Source of the DNA: Chloroflexota bacterium
Lineage (GTDB): Bacteria; Chloroflexota; UBA6077; SHYK01
Length of the DNA stretch: 54,986 nt
Assembly (NCBI GenBank): GCA_035652535.1
Contig: DASRDP010000115.1
Coordinates: 1 to 54,986 of the forward strand
Reading direction: 5' to 3'
The notes beneath the pieces are model-generated. The model did not search any database, had not been told where the DNA came from, and saw only the letters and a list, made by a program, of their open reading frames with translations. This document shows positions 1-54,986 of the stretch, one piece after another; within the stretch, counting starts at the first letter, position 1; the number at the start of each line of letters is the position of its first letter. The position numbers were made by a program, and so were the translations under genes.

Positions 1-30
1 GTATGGGTAGAGGCGCCCGCGCCGCGCCGA

Positions 31-1023
31 TCACCCCGGTCGGCCCTCGTGATCTGGCATTCGCGCAAGCTCGGCGCGCTCGATCTGCGCCCGGTACCAG
101 GCGATCGTTTGGCGGAGGCCATCGCGCAGCGGAACGTGCGGGCTCCAGTCGAGGAGGCGGCGCGCTTTTGCAATGTCCGGCTGACGCCGCGTCGGGTCAT
201 CTGCCGGCAAGGGCTCGAAGAGGACATCGGAGCGTGATTCGCACAGGTCCCGCACGAGCCGGGCATATTCGAGCACGGTGTGCTCCTCGGGATTCCCGAG
301 GTTGATGACCTCGTGTTTGGCTTGCGAACAGGTCATGGCCAGAAACAACCCTTCAACTAAGTCCGACACGTAGCACAGACTTCGCGTCTGCGTCCCGTCG
401 CCATAGATGGTGATGGGCCTGCCTGTCAACGCCTGGTTGATGAAGTTGGGGATGACTCGGCCGTCCGCCGGATCGCAGCGCGGTCCGTACGTGTTGAAGA
501 TCCGAACGATCCGCGCGTCGACATCGCGGGCTCGGACGTAGGCCATCGCTAACGACTCGCCGAATCGCTTGCTCTCGTCGTAGCAGGATCGGATTCCGAT
601 CGGGTTCGTGTTTCCCCAGTAGGACTCGCGCTGGGGATGTTCCAGCGGATCGCCGTACACCTCTGAGGTCGAGGCGAAAAGAAAGGTTGCGCGATTGCGG
701 TAGGCGAGATCGAGAAGCTGACGCGTTCCCTCTGAATTCGCCAGTGCGGTCTCCAGCGGATGAGCGAGATAGCTCTTGGGGCTCCATGGGTTCGGGCTGG
801 CGGGACTGGCAAGATGGGCGATGACGTCGCCGGTGAAGTCCAGGGGACGCGTGACGTCATGCTCGATGAAGGTGAAGCGTGGGTGCGACACCAAGTGCTC
901 GACGTTCGCGCGCGAGCCCGTGATGAGGTTGTCCACGCACGTCACGGTCGCGCCGTCTTGGAGCAGCCGTTCGCACAAGTGGGACCCGAGAAAGCCGGCG
1001 CCGCCGGCGACGAGCGCTTTCAC
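31..1023 (-). CDS. NAD-dependent epimerase, UDP-glucuronate decarboxylase-like
   Basis: This 330-aa short-chain dehydrogenase-type epimerase starts with a Rossmann nucleotide-binding motif (GGAGFLGSHL, residues 7-16) and carries the YxxxK catalytic pair in CYDESKRF. The HLASPASP segment and the DGTQTRSLCYVSD segment are typical of the UDP-xylose synthase / UDP-glucuronate decarboxylase branch, which makes UDP-xylose for surface glycans. The start is GTG with a GGGAG-like ribosome site upstream. It follows the O-antigen-ligase-like gene by 42 bp on the same strand, which supports a polysaccharide role. Bases 1-30 downstream hold nothing recognisable. Exact substrate is inferred; dTDP-glucose 4,6-dehydratase-like activity is the main alternative. 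Confidence 0.85.
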   Translation of the reverse strand: MKALVAGGAGFLGSHLCERLLQDGATVTCVDNLITGSRANVEHLVSHPRFTFIEHDVTRPLDFTGDVIAHLASPASPNPWSPKSYLAHPLETALANSEGTRQLLDLAYRNRATFLFASTSEVYGDPLEHPQRESYWGNTNPIGIRSCYDESKRFGESLAMAYVRARDVDARIVRIFNTYGPRCDPADGRVIPNFINQALTGRPITIYGDGTQTRSLCYVSDLVEGLFLAMTCSQAKHEVINLGNPEEHTVLEYARLVRDLCESRSDVLFEPLPADDPTRRQPDIAKARRLLDWSPHVPLRDGLRQTIAWYRAQIERAELARMPDHEGRPG

Positions 1024-1065
1024 GAAGGTTCTCCCGTGGACGCGAAACCTGGGGCACCCGTGATT

Positions 1066-2511
1066 TTACGGTGCTGACAGCTGGCCAGCGCGACGATCCG
1101 CGTCGCGAACGATCAGGAGCCCGATCATGACCCACCACAGCGTTGCCAGGTCCACCAGAAAATAGCTGTTGTCGACGAAACCATGGGTGAGCAGAATTGC
1201 CGTTGTGCCGAGCGCCGCGGCCCCGAGCTGGCGATCGATTGAGGCTGCCCCGGCTCGCGCGATGCGGAGCGCCGCACTGATCGTCCATCCCATGGATGCC
1301 GCGAAGGCCGCCAGCCCTGGGATACCGAGCTGAAGCCAGAAATCCATAATCCAGTTGTGCGGGTGGGAGATATTGGGCTCGCGCCACGATTCGGGGAGCA
1401 TGTACCCGCCACGATAGGCGTACAGGAAATTATCCATGCCGACGCCGAGGATGGGGTGGTCGGCGATCATTCGCGCCGCAGCGGTCCAGATTTGGACTCG
1501 GCTCAGCGCGGTGCCGCTGGCGGGGTCCCATCGCTCGGAGATCCGGTCGCGCGGCGCCAGGGCGACGGCCAACGCGCCGATGAGGGCGAGCCCAGCGATG
1601 ACCAACGCCGCCGTCCGGCGGCCGCGCAGCGCCGCCTCGAGAACCAGCGCCACGCCAAAGCCGATCCACGCGCCAAGGGATAGCGAGCGGGCCAGAGCCG
1701 CCCCAATCGGGGCGAGAGCGGCGAGGCTGAGCCGTCGCTCGGTGCGGTTGTTGGGGCCAGCGAACAAGACGATTGCCGCGGCAACGGCTCCCGCTCGGCT
1801 CAGGAACATGCCAAGCTGGTTGGGCGAGAGGTAGGGCGCCATGGCCCGAGAACTCGCGGTGGTGAGATCTCCCGCCGCTGCCATCGCGGTGAGCGCGACC
1901 ACGCCGGCGAGAGCGCCGGTCGCCACGAAGGACCAGAGGGTCAGGCGGACGTGCTCCGGCGACCGAAGGGTCGCGCGCGCAAGGGAAAGGACGAGAACCG
2001 GCTCCACGACGAGCCAGCGGAGCTCCCGAAGGCTCTGCCGCGGATACTCGGTCACGGTCAGCGATATCAGGGCGCTCCCGATCAAGGCGGCCACGAACCA
2101 ATCGATGAGAGGTGGCCGCGCCGCGCGGATGGATCCGGTCGTCGCCGATTCGAGGGGAAGCGCGCTCGCTGAACTGGCCGAAGCGAGCGGCCACGGAATC
2201 CGGCGCCACCCTTCGCGGACAAGGAGCGCACATGAAGTTGTGATAATGGCGATCTCGGTGGTCGATACCTCGAATCCCGCGATGGAACGCGGGTGCAAGG
2301 AGAAGGGAAGCGTTGTCAAGACCAGAGGAACGGAGACCCATGGCGCGGACACGGCGCAGCCGACGAGAACGAGAGCGCCGAGCAGGAAGCCGAAGGGCGG
2401 CGCGAACCCGACGAGGATGACGCCAACTGCGCAAATTCCCAGGGCGGGCCAGCTCGCCTGCGTGGTCCCCAGCTCACGGAAGGGCACGCCGCGAGATACG
2501 GCCGCGCTCAT
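1066..2511 (-). CDS. O-antigen ligase / polymerase family membrane protein
   Basis: This is a 481-aa polytopic membrane protein with roughly ten to twelve hydrophobic segments. Near residues 360-395 it has the Wzy_C/O-antigen ligase signature: a loop with GVGMDNF, then SHPHNWIMDFWLQLGIPG. In this family the loop joins glycan chains to an acceptor, or polymerises them, on the outer face of the cytoplasmic membrane. It is the first gene of a two-gene minus-strand unit with the epimerase. A second, distinct member of the same family lies at 37457-38911. The start is ATG; no convincing promoter is visible in the 117 bp shared with the divergent thioredoxin gene. In a monoderm the acceptor would be a cell-wall or lipid carrier rather than lipid A (inference). 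Confidence 0.85.
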   Translation of the reverse strand: MSAAVSRGVPFRELGTTQASWPALGICAVGVILVGFAPPFGFLLGALVLVGCAVSAPWVSVPLVLTTLPFSLHPRSIAGFEVSTTEIAIITTSCALLVREGWRRIPWPLASASSASALPLESATTGSIRAARPPLIDWFVAALIGSALISLTVTEYPRQSLRELRWLVVEPVLVLSLARATLRSPEHVRLTLWSFVATGALAGVVALTAMAAAGDLTTASSRAMAPYLSPNQLGMFLSRAGAVAAAIVLFAGPNNRTERRLSLAALAPIGAALARSLSLGAWIGFGVALVLEAALRGRRTAALVIAGLALIGALAVALAPRDRISERWDPASGTALSRVQIWTAAARMIADHPILGVGMDNFLYAYRGGYMLPESWREPNISHPHNWIMDFWLQLGIPGLAAFAASMGWTISAALRIARAGAASIDRQLGAAALGTTAILLTHGFVDNSYFLVDLATLWWVMIGLLIVRDADRRAGQLSAP

Positions 2512-2628
2512 ACGGGCCGTCGCGGCCGTAGCGGCGCACCAATGCCGGGAATGTTCGCGCTCGATGCTGTGTTAGAGTAAGCAGAAGCGGCGATGAATTG
2601 TCGCCCGAAGAGTTCAGAGGAGGCGAGC

Positions 2629-2955
2629 GTGGCAGCGCCGGTCCATGTATCGGAAGAATCGTTTGAAGCGGAGGTCCTTAAGGCGACCGAGCCTGTACTC
2701 GTTGACTTCTGGGCCGAGTGGTGCGGTCCGTGTCGAATGGTCGCGCCAGTACTCGAGGAAATCGCCCGCGAGCAGGATGGAAAGCTGAAGATCGCCAAGA
2801 TCGACGTGGACGCGAACGGGTCCTTTCTCGGTCGATTTGGCATCGCAGGCATCCCCACCATGATCCTGTTCAAAAATGGCAAGGAAGTGGACCGGGTGGT
2901 TGGTTTCTTGCCAAAGCCGCAGCTCTGGGCGAAAGTTTCCAAAAACCTCTCCTGA
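2629..2955 (+). CDS. trxA: thioredoxin
   Basis: A 108-aa thioredoxin: the active site is WAEWCGPCRM with the redox CGPC pair, and the cis-proline loop is GIAGIPTMILF. It reduces protein disulfides in the cytoplasm. An upstream ATG at 2593 stays in frame, but the GTG at 2629 is preceded by a strong AGAGGAGG ribosome site and gives the normal family length, so I use it. It is divergent from the O-antigen-ligase-like gene and convergent with rqcH (73 bp between stops). Confidence 0.93.
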   Translation: MAAPVHVSEESFEAEVLKATEPVLVDFWAEWCGPCRMVAPVLEEIAREQDGKLKIAKIDVDANGSFLGRFGIAGIPTMILFKNGKEVDRVVGFLPKPQLWAKVSKNLS

Positions 2956-3028
2956 TAGCCGCGAAGAGCGAGGTCGGCCGGTCCCGGATCACCGTCAGCC
3001 TTCTATGCCCCTGAGCGCTCCGGCGATC

Positions 3029-4792
3029 TCACCGCGCAGCGGCGCGCCGGTCTCGCACCAAAGGTGCGGCCGGCCGCTCAGGCGACACCATGACGGTCGC
3101 GGCGTTCCGGTATGTCGCCCGTCCCGGTAATCGGCCGGGAACGCGGCGGACGAACCGACGCTCGACGTAATCCACTTCGATTCGATCGTCGTCTCCGGCA
3201 GCGCAGTGCGAAGCGGCGATGCGCGCGCTGGCGAGGATGTGACGCTCCGTGATGGGTGATCCCGCGGTCCGGAGTACCACGTGGGCGCCGGGCCGACCGC
3301 GCGCATGGAACCAGAGGTCACCCGGCCGGGCCATCCGGAAGGTCACGGTATCGTTTCCCGCCGCGCTACCGCCGATCAGCACCTCCACTCCCTCGACGGA
3401 CTCCCGTCGCACGATCCCTTCCCGCGTTGGCGCCTGCTGCGCCCGATTCTTGGGAAGCGGCCGCGGCTTGGCCGGACGGAGGACCTCGGCGTCCTCGAGC
3501 TCGCGTCGAAGGGATGAAAGCTCGCGCTCGTCGCGCGCGCCGTTTACATAAATGTTCATATCCTCCAGATAGGCGATCTCGGTTTCCGTTTGCTGCAAGA
3601 GGGGCGGAACGGACGTCTTCGCGTCTCGGGCGTCGGCGTACTGCCGGAAGTACGCCTGGGCATTTTCGACGCCAGCTAGATTCGGGTACAGGTCGATTCG
3701 TCGACCGTTCCAGGTGAGTGCGACGTCGCCCTCTCGAATCTCGTGTAGGGACGCGAGAATCGCTTCGCCCGCTGATCGAAGCTCGTCGGCGCGGTCCGCC
3801 ATCGCGAGCGACCGCTCCAGACTGCTGCGCTTACGCCGCAGCGCGTCCAATCGGCTCGCGATCCCGTCGATGAGCGGCTGGCGCAATCGGTCGAAGGGCA
3901 TCGGCTTGCGGCCGTGGTGGGAATCCACGAGCTGCGTCATCGCCGCGCTCATCGTGTCGCACGCGCGAACTTCCGCGTCCGGGAATTGACGAAGCGGGTA
4001 GGGGGCGAAGCCGAGAACGTGTTCGCCGTCCCACGCGATGGTCGGACTCCACGCATGGGTGTCAACGGGACCGGTGAGTTCCCGGATGGCCTCGGCCACG
4101 ACGCCCCAATCTGGAATTGCGTTGGCTGGACCTTCGGGATCGCATGCACAGCGAGCCAGGACTTCCCGCGACGCGATCGGAGAGAAACCCGATACGAGCG
4201 CCACGACGTGACGCCACGCGTCAACCTCCGTTGCCTGCGCCTGGGCGGAGAGAATCGTTCCCAGGGCGGGGTCCCGTGGATCGTGCTTGTTTTCACCCTT
4301 GGGTGGCGTGTACCGAAGATGCGGCAGCAGCGGGCGAGAAGGGTTGATAGACGGTGGAAGCCGGGTCAGAGCGTCCAGGATCGCGCCGTCCTCGTCGACC
4401 AGGACGAGGTTGCTTCGCCTGCCCATGAGCTCGAGGACCATCTCGACTCGGCGTGGCGGCTCCCCGTCGATGCGCGTGCTGAATCGACAGACGAGCAGGC
4501 GTTCGAGCCGCGGCTGCTCCACCTCAACAAGCCGTGCGCCGCGGACGTGCTTTCGCAAGAGAAGGAGGAGCGGCGTGACCCTCTCTGTGTCCCGCCTCGG
4601 GCGTTCGGCGGTAACATAAACGCGAGGCTCGGCCGGATCCGGGGCCAGCACGACAAACCATTTCTTGCCGGCAAAGATCTCGAGACAGACGGCGTGCGGG
4701 TTCATGAGCCAGACGGAATCTACGTGACCGCCCAGGACATCTCGATTCAGATCATCCCGTATTGCGTGCAGCGCAAGGGCGTCCAGACTCAA
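3029..4792 (-). CDS. rqcH: RqcH/Rqc2-type NFACT ribosome quality-control protein
   Basis: This 587-aa protein has the NFACT-N domain (about 1-200), a helical and coiled-coil middle (about 290-400), and a C-terminal NFACT-R RNA-binding domain (about 460-560, with FHARGRPGAHVVL). Family members bind obstructed 50S subunits with peptidyl-tRNA and recruit tRNA-Ala to add C-terminal alanine tails that mark nascent chains for degradation. The start is TTG at 4792; no better upstream start is seen. It is divergent from gmk with about 100 bp between. The older annotation for the family is fibronectin-binding protein; the sequence does not show a secretion signal, so the ribosome role is preferred. 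Confidence 0.88.
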   Translation of the reverse strand: MSLDALALHAIRDDLNRDVLGGHVDSVWLMNPHAVCLEIFAGKKWFVVLAPDPAEPRVYVTAERPRRDTERVTPLLLLLRKHVRGARLVEVEQPRLERLLVCRFSTRIDGEPPRRVEMVLELMGRRSNLVLVDEDGAILDALTRLPPSINPSRPLLPHLRYTPPKGENKHDPRDPALGTILSAQAQATEVDAWRHVVALVSGFSPIASREVLARCACDPEGPANAIPDWGVVAEAIRELTGPVDTHAWSPTIAWDGEHVLGFAPYPLRQFPDAEVRACDTMSAAMTQLVDSHHGRKPMPFDRLRQPLIDGIASRLDALRRKRSSLERSLAMADRADELRSAGEAILASLHEIREGDVALTWNGRRIDLYPNLAGVENAQAYFRQYADARDAKTSVPPLLQQTETEIAYLEDMNIYVNGARDERELSSLRRELEDAEVLRPAKPRPLPKNRAQQAPTREGIVRRESVEGVEVLIGGSAAGNDTVTFRMARPGDLWFHARGRPGAHVVLRTAGSPITERHILASARIAASHCAAGDDDRIEVDYVERRFVRRVPGRLPGRATYRNAATVMVSPERPAAPLVRDRRAAAR

Positions 4793-4893
4793 CCCTGAGG
4801 ATTCCTTCCCGGAAACGGCTGGATGATGCGGAGGCGGTCACGCGTGCGAACCCCCCCGGCAGTATACCAACGGTGCTCACGAGAGGGCGTTGG

Positions 4894-5523
4894 TTGAGCG
4901 ACCGTCGCGACGGCGCGAGCGCCGGGACTGGGCTCGTCTTCATCCTGTCTGGCCCGGCCGGGTCCGGGAAGACTGCCCTTGCTCGAATGCTTCGTACCGA
5001 AGAACCCACGGTCCATTTCTGCATCACGGCGACGACGCGATCGCCGAGGCCGGGCGAACGGGATGGCGTCGACTATCTCTTTTACTCGGAGCCCGAATTT
5101 CTTCTCCGGGCCGAACGCGGCGAATTCCTGGAGTTCGCCCGGGTGCCTCCGATCGTGGGAAATCTGTACGGGACTCCGGAAGCCGAGGTGTACGGGCCAC
5201 TGAGTCGCGGCTGCGACGTCTTTCTCCAGGTCGACGTGCAAGGAGCGCGCAGCGTGCGCGCGAAGATTCCCACCGCCGTCAGCATTTTTCTTCGCCCCCC
5301 GGACATCGACGCTCTCCGGCGGCGGCTCAGCAGTCGCGGGACGGAAACGAACGACGACCTCGAGCGCAGGCTAGCCAACGCCATGGTCGAGATGGCGAGC
5401 GAGCCGGAGTTCACGTACACGGTCATCAACGCCGAGGGGAGGCTCAGTGCGGCGGTTGCTCACGTACGGGCAATCATGACGATCGAGCGGGCCCGATGGC
5501 GCGCCTCGCGGCAGAATTCGTGA
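4894..5523 (+). CDS. gmk: guanylate kinase
   Basis: Guanylate kinase converts GMP and ATP to GDP and ADP. The P-loop reads LSGPAGSGKTAL and the GMP-binding part contains TATTRSPRPGERDGVDYLF. A longer frame opens at 4762 but its N-terminus is not family-like. The TTG at 4894 has a GAGAGG ribosome site 7 nt upstream and yields 209 aa, the usual size. Its TGA overlaps the likely GTG of the next gene by 4 bp, so the two are probably translationally coupled. It stands divergent from rqcH. Confidence 0.9.
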   Translation: MSDRRDGASAGTGLVFILSGPAGSGKTALARMLRTEEPTVHFCITATTRSPRPGERDGVDYLFYSEPEFLLRAERGEFLEFARVPPIVGNLYGTPEAEVYGPLSRGCDVFLQVDVQGARSVRAKIPTAVSIFLRPPDIDALRRRLSSRGTETNDDLERRLANAMVEMASEPEFTYTVINAEGRLSAAVAHVRAIMTIERARWRASRQNS

Positions 5524-6188
5524 GCCGCTCGCCCGAACGCCGCGTCGTCCTCGTGCTCGGCGGAGCGCGAAGCGGAAAGTCGGCATATGCCCAGCGGCTC
5601 GCCCAGCGTTCTCCTCCCGTTCTCTTCGTCGCCACGGCGACCCCCGGAGACGCGGAGATGCGCGTGCGCATCGAGGCCCATCGATCTGCGCGGCCGAGCA
5701 CGTGGACGACGCTGGAGGCCCCGCTGTCCCTCGCCCACGCGATCTCCGCGCGGGGTATCGTCCGAGGCACGGTTCTCGTCGATTGCCTGACCCTGCTCGT
5801 TTCAAACCATCTGATGGCGGGCACGCGCGGTGCCGATGCGGAGCCGGGAGACCGCGAGCATCTCCCGAATGATGTCCGGGTCGAAGAAATGGTCGACGTC
5901 TCTTCGCGTATCCAGTCCGAGATTCACGAGCTGCTGCGCGTTACGGCCAGGGCGAAGGCCAACCTGGTCGCGGTCTCGGACGAGGTTGGGATGGGGATCG
6001 TGCCGTCGTACCAGTCGGGCCGCGTGTTCCGCGACCTGTTGGGCATGGCCAATCAGCAGCTCGCTGGCGTGGCAGATTCTGTGTATCTCATGGTGGCTGG
6101 CATCCCGGTGGACCTGAAGAGTCTCGCGTCTGCGAACGAGATCACCGGCGTGGAAAGCGGTGAGGCATGGGGGGTGCCGAGTGACTAG
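5520..6188 (+). CDS. cobU: bifunctional adenosylcobinamide kinase / guanylyltransferase
   Basis: CobU/CobP phosphorylates adenosylcobinamide and adds GMP during late cobalamin assembly. The N-terminal P-loop LVLGGARSGKSAYAQ and the later VSDEVGMGIVPSYQSGRVFRD are diagnostic, as is VDCLTLLVSNHL. I place the start at GTG 5520, overlapping the gmk stop; an in-frame ATG at 5496 is an alternative. The product is 222 aa, slightly long for the family because of an insert around residues 95-125. No other cobalamin genes and no cobalamin riboswitch are visible nearby, so it may serve in salvage (inference). Confidence 0.87.
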   Translation: MSRSPERRVVLVLGGARSGKSAYAQRLAQRSPPVLFVATATPGDAEMRVRIEAHRSARPSTWTTLEAPLSLAHAISARGIVRGTVLVDCLTLLVSNHLMAGTRGADAEPGDREHLPNDVRVEEMVDVSSRIQSEIHELLRVTARAKANLVAVSDEVGMGIVPSYQSGRVFRDLLGMANQQLAGVADSVYLMVAGIPVDLKSLASANEITGVESGEAWGVPSD

Positions 6189-6258
6189 ACCTCGGAGATC
6201 TCCCCCGACATCGTGTGCGCTGATTGGTGCTCTCGAATCCCGTTTGGTAGCGCGACTG

Positions 6259-6288
6259 TTGGCCTCCCAAAAATCTCGGTGATACAAT
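6259..6288 (+). promoter_or_regulatory. putative sigma-70 promoter for the HNH gene
   Basis: TTGGCC at 6259-6264 and TACAAT at 6283-6288 are separated by 18 bp. They lie about 40 bp upstream of the GTG start of the HNH gene, in the 137-bp gap after cobU. This suggests the nuclease gene is transcribed separately. Sequence match only. Confidence 0.5.
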
Positions 6289-6325
6289 CGGTTTCAGGCA
6301 GTGAACCCCCGTACCGGGAGCCTGT

Positions 6326-6865
6326 GTGGCGCAGGTCCTCGTCCTCAATCAAAACTATGAACCGCTCAACATCTGCCATCCCCGGCGCGCGTTGGTACTC
6401 GTCGACGGCGGAAAAGCCGAAGTCCTCGAGGTGGATGGCTTAGTCCTGCGCTCCCCAACTCGCGAATGGCGCGTTCCGTCCGTCATTCGCCTGAATCACC
6501 TCATCAAGCGTCCGCGTCCGCGGGTGCGCCTCACGCGGCGTGAGATCTTCCTCCGCGACCAGCACACGTGTCAGTACTGCGGTGTTCGATCAAAGGACCT
6601 GACGCTCGATCACGTGGTGCCGAAGCACCGGGGGGGCCGGCACCACTGGGAGAACCTGGTGAGCGCCTGCAGGAGCTGCAACCATCGAAAGGGCGGGAAG
6701 ACCGTCGAAGAGGCGAAGATGGCTCTTCGGCGCAGTCCGTTCGAGCCCAAGGCGACGCCGCAGTACCTGTTCCAGCACTATCTGGACGGGAACGAAACCT
6801 GGCGGAAGTTCATCGGCGAGGTCGCCATCGCAGCGCCGGCAGCGCAGCCGCAAGGGATGGTCTGA
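6326..6865 (+). CDS. HNH endonuclease family protein
   Basis: This 179-aa protein has a small N-terminal beta-rich domain (LVLNQNYEPLNI...) followed by an HNH nuclease fold at about residues 72-130. The zinc-binding CQYCG and CRSCN pairs and the catalytic LDHVVPKHRGG plus NLV are all present. This architecture is a common, conserved chromosomal HNH family in Chloroflexota, Cyanobacteria and Deinococcota; its substrate is unknown. The start is GTG at 6326 with a CGGGAG ribosome site. It has its own candidate promoter, and is convergent with trkA. Not obviously linked to a restriction or phage system. Confidence 0.85.
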   Translation: MAQVLVLNQNYEPLNICHPRRALVLVDGGKAEVLEVDGLVLRSPTREWRVPSVIRLNHLIKRPRPRVRLTRREIFLRDQHTCQYCGVRSKDLTLDHVVPKHRGGRHHWENLVSACRSCNHRKGGKTVEEAKMALRRSPFEPKATPQYLFQHYLDGNETWRKFIGEVAIAAPAAQPQGMV

Positions 6866-6935
6866 GCGTCCCACGGCCGCTCGATTTACGCGAGAATCGC
6901 CGAGCGCGTCCGTACGGGAACCACGAGCGAAAGCC

Positions 6936-7595
6936 CTAATCTCCCAGCAGGGCGCTGCGCAGGTCAGCTTCGCTTTCGCTGGTCGTGAAGGCGATGACGT
7001 GGTCGCCGAAGAGCACCGGATCGTCCGCCTTTGGAAAGATGGCGCTGCCATCGCGAATGATGACCGCGATGCTGGAAGATGAGGGCAGCGCGATCTCCCG
7101 CAGGCGGTGACCGGCGATGGCGGATCCCTGGCCGATGACGGCTTCGACAATCTCGACATCGGTGTTGCGAAGCCGGAGCAACGGGACCAGGTGCTGTCGC
7201 GGAATCTCTTGCTCGATGACAGACAGCACGACGTCTGTCGCGCTGACCGTGTCGTCGATCCCCAACCGCTGGAAGATATCGGCGTTTTTGGGATTGTTGA
7301 TCCGCGCGATCGTTCGCCCCGAGTGGAAGCGCACCTTCGCCACCTGGCAGATGACGAGATTGTCCTCGTCGTCGCCAGTCACGGCGGCTACCAGGTCCGC
7401 TCGAGCGGCTCCAGCCTGTTCCAATACGGTTGTTTCGGCCGCGTCGCCCACCATCACGATGCTACCTAGGTCGGCTTCGATCTCGGCCGCCCGGCGTTGA
7501 TCCTGCTCGATGATGACCACCTCGTGGCCCTGCTCAGCGAGCTCTTTTCCGAGGTAATAGCCGACCTTCCCGCCACCGGCTACGATAATGAACAT
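6936..7595 (-). CDS. TrkA-family potassium transport regulatory subunit (RCK N and C domains)
   Basis: A 219-aa cytosolic regulator with one TrkA-N/RCK Rossmann domain (AGGGKVGYYLGKELA, with the acidic residue after the second strand in VVIIEQD) followed by a TrkA-C domain from about residue 140. Such proteins form octameric rings that gate Trk/Ktr potassium channels in response to NAD(H) or adenine nucleotides. No channel subunit is encoded in the window. It is the last gene of a three-gene minus-strand unit with a second TrkA-N protein and a UspA-like protein. Confidence 0.88.
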   Translation of the reverse strand: MFIIVAGGGKVGYYLGKELAEQGHEVVIIEQDQRRAAEIEADLGSIVMVGDAAETTVLEQAGAARADLVAAVTGDDEDNLVICQVAKVRFHSGRTIARINNPKNADIFQRLGIDDTVSATDVVLSVIEQEIPRQHLVPLLRLRNTDVEIVEAVIGQGSAIAGHRLREIALPSSSSIAVIIRDGSAIFPKADDPVLFGDHVIAFTTSESEADLRSALLGD

Positions 7596-7662
7596 CCTCG
7601 CACCTCGAGTCCATCCTTTGAGTCGGAAACGCTCTAGACCGCGTGGACTCCTTCGAGATGTG

Positions 7663-8082
7663 TCAGCGGCCGGAGGTTGGCAGGCTCGGGTCGAGGATCT
7701 CCAGGAATCGATCTGCTCCGATCACGGTCGGGGAGATCGCCTGGATTCCCAGCATTTCATACGTTTCCTGTCGAAGTGGGTCGTATATGCGCGTTACGAC
7801 CTTGCCGACGCCGAAGACGTGCTTAGCGATCTGTGAGGCCATCACGTTCCGATTGTCGCCTTGCGTGACCGCCGCGAAGGCATCTGCTCGCTCGATTCCG
7901 GCTCGCCGCAGAACGTCCACGTCGATGCCGTTCCCCACCATGGTGACGCCGTTGAACGAGGGATCCAGTCGGCGAAACGCATTTGGGGAGAGGTCGAGAA
8001 CGGTCACCTCGTGGCCCGCTCGCGACAGGCTTGTGGCAACCCGCGCACCGACGCGACCGCAACCCATAATGATGACGAACAT
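7663..8082 (-). CDS. single-domain TrkA-N (RCK) protein
   Basis: This 139-aa protein consists of one NAD-binding TrkA-N domain: MGCGRVGARVATSLSRAGHEVTVLD at the start, then GNGIDVDVLRRAGIERADAF. It lacks the TrkA-C domain of its neighbour. Paired half-size TrkA proteins encoded in tandem are common in Chloroflexota and Actinobacteria and probably assemble together as a gating ring (family knowledge). It lies 67 bp upstream of the longer trkA-type gene and 41 bp downstream of the UspA-like gene. Confidence 0.85.
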   Translation of the reverse strand: MFVIIMGCGRVGARVATSLSRAGHEVTVLDLSPNAFRRLDPSFNGVTMVGNGIDVDVLRRAGIERADAFAAVTQGDNRNVMASQIAKHVFGVGKVVTRIYDPLRQETYEMLGIQAISPTVIGADRFLEILDPSLPTSGR

Positions 8083-8123
8083 TGCAGGCCCGTCCTTTGC
8101 AAGTGTTTGTGGCGCTCAGCGCC

Positions 8124-8600
8124 TCAACCAGCGATGGGCTGACGACAGAGCCACACAGCGCACGGCGCGTACCGCAGAACGTGCATCGCTGTCTTCCCGA
8201 GGTCGAACTCGCCCAGGGCCGCGTTGTACTGGACTCCGATCACCACGAGGTCGGCATGGGACTCGATAGCCTCCTCGACGATCGCCGTGCCGATGTCTCG
8301 CGCCTGCAGGATCTCCGTCTCGATCTCCTGACCCCATTGCTCCGCGGTTCGCTCGGCGTTGTCCAGGATGGCGTCCGCGCGCTCGCGCTCTTCAACGAGG
8401 TCCGCGTCAACCGGAAGGGTGCGGCTGACCTGGATCACGTGGATCGCGTAGACGCGACCCTTGTTGCGTTTCGCGGTGAGCGACGCAAGCCCCACGATGG
8501 TTTCGTCGGTGCCGTTCCCGTTGACCGGGACCAGGACCTTCTTCGCCGCGAGCATTGCGCCGCCGTCGGCGGAAGACGAGACGAGAAATGGATTCTTCAC
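8124..8600 (-). CDS. universal stress protein (UspA-like) domain protein
   Basis: The 158-aa product has one Usp-type alpha/beta fold: KKVLVPVNGNGTDETIVGLA at the start, ADLVVIGVQYNAALGEFDLG late, and a final strand in CAVWLCRQP. The late segment holds the place of the GxxG-x9-GS nucleotide loop but is only partly conserved, so ATP binding is uncertain. It heads the unit Usp - TrkA-N - TrkA, implying that potassium gating is co-expressed with a stress or nucleotide sensor. A near-consensus promoter lies just upstream. Confidence 0.8.
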   Translation of the reverse strand: MKNPFLVSSSADGGAMLAAKKVLVPVNGNGTDETIVGLASLTAKRNKGRVYAIHVIQVSRTLPVDADLVEERERADAILDNAERTAEQWGQEIETEILQARDIGTAIVEEAIESHADLVVIGVQYNAALGEFDLGKTAMHVLRYAPCAVWLCRQPIAG

Positions 8601-8646
8601 ACGTCACGCGGTGGGCGCACTTCACTGCGCCTCTTTTGACCGACGC

Positions 8647-8675
8647 ATTCTACCTTCGCCCTCCCACCGTGTCAA
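8647..8675 (-). promoter_or_regulatory. near-consensus sigma-70 promoter for the Usp-TrkA unit
   Basis: Read on the minus strand, TTGACA (8675-8670) is followed after exactly 17 bp by TAGAAT (8652-8647). Predicted transcription begins near 8640, about 40 nt before the ATG at 8600. It is one of the best promoter matches in the window and points away from the pdxS promoter. Confidence 0.75.
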
Positions 8676-8716
8676 CAGCCGAACTGACTGACCGGAAGAA
8701 CGCAATAACCCATCAA

Positions 8717-8745
8717 TTGCTGGTCACCCAGTGCCAGTGTAGAAT
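8717..8745 (+). promoter_or_regulatory. sigma-70 promoter for pdxST
   Basis: TTGCTG (8717-8722), a 17-bp spacer and TAGAAT (8740-8745), with a TG two bases before the -10, form a good promoter. Transcription should begin near 8752, about 40 nt before the pdxS start. It is back to back with the minus-strand promoter at 8647-8675. Confidence 0.7.
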
Positions 8746-8793
8746 TGTTCAGTCACGCACACTTGGTGGATGAAGCGAACACGAGAGGTCTCG

Positions 8794-9675
8794 ATGGAGC
8801 GCGGAACAGTTACGGTAAAGACAGGCCACGCGGAAATGCTCAAGGGCGGTGTCATCATGGACGTGGTGACTCCGGACCAGGCAAAGGTCGCCGAAGAGGC
8901 GGGCGCGTGCGCCGTCATGGCGTTGGAGCGCGTCCCGGCCGATATCCGAGCGGCGGGTGGCGTGGCGCGCATGGCTGATCCGCGCATCATCGAAGACATC
9001 ATGCACGCCGTCACTATTCCCGTTATGGCCAAGTGCCGAATCGGCCATTTTGTCGAAGCCCAGGTGCTCCAGTCGTTGGGCGTCGACTACATCGATGAAA
9101 GCGAAGTCTTGACGCCGGCCGACGAGCAGCACCACATCAACAAGCATAGCTTCGTCGTGCCCTTCGTCTGTGGAGCGCGAGACCTCGGTGAAGCGCTACG
9201 GCGCATCGGCGAGGGCGCCGCGATGATCCGAACCAAGGGCGAGGCCGGCACCGGCGACATCAAAGAGGCGACACGGCACGTACGCACCGTGATGGCCCAG
9301 ATTCGAAAGCTCCACGGCATGTTGGACGATGAGCTGATGGCCGAGGCGAAAGCCCTCGGCGCACCCTTCGAGCTGGTACAGGAGGTCGCGCGCACGGGAA
9401 AGCTTCCCGTTGTCAACTTCGCCGCTGGAGGCGTCGCGACTCCAGCCGACGCTGCCCTCATGATGCAGCTCGGGTCCGAAGGCGTTTTCGTCGGCTCGGG
9501 CATCTTCAAGTCGGAGAACCCGGAGGCGAGGGCTCGGGCGGTCGTTCGCGCCGTTACCTTCTACAACGATCCGGACGTGATTCTCGAAGTGTCGCGTGGA
9601 CTGGGAGAGCCCATGCGTGGAATCGACCTGTCAACGCTCCGCCCGGAGGAGGTTCTCGCGACGCGTGGCTGGTGA
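8794..9675 (+). CDS. pdxS: pyridoxal 5'-phosphate synthase, PdxS subunit
   Basis: PdxS condenses ribose 5-phosphate, glyceraldehyde 3-phosphate and ammonia from PdxT into pyridoxal phosphate. The barrel motifs are clear: KGGVIMDV near the N-terminus, [39 protein letters not shown] and GEAGTGD. Both family lysines, in the MDV-upstream strand region and RTKGEAGTG, appear in place. An upstream in-frame ATG at 8770 has no ribosome site; the ATG at 8794 follows GAGAGG by 5 nt and gives 293 aa, the normal length. It is immediately followed by pdxT. Confidence 0.95.
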
Positions 9676-9679
9676 CGCC

Positions 9680-10363
9680 GTGCGCATCGGGGTCGTCGCT
9701 CTCCAGGGCGCCTTTCGAGAACACCGCGAAGTCCTTGCCCGTCTCGGAGCCGAGACTGTTGAAGTCCGCAGGCCAGAGGACCTGAACGGGCTCGACGGAC
9801 TGGTCATTCCCGGCGGTGAAAGCACCACGATCCGCCTCCTCATGACCGAATTCGGTCTCGAGCCGGATCTCCGCGATGCGATCGCGCGTGGCCTCCCCGT
9901 GCTCGGTACCTGCGCTGGGATGATCGTTCTGGCAAAGCGGGTGGATGGCGAACCGATCCCAGGGCTCGAGGGCCTTGACGTTTCCGTTCGACGAAACGCC
10001 TTTGGTCGTCAGGTGGACAGCTTCGAGCAAGATCTTGTATTTCCCGCCGTCGGCGACCAGCCCGTCCACGCCGTGTTCATTCGCGCTCCCGTGGTCGAAT
10101 CGGTGGGCGAGGGCGTTGAAGTCCTCGCCCGGATCGAGGACGGACGAATCGTCGCCGTGAAACAGGGCGCGGTGCTGGGAATCGCATTTCATCCGGAGCT
10201 CACGCCTGACACACGCATCCATCGGTATTTTCTCGACCTGGTCGCCCGTCTAAAGTCAAATCGTGAACAGCAGGAGAGTCATGAGGCCGAACCCACCGGG
10301 GTCGGCGGACGAAGTCGGGGCGTCGAAGCCGCTCCGAACGCGCATCGCTCACCGGCGATCTAG
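9680..10363 (+). CDS. pdxT: pyridoxal 5'-phosphate synthase, glutaminase subunit PdxT
   Basis: PdxT is the class I glutamine amidotransferase that feeds ammonia to PdxS. It shows VVALQGAFREH, the oxyanion region IPGGESTTI, the nucleophile cysteine in LGTCAGMIVLA and the C-terminal His-Glu pair in IAFHPELT. GTG 9680 is chosen because the family begins at (M)RIGVVALQG; an in-frame GTG at 9665 is possible and overlaps pdxS. After the domain ends (about residue 190) there is a roughly 35-residue hydrophilic tail that is unusual for PdxT and looks unstructured. Confidence 0.93.
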   Translation: MRIGVVALQGAFREHREVLARLGAETVEVRRPEDLNGLDGLVIPGGESTTIRLLMTEFGLEPDLRDAIARGLPVLGTCAGMIVLAKRVDGEPIPGLEGLDVSVRRNAFGRQVDSFEQDLVFPAVGDQPVHAVFIRAPVVESVGEGVEVLARIEDGRIVAVKQGAVLGIAFHPELTPDTRIHRYFLDLVARLKSNREQQESHEAEPTGVGGRSRGVEAAPNAHRSPAI

Positions 10364-10390
10364 CCTCCGAGATCCCCACGAGGCGACAGA

Positions 10391-11335
10391 ATGGTGAACG
10401 CAATGCGCGCGATCGACGGCGTGACCATCGGGCTCCTGCACCGGATCGAAGGTACCGAGCTCACGGCCCACACATGGCCGAAAGCGCCGCCGGAGAACCG
10501 CCACCCTACTTTCCTTCGTCTGCTCTCCGGACTCATGGTGAGCTACGCGGGAGACCGGCGGATGGGAGTCGCCCGAGACGACGGCCACGTATCCGGCATG
10601 GTCATCGCGCGTTCGCGCGCGACCGGGGTTGTCTGGGACATCGAGCAGCTCGTCGCGCCAAGTGTCGGAGCCGCTGTGGACCTCCTGGGATGGGCCTGCG
10701 AATGCGCGCGGAACGCGCGAGGGCGACGAGTGTTTCTCGAGACACCGCCGGAGGGGTTGGGAGCCGACGCCGCGCGCAGGGCGGGCTTCGAGCGCTACAG
10801 CGACGCGGCCACCTACCGGCTGGAGCCCGGGTTCCGCCAGGATGCGCCAGACGCACTGCCGGCCCGCCCGCGACTCACCTCCGACGAGCAAGGCGTGTTT
10901 CAGCTTTACTGCGCCGCCGTTCCGGCCCCGGTTCGCGCCGCCGAGGCGATGACGTACGGCGAGTGGAAAGCCCTCTATCGTGGCCGAAAGGTCTGGACGC
11001 CGAGCGTACTGGGGAGCCGCCAGGATTTCGTTTGGGAGCTCGGGTCGCGAATTATCGGGTGGATGCGCCTCTCGTTCGGCCAGCGAAGCCAGTATCTGGA
11101 GATGCTCGTGCATCCGCTGTACGAGAGCTACACCCCGCAGATGATCCGAAACGCCCTGTCGCAGATGAGCGCGAAGGTTCCCGTTCTCGCGGATGTGCGA
11201 GAATATCATGCGGGCATTCGAAACGCATTGGAACAGGAAGGATTTCGCAGCGGAGCGGCGTATACCATCTGGGTTCGACAACTCGCCCCCCGCCTCGCGC
11301 AGCCGAGCGGCGCGGCCGCGCAGGCCACTGCGTAG
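10391..11335 (+). CDS. GNAT-like acyltransferase family protein, function unknown
   Basis: This 314-aa protein resembles tandem GNAT folds rather than a single enzyme. A central FLETPPEG...AARRAGFERYSDAATYRLE segment matches the end of a GNAT domain, and a second half (about 165-300) ends with a similar NALEQEGFRSGAAYTIWV segment. Conserved acetyl-CoA loop residues (R/QxxGxG/A) are not clear, so catalytic activity is uncertain. It sits in the same direction between pdxT (27 bp) and the SpoIIIAA-like ATPase (54 bp). I do not recognise a specific substrate. Confidence 0.6.
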   Translation: MVNAMRAIDGVTIGLLHRIEGTELTAHTWPKAPPENRHPTFLRLLSGLMVSYAGDRRMGVARDDGHVSGMVIARSRATGVVWDIEQLVAPSVGAAVDLLGWACECARNARGRRVFLETPPEGLGADAARRAGFERYSDAATYRLEPGFRQDAPDALPARPRLTSDEQGVFQLYCAAVPAPVRAAEAMTYGEWKALYRGRKVWTPSVLGSRQDFVWELGSRIIGWMRLSFGQRSQYLEMLVHPLYESYTPQMIRNALSQMSAKVPVLADVREYHAGIRNALEQEGFRSGAAYTIWVRQLAPRLAQPSGAAAQATA

Positions 11336-11389
11336 CAGGCACTACTGTCACGCGTGGGAAGCCAACCGACGGCTGATGGGGAGGAGCTG

Positions 11390-13108
11390 ATGGCTTACAC
11401 GGGAAGTCGGAGCGGCGAGCGGGTCGTCGTCGACGACCTACACGCGCTCCTTGCGGGTATTCCTCCCCACATCCGAGAGCCTCTGGACCGGCACGCTCTC
11501 ACGCCGGACTTGCTCGAGGTGATTCTCGACCTGGGGCGCGAGCCAGAAGCCAGGTTCCCCGGCCGCGAGGTGATTGTCAGCGATCGCCCGGTGACCCAGG
11601 ACGACCTCGACTACGTGATCCAGCGCATCGGCGCGTTCGGCGACGACAATCGCGCGGGCATCGAGCGCACCCTGCACCGAATCTCCGCTATCCGGAATCG
11701 ATCGGGCCGGATCGTGGGGCTGACGCTACGCGTTGGCCGCGCCGTGTTCGGCACTGTCGCCATCATTCAGGACATCGTGGAGAGCCGCCGAAGCATCCTC
11801 CTTCTTGGGCGGCCCGGCGTCGGCAAGACCACAATGCTTCGCGAGACCGCGCGCGTCCTCGCGGACGATCTCAAGCAGCGCGTCGTCATCGTCGACACGT
11901 CAAACGAGATCGCGGGGGATGGAGACATTCCGCATCCGGCCATCGGACGGGCGCGTCGCATGCAGGTTCCGACGCCCTCGATGCAGCACCAGATCATGAT
12001 CGAGGCTGTGGAAAACCATATGCCCGAGGTCATCGTGATCGACGAAATCGGGAACGAGCTGGAGGCCGCGGCAGCGCGGACGATCGCGGAGCGCGGGGTG
12101 CAGCTCGTCGCCACTGCCCACGGCAACACGCTCGAAAACCTCATCATGAACCCCACGCTGTCGGACTTGATCGGTGGGATTCAGACCGTCACGCTAGGCG
12201 ACGAGGAGGCACGGCGCCGCGGAACGCAAAAGTCGGTTCTGGAGCGCAAAGCGCCCCCGACCTTCGACGTGCTGGTCGAGATCCAGGAGCGGGAGCGCGT
12301 CGCAGTCCACGAGAACATCGCGGACGTCGTCGATTCGCTGCTGCGCGGCGATCCGGTCGCGCCGATCATTCGCTTTCGCGATGAGCACGGTCGAATTCGG
12401 ACCGAGCAGGGTGTTCCTCCGCCCTTCTCCCTCGTCCCGTCGATCGATCGAGACCGGGGGGCGGCCCGTGGCTGGGGCGGGCGGGGCGCGCGGAGAGGGA
12501 CGGACTACTGGCAGATCGACGACGGGCGCGCCGGGTATGCCAAGGAGTATCGATCTCGGCCTTCGCGCGAGGAGCCCTCGATTCGCGCGCCGGAGCCCGC
12601 CGCCGAGCGCACGCCGGCCGCCGAGGCCGCGCCATTGCGCCAAAAGCCGCTCCGCATCTTCCCATTCGGCGTCAATCGATCGCGTCTCGAGCAGGCAGTC
12701 CACGAGATTCAAGCTCCGGTGGTCCTGTCCAATGATGTCAACCAGGCGGACGTCGTCATCACCGTGAAGAACTACTACCGGAGAAAGCCACAGCCACTGC
12801 GAGATGCCGAGGCGTCCGGCGTGCCGGTCTACGTCCTGCGGAGCAACACCGGCGCGCAGATCCTCGAGGGGATGGAGAAGCTCATGCACTCCACATCCCC
12901 GCATCGCACCACGGATGCGCTGCAAGAGGCGGAAGACGCGGTGCATGACGTGCTTAACCAGGACCAACCGGCCGTGGAGCTTGCTCCGCAGAACGCGTAC
13001 ATCCGTCGGCTCCAGCACCAAATTGCCGATCGATACAACCTCGCATCCCGAAGCACGGGTCGGGAGCCGCATCGGCGGGTCATGATCTATCAACCCGAGG
13101 CCCCGTAG
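11390..13108 (+). CDS. SpoIIIAA/Ycf45-like AAA ATPase with C-terminal R3H domain
   Basis: A 572-aa protein. The ATPase core has the Walker A loop [19 protein letters not shown] near residues 140-157 and the Walker B-like [23 protein letters not shown]. This matches the SpoIIIAA/Ycf45 branch of RecA-like ATPases found outside sporulation in Chloroflexota and Cyanobacteria. A low-complexity linker (about 350-420) precedes a second alpha/beta domain and a C-terminal R3H single-stranded nucleic-acid-binding motif ([20 protein letters not shown]). The ATG at 11390 follows a GGAGGAG ribosome site; the longer GTG frame at 11354 is not used. Its stop shares one base with the tmk start. The cellular role is not known. 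Confidence 0.85.
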
Positions 13109-13803
13109 TGTTCATCTCCATCGAGGGGCCGGACGGCGCCGGTAAAACGACGCAGGCGGCGTTGCTGGTCGACCGGCTCCGCGAAGGCGGGCGCCGGGTC
13201 GTGGCCGTTCACGAGCCGGGCGGAACCGATCTCGGGACGCACATCCGTGCCCTTCTTGTCCATCGCGGCGGCGTGTCGATCGATCCCCGTGCAGAAGCGC
13301 TCCTCTTCTCCGCCTGTCGGGCCCAGCTCGTCGCGGAAGTGATTCGTCCGGCGCTGGAAAGCGGCGCCATCGTCGTGGCCGACCGATTCGCGGACTCGAC
13401 GCGCGCGTACCAGGGCGCGGGGCGCGGGCTACCGGCCGAAGATCTGGAAGCGCTGATCTCCGTCGCCACGGGCGGACTCGCCCCGGATCTGACCGTGCTG
13501 CTCGACCTGCCGCCTGCGGCCGGTCTTCGCCGTCTCGCGGCGTCGACAAAGGCAGCCGCGGACGGGCCCAGCCAGTTCTCGTTCTTCGAGGAGCTGCACC
13601 TGCCCGCAGCGTGGAATCGATTCGAGGACGAAGGGCGCCAATTTCAAGAGCGCGTCCGGGCGGCGTACCTCGACCTGGCGCGGGCGGAGCCAGATCGGTG
13701 GCGCGTTGTCGACGCGACACTCGGCGTGGCCGACGTGGGCGAGCGGGTGCTCCAGCTCGTGATGGACGCTCTGGCGACACGTACGTCCCCCTCCAAACGC
13801 TGA
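13108..13803 (+). CDS. tmk: thymidylate kinase
   Basis: dTMP kinase, making dTDP for DNA synthesis. The P-loop is IEGPDGAGKTTQAALL, the DR motif is VVADRFADSTRAYQGAGRGL, and a lid region follows around residues 150-175 with an insert rich in Ala/Lys/Ser. GTG at 13108 overlaps the final base of the upstream stop, so it is likely translationally coupled to the SpoIIIAA-like ATPase. At 231 aa it is a little longer than the usual 205-215. Confidence 0.93.
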   Translation: MFISIEGPDGAGKTTQAALLVDRLREGGRRVVAVHEPGGTDLGTHIRALLVHRGGVSIDPRAEALLFSACRAQLVAEVIRPALESGAIVVADRFADSTRAYQGAGRGLPAEDLEALISVATGGLAPDLTVLLDLPPAAGLRRLAASTKAAADGPSQFSFFEELHLPAAWNRFEDEGRQFQERVRAAYLDLARAEPDRWRVVDATLGVADVGERVLQLVMDALATRTSPSKR

Positions 13804-13873
13804 GTATGTCGCGCTGTCACGAGAACGGTCTCATCGCGGACGGTGGGATCGGCGCCGGTGCGACTCCCCCGGT

Positions 13874-13882
13874 TGCTACAAT
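13874..13882 (+). promoter_or_regulatory. putative extended -10 promoter before the DUF554 gene
   Basis: TGCTACAAT (-10 TACAAT at 13877-13882 with the TGn extension) lies 57 bp before the GTG start. No good -35 hexamer is seen 16-18 bp upstream. The same extended form recurs at 50708-50716 and, on the minus strand, at 46888-46896. Confidence 0.4.
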
Positions 13883-13938
13883 TGCCGAAGCGTCCGCGGA
13901 CCCGCCAATTCCGCGCCATTTGTGATCGAGGGCAGTGT

Positions 13939-16439
<2,501 letters not shown>

Positions 16440-16440
16440 C

Positions 16441-17382
16441 ATGCGTGTTCTCGTCACCGGCGGCGCGGGGTTCATCGCCTCGCATGTGGCAGAGCGGTTC
16501 CTCCAGCTCGGCCACGACGTGATCATCGTCGACAATCTCTCGACGGGCCGGCGCGAGAATGTTCCGGCCGGCGCCCGCCTGGTGGAGATGGACATCGCTT
16601 CACCAGATGTCGGCGCGCTGATCCGCGAGGTGCGACCGGAGATCGTCGATCACCACGCCGCCCATGCCGACGTGCGCCAATCCGTCGAAAATCCGTCTCA
16701 GGATGCGGCGGTCAATGTGGTTGGCATGATCGCGCTGATGCACGAGGCCGCGCGGGCCGGCGTCAGGAAATTCATTTTCGCGTCGAGTGGAGGCGCGATC
16801 TACGGAGACCCGGACGTCGTCCCGTGCGACGAGACGCACCCCGTTCGGCCGCTGAGCCCGTATGGGGCCTCGAAGGCCGCGGGAGAGGTGTACCTCGAGA
16901 CGTTTGGACGGGTCCTGGGGATGGACTTCACGATTCTTCGCTATCCCAACGTGTATGGGCCACGCCAGCATCCCTATACGGAGGAGGGTCAGGTCGTCGC
17001 GCTGTTTTCCCGCCTGATGCTCGAAGGGCGCCAGCCAACGATCTTTGGGGATGGCGAGCAAGCACGCGACTTCGTCTTCGTTTCCGACATCGCCGAGGCG
17101 AACGTGCTGGCTCTCGATCGCGGAAGTCGGCGCACCTTCAACATCGGGACCGGCGTGGCCCTCACCGTCAACGCCCTCACCGATCACCTGCGTCGTCTGA
17201 CCGGGTACGCGGGCGCCCCGGCATACGCCGCGGCCAGGCCTGGCGAGGTCTATCGAATCGCGCTCGACGCGGCGCGCGCGCGGGATGAGCTGGGCTGGCG
17301 CCCGACGACGGCGCTGGAGGACGGCCTGGCGCGGACCGTCGACTGGGTTCGCGCTTCGATGACTGCTGGGCACAGGGCGTGA
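16441..17382 (+). CDS. NAD-dependent epimerase, UDP-glucose 4-epimerase-like
   Basis: A 313-aa extended short-chain dehydrogenase with TGGAGFIASHVAERFL at the start and the YGASKAAGEVYL catalytic tyrosine-lysine pair. The FASSGGAIYGDPD and NVYGPRQHP segments fit GalE-like UDP-hexose 4-epimerases. It follows pyrG by 1 bp and overlaps the mannose-1-P guanylyltransferase by 4 bp, a compact nucleotide-to-sugar-nucleotide unit. Exact substrate unknown. Confidence 0.87.
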   Translation: MRVLVTGGAGFIASHVAERFLQLGHDVIIVDNLSTGRRENVPAGARLVEMDIASPDVGALIREVRPEIVDHHAAHADVRQSVENPSQDAAVNVVGMIALMHEAARAGVRKFIFASSGGAIYGDPDVVPCDETHPVRPLSPYGASKAAGEVYLETFGRVLGMDFTILRYPNVYGPRQHPYTEEGQVVALFSRLMLEGRQPTIFGDGEQARDFVFVSDIAEANVLALDRGSRRTFNIGTGVALTVNALTDHLRRLTGYAGAPAYAAARPGEVYRIALDAARARDELGWRPTTALEDGLARTVDWVRASMTAGHRA

Positions 17383-18455
17383 GCCGATACGTTGCCATTC
17401 TGGCGGGCGGAAGCGGAACGCGGCTGTGGCCCCTCAGCCGTTCGCGCCGTCCGAAGCAGCTTCTTTCGCTGGTCGGCGCGCGGTCGCTGATTCAGGCGAC
17501 GGTAGACCGCGTCTCATCCGTCGCCTCACCGGACCGGATCCTCGTCGTCACGGAGGCGAGCCACGCGGAAGACGTGCGCGCGCAGCTTCCCGAGATTCCC
17601 ACGGAGAACATCCTCGTCGAGCCGACTCGTCGCGGGACGGCCGCGGCCGTCGGCCTCGCCGCCGCGCACATTGCGCACCGGGACCCAGCGGCCTCCATGG
17701 CGTCCCTCCACTCCGACGCGGCTGTGGCCGACGCCGACGAGTTCGGCGCCTGTCTCACCGCGGCGTTCGAGGTGGCGGAGTCCGATGATTGGCTCGTCAC
17801 GCTGGGGATTCGGCCGACCCATCCCCACACGGGTATGGGATACATCCAGGTAGGTCAACCCATGGGCCTCTTTCACGGCCGCCACGCGTTCCGCGCCGTT
17901 CGATTCGTCGAGAAGCCCGACCGCGCCACGGCCGAACAGTTCATCCGCGCAGGGTACGTCTGGAACCCGGGCATGTTCGTATGGCGCGTCGACGTCATTC
18001 TTCGCGAATACGCACGACTCCTGCCGGATATCGCGGACGCGCTCATCCGCATCCAGCAGGCCATCGGGACGCGAAGCGAGGCCGAAACGCTGCGGGATCG
18101 CTACGGGACCATTCGCGTGGAGACCATCGATTACGGGATCATGGAGCGCGCGGAGCGGATCGCGACGATCCCGTCCACATTCGGCTGGAGCGACGTGGGA
18201 AGCTGGGCCGAGCTGATGGAGATCGCGCCCAAGGACCCGGCGGGCAACGTCGTCCAGGGTGAGCACCTTGGCATCGACACGCGCGGGACGCTGGTGATCG
18301 GGGAGCACAAGCCGGTGTTCACCCTGGGGGTCGACGACCTCGTCATCGTTGATCTGCCGGACGCTCTTCTGGTCTGCAGCCGCGCGAGCGCCGAACGCCT
18401 CAAAGAGCTGGTCGAGCGCGTTCAGTCCGACCCGCGCTGGTCGGACCTGACCTAA
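17379..18455 (+). CDS. manC: mannose-1-phosphate guanylyltransferase
   Basis: Makes GDP-mannose from mannose 1-phosphate and GTP. The signature LAGGSGTRLWPLSRSRRPKQ is at residues 8-27, and FVEKPDRATAEQFI and WNPGMFVWRVD follow. At 358 aa it has the nucleotidyltransferase and beta-helix parts but no fused phosphomannose isomerase domain. GTG at 17379 overlaps the preceding stop by 4 bp. A separate cupin gene follows 103 bp later, which is not a ManA-type isomerase by sequence. Confidence 0.92.
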   Translation: MSRYVAILAGGSGTRLWPLSRSRRPKQLLSLVGARSLIQATVDRVSSVASPDRILVVTEASHAEDVRAQLPEIPTENILVEPTRRGTAAAVGLAAAHIAHRDPAASMASLHSDAAVADADEFGACLTAAFEVAESDDWLVTLGIRPTHPHTGMGYIQVGQPMGLFHGRHAFRAVRFVEKPDRATAEQFIRAGYVWNPGMFVWRVDVILREYARLLPDIADALIRIQQAIGTRSEAETLRDRYGTIRVETIDYGIMERAERIATIPSTFGWSDVGSWAELMEIAPKDPAGNVVQGEHLGIDTRGTLVIGEHKPVFTLGVDDLVIVDLPDALLVCSRASAERLKELVERVQSDPRWSDLT

Positions 18456-18558
18456 AGCGCGATCGTGCGCCCCGGAACTCCCTCTTCCGCCGTGATCTCC
18501 AGGACGGCTATGATTGACGTAAAGATCGCGAAGCCCCGCATCGAACTGGAGTACCGCC

Positions 18559-18972
18559 ATGGCGAACATCGAACAGCGCCACCAGCCGCCTGGACAGACG
18601 AGCGATAGCCCGCAGCGTCCCGCCCAACGCCTCTCTGGGATGGCGCTGCGGTTCGACCTGCAGGAGGAATTAGACCGGCTCCGGCGCGAGGAAAGCTGGC
18701 TCCGTGGGGACCGCAATGCCAAAACCCTTGTGAAGGAGCCACACCTCCACGTGACGCTCGCCATCTTGAAGTCCGGCGCGCGCCTCGACGAGCACGAGAC
18801 CGAGGGGCCGTTGACGATCCACACCCTGGAAGGGCGCGTGACCGTCAGCGCGCTCGGGGAACGCATCGATCTGTCACGAGGGCAGATCGCCGCCCTGGAC
18901 GCGGGCGTTCCGCATTGGGTTGAAGCGACCGAAGAGGCGGCGTTCCTTTTGACGATCGGCTGGCCTCGCTGA
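18559..18972 (+). CDS. cupin-domain protein
   Basis: This 137-aa protein is a single small cupin barrel: LHVTLAILKSGARLDEHETEGPLTIHTLEGRVTV carries the first cupin motif with His and Glu, and the second motif ends in AALDAGVPHWVEATEEAAFLLTI. The binding histidines suggest metal binding, but the ligand is unknown. Its N-terminal 30 residues are hydrophilic. The start is ATG. TATGAT at 18509 could be a weak -10. It is convergent with secF. Confidence 0.8.
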   Translation: MANIEQRHQPPGQTSDSPQRPAQRLSGMALRFDLQEELDRLRREESWLRGDRNAKTLVKEPHLHVTLAILKSGARLDEHETEGPLTIHTLEGRVTVSALGERIDLSRGQIAALDAGVPHWVEATEEAAFLLTIGWPR

Positions 18973-19013
18973 TCGCGAGCGCGCCGGCCGGCGGGGTCAG
19001 CGGAAGCGTCTCC

Positions 19014-19982
19014 TCAGGCCCGACCGAGGGCTGGCTGGCGCGCACCGGATCGGCCAAACAGGCGGCCGATCTCGCCCTTCTCCCAGACTACGAGCAGCAT
19101 GCTGGCATTGAAGATGCTGGAGTACGTCCCCGTCGTAATGCCGATGAGGAGGGCGAGGACGAAGTTGCGAATCGTTACGCCTCCAAAAAGCCAGAGCGTG
19201 AAGAGCGTGAGCAGCACCGTGAGGGAGGTTGTCACAGACCGACCCATCGTCTGCATCAAGCTGTGGTTGACGACGTCCTCGAATGGCTCACCCTGGTGTC
19301 GTACGGAGTTCTCCCGCAGCCGGTCGAATACCACGATCGTGTCGTGGACGGAGAAACCGATCACCGTGAGGACCGCGGTGATGAAGAGGGAGTCGAGCTC
19401 GATCTCGAATAGCCGGCCCAGAATCGAAAAGATTCCGACCACCACCAACGTGTCGTGGACCAGCGCGACCACGGCGCACACGCCGTAGCGCCACGACTCT
19501 TTCACATGGCGAAATGCCCACGACAGGTACAGGAGGATCCCGATGCAGGCAGCGCCGACGGCGAGGATGGAATTGCGGATGATCTCCGACGCCACGATCG
19601 GCGACACTTGATCGAAGCTCAACACGGTGACCGCTCCAAACCGCTGGGTCAGGGCGTCTTGAATCTGCTGGCGCTCTGACGGCGTGGTGACATTTCCGGA
19701 GTCGTCACGCGTCTCGGGCGCGAGGGGCGTCGTGCGGACGATGTACGTGCCATCCTCGGCACGTTGCACGATCGCTTCGTGGTGGTTCAGGTCGGCGAAC
19801 GCCTGGCGAACCGAGGCTTGATCGGTGTCCGGGTTGTCGAACTTGAACGTCATAATGGAGCCGCTGGTGAAGTCGATTCCGGGACGAAGGCCCCCCGGAA
19901 GGACGAGGGAGATTACGCCTGGAATGATGACGATGGCCGAAATGATGAAGAAGAGATATCGCTTGCTGACAAGGTCGTACAC
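19014..19982 (-). CDS. secF: protein translocase subunit SecF
   Basis: SecF works with SecD to drive proton-motive-force-dependent late steps of Sec export. The 322-aa product begins VYDLVSKRYLFF with a first membrane helix, then the periplasmic loop with GGLRPGIDFTSG, and a five-helix C-terminal block containing FSVHDTIVVFDRLREN. The frame reads back to 20252 through secD. The family-like start is GTG 19982, 5 nt after the secD stop. Confidence 0.95.
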   Translation of the reverse strand: MYDLVSKRYLFFIISAIVIIPGVISLVLPGGLRPGIDFTSGSIMTFKFDNPDTDQASVRQAFADLNHHEAIVQRAEDGTYIVRTTPLAPETRDDSGNVTTPSERQQIQDALTQRFGAVTVLSFDQVSPIVASEIIRNSILAVGAACIGILLYLSWAFRHVKESWRYGVCAVVALVHDTLVVVGIFSILGRLFEIELDSLFITAVLTVIGFSVHDTIVVFDRLRENSVRHQGEPFEDVVNHSLMQTMGRSVTTSLTVLLTLFTLWLFGGVTIRNFVLALLIGITTGTYSSIFNASMLLVVWEKGEIGRLFGRSGARQPALGRA

Positions 19983-19987
19983 GGCGG

Positions 19988-21385
19988 CTAAGCCCTGAAG
20001 CCTGCGGGCTCGAGCTGAGGCCGCGGCGCCGGCATGCCGAACAGGCCCGGATTGAGCGTCGCCCGGCGGCCCACGATGATGCGAAGGAAGCTGCGCGACA
20101 CGACGATGGCGCTGAACATGCTCACCGCCACGCCGATGGCGAGGGTGATAGCGAACCCCATCACGATATTGGCGCCGAAGTTCGACCCGAACCAGTAGAG
20201 GATCCCGCAGGTAATGAGGGTCGAGAAGTTCGAATCTCGAATGGACGGCCACGCCCGACTGAATCCCGCGTCAATGGCAGCGCCGACCGTCTTTCCATTG
20301 CGAAGCTCTTCTTTCATCCGCTCGAAGATCAGGATGTTGGCGTCGACCGCCATCCCGATGGAGAGGATGAACCCGGCGATTCCTGCCAGCGTGAGCGTAA
20401 TGGGAATGAGCTTAAAGACGGCGAGCACGAGAAGCGTATAGACCAGCAGCGCGCCCACCGCTACGATCCCGAGCATGCGGTAGTACAGGATCATGAAGAG
20501 CGCGACGACCAGCAGCGCGATCTCGCCCGCGATGACGCTTCGGTGCACCGAGTCGGCGCCGAGGGTCGCATCAACGGTGCGCTCCTCCTCGATGCTCACG
20601 GGCAGCGGAAGGGCGCCCGCGTTGAGCTGAATGACGAGGTCCCTGGCCTCATTGAGGGTGAAGTTGCCCGTGATGCGCCCATTGGTCGTGATCTGCGCCT
20701 GGACGGTGGGGGTGGAGATGGGCTGGCCATCCAGGAAGATGCCGAGCTGCTTCCCCTTGAGGCGATTCGTGATTTCGCCGAAGAGCTTGCCTCCCTCGCT
20801 GTCGAATTCGAACTCGATCTCCGGCTTGTTCGTCTGCCGATCGAATCCGACCGACGCCTTCTTGAAGTACTTGCCGGTCAGCTCCTTCTCCGTGTTGTCG
20901 GACCCGGTCGCCGTGGCAATGACCCACTGCTGCTGGCCGTCGACCGTCTTCTGCTCGCGAAAATCGAGCTGAGCAGTCTTCCCAATGAGGTTCTTCGCCT
21001 CCTCGATGTCACGAATGCCCGGCAGCTCGACGATGATGCGGTCGGTTCCGCGCTTCTGCACGATAGACTCGGCCACGCCATACGCGTTGATTCGGCGCCC
21101 GATCACGTCGGCGACGCCGTCGACGGCGCTGTTGACGTCCTCGCCTGCAGGTACCTTGCTCGTGTCGGCGCGGAGGACGAGGTGCGTGCCGCCCTGGAGG
21201 TCCAATCCGAGACGGAAGCCCTGACGGTGAAAGTCCAGCAGGTCGATGTGGATGCCCTCGCTGTGGGGCCACGGAACGATCGCGGGCAGATAGTTCGTTG
21301 GGTTCTGCGGCCAGACGACGATGAGGCTCATGACGGCGAGAACGGCAATGAGGAAGACGAAGACGTTGTTCCGCTGATTCGTCAA
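19988..21385 (-). CDS. secD: protein translocase subunit SecD
   Basis: The 465-aa SecD has an N-terminal membrane helix, the conserved FRLGLDLQGGTHLVL strand, a large extracytoplasmic domain, and a C-terminal six-helix RND-like block with AGFILSIGMAVDANILIFERMKEE. It couples proton flow to preprotein release together with SecF, encoded 5 nt downstream. The start is ATG, and a TATAAT on the same strand 36 nt upstream may be its -10 element. Confidence 0.95.
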   Translation of the reverse strand: MTNQRNNVFVFLIAVLAVMSLIVVWPQNPTNYLPAIVPWPHSEGIHIDLLDFHRQGFRLGLDLQGGTHLVLRADTSKVPAGEDVNSAVDGVADVIGRRINAYGVAESIVQKRGTDRIIVELPGIRDIEEAKNLIGKTAQLDFREQKTVDGQQQWVIATATGSDNTEKELTGKYFKKASVGFDRQTNKPEIEFEFDSEGGKLFGEITNRLKGKQLGIFLDGQPISTPTVQAQITTNGRITGNFTLNEARDLVIQLNAGALPLPVSIEEERTVDATLGADSVHRSVIAGEIALLVVALFMILYYRMLGIVAVGALLVYTLLVLAVFKLIPITLTLAGIAGFILSIGMAVDANILIFERMKEELRNGKTVGAAIDAGFSRAWPSIRDSNFSTLITCGILYWFGSNFGANIVMGFAITLAIGVAVSMFSAIVVSRSFLRIIVGRRATLNPGLFGMPAPRPQLEPAGFRA

Positions 21386-21420
21386 GATTCACTCCAGAGG
21401 CGAGCGCAGTGGACCGAACG

Positions 21421-21426
21421 ATTATA
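21421..21426 (-). promoter_or_regulatory. possible -10 element for secDF
   Basis: The minus strand reads TATAAT here, 36 nt upstream of the secD ATG. No convincing -35 is seen at 16-18 bp, so this is a -10 match only. The same AT-rich patch reads TATACT on the plus strand (21423-21428), just before the small membrane protein gene. Confidence 0.35.
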
Positions 21427-21449
21427 CTGCTGTGCTACGCGGGGGTTTG

Positions 21450-21836
21450 ATGGCAGACCGCTTCGCCGAGACCGGCCTCTTCCTCTTCACAGCGGCTGGG
21501 TGGGGTCTCCTCCTGTACGTCATCTTCTTCCTGCCCGTCTCCTCGACGACGCAAGCGATCTTCTATGCGTCGGGGTTTGTCGCGCTGGCCGGATCCGTCG
21601 CCTTCGTCGGGGCGCAATATCAGTCTCGGGCGCGCCATGCTGGAGAAGGACGGCCGCGAGCCGTGGCTCAACTCGGCTGGGGCATGCGGCTGGCATTCGT
21701 CATTGAGTTTGCCCTCTGGCTCCAGTCATTACGGGTGCTGACGGCCGCATACTTCATTTTTATCGTGGCTGGATTTTTGTTCCTCGAGATCCTGTTCCGG
21801 TACGCGACGGGAGACCGTCGGGGGAGCCGCGAATGA
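21450..21836 (+). CDS. small membrane protein, unknown function
   Basis: A 128-aa protein with four predicted membrane helices: FLFTAAGWGLLLYVIFFL, a second around QAIFYASGFVALAGSVAF, a third in LAFVIEFALWLQSLRVL and a fourth in AYFIFIVAGFLFLEILF. I do not recognise a family. The ATG at 21450 has GGGGGT just upstream; GTG 21432 is an alternative. It is divergent from secD and 25 bp upstream of the methyltransferase. Confidence 0.65.
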   Translation: MADRFAETGLFLFTAAGWGLLLYVIFFLPVSSTTQAIFYASGFVALAGSVAFVGAQYQSRARHAGEGRPRAVAQLGWGMRLAFVIEFALWLQSLRVLTAAYFIFIVAGFLFLEILFRYATGDRRGSRE

Positions 21837-21861
21837 TCGGGGGTCAGCGACGGACAGCCGT

Positions 21862-22617
21862 TTGAGCGATCTGACCGCGCTCTACGACTGGGAGCACGAT
21901 GAGTTCTTCGACGACGTTGGGCTGTTCGGAGCGATAGCGCGGCGGACCGGCGGGCCGGTGCTCGAGCTGGCGTGCGGCAGCGGGCGAGTTCTGGCGCCGA
22001 TCGCCGCTGCGGGTTTCACCGTTGTCGGACTGGATAACTCTCCGTCCATGCTGGAGCGGGCGCGCCAGCGCCTCCGCGGGGTAGACGCGCAGGTCACGCT
22101 GGTAGAGGCGGACATCGCTGACGGGCTGCCCGACGGGCCCTTTGGGCTCGTCGTCCTTGCCCTCGATGCGTTCGGCCTCGTCCAGGATCCGGCCACACAG
22201 CGGGCCCTTCTTGGCGACGTCGCGCGAAAGCTCGCGCCGGGCGGGGCGTTGGTGCTCGATCTGGCGAACCTCCCGTCGCTCCTCGATCCGCCGAACGGCA
22301 CGCCAGTGCTCCAAAAGACCGGGCGGTGCGACGCGCTCGACGCGGAGGTAACGAAGTGGCTTGTTCGCGAGGTCACATTTGCGGATGAAATCATGGTCCT
22401 GACCTCCATCTATGACGTCGCGGAGCGCGGCGGCCGGCTGCGGCGGCTCGTGGACCGGACCGAGCTTCGGTTCTTCTCCCGCGGAGAGATCGAGCTTCTG
22501 TGCAGCGCGGCGGGCCTCGCCGTGGAAGGACCATTCGGCGATTATGATTTAGGTCCGCTCACCGACGCGAGCGCGCGGATGATCGTGCTGGCAACGGTGA
22601 GGCGGACGGTCCACTGA
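21862..22617 (+). CDS. class I SAM-dependent methyltransferase
   Basis: This 251-aa protein has the Rossmann-type methyltransferase fold. Motif I is VLELACGSGRVLAPIAAAG, the acidic residue after strand 2 is in VVGLDNSPSMLERA, and motif II/III is seen in FGLVVLALDAFGLVQD. It starts with TTG. The substrate is unknown. Its stop shares a base with the ATG of pyrF (TGATG), so the two are probably coupled. Confidence 0.85.
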   Translation: MSDLTALYDWEHDEFFDDVGLFGAIARRTGGPVLELACGSGRVLAPIAAAGFTVVGLDNSPSMLERARQRLRGVDAQVTLVEADIADGLPDGPFGLVVLALDAFGLVQDPATQRALLGDVARKLAPGGALVLDLANLPSLLDPPNGTPVLQKTGRCDALDAEVTKWLVREVTFADEIMVLTSIYDVAERGGRLRRLVDRTELRFFSRGEIELLCSAAGLAVEGPFGDYDLGPLTDASARMIVLATVRRTVH

Positions 22618-23465
22618 TGCGCCCATCTGATCGTTTTTGCGACCGACTGCTGATTGCGCAGGAGCGCGCCCGCAGCGCGCTGTGCGTCGGCCTGGACGTG
22701 GATCCGCGCCGTCTTCCTGCGGGCTGTACCACCGACCGCCGGGGGATCGAGCGGTTCATTCGCGGAATCGTCGAGGCCACCGACGACCTGGTCTGCGCCT
22801 ACAAACCGAACCTCGCCTTTTTCGAGGCTATGGGTAGCGATGGGTATGCCATCCTGCAGACGACTCTCGCCGCGATCCCCAAGGGCGTGACGACCATCGC
22901 CGACGGCAAGCGCGGCGACATCGGAACGACCGCCGAGCGCAACGTCGCGGCCATCTTCGAGCAGCTCGGCTTCGACGCGATGACCGTCAACCCATATCAG
23001 GGATTCGACAGCGTCCAGCCCTACATCGCGGATCCGGCTCGCGGGGCCTTCGTCCTCTGCAAGACGTCGAACCCCGGGAGCGCGGACTTCCAGGACCTGG
23101 AATGCCGCGACGAGGACACGATGCGCCCACTCTATGAAGTCGTAGCGCGCCGCGCCGTCGCATGGAACACGCAGGGAAACGTGGGGCTGGTGGTGGGAGC
23201 CACCTACCCGGCGCAGCTTGGGGAGGTGCGCGCGCTGGCCCCGGATCTGCCGATCCTCATCCCCGGGGTGGGAACGCAGGGTGGCGACGCTGAGGAAGCA
23301 GTCCGCGCGGGCATGGCCCGAAACGGCAGGCTGGCCGTCGTCAACGTGAGCCGACAGGTGCTCTATGCCTCCGCCGGCCCGAACTGGCAAGAGGCCGCTC
23401 GTGCAGAGGCTGCACGCCTGCGCGACGTCATGGAGGCAGCGACGGCCTCGCGGGCGCGGCTGTAG
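22617..23465 (+). CDS. pyrF: orotidine 5'-phosphate decarboxylase (type 2 subfamily)
   Basis: Converts OMP to UMP, the last step of pyrimidine synthesis. The catalytic lysine-aspartate loop is DGKRGDIGTTAERN, the first strand has LCVGLDVDPR, and the CKTSNPGSADFQ and IPGVGTQGG segments place it in the longer PyrF type 2 group. At 282 aa it matches that group. It overlaps the methyltransferase stop and is followed 8 bp later by the DUF951 gene. Confidence 0.94.
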   Translation: MRPSDRFCDRLLIAQERARSALCVGLDVDPRRLPAGCTTDRRGIERFIRGIVEATDDLVCAYKPNLAFFEAMGSDGYAILQTTLAAIPKGVTTIADGKRGDIGTTAERNVAAIFEQLGFDAMTVNPYQGFDSVQPYIADPARGAFVLCKTSNPGSADFQDLECRDEDTMRPLYEVVARRAVAWNTQGNVGLVVGATYPAQLGEVRALAPDLPILIPGVGTQGGDAEEAVRAGMARNGRLAVVNVSRQVLYASAGPNWQEAARAEAARLRDVMEAATASRARL

Positions 23466-23473
23466 GAGGGGGC

Positions 23474-23695
23474 GTGCCGACGGAGTTTCGCATCGGTGAC
23501 GTGATCCGTCTCCGGAAGCCGCACCCATGCGGTGGCTACGAGTGGACCGTCGTTCGCATTGGCGCCGACATCGGCCTCCGCTGTACGACGTGCAACCATC
23601 GGGTGATGCTGCCACGGAGCGACGTCGAGCGTCGCCTCAAGGCCTTTGTCTCGCGTGTCGTGCGCGAGAATCCACTGAGCACAGCTGAGACGTGA
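23474..23695 (+). CDS. DUF951 family protein
   Basis: A 73-aa basic protein: FRIGDVIRLRKPHPCGG, then GADIGLRCTTCNHRVMLPRSDVE. The three cysteines and the CTTC-H cluster suggest zinc binding. DUF951 proteins are small, widespread in Firmicutes and Chloroflexota, and of unknown function, possibly nucleic-acid or ribosome associated. GTG start with GGAGGGG upstream. Its TGA overlaps the GTG of the MFS gene. Confidence 0.85.
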   Translation: MPTEFRIGDVIRLRKPHPCGGYEWTVVRIGADIGLRCTTCNHRVMLPRSDVERRLKAFVSRVVRENPLSTAET

Positions 23696-25104
23696 GCCAC
23701 GAGACGGACGACCGATTCGCGCAGCGCGAGAGCGATGACGGATTGCCAGACGTTCCCATCTGGCGAAACGGCGACTTCCTATCCTTATGGATCGCGCAGG
23801 CGCTCACGCAGACGGCGCAGAACGCGATCTGGTATGCGCTGCTGGTGCTGGTCGAAGAGGCGAGCCACTCCTCAACGCAGCTCGGGATCACGATCCTGTC
23901 GGTGATCTTGCCGTCCGTCCTATTCGGAGTGCCGGCGGGAGTGTTCGTCGACCGCTGGGACAAGCGGACGGTCCTCGTCGTGACGAACGCCGTGCGAGCG
24001 CTCATCGTCGTGGGCTACGTGATTTTTCATTCCACTCTGGCGCTCCTGTACCTGGTGAGCTTCGTCTTTTCGGTCGTATGCCAGTTCTTTGCCCCCGCGG
24101 AGACATCGATGATCCCGGCCATCGCGGGGAAGAAGCTCATGCAGGCCAACTCGTTCTTCCACCTGACCTTCACCGCATCGCAGTTCATGGGGCTGGTGCT
24201 CATCGGGCCGCTGATCGTCAAGCTGACCGGCTTGACGACCTTCTTCTTCAGCATGGCGCTCCTGTACGCGGCGAGTGCGCTGCTCGTGTGGCGGCTGCCC
24301 TCGCAGCGCGTTGCCGAGGTGTCGGGGCCGGCGAGGAACCCGCTCGCCGTGTTGGGTCGCCAGATGCACGAGGTCGCCCGGCTCCTGCGACGCGATCGCG
24401 CGATGATGGCGGCCATGGGGTATTTGACGCTGGGGATGATGCTGACGCTCATCGTCGCGATGTTGGCGCCGCGATTTGTGACGTACGTGCTCGGGGTGGC
24501 GCCGGAGGACGCCGTGATCGTGCTGGCGCCGGCGGGGATCGGTATGCTGTGTGGCGCCATTGCCCTCAGCCGCGCGAGCGGAGGGCTGCTGACGGACCGC
24601 TACCGCATCATCACGAGCGGCTTCGTCGTCGTGGCGCTGGCCCTTGGGACCGCGTCTGGCTTACCGACAGTCCTGCGCGTGTTCGGCCTCGTGCAGCCGG
24701 AGGGGGCCGAGGTGGTGCGGATGGGAAGCTGGGACGTGGCGATGGTGCTCATCGTCATGGTGTCGGCGTTGTGCGCGGGGTTCGGATTCGCGGGGATCGT
24801 GGTCGCCTCGCAGACGGTGCTCCAGGAGCGGGCGCCCCGCAAGGCGCTGGCGCGCGTCTTCGCGGTCCAGCTGACGCTCGGAAACTCGGTTTCCATCATC
24901 CCGCTGCTCCTCATCGGCGGGATCGCGGACTTGATCGGGGTCGGGCACGTGCTGCTGGGCATCGCGGTCGGCGTCATGATCGTCGCCGTCCTGAGCAGCA
25001 GGCGCGATGCGAGCTTTCGGTTGCCGCCGGTGGAGGCGCCGGCCGACGACGAGCGGGCGGACGCGCCTCGGAGGGGCAGCCCCGAGCTGCGTGGGGCGCC
25101 GTGA
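23692..25104 (+). CDS. major facilitator superfamily transporter
   Basis: A 470-aa polytopic protein with about 12 hydrophobic segments. The loop between helices 2 and 3 has the MFS signature-like GVPAGVFVDRWDKRTVLV. This resembles the MefA/enterobactin-exporter-like MFS group; the substrate cannot be told from the sequence. GTG start overlaps the DUF951 stop by 4 bp. It ends just before the tRNA promoter, and the 71 bp between stop and tRNA-Leu hold that promoter. Confidence 0.85.
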   Translation: MSHETDDRFAQRESDDGLPDVPIWRNGDFLSLWIAQALTQTAQNAIWYALLVLVEEASHSSTQLGITILSVILPSVLFGVPAGVFVDRWDKRTVLVVTNAVRALIVVGYVIFHSTLALLYLVSFVFSVVCQFFAPAETSMIPAIAGKKLMQANSFFHLTFTASQFMGLVLIGPLIVKLTGLTTFFFSMALLYAASALLVWRLPSQRVAEVSGPARNPLAVLGRQMHEVARLLRRDRAMMAAMGYLTLGMMLTLIVAMLAPRFVTYVLGVAPEDAVIVLAPAGIGMLCGAIALSRASGGLLTDRYRIITSGFVVVALALGTASGLPTVLRVFGLVQPEGAEVVRMGSWDVAMVLIVMVSALCAGFGFAGIVVASQTVLQERAPRKALARVFAVQLTLGNSVSIIPLLLIGGIADLIGVGHVLLGIAVGVMIVAVLSSRRDASFRLPPVEAPADDERADAPRRGSPELRGAP

Positions 25105-25124
25105 GCCGGCGGCGACGCAGCGAA

Positions 25125-25154
25125 TTGACTCGTTTTTGCGGCGGTTCCTATAAT
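25125..25154 (+). promoter_or_regulatory. promoter of the tRNA cluster
   Basis: TTGACT (25125-25130), an 18-bp spacer and a perfect TATAAT (25149-25154) lie just before tRNA-Leu. The start region is GC-rich (ACGGGGCGG), as in stringently controlled stable-RNA promoters. Predicted transcription start is near 25161. Confidence 0.8.
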
Positions 25155-25175
25155 ACGGGGCGGCCCGTGCGATGA

Positions 25176-25261
25176 GCCCCGGTGGCGGAATTGGTATACG
25201 CGGCGGTTTGAGGGGCCGTGGACGAAAGTCCGTGCGGGTTCGAGTCCCGCCCGGGGCACCA
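25176..25261 (+). tRNA. tRNA-Leu (GAG)
   Basis: A full cloverleaf with acceptor GCCCCGG pairing with CCGGGGC, a D arm of GCG/CGC, an anticodon loop TTGAGGG with anticodon GAG, a long class II variable arm (TGGACGAAAGTCC) and T loop TTCGAGT. CCA is encoded. It is the first gene of a three-tRNA cluster. Confidence 0.96.
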
Positions 25262-25281
25262 GTGGCCGGTGGGCACAACCG

Positions 25282-25357
25282 GGGCGAATAGCTCAGCTGG
25301 GAGAGCATCCGGCCTACACCCGGAAGGTCACAGGTTCGAGCCCTGTTTCGCCCACCA
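25282..25357 (+). tRNA. tRNA-Val (TAC) with C at position 33
   Basis: Cloverleaf: acceptor GGGCGAA with TTCGCCC, D stem GCTC/GAGC, anticodon stem TCCGG/CCGGA, loop CCTACAC with anticodon TAC, T arm ACAGG/CCTGT with TTCGAGC, and encoded CCA. The base before the anticodon (25314) is C where elongator tRNAs have a near-invariant U33. The fold is otherwise intact. Confidence 0.93.
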
Positions 25358-25393
25358 ACCGTGCAGCACCGCACCCATGCTCGGGTGAATCGA

Positions 25394-25466
25394 GCCGAGG
25401 TAGCTCAGCTGGTAGAGCACGCGACTGAAAATCGCGGTGTCGGCGGATCGAGACCGCCCCTCGGCA
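25394..25466 (+). tRNA. tRNA-Phe (GAA) with A at position 54, no encoded CCA
   Basis: Cloverleaf: acceptor GCCGAGG with CCTCGGC, D stem GCTC/GAGC, anticodon stem CGCGA/TCGCG, loop CTGAAAA with anticodon GAA, T stem GGCGG/CCGCC. The T loop is ATCGAGA, with A where T54 is expected. The 3' end continues as ACCCC, so CCA is not encoded, unlike its two neighbours. A degraded integrase lies 74 bp downstream, and the 3' half may be affected by an old integration event (inference). Confidence 0.9.
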
Positions 25467-25487
25467 CCCCAAATTGCGCTCAGAGCC

Positions 25488-25514
25488 CCGAGGGTCTTCG
25501 TCAAAAGCCCTCGG
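25488..25514 (+). terminator. stem-loop after the tRNA cluster
   Basis: CCGAGGG (25488-25494) and CCCTCGG (25508-25514) form a perfect 7-bp stem with a 13-nt loop, 22 nt after tRNA-Phe. There is no T tract, so it may be a processing or termination hairpin for the tRNA transcript. Confidence 0.4.
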
Positions 25515-25539
25515 ACTTCTGATCTGCCACTACCACCAT

Positions 25540-25959
25540 TCATACCCCCATAGAAGCTTCCGCGGAGCCTACGAAGACCTCCAGCTTGGACGCGGCAGCT
25601 TGCTGCATGTCGCGGAGCACATGGCTCCAGATTTCCATGGTGACGGCAATCGTCGCGCGCCCGAGGCGTTCCTGCACAACGTTCGGATGCTCGCCGAGGG
25701 ACACGAGCAGGTTTGCCGAGGAATGCCGGAAGTCGTGGAAGCGAATGTGGGACAGGCCCGCACGTTTGAGGAGCGGCTTGAACGACCGCCGCTGAATATT
25801 CTGCCGTTCCAGTGGCCCGCCGACCGCATTCGCGAAATCCAGGTCGTGGGTTGACCCCACGCGGGCCGACTTCCGTGCTTCGAGTTGTGCTTCGCGGCGC
25901 ATCCTTAGCGCGTCCATCGCGACGAGCGGCAGCGTGATCGTCCGTCGCCCGCGGGCCGC
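25540..25959 (-). pseudogene. tyrosine recombinase/integrase remnant (C-terminal half only)
   Basis: The minus-strand frame from 25917 encodes the back half of a phage-type integrase. The box II HxxR is intact in FHDFRHSSANLL, and LGRATIAVTMEIWSHV follows. In the last motif the catalytic tyrosine position is Trp (codon TGG), and the usual His of LGHxxI is Arg. The frame can be followed upstream through RGRRTITLPLVAMDALR to about 25959, after which recombinase similarity ends. The N-terminal domain and the first catalytic Arg are absent. It lies beside tRNA-Phe, a usual integration target. I read it as a dead remnant of an integrated element. Confidence 0.75.
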
Positions 25960-26084
25960 AGCGCGGCTCGTTCTCGCCGCTCTCGCGAAATTTTCGTTCG
26001 CAGCGATTGGGCGGAGATCGGGGACGCGATCGACGCCGACCAGCTGCCGTCCCTCATGATGCAGAGCGGTCCGCGGGGGTGGAA

Positions 26085-26192
26085 GTGAAACCGCGACGAT
26101 GTACTATCTGCAGCGTGACGAGCGGGCTCCTCTGCCACGCCGGGCGCCCGTGGGCGTGCTGCGTCTATCATGTGCGCAAAGGGAGGCGATGA
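26085..26192 (+). CDS. candidate Cys/His-rich microprotein
   Basis: A 35-aa ORF starting at GTG 26085 with GGGGGTGGA just upstream. It has five Cys and two His in the pattern C-x2-C-x7-C-H-x6-C-C-x2-H (RCTICS... LLCHAG... WACCVYHV), followed by a basic KGRR tail. Such spacing could bind a zinc ion. Its TGA shares a base with the ATG of the next small ORF (TGATG), as in coupled genes. No family is recognised. It lies in a gene-poor region beside the integrase remnant, so it could be chance; the ribosome site and coupling are the arguments for it. Confidence 0.4.
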   Translation: MKPRRCTICSVTSGLLCHAGRPWACCVYHVRKGRR

Positions 26193-26332
26193 TGCGCTGG
26201 TTCTGGCGGCTCCTCGGTGCCTTTTTCCTGTACCACGCGCTGACGAAAGGTCCGTCCTACACGGCGCGCTACCTGGCCCGCAGGCAAATGCGGCGGGCGG
26301 CGAATCGGGCGATACGAAAGGTGATGCGGTAG
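26192..26332 (+). CDS. candidate small basic membrane-associated protein
   Basis: A 46-aa ORF: MRWFWRLLGAFFLYHALTK is a short hydrophobic helix and the rest (RYLARRQMRRAANRAIRKVMR) is a strongly basic amphipathic helix. The ATG at 26192 is 5 nt after GGGAGG and overlaps the stop of the Cys/His-rich ORF. The composition suggests a membrane-anchored, acid-binding peptide. It has no recognised family and no toxin-antitoxin partner that I can name, though the size and character are toxin-like. Confidence 0.45.
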   Translation: MRWFWRLLGAFFLYHALTKGPSYTARYLARRQMRRAANRAIRKVMR

Positions 26333-26757
26333 GGCCTCGATCGCTCTTTGCGCTTTTTCGCAACCCAGGACTTTCGGAATTCGCGGACTTGTCTCGCATT
26401 TATGCACGCCGAGCGCAAGACTACTTCTCTGCGACGCTCCACGCGTCTCCGGACTGGCGCATATGAGGCCCTGGCGACAGAAGTCCAGCACCCTGCCTGC
26501 GAGGCCTTCGATCACTTGAAGCAGAGCCGCGCTGTCTTGCTCCGGTTCGAGAAGACGGGCCAGTGCTTCGAGAGCGCTCCGCCACCCGCCAGCGATCACG
26601 ATGGTCCCGGGCCCCGTTCCGTCTGTTCTTCGGGCTCATTCGCTCGTCCATCGCCTGGATTTGTCCCCCGGCGGCCGTGCTGCGCGGTATAAATGGGAAG
26701 TCCGACGAATTTGAGCGGGATCCGAGCGCGCTCGACCGCTCGTCAAAGGAGGTCTCA
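26333..26757. other. 425-bp stretch without a confident gene
   Basis: No convincing intact gene is seen. On the minus strand an ORF from 26599 has a short segment (LARLLEPEQDSAALLQVIEG) that resembles the helical core of Coq4-like proteins, and its reading frame then loses sense, so it may be a decayed gene. The last 70 bases hold the promoter-like and ribosome-binding sequences of the tyrosine-rich gene. Confidence 0.5.
26688..26693 (+). promoter_or_regulatory. possible -10 element of the tyrosine-rich gene
   Basis: TATAAA at 26688-26693 lies 65 bp before the TTG start. The best -35-like hexamer, TTGTCC at 26661, is too far away (21 bp), so this is a weak single-element match. Confidence 0.35.
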
Positions 26758-27201
26758 TTGCTCGCATCTTTCGAGGGGCTGTGGACTCAATCCTGGGCGT
26801 TGAGGCGGTGTCTCGCAGTGCTCGTCATCGCCGCTGCCCTCGGCGTCACGGCGAACGCGCTCCCATCGGTGGCGCCGACGGCGACGGCGCAGATTCAGAC
26901 CTATCCTTCACCGTATTACTGCTATACGTGCACCGCGTATTACTACAATCCGAACTACGCAAACCGCGCGACCTATTACTACCCAAACGGCGTCACGACA
27001 CCGCCCTACTATTACTATCAGAACATGAGCTACGTTGGCTATTTCCCCTACTATTACCCCTATTATTCCGGTCTCTACAATTACAACTACGCTTACTATC
27101 CTTCGTACTACCCCTACTACTATCCGTCTTACGGTTATGGGTATGGCTACTACCCCTATAGCTACTATCCATACTATCCGTATTACGGGTTCTACTACTA
27201 A
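26758..27201 (+). CDS. secreted tyrosine-rich low-complexity protein
   Basis: The start is TTG 26758, 5 nt after a perfect AAAGGAGGT ribosome site. The product is 147 aa. Residues 1-45 form a signal peptide: a positively charged stretch (LRRC), a hydrophobic core (LAVLVIAAALGVTANAL) and a likely cleavage after TATAQ. The mature part is about 102 residues, 46 of them Tyr, in YYP, YYYP and GYGYGYY runs, with few charged residues and two early Cys (YYCYTC). I know of no named family. Tyrosine-rich secreted proteins can form cross-linked or pi-stacked surface layers or adhesives; that is inference here. Confidence 0.75.
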   Translation: MLASFEGLWTQSWALRRCLAVLVIAAALGVTANALPSVAPTATAQIQTYPSPYYCYTCTAYYYNPNYANRATYYYPNGVTTPPYYYYQNMSYVGYFPYYYPYYSGLYNYNYAYYPSYYPYYYPSYGYGYGYYPYSYYPYYPYYGFYY

Positions 27202-27230
27202 GGCCGCGCCCTCTGTGACCTTCGTCTCGT

Positions 27231-27261
27231 CGCGCCGGGAGGGAGCATGCCTCCCGGCGCG
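27231..27261 (+). terminator. strong 12-bp GC hairpin after the tyrosine-rich gene
   Basis: The arms 27231-27242 and 27250-27261 (CGCGCCGGGAGG / CCTCCCGGCGCG) pair perfectly around a 7-nt loop GAGCATG. It lies 30 bp after the tyrosine-rich gene's stop and has no T tract. The hairpin contains a GGGAGGG and an ATG (27247) that opens a longer Nudix reading frame, so it could either end the upstream transcript or mask that start. Confidence 0.5.
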
Positions 27262-27360
27262 CGCAGGACGGCGGCTGCGTGCAACCGGCCCCGCAGCCGG
27301 GTCCTGCGTTGTGCGACGGATCCCGTTTGGCGTTGCGCAGTGCTCGACCGGGACCGCCCC

Positions 27361-27951
27361 ATGATGCGCGAGAACGCGCGAATCGCCGCCGTGCTCCTCC
27401 TGGTTTATCCGCGCGAGGGCGCGCCGCACGTGGTGTTCACCCAGCGAACGAACACCGTGAGCGCACACCGAGGTCAGATTTCGCTGCCCGGCGGCTCGCG
27501 CGACCCAAATGACGGCTCACTGGAGGTCACCGCCCTCCGTGAGACGCACGAAGAGCTGGGCATCGCTCCCGCGCACGTCGACGTCTGGGGGCGGCTGGAC
27601 GACGTGTACGTCCATACCAGCAACTTTGTGATCGCACCGTACGTCGGCGCCCTTGGCTATGAGCCAACGTTTTGTGTGAGCCCGGAGGAGGTCGATCACG
27701 TCATCGAGGTGCCCCTCGACACGCTGCGAGACCCACGGATCCTCCGCGAAGACGACTGGATCCTGCGCGGCGCCGTGCGGCGCGTGCAGTTCTACGAATA
27801 CGGGCGGTACCAGATCTGGGGCGCCACCGCGCGCGTCATCGAGCTGTTCCTCGCGAGTCCATATCTCGAGCGAGCCGCCGCGGCACCGGAACCTTGGGGC
27901 GATGGGAGCCGGGCGGGGGCCGTTGCGTCCAAGGAGATCCAGCATGGATGA
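27361..27951 (+). CDS. Nudix hydrolase, CoA pyrophosphatase-like
   Basis: The protein shows RGQISLPGGSRDPND followed by ALRETHEELGI, the Nudix box in the form used by NudL/PCD1-like CoA diphosphatases (RGQ-xxPGG in front of the box). These cleave CoA or related nucleotides to phosphopantetheine and ADP. An in-frame ATG at 27247 gives 234 aa, but its ribosome site and start codon are buried in a perfect hairpin, and the extra residues are not family-like. I therefore prefer ATG 27361 (196 aa). Its stop overlaps the MmgE/PrpD start by 8 bp. Confidence 0.83.
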   Translation: MMRENARIAAVLLLVYPREGAPHVVFTQRTNTVSAHRGQISLPGGSRDPNDGSLEVTALRETHEELGIAPAHVDVWGRLDDVYVHTSNFVIAPYVGALGYEPTFCVSPEEVDHVIEVPLDTLRDPRILREDDWILRGAVRRVQFYEYGRYQIWGATARVIELFLASPYLERAAAAPEPWGDGSRAGAVASKEIQHG

Positions 27952-29284
27952 GACCCAAGTGCTCGGTCGCTTCGCGGCCACGTTTCGCGCCGCGGACGTC
28001 CCCCAGGACGTGCTTCGCCTGAGCGCTCGCTGCCTCGTGGACTATCTCGGGGTGAGCCTGGGCGCCTGGGGCGAGCCGGCCGTGCAGATCGCCCTTGAGG
28101 TCGCATCGGCGCTCGGCGGCAGTGAGCAGGCGTCCCTCATCGGGGGAGGGCGCACCTCGGCGGTGAACGCCGCGACCGTGAACGGCATTGCGTCCCACGT
28201 CCTCGACTTCGACGATACCCACGACCCCACGATCCTCCACGGCACCGGGCCGGTCATGTCTGCGGCGCTCGCCGCCGGCGAGCTGGCGGGCTCGAGCGGC
28301 CCAGACCTCCTCGCCGCTCACGTGATCGGCTTCGACGTGGCGGCCCGAGTGGCCCTCGCCGTCCACCCCGAGCATTACGATCAGGGCTTCCACGTGACCG
28401 GGACCGCGGGCACGATCGGCGCCGCTGCCGCGGCGGGCCGCCTGTTGGGCCTCACCGCCGAGCAGATGGCCAACGCGCTCTCCACGGCGGCGGCGCAGGC
28501 GGCCGGCCTGCGGGAGATGTTCGGCTCGATGACGAAGTCGCTCCACGCGGGGAAAGCGGCGGCGAACGGCGTGCTGAGCGCGATGCTCGCCCAGCGCGGA
28601 TGGGCCAGCAACCGCGAAGGCATCGAGGGTCGGCGCGGGTACTGGGCCGTGCTCTCATCCCGCGTAGATCCCGGTCGGGCAACGGATGCGCTGGGTGAGC
28701 GGTGGGAGCTCCGGAACGACGGCCTCAAACCGTATTCCTGCGGCGTCGTGAGCCATCCCACCATCGACGCGATGCGGCGCCTGCGCGAGACCGCCGCCCT
28801 GCCCCTTGACGAAATCGCCGAGGTGCGTGCGCGGGTGAATCCGTACGTGCTGGAACTGATGGGCAAAGTCAACCCCCAGGTCGGACTCGAGGGGAAATTC
28901 AGCATCTTCCACTGCGCCGCGATCGCCTATCTCGACGGTGCGGCGCGCGTCCGTCAGTTCTCGGACGAAGCCGTGCGCCGCGCCGACGTGGTCGCTCTTC
29001 GAGAGCGCGTGCACGCCGACGTCGATTCCCGGCTGCCCACGAGCGCGGCGTTTGTCCAGCTCGTGGCGAGGGATGGGCGAACCTGGGATGCTCGCGTCGA
29101 TGCGGCGACGGGGACGCCCGAGAATCCGATGAGCGACCAGGACCTCGAGGAGAAATTCGTGGATCTCGTGGTTGGTCGTGTCGAGGGGGATCGCGCCCGG
29201 TCGCTGGTCCGACAGCTCCTCCGAGGGGATGCGGTTCCCGCTGCGCGGGAAGTCGTGGCGCTGCTGGTCGGAATGCCGGTCTAA
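27944..29284 (+). CDS. MmgE/PrpD family protein
   Basis: A 446-aa all-helical MmgE/PrpD protein. The conserved core appears as NGIASHVLDFDDTHDPTILHGTGPVMSAALA, then GFDVAARVALAVHPEHYDQGFHVTGTAGTIGAAAAA and KSLHAGKAAANGV. Family members include 2-methylcitrate dehydratase, cis-aconitate decarboxylase and iminodisuccinate epimerase, so the substrate is undetermined. ATG 27944 follows AAGGAG by 7 nt. It is coupled to the Nudix gene, but without other methylcitrate-cycle genes in the window a propionate role is not supported. Confidence 0.88.
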   Translation: MDETQVLGRFAATFRAADVPQDVLRLSARCLVDYLGVSLGAWGEPAVQIALEVASALGGSEQASLIGGGRTSAVNAATVNGIASHVLDFDDTHDPTILHGTGPVMSAALAAGELAGSSGPDLLAAHVIGFDVAARVALAVHPEHYDQGFHVTGTAGTIGAAAAAGRLLGLTAEQMANALSTAAAQAAGLREMFGSMTKSLHAGKAAANGVLSAMLAQRGWASNREGIEGRRGYWAVLSSRVDPGRATDALGERWELRNDGLKPYSCGVVSHPTIDAMRRLRETAALPLDEIAEVRARVNPYVLELMGKVNPQVGLEGKFSIFHCAAIAYLDGAARVRQFSDEAVRRADVVALRERVHADVDSRLPTSAAFVQLVARDGRTWDARVDAATGTPENPMSDQDLEEKFVDLVVGRVEGDRARSLVRQLLRGDAVPAAREVVALLVGMPV

Positions 29285-29288
29285 TAGT

Positions 29289-29319
29289 CCGTTAACAATT
29301 GGTTCGAGGACCGTTAACA
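29289..29319. repeat. direct repeat CCGTTAACA, 22 bp apart
   Basis: CCGTTAACA occurs at 29289-29297 and 29311-29319. The start-to-start distance of 22 bp is two helical turns, and the core GTTAAC is a palindrome. A TATAGT follows at 29329. This resembles a regulator-binding site ahead of the efflux genes. Confidence 0.45.
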
Positions 29320-29410
29320 CAACGTCCTTATAGTGAGGTCGTGGACGAAGCGGGCTGGGTGATCGTCCTTGCGCACGGAAAATGTGTCGGCAAACGACGG
29401 TTTCGCTCCG

Positions 29411-29439
29411 TTGATGTCGAAATCGGGGTTGGATAGACT
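29411..29439 (+). promoter_or_regulatory. putative promoter of the RND efflux operon
   Basis: TTGATG (29411-29416), a 17-bp spacer and TAGACT (29434-29439) lie 60 bp before the adaptor ATG. Predicted transcription begins near 29446, exactly at the base of the next hairpin. Confidence 0.5.
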
Positions 29440-29444
29440 TAGGT

Positions 29445-29474
29445 AACTGCGGGGTCGGCAGCGGCCTCGCAGTT
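29445..29474 (+). promoter_or_regulatory. leader hairpin upstream of the adaptor gene
   Basis: Arms 29445-29454 and 29465-29474 form a 10-bp stem with one G-U pair and a 10-nt loop, followed by TT. For a transcript from the promoter just upstream it would be a 5'-end hairpin; for readthrough from further upstream it could attenuate. Confidence 0.4.
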
Positions 29475-29499
29475 TTACGCATTAGGGTCGAGGGAATCC

Positions 29500-32001
29500 A
29501 TGTTTGCACCGAGCCCGCGTCTCCAATCGAGCAAGCTCCCCATATTCGCCGCGGTCGCGGCCTCGGCGGTGATCCTGTTTCTCATTGGACGCGCGGTGAT
29601 CGGGTCGCGAGCGCCGCAGGAAGCGCGGACAACCGCGCCGCGCGCGCAGGCGGCTGTTGTTCGGACGACGCACGTCGCGACCGGACCCATCCGCCAGGTA
29701 TTCACCTATGCGGGATCGATCCAGGCGGTCGATCAGGTCAGCCTCGTGCCCAAAACGTCGGGGATCATCCAGACGATTCCGGTGGACGTGGGCACGGAGG
29801 TACGCGCCGGACAGGTGATCGCAACCCTCGATCCGGGAACCCTTCCGGACCAGCTCGCGCAGGCCCAGTCCGGCTATGAGCAGGCGCAGGCGAAGCTGCA
29901 GCAGGTTCTGGCGCAGGGGCGACCGGACGACGTCGCCGCTGCGCAGGCCCAGCTCCAACAGGCGCAGGCCAAGCTCGACAGTCTCTTGCAGCAAGGCCGA
30001 CCCGAGGACGTGCAGAACGCTCAGCAGGCGCTGCAGGCGGCCCAGGCCAAGCTGGACCAGATGATCCAGGGCGGCCGACCCGAGGCGATCACGCAAGCGC
30101 AGGCCGCACTCGACGCGGCCAATGCGAAGCTCGCACTGGTCCTTCAGGGCCCCACCAGCGACGTGATCCAGGCGGCGCAGAACCTGGTCAACTCGGATCA
30201 GGCCTCGGTCGCGGCAGCGCAGGCGGCATTGACGAACATCAGCAACACCGTCAACTCGGATGTCCAGGCGGCCCAGGCGGCCGTGAACGCGGATCAAGCT
30301 GCCCTCACGCAGGCGCAGGACGCCCTGACCAATCTTCCAAAGACCTTTCCCTCCGATTTGAAGGCAGCCCAAAACGCGTACGATGCGTCGACGCTGCAGC
30401 TCGCTCAGGCCCAGAGCGCGTACGAGGTAGCGAAAAACCAGCGCGGGGTGCCCACCGCCAGCCAGCTCACAGCGGCTCAGCAGTCGGTGCTGCAGGCTCA
30501 GGCCTCGTACGATCAGGCGGTTTCGGCGCTCACGGCGCTGCAGAATCCTCCCCAGACGAGCTCGAGCTCCTCGGGCTCGTCCGGTTCGTCCGGCTCCTCG
30601 GGCTCGGCCAGCGTGTGCCAACGCGACCCGAGCTCCCACACGATGCTCAATCCCGCGGCGTGCTCAGCCGCCCTGACGGCCGCAACTTCGGCTGTCGCCT
30701 CTGCGCAGCAGGCGCTCACCACCGCGCAGAACAACCTGGCCCAGGTGCGGCAGGGACCCTCCCCCGAGCAGATCCAGGCGACGCTGACGCCGCTTCAGCA
30801 AAACTTTGAGCAGGCTCAGTCCAACGCCGCGGCCGCGCGGTCGAAGCTCGACGCGCTGGCGACCGGTGGAATCGAGATGCGTCAGACGGAGCTGCAGAGC
30901 ACGCTGGAGGCCGCCCAGCAGAAGCTGGCGGCTGACCAGACGAAGCTCGATGCCCTGATGGCTTCGGGTGTCGACGCACAGCAGTTGGCCGCGCAGAATA
31001 CCCTCACCGCGGCGCAGGAAAAGCTGAAGAGCGATCAGGCGCACCTGAGCGAGCTTCTCTCGCAGCCGCACCCGGAAGATGTGCAGCAGGCTCAGGCAGC
31101 GGTTACGCAGGCGCAGCAGGCGCTGGCGCTCGCCATCCGCCCGGCCAGCGACGATGACATACGCGCGCAACAAGCGGTGGTTGCGCAGGCCCAGGCGCAG
31201 CTCCAGAAGGCGCAGCAGCCCTTTACCAATGAGGACATTCGCCAGCAGCAACAGGTTGTCGCCCAGATGCAGGCGCAGCTCCAGGCGAAGATTCGTCCAT
31301 TTACCAGCGACGACATTCGTGTCGCCCAGACGGCGGTCGACCAGGCGCGGGCCCAGGTAGCCGTCGCGCAGTCGAATCTCGACCAGATGGTGCTCACCGC
31401 GCCATTCGATGGCGTTGTGGGCCAGAAGATGCTGGATATCGGCGCGTTCGCCTCGCCCCAGACGCCCATCATGACCCTCAGCGGGCACGGTCTGGAAGGG
31501 CACATCACGGTTGAGGAGGCCCGAGTGGGGTCGGTGGCGCCCGGTCAGGCGGTGCAGCTGACGGTGCCAGCGTATCCCGGCGTGCAATTTCCCGGGCACG
31601 TCGCGACGGTGGCGCCAGTTGGCGATCCCCGCGCCCACACGTTCGACGTGACTATCTTCCCCGACAGACAGGATCCGCGTCTGCTCGCCGGCATGTACGC
31701 GCAAGTGCAGGTCACGGCGGCCGAAAAGGCCAACGCGGTGCTCGTTCCCAAGGAAGCGGTCGTCCAGCAGGCGACTGGCTCGGTCGTTTTCGTCGTGGAG
31801 GGCGGCAAGGCAGTGGCCCGCCCGGTCCAGGTGGGACTGAGCGACGACACCAATCAGGAGATCACGAGCGGCCTGAACGTCGGAGATGAAGTGGTCATTC
31901 AGGGCCAGAACAGTCTCAAGGATGGCCAGCCCGTTGTCGTTCCGTCCGCCTCCCAATCCGCCCCCGCGGCGCCGCAGGCGTCACCGCGTCCCGCGGGGTG
32001 A
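29500..32001 (+). CDS. HlyD-family RND efflux adaptor with giant repeat coiled coils
   Basis: An 833-aa membrane fusion protein, about twice the usual length. Residues 17-33 form the N-terminal membrane anchor; the first lipoyl half-motif is at about 82-112 (SGIIQTIPVDVGTEVRAGQVIATL) and the second at 632-660 (APFDGVVGQKMLDIGAF). Beta-barrel and membrane-proximal domains follow (665-813). Between the lipoyl halves lie two long helical arms (116-350 and 386-630) joined by a Ser/Gly linker (353-371) and a short segment with two Cys (373, 388). The arms carry an exact 26-residue repeat with GRPEDV- or FTSDDI-like starts. ATG with GAGGGA upstream. It is 62 bp upstream of the RND pump. Confidence 0.9.
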   Translation: MFAPSPRLQSSKLPIFAAVAASAVILFLIGRAVIGSRAPQEARTTAPRAQAAVVRTTHVATGPIRQVFTYAGSIQAVDQVSLVPKTSGIIQTIPVDVGTEVRAGQVIATLDPGTLPDQLAQAQSGYEQAQAKLQQVLAQGRPDDVAAAQAQLQQAQAKLDSLLQQGRPEDVQNAQQALQAAQAKLDQMIQGGRPEAITQAQAALDAANAKLALVLQGPTSDVIQAAQNLVNSDQASVAAAQAALTNISNTVNSDVQAAQAAVNADQAALTQAQDALTNLPKTFPSDLKAAQNAYDASTLQLAQAQSAYEVAKNQRGVPTASQLTAAQQSVLQAQASYDQAVSALTALQNPPQTSSSSSGSSGSSGSSGSASVCQRDPSSHTMLNPAACSAALTAATSAVASAQQALTTAQNNLAQVRQGPSPEQIQATLTPLQQNFEQAQSNAAAARSKLDALATGGIEMRQTELQSTLEAAQQKLAADQTKLDALMASGVDAQQLAAQNTLTAAQEKLKSDQAHLSELLSQPHPEDVQQAQAAVTQAQQALALAIRPASDDDIRAQQAVVAQAQAQLQKAQQPFTNEDIRQQQQVVAQMQAQLQAKIRPFTSDDIRVAQTAVDQARAQVAVAQSNLDQMVLTAPFDGVVGQKMLDIGAFASPQTPIMTLSGHGLEGHITVEEARVGSVAPGQAVQLTVPAYPGVQFPGHVATVAPVGDPRAHTFDVTIFPDRQDPRLLAGMYAQVQVTAAEKANAVLVPKEAVVQQATGSVVFVVEGGKAVARPVQVGLSDDTNQEITSGLNVGDEVVIQGQNSLKDGQPVVVPSASQSAPAAPQASPRPAG
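29896..30168 (+). repeat. 78-bp coding repeats (26 residues), first arm of the adaptor
   Basis: Four consecutive units in residues 133-223 share a Q-G-(R)P-x-D-V/I start and an AQAxLxxAxAKLD helix. The Val/Ile landmark falls at residues 145, 171, 197 and 223, an exact period of 26 residues (78 bp). Confidence 0.75.
30556..30612 (+). repeat. Ser/Gly linker repeat
   Basis: A tandem SSG-type stretch (residues 353-371, built from TCG-GGC-TCC type codons) forms a flexible linker between the two helical arms of the adaptor. Confidence 0.6.
31066..31329 (+). repeat. 78-bp coding repeats (26 residues), second arm of the adaptor
   Basis: Units with P-x-x-D-I/V starts put the landmark at residues 528, 554, 580 and 606, again an exact period of 26. 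The helical parts read QAQAAVTQAQQAL and QQQQVVAQMQAQL. Confidence 0.75.
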
Positions 32002-32063
32002 GCGCCGCGGTGGATACATATTCCCGAGGAGCGGCCCGAACCTAGCCTGACGGAGGGCGCCCG

Positions 32064-35000
32064 GTGACCCGATTCGCGATACGCCACCCGCTGCCCATGC
32101 TCATGGCGGTGCTGGCAGTGGTGCTTATGGGCGCCGTGGCGCACGGATACCTCAACGTCGATCGACTGCCGCCGCTGAGCTTTCCCGTCATCACGGTCAA
32201 CGTTGGCTACCCCCAGGCCGCCGCGCAGGACGTCGAGCAGCTCGTCACGCAGCCGATCGAGGACGCGCTGGCGGGTGTTGAAGGCATCGACACGATCGAG
32301 TCGACGTCTTCTGAAGGGCGCGCGCGTATCCGCGTGACGCTCTCCGAGGGCGCGGACCCGGACCTGGCGGCGTTGGACGTCGAGCGGCGGATCTCGCGAA
32401 TTCGCGCGAAGCTACCGGCGGAAATCACGGACCCGTCCATCTTCAAGGCCGATCCGAACGAAATCCCGGTCATGAACATCGCGCTGACCGGCGCGCCGCC
32501 CGATGACCTCTATGACGTTGCCCAGAACCAGCTTCTCCCCACCCTTGAGTCCGTGGTCGGCGTGGCAAGCGTCAACCTGAGTGGCGGGCTCCAGCGAGAG
32601 ATGCAGGTCCGCGTCGACTACTCCAAGCTTGCCGCCTACAACCTTTCGGTCCAGCAGATCACCGACGCGCTGACCGGCGCGAACGTCACATCGACGGTGG
32701 GGTCTGTCGAGAACGGATATCAGCGCCTCAATGTGCGCGCGGTCGGCGCGTTCCAGAGCCCCGAAGACCTGCGCAATCTCGTCATCGTTCAGCCCACGGG
32801 TGGACCCGTCCTGCTGCGTGACGTGGCCAACGTGCAGGAGGGCTACAAGCAGATCACGCAGATCCAGCGCATCAACGGGCAAGACGCCGTGGGGCTTTCC
32901 GTCGTCAAAGCGTCGACGGCCAATGCCCTCGAAGTCGCGGACGGGATCCGCAAGGCCCTGAACCGCCTCCAGTCCACGCTCCCCGCCGGGACGCAGGTCT
33001 ATGTTACGAACGACCTGTCGAAGTACACGCGCACGGCGCTCGACGCCGTCCAATCCGATCTCGTCCTCGCGGTCGTCCTGGTCGCGCTGGTCGTGCTGGC
33101 GTTCCTGCACGCCTGGCGCAATATGATCATCATCATCCTTGCCATCCCGACTAGCATGATCAGCACGTTCCTGGTCATGTTTATCCTCGGCTTCAGTCTC
33201 AACCTGATGACGCTCATGGCCCTGGCCCTGATCGTAGGCATCCTGGTCGACGACTCGACAGTGGTCATCGAGAACATCCATCGCCATCTGCAGATGGGTG
33301 AGGAGCCGAAAGAGGCTGCGCTCCGTGGGCGAAACGAGATCGGCATGGCCGCCATGGCCATCACGGCGGCCGACATCGTGGTCTACACGCCCATCGCGTT
33401 CATGAGCGGCCTCGTGGGCCAGCTCTTCCGGCAATACGGGCTCACCGTCGTCGCGGCCACGATCTTCTCGTTCCTCGTCTCCTTCACCCTCACTCCGATG
33501 CTGGCATCTCGATGGTTAAAGCAGGAGGAGGACCACGGGTCCGGCCTCCTCGCTGGGTACGGTCGCTGGTGGGACCGGTGGTTTGATCGGCTCGGGCGTC
33601 TGGTCGAGCGGGTTGTGCCGGCCGCGGTGCATGCCCGCTGGATTGTCGTCGCGGGCGGCGTGTCGCTGCTCGTGATGGTCGCCTTGCTCATTCAGACTCG
33701 CGTCGTGGGCACTGAGTATGCGCCCGGGGAAGACAGCGACGCGTTCCAAGTCAGTATGACCGCGCAGCCAGGAACCTCCCTCGACGTCATCAGTCGCGCA
33801 TCCCAGCAGGTCGAGGATGCGATGCTGCAGATGCCGGAGGTTCAGTACGTCTTTAGCACTATCGCCGCGCCCGGGGCCGGGTTCGGCTCCACCACCGCCG
33901 CATCGTCCAGAATCAGCGTCCAGCTGATTCCCAAGAAAGAGCGCGAACGGTCGGTCTTCGACATCGTGCAGCAGGTTCGACAATTCGGTCGTCAGATTCC
34001 CGACGTGCGCGTGATCCCCTCGGTTCCCAGCTCCTTCCCCGGAGGGGGCGGGAGCGGCGGACTGAACTTCGACGTGAACGGCCCGGACGTGGACGTATTG
34101 AACCAGCTTGTCGACCAGCTCGAAGCGGCGGTCTCCCGAGTGCCAGGGCTCGCCGACGTGCAAGACTCCAGCGACCAGTCGTCGCCGGAGGTCCAGATCG
34201 TGTTCGATTCGGCGCGGATGGCCCAGCTCGGCGTGACGACCCAGCAAGCGACGACGGCGCTTCGGACGACCCTCGGCGGCCTCGTCGTGACCGAGCTTCG
34301 CCGGCCAGGCAAGCTCCAGGAAGACATAACGGTGATCGCCGGCGACGCCGATCGCACGGACTTGAACAAGCTGGCCGCGATCCCCATCAAGGGCACCTCG
34401 GCGAACGCGGCCCTCACGGCGTCGGCGAGCTCGACGTCCTCAAGCTCCGGTGTCAGCTCATCGACTGCGCTCGTCACTCTCGGCCAGGTGGCCACGATCC
34501 GGCCGGGGACGGGGCCGGTGCAAATCCAGCGGTTGAACCGAAACCGGAACATCGAAGTGAGCGGTACGGCCGTGGGGCGCCCATTGGGTGACGTCGCGGG
34601 TGACATGCAGGCCGTCCTGAAGGCCGAGCCCGTTCCGGCGGGATACACGGTCTCTCCGGGCCGCTCGGTCAACCGGTTCACCGAGGCGCTGATGGCGCTG
34701 CTCCAGGCGCTCGTCCTCGCGCTCATCATGGAGTACATGCTCCTGGTCGCGCTGTACGAGTCCTGGTTCTATCCGTTCGTGCTGATCCTGTCGGTTCCGC
34801 TCGGGCTCGTGGGATCGGTCCTCGCCCTTTGGGTCACGGGCAACACCATCAACATCTTCTCGCTGATGGGGCTGGTGATGGCGTTCGGGCTCGTCGCCAA
34901 GAATGGCATCCTGCTCGTGGACTTCACGAATCAGCTACGGAAACAAGGGATGGAACGCACCGCAGCCCTGGCCCAGGCTGCTCGGACGAGGCTGCGGCCG

Positions 35001-35408
35001 ATCCTGATGACTTCGTGCACGATGCTCTTCGGCATGTTGCCGCTCGCCTTTAAGTCCGAATCCGGGGCGGAGTCGCGCGCGCCAATGGCCGTCGTGGTGA
35101 TCGGGGCTATCCTCACGTCTACGCTGTTGGCGGTCATCGTTCTTCCGGCCGTCTATACGTTATTCGACGATCTCCAGTCTCTCCTGGCGCGCAGGCCGGC
35201 GATGGTCCCCACGACGGCGCCCACGCCCGCGCCGGTGCCGGAGCCGGTGCTCGCGGCGAGCGACGTCGGAGCCCAGGCCTCCTATCGGAACGGGGCGCGA
35301 AGGGGCGCGGGCTACTACTTGCGGCGCGCGGCCGCGCTACGCGAGCGGAGACGAACGGCGAACGGCGAGGCGCCGGCCCACCCCTCGCCGACCCACGAGC
35401 CCGCCTGA
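32064..35408 (+). CDS. RND multidrug efflux permease (HAE1/AcrB-like)
   Basis: An 1114-aa RND transporter that would export hydrophobic compounds using the proton gradient. It begins TRFAIRHPLPMLMAVLAVVLMG, has the two six-helix blocks, TM4 with VGILVDDSTVVIENIHRHL and TM10-like VMAFGLVAKNGILLVDF. A Ser-rich insert (SASSTSSSSGVSSS) sits near residues 790-805 in the second porter domain, and a Pro/Ala-rich 55-residue tail follows the last helix. GTG start with GGAGG. Adaptor and pump form a two-gene operon; no TolC-like outer-membrane factor is encoded, which fits a monoderm (inference). It ends 16 bp from the convergent adenylate cyclase. Confidence 0.92.
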   Translation: MTRFAIRHPLPMLMAVLAVVLMGAVAHGYLNVDRLPPLSFPVITVNVGYPQAAAQDVEQLVTQPIEDALAGVEGIDTIESTSSEGRARIRVTLSEGADPDLAALDVERRISRIRAKLPAEITDPSIFKADPNEIPVMNIALTGAPPDDLYDVAQNQLLPTLESVVGVASVNLSGGLQREMQVRVDYSKLAAYNLSVQQITDALTGANVTSTVGSVENGYQRLNVRAVGAFQSPEDLRNLVIVQPTGGPVLLRDVANVQEGYKQITQIQRINGQDAVGLSVVKASTANALEVADGIRKALNRLQSTLPAGTQVYVTNDLSKYTRTALDAVQSDLVLAVVLVALVVLAFLHAWRNMIIIILAIPTSMISTFLVMFILGFSLNLMTLMALALIVGILVDDSTVVIENIHRHLQMGEEPKEAALRGRNEIGMAAMAITAADIVVYTPIAFMSGLVGQLFRQYGLTVVAATIFSFLVSFTLTPMLASRWLKQEEDHGSGLLAGYGRWWDRWFDRLGRLVERVVPAAVHARWIVVAGGVSLLVMVALLIQTRVVGTEYAPGEDSDAFQVSMTAQPGTSLDVISRASQQVEDAMLQMPEVQYVFSTIAAPGAGFGSTTAASSRISVQLIPKKERERSVFDIVQQVRQFGRQIPDVRVIPSVPSSFPGGGGSGGLNFDVNGPDVDVLNQLVDQLEAAVSRVPGLADVQDSSDQSSPEVQIVFDSARMAQLGVTTQQATTALRTTLGGLVVTELRRPGKLQEDITVIAGDADRTDLNKLAAIPIKGTSANAALTASASSTSSSSGVSSSTALVTLGQVATIRPGTGPVQIQRLNRNRNIEVSGTAVGRPLGDVAGDMQAVLKAEPVPAGYTVSPGRSVNRFTEALMALLQALVLALIMEYMLLVALYESWFYPFVLILSVPLGLVGSVLALWVTGNTINIFSLMGLVMAFGLVAKNGILLVDFTNQLRKQGMERTAALAQAARTRLRPILMTSCTMLFGMLPLAFKSESGAESRAPMAVVVIGAILTSTLLAVIVLPAVYTLFDDLQSLLARRPAMVPTTAPTPAPVPEPVLAASDVGAQASYRNGARRGAGYYLRRAAALRERRRTANGEAPAHPSPTHEPA

Positions 35409-35424
35409 CCTGAGGCCGCGGCGT

Positions 35425-37488
35425 TCAGCCGGACCGAATGTAGCGCTCTGAGATCCCGTAGACGTGGACCGGCTGCGCCTTGCCCTTCACGTACTCGTCG
35501 GCCAAGAAGTCACACGGCACGACGTCTCTTACCAGGTCGTAGACCGCTTCGTTGAAGACGATTTTGTGGTCGGGGAAACCCTTGGTCAGCCCTTCCAGGC
35601 GGGCCGCCGTGTTGACGGTGTCGCCGATCACCGTAAACTCGAGCCGCTCCTCCGACCCGATGGCGCCGGACACGGCCTCGCCGTTGCAAATGCCGATGCC
35701 GATCTCGATCGGCTGCTGGCCCGCTGCCCGTCGCTCCTCGTTGAAAGCCCGGAGCGCCCGCCGCATGTCGATGGCCGCTTGGATCGCGCGCAGCGGATCG
35801 TCGGCGTGGGCGATCGGCGTACCGAAGACGGCCATGATGGCGTCGCCGATGAACTTGTCCAGCGTGCCTTCGTGGCGGAACACGATCTCGATCATTCGGC
35901 CGAAGTAGTCATTCAGCATCGAAACGACCGCCTCCGGCTCGGATTTCTCGGTCATCGGGGTGAAGTCGCGGATGTCTGACATGAGCACCGTCACGTCTTT
36001 GCGCTGGCCTCCCACGCTCGGCATCTGGCCGCTGGCAAAGAGCTGCTCGGCAACTTGGCGGCTCACCACGCGGGATAGCGTCCCCATGAGCTGCTGCTCG
36101 CGAGAGATGTCTTCGATGACCATGACCACGCCGATCTGGGTCGATCGGTGATCGAGCAGTGGCACCGCCGAGAGGTTGATGGTCGCGCGGTTGCCCTCGG
36201 GCGTCTGATAGTAGATCTTCTCGGCTCGCACGATCCGACAATCGCGCATTGCCCGCATCGCGGGCTCGGTAATCGCGCCATTGACGTCGCCGCGTACGGC
36301 CTCGGGCAGTGTCCGGACGACTGACGTCTCGGGGTCTAGGCTCAAGATCCGTTGCGCAGCCGGATTCATGGTGCTGATTCGGCCGTCCAAATCCAGCGTT
36401 ACGACGCCGTTCGCCATGCTGGACAGAACGCTCTCGTTGTAGTTCTTCATCTGGACGACCCGCTCGAAAAGCTGCGCGTTTTCCAACGCAATGGCCGCCT
36501 GGGAACCCACGGCCTCCAGCAGCGCCTCGTCGTCTTCGCTGAAGAGCCCCTCGATCTTGTTGAGAACCTGGAGCACGCCCACGATGGAGCCTTGCGCATT
36601 CCGCATCGGCATGCAGAGCACGGTGCGTGTACGGTACCCGGTCCGCCGGTCGACGTCCTGGTTGAATCGCGGATCTGCGTAGGCGTCGGCGATGTTAATC
36701 GTCTCGCCGGTCGCCGCGACGTGGCCCGCGATCCCCACGCCAACGGGGATGCGGACCTCCTCGAGGTTCGCGCCCTGGGCCACCTTGAACCACAGCTCGT
36801 TTTGCTTGGCATCGAGAATGAACAGGCTCGAACGGTCCGCGCGCATCACCTCCGTCGTCTTTTCCATGATCTTCGCCAGAAGCTGGTCCAACTCAAGCTC
36901 TGAGGACAGCGAGGTCATCACGTCGAGGAGGGTGCGGGATTTCTCGACTTCCTTTCGCCGAGCTTCGAGGAGCGACGCGTTGGTGAGGGCCACGGCTGCC
37001 TGGCTCGCGAGCGCTGCCAACAGCTCCGCATCGTCGGAGGTGAACGGGCCCGCACGCTTGTTCAGCGCCTGCAGAGCGCCAATCATGCGGCCGTTCGAAT
37101 CGCGAAGGGGGACGCAGAGGATCGAGCGCGTCCGATAGCCCGTCTCACGATCGACGTCGGGATTGAAGCGGGGGTCGAGATACGCGTCCGGGATAATGAG
37201 CGTCTCGCCCGTGGTCGCCACGTGCCCGGCGATGCCCGCGGATAGGGGCACGCGGATCTCCGTAACATTGTGGCCTTGGGCGACGCGCGACCGCAGCTCG
37301 TCGTGGCGCTCATCGATGAGGAAGAGGGTGCTGCGATCTGCCTCCAGGACCTCACTGGTGCAGTCGATGATGGCGCCAAGCAGTCGATCGACGTCCGTCT
37401 CAGAGGCGAGGATGTGGGAGACGCGAAGGAGCGCAGTAAGCCGCTGGACCGTCTGCTCAACCGCCTGGGGATTGATCCCGACGTCCAT
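35425..37488 (-). CDS. GAF-GAF-PAS class III adenylate cyclase
   Basis: A 687-aa soluble sensor cyclase. GAF domain 1 (about 20-165) and GAF domain 2 (about 195-340) are near duplicates (GIAGHVAATGETL/I...DAYxDPRFNxDVDRxTGYRTR). A PAS domain follows (about 355-470), then the cyclase (about 490-680). The metal Asp residues are in MSDIRDFT and GDAIMAVFG, the adenine-selecting Lys in LDKFIGD and the transition-state Asn/Arg in DTVNTAARLEG, so ATP to cAMP is likely. ATG 37488; the longer frame from 37632 is not family-like. The start lies 32 bp inside the upstream polysaccharide gene, suggesting coupling. Confidence 0.9.
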   Translation of the reverse strand: MDVGINPQAVEQTVQRLTALLRVSHILASETDVDRLLGAIIDCTSEVLEADRSTLFLIDERHDELRSRVAQGHNVTEIRVPLSAGIAGHVATTGETLIIPDAYLDPRFNPDVDRETGYRTRSILCVPLRDSNGRMIGALQALNKRAGPFTSDDAELLAALASQAAVALTNASLLEARRKEVEKSRTLLDVMTSLSSELELDQLLAKIMEKTTEVMRADRSSLFILDAKQNELWFKVAQGANLEEVRIPVGVGIAGHVAATGETINIADAYADPRFNQDVDRRTGYRTRTVLCMPMRNAQGSIVGVLQVLNKIEGLFSEDDEALLEAVGSQAAIALENAQLFERVVQMKNYNESVLSSMANGVVTLDLDGRISTMNPAAQRILSLDPETSVVRTLPEAVRGDVNGAITEPAMRAMRDCRIVRAEKIYYQTPEGNRATINLSAVPLLDHRSTQIGVVMVIEDISREQQLMGTLSRVVSRQVAEQLFASGQMPSVGGQRKDVTVLMSDIRDFTPMTEKSEPEAVVSMLNDYFGRMIEIVFRHEGTLDKFIGDAIMAVFGTPIAHADDPLRAIQAAIDMRRALRAFNEERRAAGQQPIEIGIGICNGEAVSGAIGSEERLEFTVIGDTVNTAARLEGLTKGFPDHKIVFNEAVYDLVRDVVPCDFLADEYVKGKAQPVHVYGISERYIRSG

Positions 37489-38911
37489 GGTCCGAGCCGC
37501 CTCCGGAGATTTTCGAATCGTGCGCCTGTTGCGGAACTGTAACATTCCGGAACTCGACGATGATGAGCGCGACGATGAGCCAGAAGAGCGCTTCCATGTG
37601 GGGAAGGCGCAGGTCGAAGAAGTAGTGGTCAAAGAGGCCCGCGATAAGCGCGGCGCCCAGGGCCGCTTCGAGTCCGCGGCGTCGGAGCCGATTGTCGGCG
37701 GTCGTCGGCGTGCGCCAGGATTGCGTCAATGCGAGCCCAACGGTGAGGAGGAAGGCGGCGAGGCCGATGAGCCCCATATGCTCGGCCATCTGGAGGTACA
37801 GATTCGAGACCCCCACGGAGAGATCGACGCGTGGCGATGCGCCAAATCCCACGCCCATCATTGGGAAACGGGAGATGAGGTTCGCCGCGTTGCGATACTC
37901 CTCGATCCGCATGGCCGTCGCCTGGTCCTGGATGGTGAGCGCAGCAAGAAGCCGACCGGCATAGTCGTGCGTCTGGGGAGCGACGGCTACCACGGCGAGG
38001 CCGATGGGTACGGCCGCAAGCAGGCGCCGGTCCGCCACGACCGCGAGGTACGCGAGGCCCGCCGCCAGCCCGACCCATGCGCTGCGCGAGTAGGTCAGGG
38101 CGAGCGCGAGAAGCATCGGCAGACAGAATCCCACCAAGGCGCCCCGCCTCAGCACGGGCGTGGGCGCGAGGATTTCCGCCGCCAGCAGGATAGCGGGAAG
38201 CATGAGCGTTCCCCCCAGAACGTTGGGGTCGATCAGCGTTCCCGTCGCACGGAGAGTCGCTGTGCCCTCGATTGGGCGCATCACGTCCGGTCCGGTCGGG
38301 TAACCGAGAGGGCTCAGCGCCGAGAGCAGCGTGATCGACGTTCCCGTGGGCAGCAGATACAGAACGATCGCGACGCCTCCCGCGACGGCTCCGCCCACGA
38401 TGAGCGCGCGAATTGTTCGGGAGACGCCGCGATCGTTCCGTAGCGCCTGGACGGCGGTAAAGGCCAGAATCGCGCCGCTCATGAGCTTCCCAAACAGGCG
38501 GACATCCTCTGATGAGCTGGGGGCCGCCGCCGTCCCCAGCAACAAGGCCGCGCACGCGAGGCCTACGAAGAGGGCGAGGGCCAGGTGGGGCTCCGCGACG
38601 ACGAGCGGCTCGCGCCGGCGAAGCGCCCGCGCGATGCACGCGGCGAGGAGCGCTCCGAGGACGACATCCACAAAGGTCGGCGCAACGACGATGCGAAACG
38701 GGAGCACCGCGAACGGTACGGTGAGGCAGAGCAGCGCGAAGAGAACGACCCCGACCTCGGGCCGCCGCAGGATTGCCCAGGCGATCATCAGCGTCGCGCA
38801 CGCCGCGGCGATCCCGAAGATCCCCCACCACGCTGTTGCCCCTGCTCCTGCGCCCACGACCACGGCAAGGACGGCGCGCGATGCCGCCGGGTGCGCCCGG
38901 ATTGCGATCAA
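37457..38911 (-). CDS. O-antigen ligase / polymerase family membrane protein (second copy)
   Basis: A 484-aa polytopic protein with about 11 hydrophobic segments and an extracytoplasmic loop holding MGVGFGASPRVDLSVGVSNLYLQM, in the position of the Wzy_C loop. It shares family but not close sequence with the protein at 1066-2511. The cytoplasmic C-terminal tail after VEFRNVTV is short and hydrophilic. It overlaps the glycosyltransferase by 4 bp and the cyclase start by 32 bp. Role: polymerisation or ligation of a surface glycan; the acceptor is unknown. Confidence 0.83.
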   Translation of the reverse strand: MIAIRAHPAASRAVLAVVVGAGAGATAWWGIFGIAAACATLMIAWAILRRPEVGVVLFALLCLTVPFAVLPFRIVVAPTFVDVVLGALLAACIARALRRREPLVVAEPHLALALFVGLACAALLLGTAAAPSSSEDVRLFGKLMSGAILAFTAVQALRNDRGVSRTIRALIVGGAVAGGVAIVLYLLPTGTSITLLSALSPLGYPTGPDVMRPIEGTATLRATGTLIDPNVLGGTLMLPAILLAAEILAPTPVLRRGALVGFCLPMLLALALTYSRSAWVGLAAGLAYLAVVADRRLLAAVPIGLAVVAVAPQTHDYAGRLLAALTIQDQATAMRIEEYRNAANLISRFPMMGVGFGASPRVDLSVGVSNLYLQMAEHMGLIGLAAFLLTVGLALTQSWRTPTTADNRLRRRGLEAALGAALIAGLFDHYFFDLRLPHMEALFWLIVALIIVEFRNVTVPQQAHDSKISGGGSDHGRRDQSPGG

Positions 38912-40176
38912 CCCGGAGTCCTACGCTGCAGCACGCGTCCGTAGAAGGCCACCGTCGCGCGTGCCACGTCGGGCCACGTGAATCGGGCGGCAAAGTCGCG
39001 CCCAGCCTGAGCGAGGCGCGCGCGCCGCGGGGCATCGTTCCAGAGTCGATAGATCGCGCGGGCGAGTGCCGCGTCATCGTTTCTCGGGACTATCTCGACG
39101 GCGCTCTCGAGCGCGCGGACGGGCTCGGGATCGCGGAACGGTGCAATTTGGTGCTTCGAGGCAACAGGAGGCGATGGGGTTGGCTCCGTCGTGACGACCG
39201 CGCTGCCGTGCGCGAGGCACGAGAGCAGGCTGCTCCGCCCGAGGCTGGCTCCATCGGCATACGGCAGGACTATCAGATCTGCCGCTGCCAGGGCGGACGA
39301 GATCTCGGGCGGTGCGTCGAAGCCCGACCACGTGATGCGCGAGCCGACCCCAAGCTCGCCGGCCAGGGCGCGCACGCGGGCCGCGGTGGCGCGGTTCTTG
39401 GGGTCCGCGGAACCGACTTCATCGCCGATAAACAGGAGCCGAAAGCCGAGGTTCGCGCGTTGGAGCCGCTCGGCTGCCCGTACGAGCGATTCAATGCCCT
39501 TCGTGGCGTTGATGAAGCCGAAGTGCGCCAGACACAGCTCGTCCTCGCGGATCGCCCACCGGGCACGCGTCCGGGTGCGGGAGGAGGTCGATGATGGAAC
39601 GAGCGTGGGCCCCATCGGGATCCAGGCAGCGGTTCGCAAGGGGCGCGCGAGGGCCAGATCGGCCGGATTGGTGAAGATGGCGCCGGCGCTTGCGCCCAGG
39701 AGCACGGACACCGCAAGTCGGCGCAGCGGGCCGGCTTTGGGAAACAGGTACGGGGCGCGCAGATCGTGGAATGTCGTCACAACGGGAAGACGGAGCCCGT
39801 TCAGCCCGAGGAGCAGCGGGAAGACGTTGATTGACGGCGCCATATCGAACGCGGCCGTCTGGTACTGGAGGTGCACGATGTCGGCCTGCGCGGAGGCAAC
39901 GGCGTCGAAGATTTCGCGACGGTACCGATGGCTCCAGCCCGGGATCTCGATCCGTTCGATCTCCCTGCCGCCGACTGACGCGCGGCACGGATCGGAGGCT
40001 CTTCCGTCCCGGGCCGTCGTGACGACGGTGACCCGACTTCCCAGATTGGCCAGGTGATGGGCAAGGAGCGCGGTGTAGTCCGAAACACCGCCGATGGCAG
40101 GTGGGTACTCTCCCGTCACGATGCAGACGTCAGGAGGCCGTTCCGCCGCCTGATTCGCCGTCGGTACAGGCGTCAC
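38908..40176 (-). CDS. family 4 glycosyltransferase
   Basis: A 422-aa GT-B enzyme. The N-terminal Gly-rich loop is VTGEYPPAIGGVSDYTALLA, which fits donor or acceptor binding in GT4 enzymes, and the C-terminal half has LLFIGDEVGSADPKN and the nucleotide-binding PYADGASLGRSSLLSCLAHG (the E-x7-E motif is altered). GTG start. It is 6 bp from the M24-like gene and overlaps the O-antigen-ligase-like gene, so it belongs to a glycan assembly set. Donor sugar unknown. Confidence 0.85.
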   Translation of the reverse strand: MTPVPTANQAAERPPDVCIVTGEYPPAIGGVSDYTALLAHHLANLGSRVTVVTTARDGRASDPCRASVGGREIERIEIPGWSHRYRREIFDAVASAQADIVHLQYQTAAFDMAPSINVFPLLLGLNGLRLPVVTTFHDLRAPYLFPKAGPLRRLAVSVLLGASAGAIFTNPADLALARPLRTAAWIPMGPTLVPSSTSSRTRTRARWAIREDELCLAHFGFINATKGIESLVRAAERLQRANLGFRLLFIGDEVGSADPKNRATAARVRALAGELGVGSRITWSGFDAPPEISSALAAADLIVLPYADGASLGRSSLLSCLAHGSAVVTTEPTPSPPVASKHQIAPFRDPEPVRALESAVEIVPRNDDAALARAIYRLWNDAPRRARLAQAGRDFAARFTWPDVARATVAFYGRVLQRRTPG

Positions 40177-40182
40177 GCTCGG

Positions 40183-41397
40183 TTAACGCGCGACGATCAT
40201 CTCGTGCGGGGCATGGCCCATTCGCACCGTGCCGTTGGCGGACACGCGGCACGTGTCTCCCCAGGCGATGCTGCTCGCGCCAACGGAGACGCTCGGCTTG
40301 ATGATGAACACGCCGTTTTCCGGAAACCGCCAGTCTCCGTATCGCTCGATCGCCTCGTCGTTGGTGGCGAGGGGCACGTCATCCCCCAGCCCACGACCGT
40401 GGCAGACAAAGCGGGCCGTCGCATTCGCGAGCGGTCCGCTCGCTGGGCGCAGGGCATCGCCGATCTGCTGCGTCTTCTTCATGGCTTCGGCCAGGGTCAC
40501 GCCGGGCCGCAAGAAGTCGAGGAGCCGAGCGTACATCTCGCCGTGATACTCGATCAGGTCCATGTACAGAGGATCGCAGCGCCGGACCGCCACTGGCCTC
40601 ACTTGCTGCGCCCGGTAGCCGATGATCGAAGACTCGAGCTCGTTGATGATGATCTCGCCGTCCTGCAAGATCTTGCGCTGAGGTCGCGTGAGCGTTCGCG
40701 TGGGGGGATCGTGGGCGATCCAATTGAAGTGGACCGAGAGTTCGCTGCCCCGGCTGAACATGGCATTCATCGCAGCGGCCCAGACCTCGTAGTCGCGGAC
40801 GCCGGGCTTGGCCGCCCACTCGACTTCGGCTTCCACCGCGCGCTCGACGAGATCGACCGAGTCCTGAAGAACGTCGATCTCCTCCTGGCTCTTGACGCAG
40901 CGGACCTCCTGGAGAAGATCGGTAGCGTTGACGATTTCCGAGTTGGGAACGGCCTTCGCGATCGCCTCGTAGGTGCCGTGGAGAATGGTTCCCTCGGGGG
41001 TGCGCGTGCCGCCGGCGAGGCCGCAGATCCCGATCCGTTTGCCGTCCGCCTTCAGCTCGCGCAGTCGCTCCGCCATGGCGCGTCCGTAGTGGCGATTGAC
41101 GTCGCGTACGTCTGAGACCCAGTTTTGGACCCGGGGTCCCCAGCGAATGGCGGACGTTGCGACGACGGTTGGCTCGTCGTCGATCGGGAAGACGCAGCCA
41201 ATGGACGCATCCGCTCCTCCACCGCAGTGCGAGAGATAGCGAGCGTCCGCCTGCCAGTCGGTGGAGTTGCCGTTGTTCGGCGGAGCGATAATGACGTCGA
41301 TGCCATCGCGGGCCATCAGCGCGCGAACAGCCTTCCATCGCCGATCGCGCTCGGCGATGGAGAAGCGTCGGTAATCGTACATCGTTTCCTGCGTCAT
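40183..41397 (-). CDS. M24-fold protein, probably without the peptidase metal site
   Basis: A 404-aa protein with the creatinase-like N-terminal domain (1-150) and the M24 pita-bread domain (about 170-400). Read against M24 motifs, the usual first metal Asp pair (in D-x-G...GY..D) appears as NELESSIIGYRAQQVRP. The His remains in CHGRGLGDDVPL, but the later Glu positions read FIIKPSV and WGDTCRV. Four of the five ligands seem replaced, as in metal-free creatinase, so a non-peptidase hydrolase or binding role is possible. It is a paralogue of 46961-48145. My alignment is by eye. Confidence 0.75.
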   Translation of the reverse strand: MTQETMYDYRRFSIAERDRRWKAVRALMARDGIDVIIAPPNNGNSTDWQADARYLSHCGGGADASIGCVFPIDDEPTVVATSAIRWGPRVQNWVSDVRDVNRHYGRAMAERLRELKADGKRIGICGLAGGTRTPEGTILHGTYEAIAKAVPNSEIVNATDLLQEVRCVKSQEEIDVLQDSVDLVERAVEAEVEWAAKPGVRDYEVWAAAMNAMFSRGSELSVHFNWIAHDPPTRTLTRPQRKILQDGEIIINELESSIIGYRAQQVRPVAVRRCDPLYMDLIEYHGEMYARLLDFLRPGVTLAEAMKKTQQIGDALRPASGPLANATARFVCHGRGLGDDVPLATNDEAIERYGDWRFPENGVFIIKPSVSVGASSIAWGDTCRVSANGTVRMGHAPHEMIVAR

Positions 41398-41429
41398 GGC
41401 GCATCCAACCTCAGTTTCTCAGCGTCCCG

Positions 41430-42029
41430 CTACGACGACCGAAAGCCGCGAGCGATCTTCTTCATCGGGCCCTCGTCCACAAGGGCGAACATCTCCGCGA
41501 GCGGGCGGTTCACAACGGCGAATTCCGCGTTGATCTTGAGCCGTGCGTCCGGAATGTAGACGGCCTCCATGTCCGTGATGGGGATGAATTCGTTCGGGAG
41601 CTCCTCGAGGGCGTTCTTGATCTGGAATGCTCGCCTCAGGTGGATCGTGCCGCGCAGCTCAAAGGGCGGGACGATGACGATCGCCTCCACCTGGGCTCGC
41701 TCCTCATAGAGCGCAGCGAGGTACTGCTGGCGAGCCAGCGCATGTTGCGGGTTATCGTGGGGGATCGCGAGCACGACCGCTGCTTTGGCGAGCTGAAGGT
41801 ACTCGGTCGCGCGCGCGAGGGCCTCACCGCCGACCTGAGGTGCCGGACCCAGGGGCTCGCGCACGCTGTTCTCCATAAGCAGAAAGGGCCGAACCTTGTC
41901 GTTCATCACGTCCGCCACGTGCCAGCGCGCCACCTCAATGTCGCCGCTGGCATGATAGGAGCGCGTATAGAACTCGACGCGAATCGGCGTGCGCGCCGTG
42001 TATTCGGAGAGGCGGCTGGAAGCGGTCAT
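41430..42029 (-). CDS. internally duplicated protein, partner of the AAA ATPase
   Basis: A 199-aa protein of unknown family. Residues 14-58 and 113-158 look like two copies of one domain: both have a G-x-I strand (GDIEV, GTIHL) and a late F-x-P/L-x-x-D/E-V motif (RPFLLMENSV, NEFIPITDMEAV), at a constant offset of about 98-99. The link (60-110) is helical. The ATG at 42029 is preferred over an in-frame 42131. It lies 19 bp after the AAA ATPase gene, so the two are likely made and act together. Confidence 0.6.
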   Translation of the reverse strand: MTASSRLSEYTARTPIRVEFYTRSYHASGDIEVARWHVADVMNDKVRPFLLMENSVREPLGPAPQVGGEALARATEYLQLAKAAVVLAIPHDNPQHALARQQYLAALYEERAQVEAIVIVPPFELRGTIHLRRAFQIKNALEELPNEFIPITDMEAVYIPDARLKINAEFAVVNRPLAEMFALVDEGPMKKIARGFRSS

Positions 42030-42048
42030 TGCCACAATCCCTTGCGTC

Positions 42049-43335
42049 TCAAAGTCGAACGAAGTAGCTGTCGCAGGCTGCCTCCAGCAGCTCGCGTGAG
42101 AGGGTGCGAGGCTGCTCCATGTATTCGGCAATGTCGATTACCTGGTCGAGAAGGTCGCGGGGATGGCAGCAGCGTGGCTCGATGCCGCGCCGATCGTAAT
42201 AGTCCAGGATGAACTCGACCGCGGAGAAATCGTACGGGACGCCCCGGCTCTCACAAATCCTGCGGAAGATCTCCTCGTACTCCTGGATCGTTGGGTTGGG
42301 CACTTCGATCTTGTATCGGATCCTCCGCAGGAACGCCTCGTCGACCAGGCTTGCAGGGTCCAAGTTGGTGGAGAAGATGATGAGCTGATCGAAGGGTACC
42401 GTGATCTCCTGGCCGGTCTGGAGATTCAGATAGTCCTCGCGCTTCTCCAGCGGAACGATCCAGCGATTGAGGAGATCGCGCGGTGAGACCTGCTGGCGGC
42501 CGAAGTCGTCGATGAGAAACATCCCACAGTTGGCCTTCATCTGGAACGGCGCTTCGTAGTACTTGCTCGTCTCGGAGTACACGAGGTCGAGCGCTTCCAT
42601 GGTCAACTCACCGCCGACGATCACGACCGGGCGCCGGGACCTCACCCACCGTCGGTCTCGCGCGTCGACCGTCTTATCCTCCGACTCCAGAGCCGCGTGG
42701 AAGATCGTGTCGAAGACCTTGATGACCTGGCCGTCATATTCAATGGCGTGCGGGACGTAGACGGCGCCGCCCAGAAGGCGCGCCGCGGTCTCGGCAAGCG
42801 TCGTCTTTCCGTTGCCGGGCGGCCCGAAGAGGAATGCCGACTGCGCCGAGTTAATGGCTGGCCCCAACTGGTTCATCAGCCGGTCGCTAACGACGAGGTG
42901 ACTGAATGCATCGCGAACATTGCGCCGATTCACAACGATGTCGTTGACGGTCTGAAGTCGAACGGCCTCTCGGTACTCCGCGAGCGCCACTGGGGCAGGG
43001 CCCGCGTACGCGCAGCGTTCCACAAGCTCGATTGCACGCGCGTTGCCCTTCGCGGTCATCACGTAGGTGTAGCTGGCCGGCGTCAGCGCGCTGCCACCGC
43101 GGACTTCCACGTATAGCTCACGCTTGAGTGCCTCCAGGACCCGATCCACCACCCCGAGGAACGGCAGGCGAAGGCGCTGAGCGATTTCGTAGCCGGTGGC
43201 CGTGCTGGCGTAGTACACGATCTTGAGGGTGAGGTCGGCGAGAAACTGCAGGGAGAGCCCCGTGTCCTCGACGGAGTGAAGCTCCCGCGGTTCAAAGGCT
43301 GCACGCTCCACGGTTGGCGCCCGGGGTGGATACAC
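42049..43335 (-). CDS. AAA ATPase with N-terminal winged helix
   Basis: A 428-aa protein. Residues 25-110 look like a winged helix (LADLTLKIVYYAS...GYEIAQRLRLPFLGVVDRVLEALKRELYVEV). The AAA domain has Walker A LFGPPGNGKTTLAETAARLL (about 169-188), Walker B CGMFLIDDFGRQ, sensor 1 LIIFSTNLDP and an arginine finger region FLRRIRYKIEV. The C-terminal lid is HPRDLLDQVIDIAEYM. It has a MoxR/RuvB-like layout but I do not recognise a named family. GTG 43335 with AGGAGG 5 nt upstream. The neighbours (prepilin peptidase, duplicated partner) suggest a pilus or secretion role (inference). Confidence 0.8.
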   Translation of the reverse strand: MYPPRAPTVERAAFEPRELHSVEDTGLSLQFLADLTLKIVYYASTATGYEIAQRLRLPFLGVVDRVLEALKRELYVEVRGGSALTPASYTYVMTAKGNARAIELVERCAYAGPAPVALAEYREAVRLQTVNDIVVNRRNVRDAFSHLVVSDRLMNQLGPAINSAQSAFLFGPPGNGKTTLAETAARLLGGAVYVPHAIEYDGQVIKVFDTIFHAALESEDKTVDARDRRWVRSRRPVVIVGGELTMEALDLVYSETSKYYEAPFQMKANCGMFLIDDFGRQQVSPRDLLNRWIVPLEKREDYLNLQTGQEITVPFDQLIIFSTNLDPASLVDEAFLRRIRYKIEVPNPTIQEYEEIFRRICESRGVPYDFSAVEFILDYYDRRGIEPRCCHPRDLLDQVIDIAEYMEQPRTLSRELLEAACDSYFVRL

Positions 43336-43399
43336 GAAAACCTCCTGCGCGTCATCGCCAGATCACGGCGCGAGCTGATCGACTCGGTTCCGTGCAGTT

Positions 43400-43428
43400 G
43401 GTGTACCATCCGCCCGCCCGAGGATCAA
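43400..43428 (-). promoter_or_regulatory. putative promoter of the AAA ATPase unit
   Basis: On the minus strand TTGATC (43428-43423), 17 bp, and TACACC (43405-43400) with a TGn extension precede the GTG of the ATPase by 65 bp. The -10 is weak, but the extension and spacing fit. Confidence 0.35.
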
Positions 43429-43452
43429 GGCTAGGCGGCGGACCGCGCCCTC

Positions 43453-44178
43453 TCAGGGGCTCATGAAGAGGGCGGCATATGCGCCGAGGCAGAGTCCCGG
43501 TCCGTAGGGTACGAAGTCCATTCGCCGTCGGCGGCCGGTGAGGAGCAGCAGGGCGATGACGAAGCCGTTGACGAAGCTGCCGAGAAACAGCGCGCTCACG
43601 ACGCGCGGGAAGCCCGTCATCGCGCCAATCATCGCTGCCAGCTCGATGTCGCCCTTTCCCACTGGCTCTCTACCCGGGTAGGCTAGACGCCCCCCGACGT
43701 AGAACGCGACGAATATGGCCAGCGCGGTCGCTACCCCCGCCCCGGTCGTGGCAATGTCGAGCCCGCCGACGGTGGGTGACAGGACCATTGCCGCGGCGAT
43801 CGAAGGGTAGCTGACCAGCGAATAGATGTAGCGGTGCCGCATGTCCATGATGGCGGTCAGAACGAGGACCGCTGTGTAGAAGCTGTAGACCAGCAGCAGG
43901 GCGGTTTGGCCGACGTGGACGCCCAGGAGAAGGAAACAGACGGCGGTGATCCATTCGATTCGGTCATATTCCAGCGGCGCGCCGCAGCGCTCGCAGCGTC
44001 GTTGCACGAGTCGCAGAATGGGGATGCGGGCGTGGCATGCGGGGCAGCGCGGCGCAGAAATGGGCGACAGGTCCGACGGAATCTGGTAGGCGACGTGGTT
44101 CAGCGCGAGGCCCACTGCCCAGCCGACCGCCGTCCAGACCACCAGAAGAACGCCCGCGGGCAATGCGGGCGCTAGCAC
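43453..44178 (-). CDS. prepilin peptidase (type IV leader peptidase, A24)
   Basis: A 241-aa membrane protein with about seven helices. The cytoplasmic zinc loop has CPACHARIPILRLVQRRCERCG (two CxxC pairs). The two catalytic Asp residues are in AIMDMRHRYI and GKGDIEL. It cleaves, and may N-methylate, type IV or Flp-type prepilins. No prepilin or pilus ATPase is in the window; the AAA ATPase just downstream is the nearest possible partner. It is 20 bp after mrp. Confidence 0.9.
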   Translation of the reverse strand: MLAPALPAGVLLVVWTAVGWAVGLALNHVAYQIPSDLSPISAPRCPACHARIPILRLVQRRCERCGAPLEYDRIEWITAVCFLLLGVHVGQTALLLVYSFYTAVLVLTAIMDMRHRYIYSLVSYPSIAAAMVLSPTVGGLDIATTGAGVATALAIFVAFYVGGRLAYPGREPVGKGDIELAAMIGAMTGFPRVVSALFLGSFVNGFVIALLLLTGRRRRMDFVPYGPGLCLGAYAALFMSP

Positions 44179-44198
44179 CCAGCACGCATCCGAAGCGC

Positions 44199-45323
44199 TT
44201 AGCTCTTGCTCGGGAGCTTGGTGAAGAACTGGACCGGGGCACCGGTCGCGGCCGGCTCGGGCGGTTCGGATTCGAGGGCGATCGTGCTGAGGCGCGCGGC
44301 CATCTGCTGGGCCGTGTCGCGGAACGCCGCGGCCACTGGTGAGTCTGGCTCCGCGACGACGATTGGCCGACCCTCATCCCCACCCTGCCGAATCCGCACG
44401 TCGAGCGGGATCCGACCGAGGAGCGGAATGTCATACTTTTCGCTGACGCGCTCTCCGCCCCCGTGGCCGAAGATCTCCGTTGTTTGATGGCAGTGCGGAC
44501 ACTGGAAGTAGCTCATGTTCTCCACGATGCCCGCGATCGGAACGTTCAGTTTCAAAAACATCCCGATGCCTTTTACGACATCTTGCAGGGCAACGTCTTG
44601 TGGCGTGGTCACGATCACCACGCCCGCCACGGGGACGAGCTGCGACAGCGACAGCGGCGCATCGCCCGTACCTGGCGGGAGGTCGACGACGAGGTAGTCC
44701 AGGTCGCCCCAGTCGACATCCTTCAGGAACTGGTTGATGGCCCCGTGCACCATCGGGCCGCGCCAGATGACCGGGTTGTCGTCATCGCCGATGAGGAAGC
44801 CGATGGACATCAGCTTGATGCCAAAGGCGACGAGCGGAATGATCTGACGCTGCTCGTTGCCGTATAGCTCAGGCTTGTCGTGGAACCCCATCATCAGGGG
44901 GATGTTGGGTCCGTAGATGTCGGCGTCCACGAGGCCCACCTTGGCCCCCGTGTCGGCCAGGGCGATGGCCAGATTGGTCGAAACCGTCGATTTGCCGACA
45001 CCCCCTTTGCCGCTCGCGACAGCGATGACGTTGCGAACGCCCGGGATGAGCTGTCCCCCGCCCTGGCGCGTGGAGGCCACGCTGAACGTCATGTTGACGT
45101 CAACGTGCTTGACGCCCGGGAGGGCGAGGACGGCGTCGCGAGCGGCGTCGTGCAGCGTCCCTCGCACCGGACATGCGGGCGTTGTGAGCACGACGTCGAA
45201 TCCCACATGATCGCCGTCGATCTTCACGTTCTTGACGAAGCCGAGGGAGACGATGTCTCGATGAAGGTCCGGATCCTGGACGACCTTCAGGGCCTCGAGA
45301 ATCTGGTCACTCGTTACTGCCAC
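44199..45323 (-). CDS. Mrp/ApbC iron-sulfur cluster carrier ATPase
   Basis: A 374-aa protein with an N-terminal MIP18/DUF59 domain (about 5-90, with DPDLHRDIVSLGFV and TTPACPVRG) and a P-loop ATPase domain (ASGKGGVGKSTVSTNLAIAL, VDADIYGPNIPLMMG). The cluster-binding CxxC is in YFQCPHCHQTTE. It binds and transfers Fe-S clusters. The start is ATG with no strong ribosome site. Its neighbours are a small protein and ArsA upstream and the prepilin peptidase downstream. Confidence 0.92.
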   Translation of the reverse strand: MAVTSDQILEALKVVQDPDLHRDIVSLGFVKNVKIDGDHVGFDVVLTTPACPVRGTLHDAARDAVLALPGVKHVDVNMTFSVASTRQGGGQLIPGVRNVIAVASGKGGVGKSTVSTNLAIALADTGAKVGLVDADIYGPNIPLMMGFHDKPELYGNEQRQIIPLVAFGIKLMSIGFLIGDDDNPVIWRGPMVHGAINQFLKDVDWGDLDYLVVDLPPGTGDAPLSLSQLVPVAGVVIVTTPQDVALQDVVKGIGMFLKLNVPIAGIVENMSYFQCPHCHQTTEIFGHGGGERVSEKYDIPLLGRIPLDVRIRQGGDEGRPIVVAEPDSPVAAAFRDTAQQMAARLSTIALESEPPEPAATGAPVQFFTKLPSKS

Positions 45324-45366
45324 TCGGCGATTCCTTTCGCAAATCGCGAATCACCCAAATCATACG

Positions 45367-45666
45367 TCACTCGATCTCCACCTCGCGGGCGCGGCGACGC
45401 GGTGTTGGGCGCTCGGTGTCCTCGATCATCTCATCGATCAAGCTGCGAAGCGCCAGGAGCCGCTCGCGCCGCGCGTTCCGCGCGTGGAGGATCATCTCGT
45501 CCGATGGTCTCGAGAGCGCCCGCAAAAGCGCCCGACCGGGGATGAAATCCAGAAGCAAATCTCGGAGCCCCGGGTCGATGCGGGGAAACTGAATGACAAT
45601 GGCGTCGCGGGGATATGCGCGCTCGGTGCGGGCGTGTTCCCGCTCACCTTCGCTCTCGTGCTCCAT
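45367..45666 (-). CDS. small hypothetical protein
   Basis: A 99-aa protein, acidic at the ends and helical and basic in the middle (DFIPGRALLRALSRPSDEMILHARNARRERLLALRSLIDEMIED). No membrane helix. Its start overlaps the 3' end of the arsA-type gene by 23 bp and it sits between two P-loop ATPase genes. I do not recognise it. It could be an accessory or partner of ArsA. Confidence 0.55.
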   Translation of the reverse strand: MEHESEGEREHARTERAYPRDAIVIQFPRIDPGLRDLLLDFIPGRALLRALSRPSDEMILHARNARRERLLALRSLIDEMIEDTERPTPRRRAREVEIE

Positions 45667-46843
45667 GGTTCACCTCTCCCTGTCTGTCGAATCGCACGAT
45701 GAGAACATCGTCTTCGAATCGCGCGCCGAGTGTCGGAAGTCCGACGAGCGCACGGGGAAGCACGACGTTTCGCTTTTGATTGCCCACGTGAACGACGAGC
45801 TCATCGCCCGACGCGAGTAGATGAACGTTCCCCTTCTGGGTAAAGGGAAGCCGCAGCTTCAAGAGATATTCGCCGTCGTGCTGTTCCGTCGTCTGGATGC
45901 GCCCCCGATAGAGGATCTCCGTTGGGTCGCGGTCGGCGTAGAGCTCGCGCGCCATCTCGGACAGCGACGGAATTCCCACGATCTCGCGACCGAAGAGTGG
46001 AACCTCCACCATCGGCAGCGGCGCAAACGTGTCTCGCACCTGCTGTCGGTATGCTTCCTGCGATTCTCGCCACCCGGCAAAGTACTCGTCACGCACGGCC
46101 GGCGGCAGCACTCGGTTGCAGACGACCAGGTCCGACGGGTACCCGAAGAGATTGAGATACGTGTACGTCCGCTGGGCTTCTTTGATGACCATCTTCTCGG
46201 GATTGAGCACGAGCCGAACGGTGGTGACGTCCGGATCGACGAGCGTCGCGTGCATGTCGTCGAGCTGAACGAAAAGCTCCTGAACGGAATCGTATACGTC
46301 GTCATCAGGGAGCGGCATTCCAATCCAGGTGCGCATGACCGGTCGAAGGAACGCCGCCATCCGGCGATGGACGGGCAGCAGCTTCTCCACCCACCATCGA
46401 GCGATCTCTGGGAACGAGAGCAGGCGCAGTGTTTCCCCGGTCGGCGCGCAGTCGACGATGATGACGTCGAAATTCCCGCTCTTTCGGTGCGTGTCGATCC
46501 AGAGGAGGTTCGCCAACTCGTCCATCCCGGGCAGGACCGCTAGCTCTTCCGCGACCAGCTCGTCGACGCCGCGCCAGGCGAAGAGGGCATTGATCCAGCG
46601 CTGGACCGTGTTCCAGTACCGATCCAGGTTGAAATAGATGTCCGATTCTTGTGCCCAGAGATTTTGGGACAGGGGGACTGGCTCGGGTCCGAGCGGTTGG
46701 TCGAAGCTATCCGCGAGCGAGTGGGCGAGGTCAGTCGAGAGCACGACGGTTCGGTAACCCAGCTCCGCGCAGCGCACTGCCGTCGCGGCGGATATCGTCG
46801 TCTTCCCAACCCCTCCCTTCCCTGTGTAGAGCATGACTCGCAT
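45644..46843 (-). CDS. ArsA/Get3-family ATPase with Hsp20-like C-terminus
   Basis: A 399-aa protein. The deviant P-loop is GKGGVGKTTISAATAV, followed by STDLAHSLADSFD (the switch-like STD). The C-terminal 75 residues (YLLKLRLPFTQKGNVHLL... DDVLIVRFDR) form the Hsp20-like strand domain typical of bacterial Get3/ArsA relatives. These ATPases probably handle membrane-protein clients rather than arsenite; no ars genes are nearby. The ATG at 46843 is chosen over 46909 because the family starts at the P-loop. Confidence 0.87.
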   Translation of the reverse strand: MRVMLYTGKGGVGKTTISAATAVRCAELGYRTVVLSTDLAHSLADSFDQPLGPEPVPLSQNLWAQESDIYFNLDRYWNTVQRWINALFAWRGVDELVAEELAVLPGMDELANLLWIDTHRKSGNFDVIIVDCAPTGETLRLLSFPEIARWWVEKLLPVHRRMAAFLRPVMRTWIGMPLPDDDVYDSVQELFVQLDDMHATLVDPDVTTVRLVLNPEKMVIKEAQRTYTYLNLFGYPSDLVVCNRVLPPAVRDEYFAGWRESQEAYRQQVRDTFAPLPMVEVPLFGREIVGIPSLSEMARELYADRDPTEILYRGRIQTTEQHDGEYLLKLRLPFTQKGNVHLLASGDELVVHVGNQKRNVVLPRALVGLPTLGARFEDDVLIVRFDRQGEVNHGARERR

Positions 46844-46887
46844 CGACGACGGTCCTCGTATCGAGCTACGCGCGGCGTGCCAACTCA

Positions 46888-46896
46888 ATGGTAGCA
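46888..46896 (-). promoter_or_regulatory. putative extended -10 promoter before the ArsA gene
   Basis: The minus strand reads TGCTACCAT here, 45 bp before the ArsA start, with no clear -35. It is the minus-strand counterpart of the TGCTACAAT and TGCTACACT elements elsewhere in the window. Confidence 0.35.
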
Positions 46897-46960
46897 GTCG
46901 TGGGGACATCTGCGTCGGGCGCGTGCGAGGTCAGATCGAGGGAGATCGGTCCGCGCCGCT

Positions 46961-48145
46961 TCAGGACGACGCCCCACGGCCGAGAAGTCGAGCGCCCGCG
47001 TCGGTAATGACGATCGGATCAGCCCACGCAGCACGAATTGCCGTGGTTGCAATGGAGACGGTGAGGGTGATGCAATCGCCGGGCTCGAGAGCGAGATCAC
47101 GCCGGTCAGGATCTTCCATGCCGCGATCAGGGCTCGGGGCGTCTTCACCGAGACCGCAACCCCGGATGGAGACGATCGCAGAGAGCGAATCGACGACACG
47201 CTGATGCTGAGACGCGAACGTCTCGCGCGCGCGGCGGTCCAACTGCTGGATCGTCACACCGGGTCGGGCTTGGGCAAACACCGAGTCCCAGAGGTCGCGG
47301 AGGAGCGCGACGGGAGCGGGGTCCGAAGCCGTGGACCCGCGCATTTGAATGACGCGACGGCTGCGAGCCCGGTATCCGCCCCATGCGCCGTCGAACACCC
47401 CCTGGACCAGGTGGATTGAAGGATCAGCTCCGCGATGAGATTCCCGTGCCGCACCCGCCATCGCGCAATCCCGCCATCGGAGCCCCACCGGCAGCTCGCT
47501 CCCCAATCCGCATGCGGTTTCCACGACGGCGCGCCGAATCCGAATGTCGTCCTCGTCCTTGCCGATCTCGTTGGCGAACCGCTCGGCCATGACATGCGCG
47601 ATGTGGGTGGACCTGTCCAAAAACGCGACCTCCTCGGCGCTCTTGGGGCGGCGCATCTGAGCGACCTCGCGCGTCACGTCGATGAGCTCGAGGGATGGGA
47701 ACGCGGAAGCGAGCGCCTGGACGAAGGCAAATCGGGCGCTCCCGAGCGAACGTCGGTCCGAATAGAGTCCCACCACACCGATGCGGTGCACCGATGGTCC
47801 GAGCTCGGCGAGGGCGCGAATCATGGCCGCGCTGTGGGACGGCGCAGCTTCACGGAGGTCTGTGCACCACGGCTGAGCGGTGATCCAAGCGCCCGCGTCG
47901 CGGGCGATGGCGATCGGCTCGCCCCGTCTCGGGAACAGAAGCGAGACCTCTGCGGCGCCGCCGCCGACGTGAGACAGGTACCGCGCTGCCGCGCCGACGG
48001 AGCTGGTGGACCCGACGCTTGGCGGGGCAATGACATAGTCGATGCGGGCCCGATCCATCAGCGCGCGCGCGGTTTCCCATCGTCGGTCCCGCTCGATCAC
48101 GCTGAAATACGGATACGCGGCGAGGTTCGCGGCGGCTCGGTACAT
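46961..48145 (-). CDS. M24-fold protein, paralogue of 40183-41397
   Basis: A 394-aa protein clearly related to the gene at 40183-41397. Both start RRFSIAERDRRW- or PYFSVIERDRRW-like, then IAPPxxGxxS and ARYLSHxGGGA. The metal ligand positions again look lost: LVQGVFDGAWGGYRARSRRV for the first pair, RGCGLGEDAPS for the His region. I start it at ATG 48145; the longer frame reaching 48355 is not family-like. It heads the minus block. Likely a non-metal M24-like enzyme or sensor. Confidence 0.72.
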   Translation of the reverse strand: MYRAAANLAAYPYFSVIERDRRWETARALMDRARIDYVIAPPSVGSTSSVGAAARYLSHVGGGAAEVSLLFPRRGEPIAIARDAGAWITAQPWCTDLREAAPSHSAAMIRALAELGPSVHRIGVVGLYSDRRSLGSARFAFVQALASAFPSLELIDVTREVAQMRRPKSAEEVAFLDRSTHIAHVMAERFANEIGKDEDDIRIRRAVVETACGLGSELPVGLRWRDCAMAGAARESHRGADPSIHLVQGVFDGAWGGYRARSRRVIQMRGSTASDPAPVALLRDLWDSVFAQARPGVTIQQLDRRARETFASQHQRVVDSLSAIVSIRGCGLGEDAPSPDRGMEDPDRRDLALEPGDCITLTVSIATTAIRAAWADPIVITDAGARLLGRGASS

Positions 48146-48259
48146 GTTGGGGCTCGCGGGCTCGTCCGCGGGTTCGGGGCTGCGGGCGCGCCCGCGGATT
48201 GGGCGTCCGGTGGATTGCGTCAACGTGCGCACCGTACGGGGGCATCGATCTCTGGTATT

Positions 48260-48379
48260 ATGCAGGTACTGGTTCGGTTCGTAGACCCGCGCACCCACGG
48301 CCTGGGGCGGGAGGAGATCCCGCTGGAGCGGCTCGCGCTGACGAAGTCCGGCCAAGTTTATCTCGAGGAGTCAGCGTGA
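48260..48379 (+). CDS. candidate 39-aa small protein
   Basis: An ATG at 48260 opens a 39-codon ORF (LVRFVDPRTHGLGREEIPLE, then a LTKSGQVYLEE end). Its stop (TGA) overlaps the GTG of the zinc-ribbon gene by 4 bp, a coupling arrangement seen in real operons. No strong ribosome site is visible. TATTAT at 48256 overlaps its start, so it may instead be a promoter. Uncertain. Confidence 0.4.
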   Translation: MQVLVRFVDPRTHGLGREEIPLERLALTKSGQVYLEESA

Positions 48380-48696
48380 GTTACGCCGACAAAGTTCTCG
48401 TCTGTCGCGATTGCGGCCAACCCTTCACCTTCACCGCGGGCGAGCAGGAGTTCTATGCATCCCGCGGGCTGATGAATGAACCCGGGCGTTGTCCCGAGTG
48501 TCGCTCTGCTCGTCGGGCGTCCCAGGGCGGCAGCCGCTACGGTGGCGGATACGGCGGTGAGCGGCAAATGTTCTCCGCGATCTGCAGCAACTGCGGCAAG
48601 GAGGCGCTGGTACCGTTCCAGCCGCGAACGGATCGCCCGGTTTACTGCTCGGACTGCTTTGAGCAAGTCCGCGCGTCGCGGCCAACGTATCGATAA
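48376..48696 (+). CDS. zinc-ribbon domain protein
   Basis: A 106-aa protein with two zinc-finger-like parts: residues 10-53 with CRDCGQPF and CPECRSAR, and residues 75-100 with CSNCGKEALVPF and CSDCF. A Gly/Tyr/Arg-rich link (GGSRYGGGYGGERQ) joins them. This matches the small probable zinc-ribbon proteins common in Chloroflexota and Actinobacteria, of unknown function but nucleic-acid-like. GTG start with GAGGAG upstream. A stem-loop follows it. Confidence 0.82.
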   Translation: MSYADKVLVCRDCGQPFTFTAGEQEFYASRGLMNEPGRCPECRSARRASQGGSRYGGGYGGERQMFSAICSNCGKEALVPFQPRTDRPVYCSDCFEQVRASRPTYR

Positions 48697-48722
48697 GCCG
48701 CCATCGGCAAGAGACCTTCCGG

Positions 48723-48753
48723 GGGGCTGGACTCGCTCAATGCGGCCAGCCCC
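48723..48753 (+). terminator. stem-loop terminator after the zinc-ribbon gene
   Basis: GGGGCTGG (48723-48730) and CCAGCCCC (48746-48753) form a perfect 8-bp stem with a 15-nt loop, followed by GCCGTTTAT. It lies 27 bp after the zinc-ribbon stop and 43 bp before typA. Confidence 0.55.
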
Positions 48754-48795
48754 GCCGTTTATCCAAAAAATGGCCCCGAAGCATGAAGGAAGCGA

Positions 48796-50655
48796 ATGAC
48801 TGCGCCTGACACACAGCTTGGCTCCCGCATGGTCGAGCGCACCGAGGTGCGAAACATCGCCATCATCGCGCACGTCGATCATGGAAAGACCACGCTCATC
48901 GACGGAATGCTCAAGCAGAGCCGCGTTTTCCGCGAAGGGCAGGCCGTCGGGGAGCTGATTCTCGACTCCAACGCGCTCGAGCGGGAGAAGGGGATCACGA
49001 TTCTGGCGAAGAACACGGCGGTGCGGTATCGCGGTACACGCATCAACGTGATCGACACGCCCGGCCATGCGGACTTCTCCGGCGAAGTCGAGCGCGTGCT
49101 GAATATGGCCGACGGCTGCCTTCTCCTCGTCGACTCGGTGGAAGGGCCGATGCCGCAAACGCGATTCGTCCTCAAGAAGGCGCTCGATCTGGGGCTCAAG
49201 CCCATCGTCGTCGTCAACAAGATCGACCGTGCGAATGCCCGCATCGCCGAAGTGCTCGAGGCGACGCAGGACCTTTTCCTGGAGCTGGCTACGGACGCCG
49301 AACAGCTCGATTTCGAAGTCGTGTACACCAATGCGCGCGCGGGGACGGCGACCCTCGACCCTGCCATGGCAGGATCGACCCTTGAGCCGCTGTTCGAAAC
49401 CATCTTGTCCTCGATCCCATGTCCGCATGTCGATGTCGAGTCTGGTTTCCAGATGCTCGTGAGCAACATCCGCTACAACGAGTACCTCGGACGCAACGCC
49501 GTGGGGCGCATCGCGCGCGGGCGAATTCGTGCCGGCGACAACATCGTGCGAATCGACGAGAACGGCGCCAGCACGCGCCAACGCTCGGTCGATGTCTTCG
49601 CGTTTGAGGGCCTGGAGACGGTCCCCTGCGACGAGGCGCGCGCGGGAGATATTGTCCTGCTGACCGGTCTCGACGAAGTCAACATCGGCGATACGATCGC
49701 CTCCGCCGAATCACCGGAGGCGCTTCCACGGCTGGATCTCGAGCCGCCAACGGTTCGGGTGACAATCGGTGTGAACACGTCTCCCTTTGCCGGGCGGGAC
49801 GGGACGTTCGTCACCTCGCGCCAGCTTCGCGCACGGCTGTACCGGGAGCTGGAGACGAACATCGCGCTACGCGTCGACGAGACAGAATCGGCCGATCAAT
49901 TCCTGGTCTCCGGAAGGGGAGAGCTGCACCTCGCCATTCTTATCGAGACGCTTCGGCGCGAGGGGTATGAGTTCCAGGTTTCGCGACCCCAGGTGATCCC
50001 GCGTACGATCGACGGCGTGCTCAAGGAGCCCGTTGAGCACGTTGTGATCGAGACGACCGAGGAATCGATCGGACCGGTGACGGAGGAGCTGAGCGTCCGT
50101 GCGGGACGATTGGTCAACCATCAGAGCGACGGCAGCGGGCGCGTGCGGCTGGAATACGCCGTCCCGACGCGCGGACTGATCGGCCTGCGCGGCATCTTTC
50201 TTACCCTCACGCGCGGGGAGGGACTGATGTCCAGTGTGGTCGCCGGGTACGAGCCGATGGGGGCGCCCATCGGCCGATCGCGCAACGGGGCCCTCGTCGC
50301 CACGAACACCGGTGTTTCGACGACCTATGGTCTGAACAACGCTCAGGAGCGGGGTGAGACGTTCATCGAGCCCGGACTCCACGTCTATGAGGGCATGGTG
50401 GTGGGTGTATCGCGCTATCCCCAGGATGTGCCGATCAACGTCTGCAAGGAGAAGAAGCAAACGAACATTCGCTCCTCCACGTCGGACATCGCCATTCGGT
50501 TGTCGCCACCGATCGTGCTGTCCCTGGAAGACGCGCTCGCATGGATCGGCGATGACGAGCTTGTCGAGGTCACCCCCAAGAGCATGCGCCTGCGCAAACG
50601 GCTCCTATCCGCCGACGATCGGCTCAAGGCCCGAAAAGACCAGGGATCGCGATAG
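48796..50655 (+). CDS. typA: ribosome-associated GTPase TypA/BipA
   Basis: A 619-aa translational GTPase with all G motifs: G1 [11 protein letters not shown]2 EREKGITI, G3 DTPGHADF, G4 NKIDRANA, and the EF-G-like domains and C-terminal basic domain (about 400-600). BipA helps 50S assembly at low temperature and stress. ATG start with GAAGGA upstream. It is alone in its unit, after the terminator-like stem-loop. Confidence 0.95.
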
Positions 50656-50707
50656 GCTGCGTGCGCGCGGCGGAAGGAGGTTCCTCTGCGCCGACGGAAT
50701 GGGTGTG

Positions 50708-50716
50708 TGCTACACT
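50708..50716 (+). promoter_or_regulatory. putative extended -10 promoter of the secreted-protein/ABC operon
   Basis: TGCTACACT (-10 TACACT at 50711-50716 with TGn) lies 55 bp before the ATG at 50772. No clear -35. It resembles the element at 13874-13882. Confidence 0.4.
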
Positions 50717-50771
50717 CGCCGCGTCCAGAGCGCAGGGCCGCTGCCCGCGCGGACTGGGCACGGGGGGATGA

Positions 50772-51656
50772 ATGGATCGAATGACGTTGCCCCGCATCAC
50801 TCTTTCACGGCTACTCGCCCTCGGCGTTGGCGTGGGGTTGGTCGCTGTCGCTACCCTGGCTCCGCTGCGTAGCTCGGCGTACGGGGCGCCAACGCTCCTC
50901 CGCCCGCACCGCTTCGCCCCCGTGTCGGTCAGCGTGGAGCAGGTGGCAAGTGGCCTCGCGTCAGTCCCATGGCGCACGGATGCTTTCGATCGGTCTCTGT
51001 TCGGTGAGCCCGGCGATTGGAACCAGCCGCGCGCGATCCCCTTTGAAACCGCCGAAGGCGCGAGCCAAGAGCTGCATCGCCGCGTCCGGGTGCCCGCAAG
51101 CTTACCGGATGGGGTGAGCAGCGACCCGACGATCGTGATGCACACGGCGAGCTCCGCCTCGTACACGCTCGACCTTCCGAAGATCTACGCGACCCTCGCG
51201 AGCGCCGGAATCGAGGACCTCCAGCTTCCGACGAGCCTGCACGGAGCCACCCTCGTGCTCAACATCCCCGCGAGCGTGACGCTCACGTGGGGCAGCGGAT
51301 CATCAGCGCTCGCCCTGACGCAGATGGGGCAGCCCACGCTGAGCGTGCCCGCCGAAGTGGACCTTGGCGCTCTGCACGACCTCGTCCTCAGCGATTCGCG
51401 CATCGCGGCGCTCGAACCCGATGCTGTGGCCCAGCTTCTGGCCATCGCCGATTGGCAGGACACGATTCCCGTGCCGATCCCTGCGGGAATGGCCACCTCA
51501 TCGGTGATTCGCGTTGGCGGTGGCGACGCATTGGCGGTGCACGAGGTTCGCACGGGTCGCACCCTGCTCCTCTGGCAACGCGGCGGCAATCTCTTCGCCC
51601 TGGCGGGTCACTTCGACGCCGACACCCTGGGGGCCGTCGCCAGCTCGATCCAGTAG
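50772..51656 (+). CDS. secreted or membrane-anchored protein, unknown function
   Basis: A 294-aa protein with a membrane segment at residues 10-32 (LSRLLALGVGVGLVAVATLA) and a likely cleavage site near SSAYGAP. The rest is an extracytoplasmic, mostly beta-rich domain with no Cys and no family that I recognise; the DUF4367/sigma-factor-regulator-like layout is only a guess. It lies 14 bp before the ABC ATPase, so it probably belongs to the export system. Confidence 0.7.
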   Translation: MDRMTLPRITLSRLLALGVGVGLVAVATLAPLRSSAYGAPTLLRPHRFAPVSVSVEQVASGLASVPWRTDAFDRSLFGEPGDWNQPRAIPFETAEGASQELHRRVRVPASLPDGVSSDPTIVMHTASSASYTLDLPKIYATLASAGIEDLQLPTSLHGATLVLNIPASVTLTWGSGSSALALTQMGQPTLSVPAEVDLGALHDLVLSDSRIAALEPDAVAQLLAIADWQDTIPVPIPAGMATSSVIRVGGGDALAVHEVRTGRTLLLWQRGGNLFALAGHFDADTLGAVASSIQ

Positions 51657-51670
51657 CGGATCCACTCGGC

Positions 51671-52594
51671 GTGCCACAGGAGGCTACGACCGCCGTCGCG
51701 CTCCGCGGCGTCCGGAAGGTGTTTGGCCGTCGAGTGGCAGTCGAAGGTCTCGATCTTCGCGTTCCGTCTGGTACGGTGTTTGGTCTGCTTGGGCCGAACG
51801 GGGCGGGGAAGACGACGTGCATCAAAATGATGCTGGGGCTTGTCCGACCGACCGCCGGCAGTGTCGAGCTGCTGGGGCTCCCGTCCTCCGACACCAAGGC
51901 GCGAGCGCGCGTCGGGTTCTTGCCGGAGCAGTTCCGGTTCCACGAATGGCTCACTGCTGCGGAATTCCTGGACCTGCACGGGCGGCTGTACGGCATGAGC
52001 CCCAAGGCGCGTCGCGAGCGTATTCCCGACGTACTCGAACGTGTTGGACTTTCCCAGAGGGCAGGCAGCCAGCTCCGGACGTTCTCGAAGGGAATGCTGC
52101 AACGGATCGGACTCGCGCAGGCCATCATGAATGACCCGAAGCTCCTGATTCTGGACGAGCCGACCTCCGGCCTGGACCCCGTCGGTCGCCGCGAGGTGCG
52201 CGATCTCATCGTGGAGCTTCGGGCGCAAGGGGTAACCGTGCTCCTGAATTCCCACATTCTCAGCGACATCGAGCGTGTGTGCGATCTGGTCGCCATTCTC
52301 GATTTGGGCAGGCTGGTCTGGTCGGGCAGGCCCGACGACCTCGGAAGCGACCGAATCGTGGTGACGGGCGAGGTCGACCAGGTTTCGAGCGCGGGACTCG
52401 AGGCCGCACGCAAGCTGGCGCCCGACCTCGATGCGCGCGACGGGCGCATGACATTTACGGTGGCCGACCGAGACGCGGTGTCCCAGGTGGTCTGGGCGCT
52501 GGTGACCCATGGCGTACGACTCTACGAGCTGCGCCAGCAGCGACGATCGCTCGAGGACCTCTTCGTGAACATCGTCGAGGGGCGTGACGCGTGA
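51671..52594 (+). CDS. ABC transporter ATP-binding protein
   Basis: A 307-aa ABC ATPase. Walker A is GLLGPNGAGKTTCIKMM, the signature loop is LRTFSKGMLQRIGLAQA, Walker B is LLILDEPTSGLDPVG, and the switch His is in NSHIL. A C-terminal domain of about 80 residues follows, as in the ABC-2 exporter group. GTG 51671 is used because the frame opens far upstream. It overlaps the permease start by 4 bp. Confidence 0.92.
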   Translation: MPQEATTAVALRGVRKVFGRRVAVEGLDLRVPSGTVFGLLGPNGAGKTTCIKMMLGLVRPTAGSVELLGLPSSDTKARARVGFLPEQFRFHEWLTAAEFLDLHGRLYGMSPKARRERIPDVLERVGLSQRAGSQLRTFSKGMLQRIGLAQAIMNDPKLLILDEPTSGLDPVGRREVRDLIVELRAQGVTVLLNSHILSDIERVCDLVAILDLGRLVWSGRPDDLGSDRIVVTGEVDQVSSAGLEAARKLAPDLDARDGRMTFTVADRDAVSQVVWALVTHGVRLYELRQQRRSLEDLFVNIVEGRDA

Positions 52595-53427
52595 AGTGGC
52601 TGGTCCTGGCGAAGTTCACCTTCCACGAGGCCATCCGCAAACGAATCGTGCTGGCCGCCGCGGTGATGACCGTTCTCTTCCTTGCGCTGTACGCGTTGGG
52701 GACACACTTCGCCGTCCGCGAGCTGGAAACATCGCCCCTCATCGTTCCGTCGGTCAAGCCACTGCTCATCAGCCAGCTGCTGCTCACCGGTATCTGGCTG
52801 ACCAGCATGGCGGGAAGCCTGCTGGCGATCTTTTCCGCGGCGGGAACCATCAGTGGGGAGGTCGAAAATTCGACGCTCCATGCCATCGCGGCCAAGCCCG
52901 TTGCGCGCTGGGAGATCGTCGTCGGGAAGTGGCTGGGGCTTGCTGGCATGGCCGCCGCCTATACCGCAATTGTCGCGACCATCGTCATCGGGATCGTTTG
53001 GCTGCGGGCTGGGTTCGCAGGAACGAGCCCGTTGGTCGCCGTATTGGCGCTCGCCATGCAGACGATCGTGCTCCTCTCCCTGACGGTGCTGGCCAGCGCG
53101 TGGCTTCCGTCCCTGGCAACGGGCATCGGGGTGTTCCTGCTCCATGCCATAGCAATGGCCGGCGGCGTCGAAGAGCAACTCGGTTTCATACTCAAGAACC
53201 AAACGATGCAGGACGCCGGCGTCTGGATCAGCATCGCCGTTCCCAGTGACGCGATGGAGAAGCTGGCGGCGGCTGCCCTTCAGGCGACGTCGGGGTCGAC
53301 CCTTCCGATGCCGGGCCCACTCAGCGTGCTGGCGCCGCCCAGCCCGTGGATGGTCGGCTACGCGGGCCTCTACGTCGTGTTCTGTCTCCTGGTCGCGGTC
53401 CTCCGTTTCGAGGGGAAGGACCTCTGA
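52591..53427 (+). CDS. ABC-2 type transporter permease
   Basis: A 278-aa membrane protein with six hydrophobic segments and the ABC-2 loop GEVENSTLHAIAAKPVARWEIVVGKWLG between helices 2 and 3. It pairs with the preceding ATPase to form an exporter for an unknown substrate. GTG start within the ATPase stop region. Confidence 0.88.
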   Translation: MKWLVLAKFTFHEAIRKRIVLAAAVMTVLFLALYALGTHFAVRELETSPLIVPSVKPLLISQLLLTGIWLTSMAGSLLAIFSAAGTISGEVENSTLHAIAAKPVARWEIVVGKWLGLAGMAAAYTAIVATIVIGIVWLRAGFAGTSPLVAVLALAMQTIVLLSLTVLASAWLPSLATGIGVFLLHAIAMAGGVEEQLGFILKNQTMQDAGVWISIAVPSDAMEKLAAAALQATSGSTLPMPGPLSVLAPPSPWMVGYAGLYVVFCLLVAVLRFEGKDL

Positions 53428-53497
53428 CCGGCCAGCCGGACCCATACAATGGGGGACGAGTGGGCTCAAGAAGCGCTGTTGCATCGAGGTCCGAGCT

Positions 53498-54352
53498 GTG
53501 AAGCTTCCGAAGGGCGTGGCCAGCCGATACGTTGCCGTAGGACCGATTCGCACGCACTATCTGGAGGCCGGTTCGGGAGAGCCGGTGGTTCTCCTGCACA
53601 GCGCGGAGTTCGGCGGGCGAGCGGAGTTCAGCTGGCGCCACAATATCGCGGCGCTCGCCGAACACTTTCACGTTTTCGCGCCCGACATGGTGGGCTTCGG
53701 GGGAACCGATAAGATCTACAACTTCACCGATCCAGCAGGCTTTCGCATCCGTTTCATCCGGGACTGGATGAACACGCTCTGCATTCCGTCGGCGCACTTC
53801 ATCGGGAACTCCTTCGGCGGATCGCTGATTCTCTCGGTCGCGGCGAGCCGCCCGACGCCGTGGAACATTCGGTCCATCGTGACGTCGAGCGGCGGCGGAT
53901 TCGCGCCCGTCAACGATGCGCGGACCACCCTGAACGACTACGATGGGTCGCGAGACTGGATGCGACGAATTCTCCAGGTCCTCTTCTGGGATGAGCGCTG
54001 GTGGTCAGATGAGGAAGTAGAGGAGCGGTGGCAGGCGAGTTGTGAGCCAGGCACCTGGGCTGCCACAGCCGCGGCTCGGCTCACATTACCCGGGCTGCCC
54101 CGTGCCACTCCGCCCGAGCGACCGGATTACCGAATGATTGCCGTTCCGACGCTGATTACCGGCGGGGCGGAGGATCTGCTGCGCGAGCCGGGGACGTGGG
54201 AGGATCTTCATCGGCAGATCCCGAACGCGGAGCTCCACATTTTTCCGCGGGCGCGTCATTGTCCGCACATCGAATTTGCCGACGAGTTCAACCGGCTGGC
54301 GACGGAGTTCATCTCGCGCCACTTAACGGGCGAGGTCCTGGCGGGAGACTAG
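53498..54352 (+). CDS. alpha/beta hydrolase
   Basis: A 284-aa alpha/beta-fold hydrolase. The nucleophile elbow is IGNSFGGSL (Ser), the Asp is in TGGAEDLLRE and the His in RARHCPHIE, so the triad is complete. It resembles C-C bond hydrolases of the MhpC/meta-cleavage type, but the substrate is unknown. The frame opens at 53246 inside the permease; GTG 53498 with GAGG 8 nt upstream starts the family-like part. It ends 9 bp from the convergent mazG-like gene. Confidence 0.87.
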   Translation: MKLPKGVASRYVAVGPIRTHYLEAGSGEPVVLLHSAEFGGRAEFSWRHNIAALAEHFHVFAPDMVGFGGTDKIYNFTDPAGFRIRFIRDWMNTLCIPSAHFIGNSFGGSLILSVAASRPTPWNIRSIVTSSGGGFAPVNDARTTLNDYDGSRDWMRRILQVLFWDERWWSDEEVEERWQASCEPGTWAATAAARLTLPGLPRATPPERPDYRMIAVPTLITGGAEDLLREPGTWEDLHRQIPNAELHIFPRARHCPHIEFADEFNRLATEFISRHLTGEVLAGD

Positions 54353-54361
54353 CCGGATAGC

Positions 54362-54709
54362 CTAGGCTTGCCGGGCCTCGTGGCCGTAGTAGCCAACCTC
54401 GAGCCGCTCCGCGATGATCTGGAGCTTGCGGTCAACCGCCTCCTCGACGTCGATCTCGAGGTGGTTTGCGAGCACGACGCTGAGGATCACGACGTCAGCC
54501 AGCTCGTCGGCGATGGCGCGGCGCGCATCAGCGGGAATTGACGAAAAGCCGTTCGCGGAGCCAATGCGCGGGTCGGTGCGCCAGAGCTTCTTGATGGCGT
54601 CCGCAACCTCACCAGCCTCGCCCAGAAGGCTGACCGCCAGATAGCCCGGGCCAAGCGACTCGAACCGCTGCGAATCAAACTCCGCGATCCGGGACTGCAT
54701 GTTCCACAT
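54362..54709 (-). CDS. MazG-like nucleotide pyrophosphohydrolase
   Basis: A 115-aa all-helical protein. The metal-binding acidic pairs are in LLGEAGEVADAIKKL and IADELADVVILSVVLANHL (the ExxE and ExxD pattern), as in MazG/HisE-type dNTP pyrophosphohydrolases. The ATG at 54709 follows GGAGGG by 8 nt and is preferred to a GTG at 54736. It may clean oxidised or non-canonical nucleotides (family role). Confidence 0.83.
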   Translation of the reverse strand: MWNMQSRIAEFDSQRFESLGPGYLAVSLLGEAGEVADAIKKLWRTDPRIGSANGFSSIPADARRAIADELADVVILSVVLANHLEIDVEEAVDRKLQIIAERLEVGYYGHEARQA

Positions 54710-54986
54710 CGATGCGCCCTCCGCCAGGTTGTCCACGAGAGTCGCGTAGCGGCCATCTGCGCTGCTCCCCCCTTACCGGTTGACCGTTATGGCCGCGAGA
54801 ACGACGATAAGCCATCGTTTGCGTGCAGCACAAGGCGACTGTTGCACCATGGGCTCGTACAGGTCCGCAATAGGCGTGACAGGTCCCTAGTGACACGATA
54901 TACTGAAATCACTACCGGCCGCCCCTGGCGAAACTCCTCTTCCCGCGTCTCCACAAATCCGACCCATTGGCGAAAGGATGGGCCGA
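54710..54986. other. 277-bp intergenic tail at the window end
   Basis: No gene is visible between the mazG-like start and the window edge. It holds the strong plus-strand promoter at 54876-54904, so a gene is likely to start beyond the edge. Confidence 0.6.
54876..54904 (+). promoter_or_regulatory. outward-facing sigma-70 promoter
   Basis: GTGACA (54876-54881), a 17-bp spacer and TATACT (54899-54904) make a good promoter pointing off the right edge. GTGACA recurs at 54890-54895, which places a 14-bp-spaced direct repeat over the spacer and may be an operator. Confidence 0.6.

What the first reader, a model, noticed from the sequence alone, without database searches (positions are those of the whole stretch)
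26758..27201. Secreted protein with about 45 % tyrosine after its signal peptide
Directly seen: a TTG start behind a perfect AAAGGAGGT, a clean signal peptide, then 102 residues containing 46 Tyr (runs of YYP, YYYP, GYGYGYY), few charges and only two Cys. Few bacterial proteins are this tyrosine-rich. Tyrosine-rich secreted polymers can be oxidatively cross-linked, form stacked or amyloid-like layers, or act as adhesives or UV screens; that role is inference. It lies in the accessory region beside the integrase remnant.
Basis: partly seen in the sequence, partly recalled or inferred. Interest (0 to 1): 0.8.

Follow-up and report, generated by a model that had tools for sequence, protein, structure and literature searches.

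The report
Private family of tyrosine-packed secreted proteins
This bacterium carries at least five scattered genes for small exported proteins that are about half tyrosine and almost without charge, most likely building blocks of a surface layer or matrix; none of 28 relatives searched has a comparable set.

Summary
Window 26758-27201 (+) encodes an exported protein whose mature part has 46 Tyr in 103 residues, one Arg and no Lys, Asp, Glu or His. It is not a chance frame in a simple repeat: the frame beats every dinucleotide shuffle, Tyr and Pro codons are mixed, and a 12-bp hairpin follows the stop. The same genome holds four more unlinked genes of this kind (44-67 Tyr, 48-51%). Three of those share a homologous signal peptide (z 7-10). 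Four of the five genes carry a 12-13 bp post-stop hairpin; the fifth has a weaker one. Two adjacent larger exported Ig/Fn3 proteins have Tyr/Gly/Asn-rich stretches. No such set was found in 28 other genomes of the class. The window copy lies in a 1.9-kb segment between tRNA-Phe and a NUDIX gene; a same-family genome has unrelated DNA there. Tyr-rich exported proteins recur in distant bacteria but are less dense over 100 residues. Best reading: a lineage-specific family of disordered structural proteins forming an aromatic surface or matrix material, perhaps oxidatively cross-linked. Export and family are well supported; assembly, cross-linking and location are inferred. No literature or family model describing it was found.

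The parts
26745..26753 (+). Shine-Dalgarno AAAGGAGGT
   Evidence: read directly
26758..27201 (+). Gene for the exported Tyr-rich protein (P1), 147 aa, TTG start
   Evidence: no Pfam or NCBIfam family
26758..26889 (+). Putative signal peptide ending ATA|Q
   Evidence: hydropathy peak 2.94 over 12 residues; weak similarity to the P2 and P3 signal peptides (13/1000 shuffles each)
26890..27198 (+). Mature part: 46 Tyr in 103 residues; CYTC near its start; YYPYYYP and GYGYGYY motifs
27231..27261 (+). 12-bp perfect hairpin after the stop (terminator-like, no T-run)
   Evidence: random 78-nt stretches reach 12 bp or more in 0.3%; fold z -3.1
25469..27376 (.). Segment absent from the syntenic locus of a same-family genome (replaced there by 598 bp with a DinB-like gene)
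   Evidence: blastn of L169 against the window
25540..25917 (-). Integrase C-terminal remnant next to the tRNA genes; Trp where the catalytic Tyr is expected
   Evidence: Pfam Phage_integrase 4.7e-10; TMEIWSHV with TGG codon
25394..25468 (+). tRNA-Phe(GAA), last of a Leu-Val-Phe tRNA cluster; left edge of the variable segment

Best explanation
P1 is one member of a lineage-specific, dispersed family of small exported structural proteins (at least five genes in this genome). Each gene is its own short unit: strong ribosome-binding site, Sec-type signal peptide, then a mature chain of about 90-130 residues that is roughly half tyrosine, spaced by Pro, Ser, Gly and Asn, nearly free of charge. The chain probably leaves the cell disordered and self-assembles outside through dense tyrosine stacking and hydrogen bonding into an insoluble surface layer or matrix material. 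Where present, the two Cys near the mature N-terminus could tether or dimerise it, and tyrosines could be joined as dityrosine by an exported oxidase or by light or oxidants. Shown: the ORF, composition, predicted export signal, family, hairpins and absence from the relatives held. Inferred: assembly, cross-linking and location.
For: Five unlinked genes of the same make in one genome: P1 46/103 Tyr, P2 53/103, P3 67/133, P4 48/99, P5 44/89. P2, P3 and P4 have no K, R, D, E or H in the mature part; P5 has 2 Arg and 1 Asp. P2-P3-P4 signal peptides are homologous (z 7.3-9.6, none of 1000 shuffles), and between P2 and P3 the 12 shared residues of the core include 7 synonymous codon differences against 5 identical codons, which points to selection on protein. 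Perfect 12-13 bp post-stop hairpins behind P1-P4 (0.3% each at random). GC3 of 0.73-0.85 in P3, P4 and P5, as in neighbouring genes. P5 lies 66 nt upstream of, and on the same strand as, a signal-peptide-bearing bactofilin-like protein. Two adjacent exported proteins with Ig-like and Fn3 domains carry Tyr/Gly/Asn-rich stretches. AlphaFold gives pLDDT below 50 over nearly all the mature part, consistent with disorder. A multicopper oxidase with an N-terminal hydrophobic segment and the HCHVAEHM copper motif is encoded elsewhere in the genome.
Against: No expression, localisation or assembly data. P1 and P5 signal peptides are not clearly homologous to the others, and P1 and P2 mature parts align no better than shuffles of the same composition (54/500), so P1 may be convergent in composition. 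No oxidase gene lies beside any member; no DyP peroxidase was found in the genome. The oxidase reading frame is broken in this assembly. The single-sequence AlphaFold model is weak evidence either way.
Confidence: 0.6

Rival explanations
1. The tyrosines mainly serve chemistry rather than architecture: a secreted sacrificial oxidant sink, UV screen or tyrosyl-radical electron relay at the cell surface.
For: Tyr density near 50% with almost no charge and occasional Trp (P4 7 Trp, P5 4 Trp); closely spaced Cys pairs near the mature N-terminus of P1 and P2.
Against: No heme or metal motif, no neighbouring redox partner shared by the five loci; Cys spacing differs between members and P3 and P5 have none in the Tyr-rich part.
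Confidence: 0.15
2. An adhesin or surface-conditioning coat (hydrophobin-like in role): an aromatic, uncharged film used for attachment to minerals or other cells.
For: Exported, uncharged, repetitive; the Ig/Fn3 proteins with Tyr/Gly-rich stretches look like surface proteins.
Against: No anchoring motif, sortase signal or lipobox seen in P1-P5; nothing in the tools tests attachment.
Confidence: 0.17
3. Mobile-element cargo: P1 came with the element whose integrase remnant sits beside it, and acts for that element.
For: Private 1.9-kb segment at tRNA-Phe with an integrase remnant.
Against: Four similar genes lie elsewhere among ordinary metabolic genes; Tyr-rich ORFs from viral contigs are of other build, with charged tails; no duplicated tRNA end marking the element's far edge was found.
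Confidence: 0.05
4. Chance or decaying ORF in a low-complexity stretch.
For: No homologue at the syntenic site of relatives.
Against: Shuffle test, mixed codons, ribosome-binding site, hairpin, four further genes in the genome.
Confidence: 0.03

Closest known systems
Apicomplexan oocyst-wall proteins (e.g. Eimeria GAM56 family)
   Same: Secreted, tyrosine-rich, intrinsically unstructured wall proteins; a title in the reference list of PMC8746199 reports peroxidase-catalysed dityrosine bonds in the Eimeria maxima oocyst wall.
   Different: Eukaryotic; no sequence relation tested or claimed; cross-links are not shown here.
Trematode eggshell tyrosine-rich proteins
   Same: Secreted Tyr-rich proteins hardened by oxidation (background knowledge; papers located were not read).
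   Different: Eukaryotic; usually with tyrosinase, which was not detected in this genome (but the control rang nowhere, so inconclusive).
Bacillus spore-coat proteins such as CotC and CotU
   Same: Bacterial Tyr-rich structural proteins of an outer layer (background knowledge).
   Different: From memory: Lys-rich as well, made in the mother cell without a signal peptide; here no Lys and a signal peptide.
Tyr-rich exported ORFs of very large genomes of the same phylum (G363, G345; L037, L038)
   Same: Signal peptide, then (P)YYYPYYR/P repeats; 46 and 63% Tyr in 57 and 51 residues.
   Different: Shorter, Arg-containing, more regular repeat; different signal peptide; no demonstrable homology.
Exported proteins and lipoproteins with Tyr-rich segments across bacteria (L061, L071, L096, L112, L140 and others)
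   Same: YYPYYY motifs in secreted proteins.
   Different: Tyr-rich part is one segment beside charged or Gly/Ser-rich parts; best 100-residue window 39 Tyr against 46 and 52 for P1 and P2.

Membership tests
Tyr-rich exported family of this genome (P2/P3/P4) | Sec-type signal peptide ending with a small residue pattern before Gln (xxA|Q) | tested here: met
   P1 ends ATA|Q; P2 ANA|Q; P3 ASA|Q; P4 TSA|Q
Tyr-rich exported family of this genome (P2/P3/P4) | Mature part about 45-51% Tyr, nearly uncharged | tested here: met
   46/103, one Arg
Tyr-rich exported family of this genome (P2/P3/P4) | LRWxxLPxLxL signal-peptide core | tested here: inconclusive
   P1 against P2 and P3: z 3.0, 13/1000 shuffles each; against P4 none
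Tyr-rich exported family of this genome (P2/P3/P4) | GC-rich 12-13 bp hairpin within 78 nt after the stop | tested here: met
Dityrosine-cross-linked wall proteins | Dityrosine bonds in the mature material | not testable with these tools
   needs mass spectrometry or fluorescence
Dityrosine-cross-linked wall proteins | Exported oxidase or peroxidase available | tested here: inconclusive
   multicopper oxidases present, one frame-broken in the assembly; DyP not found; tyrosinase search had no ringing control
Bacillus CotC-like spore-coat proteins | No signal peptide, Tyr- and Lys-rich | tested here: not met
   signal peptide present, no Lys in the mature part; the family's features are from memory
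Any Pfam or NCBIfam family | Profile match | tested here: not met
   none for P1 and P2 in either library, none for P3-P5 in Pfam

The most novel reading that the evidence does not exclude
A bacterium builds an extracellular material from a private multigene family of nearly charge-free proteins that are half tyrosine, a bacterial counterpart of the oxidatively hardened tyrosine-rich walls of animal eggs and protist cysts, evolved independently.
Probability: 0.3. Interest if true: 0.85.

Novelty: new variant of a known kind. Interest (0 to 1): 0.62.

Why it matters
Tyrosine-hardened protein materials are known mainly from eukaryotes. Five genes of this kind in one bacterial genome give a small, expressible set of nearly charge-free, half-tyrosine proteins with which self-assembly and dityrosine formation can be tested directly. 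They also show that composition-driven protein families escape homology searches: the protein searches found none of the other copies, a degenerate Tyr-codon pattern found them.

Tried and rejected
Protein search in 60 relatives and in GTDB contigs found nothing: a misleading negative, because the Tyr-rich part is low-complexity and the signal peptide is short; degenerate Tyr-codon patterns were used instead. Synteny of the NUDIX and vWA neighbours in the order (read): no Tyr-rich gene beside them in relatives within the 1.5 kb fetched on each side. Homology of the P1 and P2 mature parts: not separable from composition. Phage origin: Tyr-rich ORFs in viral contigs have a different build. PDB search: only chance-level matches. 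Structure: low confidence (pLDDT 43), so no fold search was run. Literature: no relevant paper found on Tyr-rich proteins in Chloroflexi or Ktedonobacter.

Full report
OBSERVATION. TTG at 26758 follows AAAGGAGGT with a 4-nt spacer; the frame ends at 27201. Residues 19-30 form a hydrophobic core, the c-region ends ATA|Q, and the mature 103 residues hold 46 Tyr, 14 Pro, 2 Cys, 1 Arg and no other charged residue or His. Dinucleotide shuffles of the mature DNA gave at most 27 Tyr in the best of six frames (1000 trials). Tandem Repeats Finder sees only two weak 12-nt arrays of 2-3 copies inside it. The codons behind the repeats are mixed (TAC 27, TAT 19; CCG 5, CCC 5, CCT 2, CCA 2), so the protein pattern is not a copy of one DNA unit.

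A FAMILY, FOUND BY CODON PATTERN. Protein searches returned nothing, as expected for a short signal peptide plus low-complexity sequence. The degenerate pattern for Tyr pairs, TAYTAYNNNTAYTAY, has 19 matches in the genome against 3 for the reversed control. Seventeen fall in five genes: the window gene P1 (4), P2 on contig C152 (6), P3 on C163 (3), P5 on C85 (3) and P4 on C104 (1). One lies in P6 on C36, and one is in a gene that looks like uvrB, whose YYDYY motif (background knowledge) probably explains the single TACTACGACTACTAC-type match in many relatives. All five small proteins have a signal peptide and a mature part with 45-51% Tyr. P2, P3 and P4 have no charged residue or His in the mature part; P4 and P5 add Trp.

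ARE THEY REAL GENES. The signal peptides of P2, P3 and P4 (LRWxxLPxLxL) match each other far beyond shuffles (z 7.3-9.6; two control signal peptides from the same genome reach at most z 2.6). In the 17-codon core P2 and P3 share 12 residues, 7 of them through different codons, so the protein and not just the DNA is kept. P1 is linked only weakly (13/1000 shuffles with P2 and with P3), P5 only by composition. P1-P4 each have a perfect 12-13 bp hairpin within 78 nt of the stop; random stretches of this genome reach 12 bp in 0.3%, and all five flanks fold better than the mean of their shuffles, P5 least (z -2.2 to -3.8). P3's hairpin is followed by a T-run, as in an intrinsic terminator. The genes sit singly between ordinary genes (Rieske dioxygenase, FAD and thiamine-diphosphate enzymes, NMT1-like protein, sensor kinase). 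P5 is 66 nt upstream of an exported bactofilin-like membrane protein.

SURROUNDINGS OF THE WINDOW COPY. The order MFS, tRNA-Leu, tRNA-Val, tRNA-Phe, NUDIX, MmgE/PrpD is shared with G001 of the same family. DNA similarity stops exactly at the end of tRNA-Phe (25468) and resumes at 27377 in the NUDIX gene. Between them the window has 1908 bp (integrase remnant, P1) and G001 has 598 bp with a DinB-like gene (the name is my reading of the sequence). This is a variable site at a tRNA gene; the remnant integrase has Trp in place of the expected catalytic Tyr. I found no duplicated tRNA end, so whether P1 arrived with the element is open.

DISTRIBUTION. In 28 other genomes of the class no comparable cluster was found, and per-genome counts do not exceed the reversed-pattern control as a group (the loci opened from those genomes held no Tyr-rich exported ORF, but not every match was opened). 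Limits: no same-genus genome is held and the four same-family genomes are 76-88% complete. Elsewhere in the phylum, very large genomes (G363, G345) encode shorter exported proteins of YYYPYYR/P repeats. Exported Tyr-rich proteins are thus a recurrent solution; a set of half-Tyr, uncharged ones is the unusual part.

MECHANISM. A small exported chain with about 50% Tyr, Pro/Ser/Gly/Asn spacers and almost no charge is very unlikely to be an enzyme; AlphaFold finds no confident fold (mean pLDDT 43, single sequence). The most economical role is structural: chains that associate outside the cell by aromatic stacking and hydrogen bonds. Several dispersed, differently spaced copies fit a bulk material better than a specific ligand. 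The same genome also has two adjacent exported proteins with Big_7 domains, one also with Fn3 domains, and long Tyr/Gly/Asn-rich stretches (P6 and P7; P7 has 34 Tyr in its best 100 residues). Laccases and peroxidases couple Tyr through phenoxyl radicals (PMC8746199). The genome encodes multicopper oxidases, but no link to these genes is shown, so cross-linking is a possibility and not a finding.

IDENTITY OF THE ORGANISM. The genome is a 168-contig assembly with 4.56% estimated contamination. Contigs C115 and C152 are tied to the lineage by their neighbours (93% protein identity to G001 next to P2); C163 and C104 only by the shared signal peptide with P2; C85 was not tested for origin.

Noticed in passing
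window 25540-25917 (-): Tyrosine-recombinase C-terminal remnant beside the tRNA-Leu/Val/Phe cluster; the expected catalytic Tyr is Trp (TMEIWSHV), so it should be inactive.
   Followed up: partly
window 25469-27376 against L169: Variable site between tRNA-Phe and the NUDIX gene: 1908 bp here, 598 bp with a DinB-like gene in a same-family genome.
   Followed up: yes
L258 6946-10803 (G000:C36): Two adjacent exported proteins with Big_7 (one also Fn3) domains and Tyr/Gly/Asn-rich stretches (454 and 762 aa); possible partners of the Tyr-rich family.
   Followed up: partly
L257 8403-9731 (-): Bactofilin-like protein with signal peptide and membrane segments directly downstream of Tyr-rich gene P5.
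   Followed up: partly
L205 1079-2151 (-): Multicopper oxidase whose two halves lie in different frames: a frameshift in the gene or in the assembly.
   Followed up: no
L037, L038 (G363, G345): Exported proteins of YYYPYYR/P repeats with up to 63% Tyr in very large genomes of the same phylum.
   Followed up: partly
L071, L096, L133: Exported Tyr-rich proteins (two from Nitrospirae MAG records) that share a C-terminal stretch like GVWYYCPDSKKYYPYVKEC or part of it.
   Followed up: no
window 26099-26332 (+): Small ORF with a hydrophobic stretch and a basic C-terminus in the variable segment; no convincing family match.
   Followed up: no
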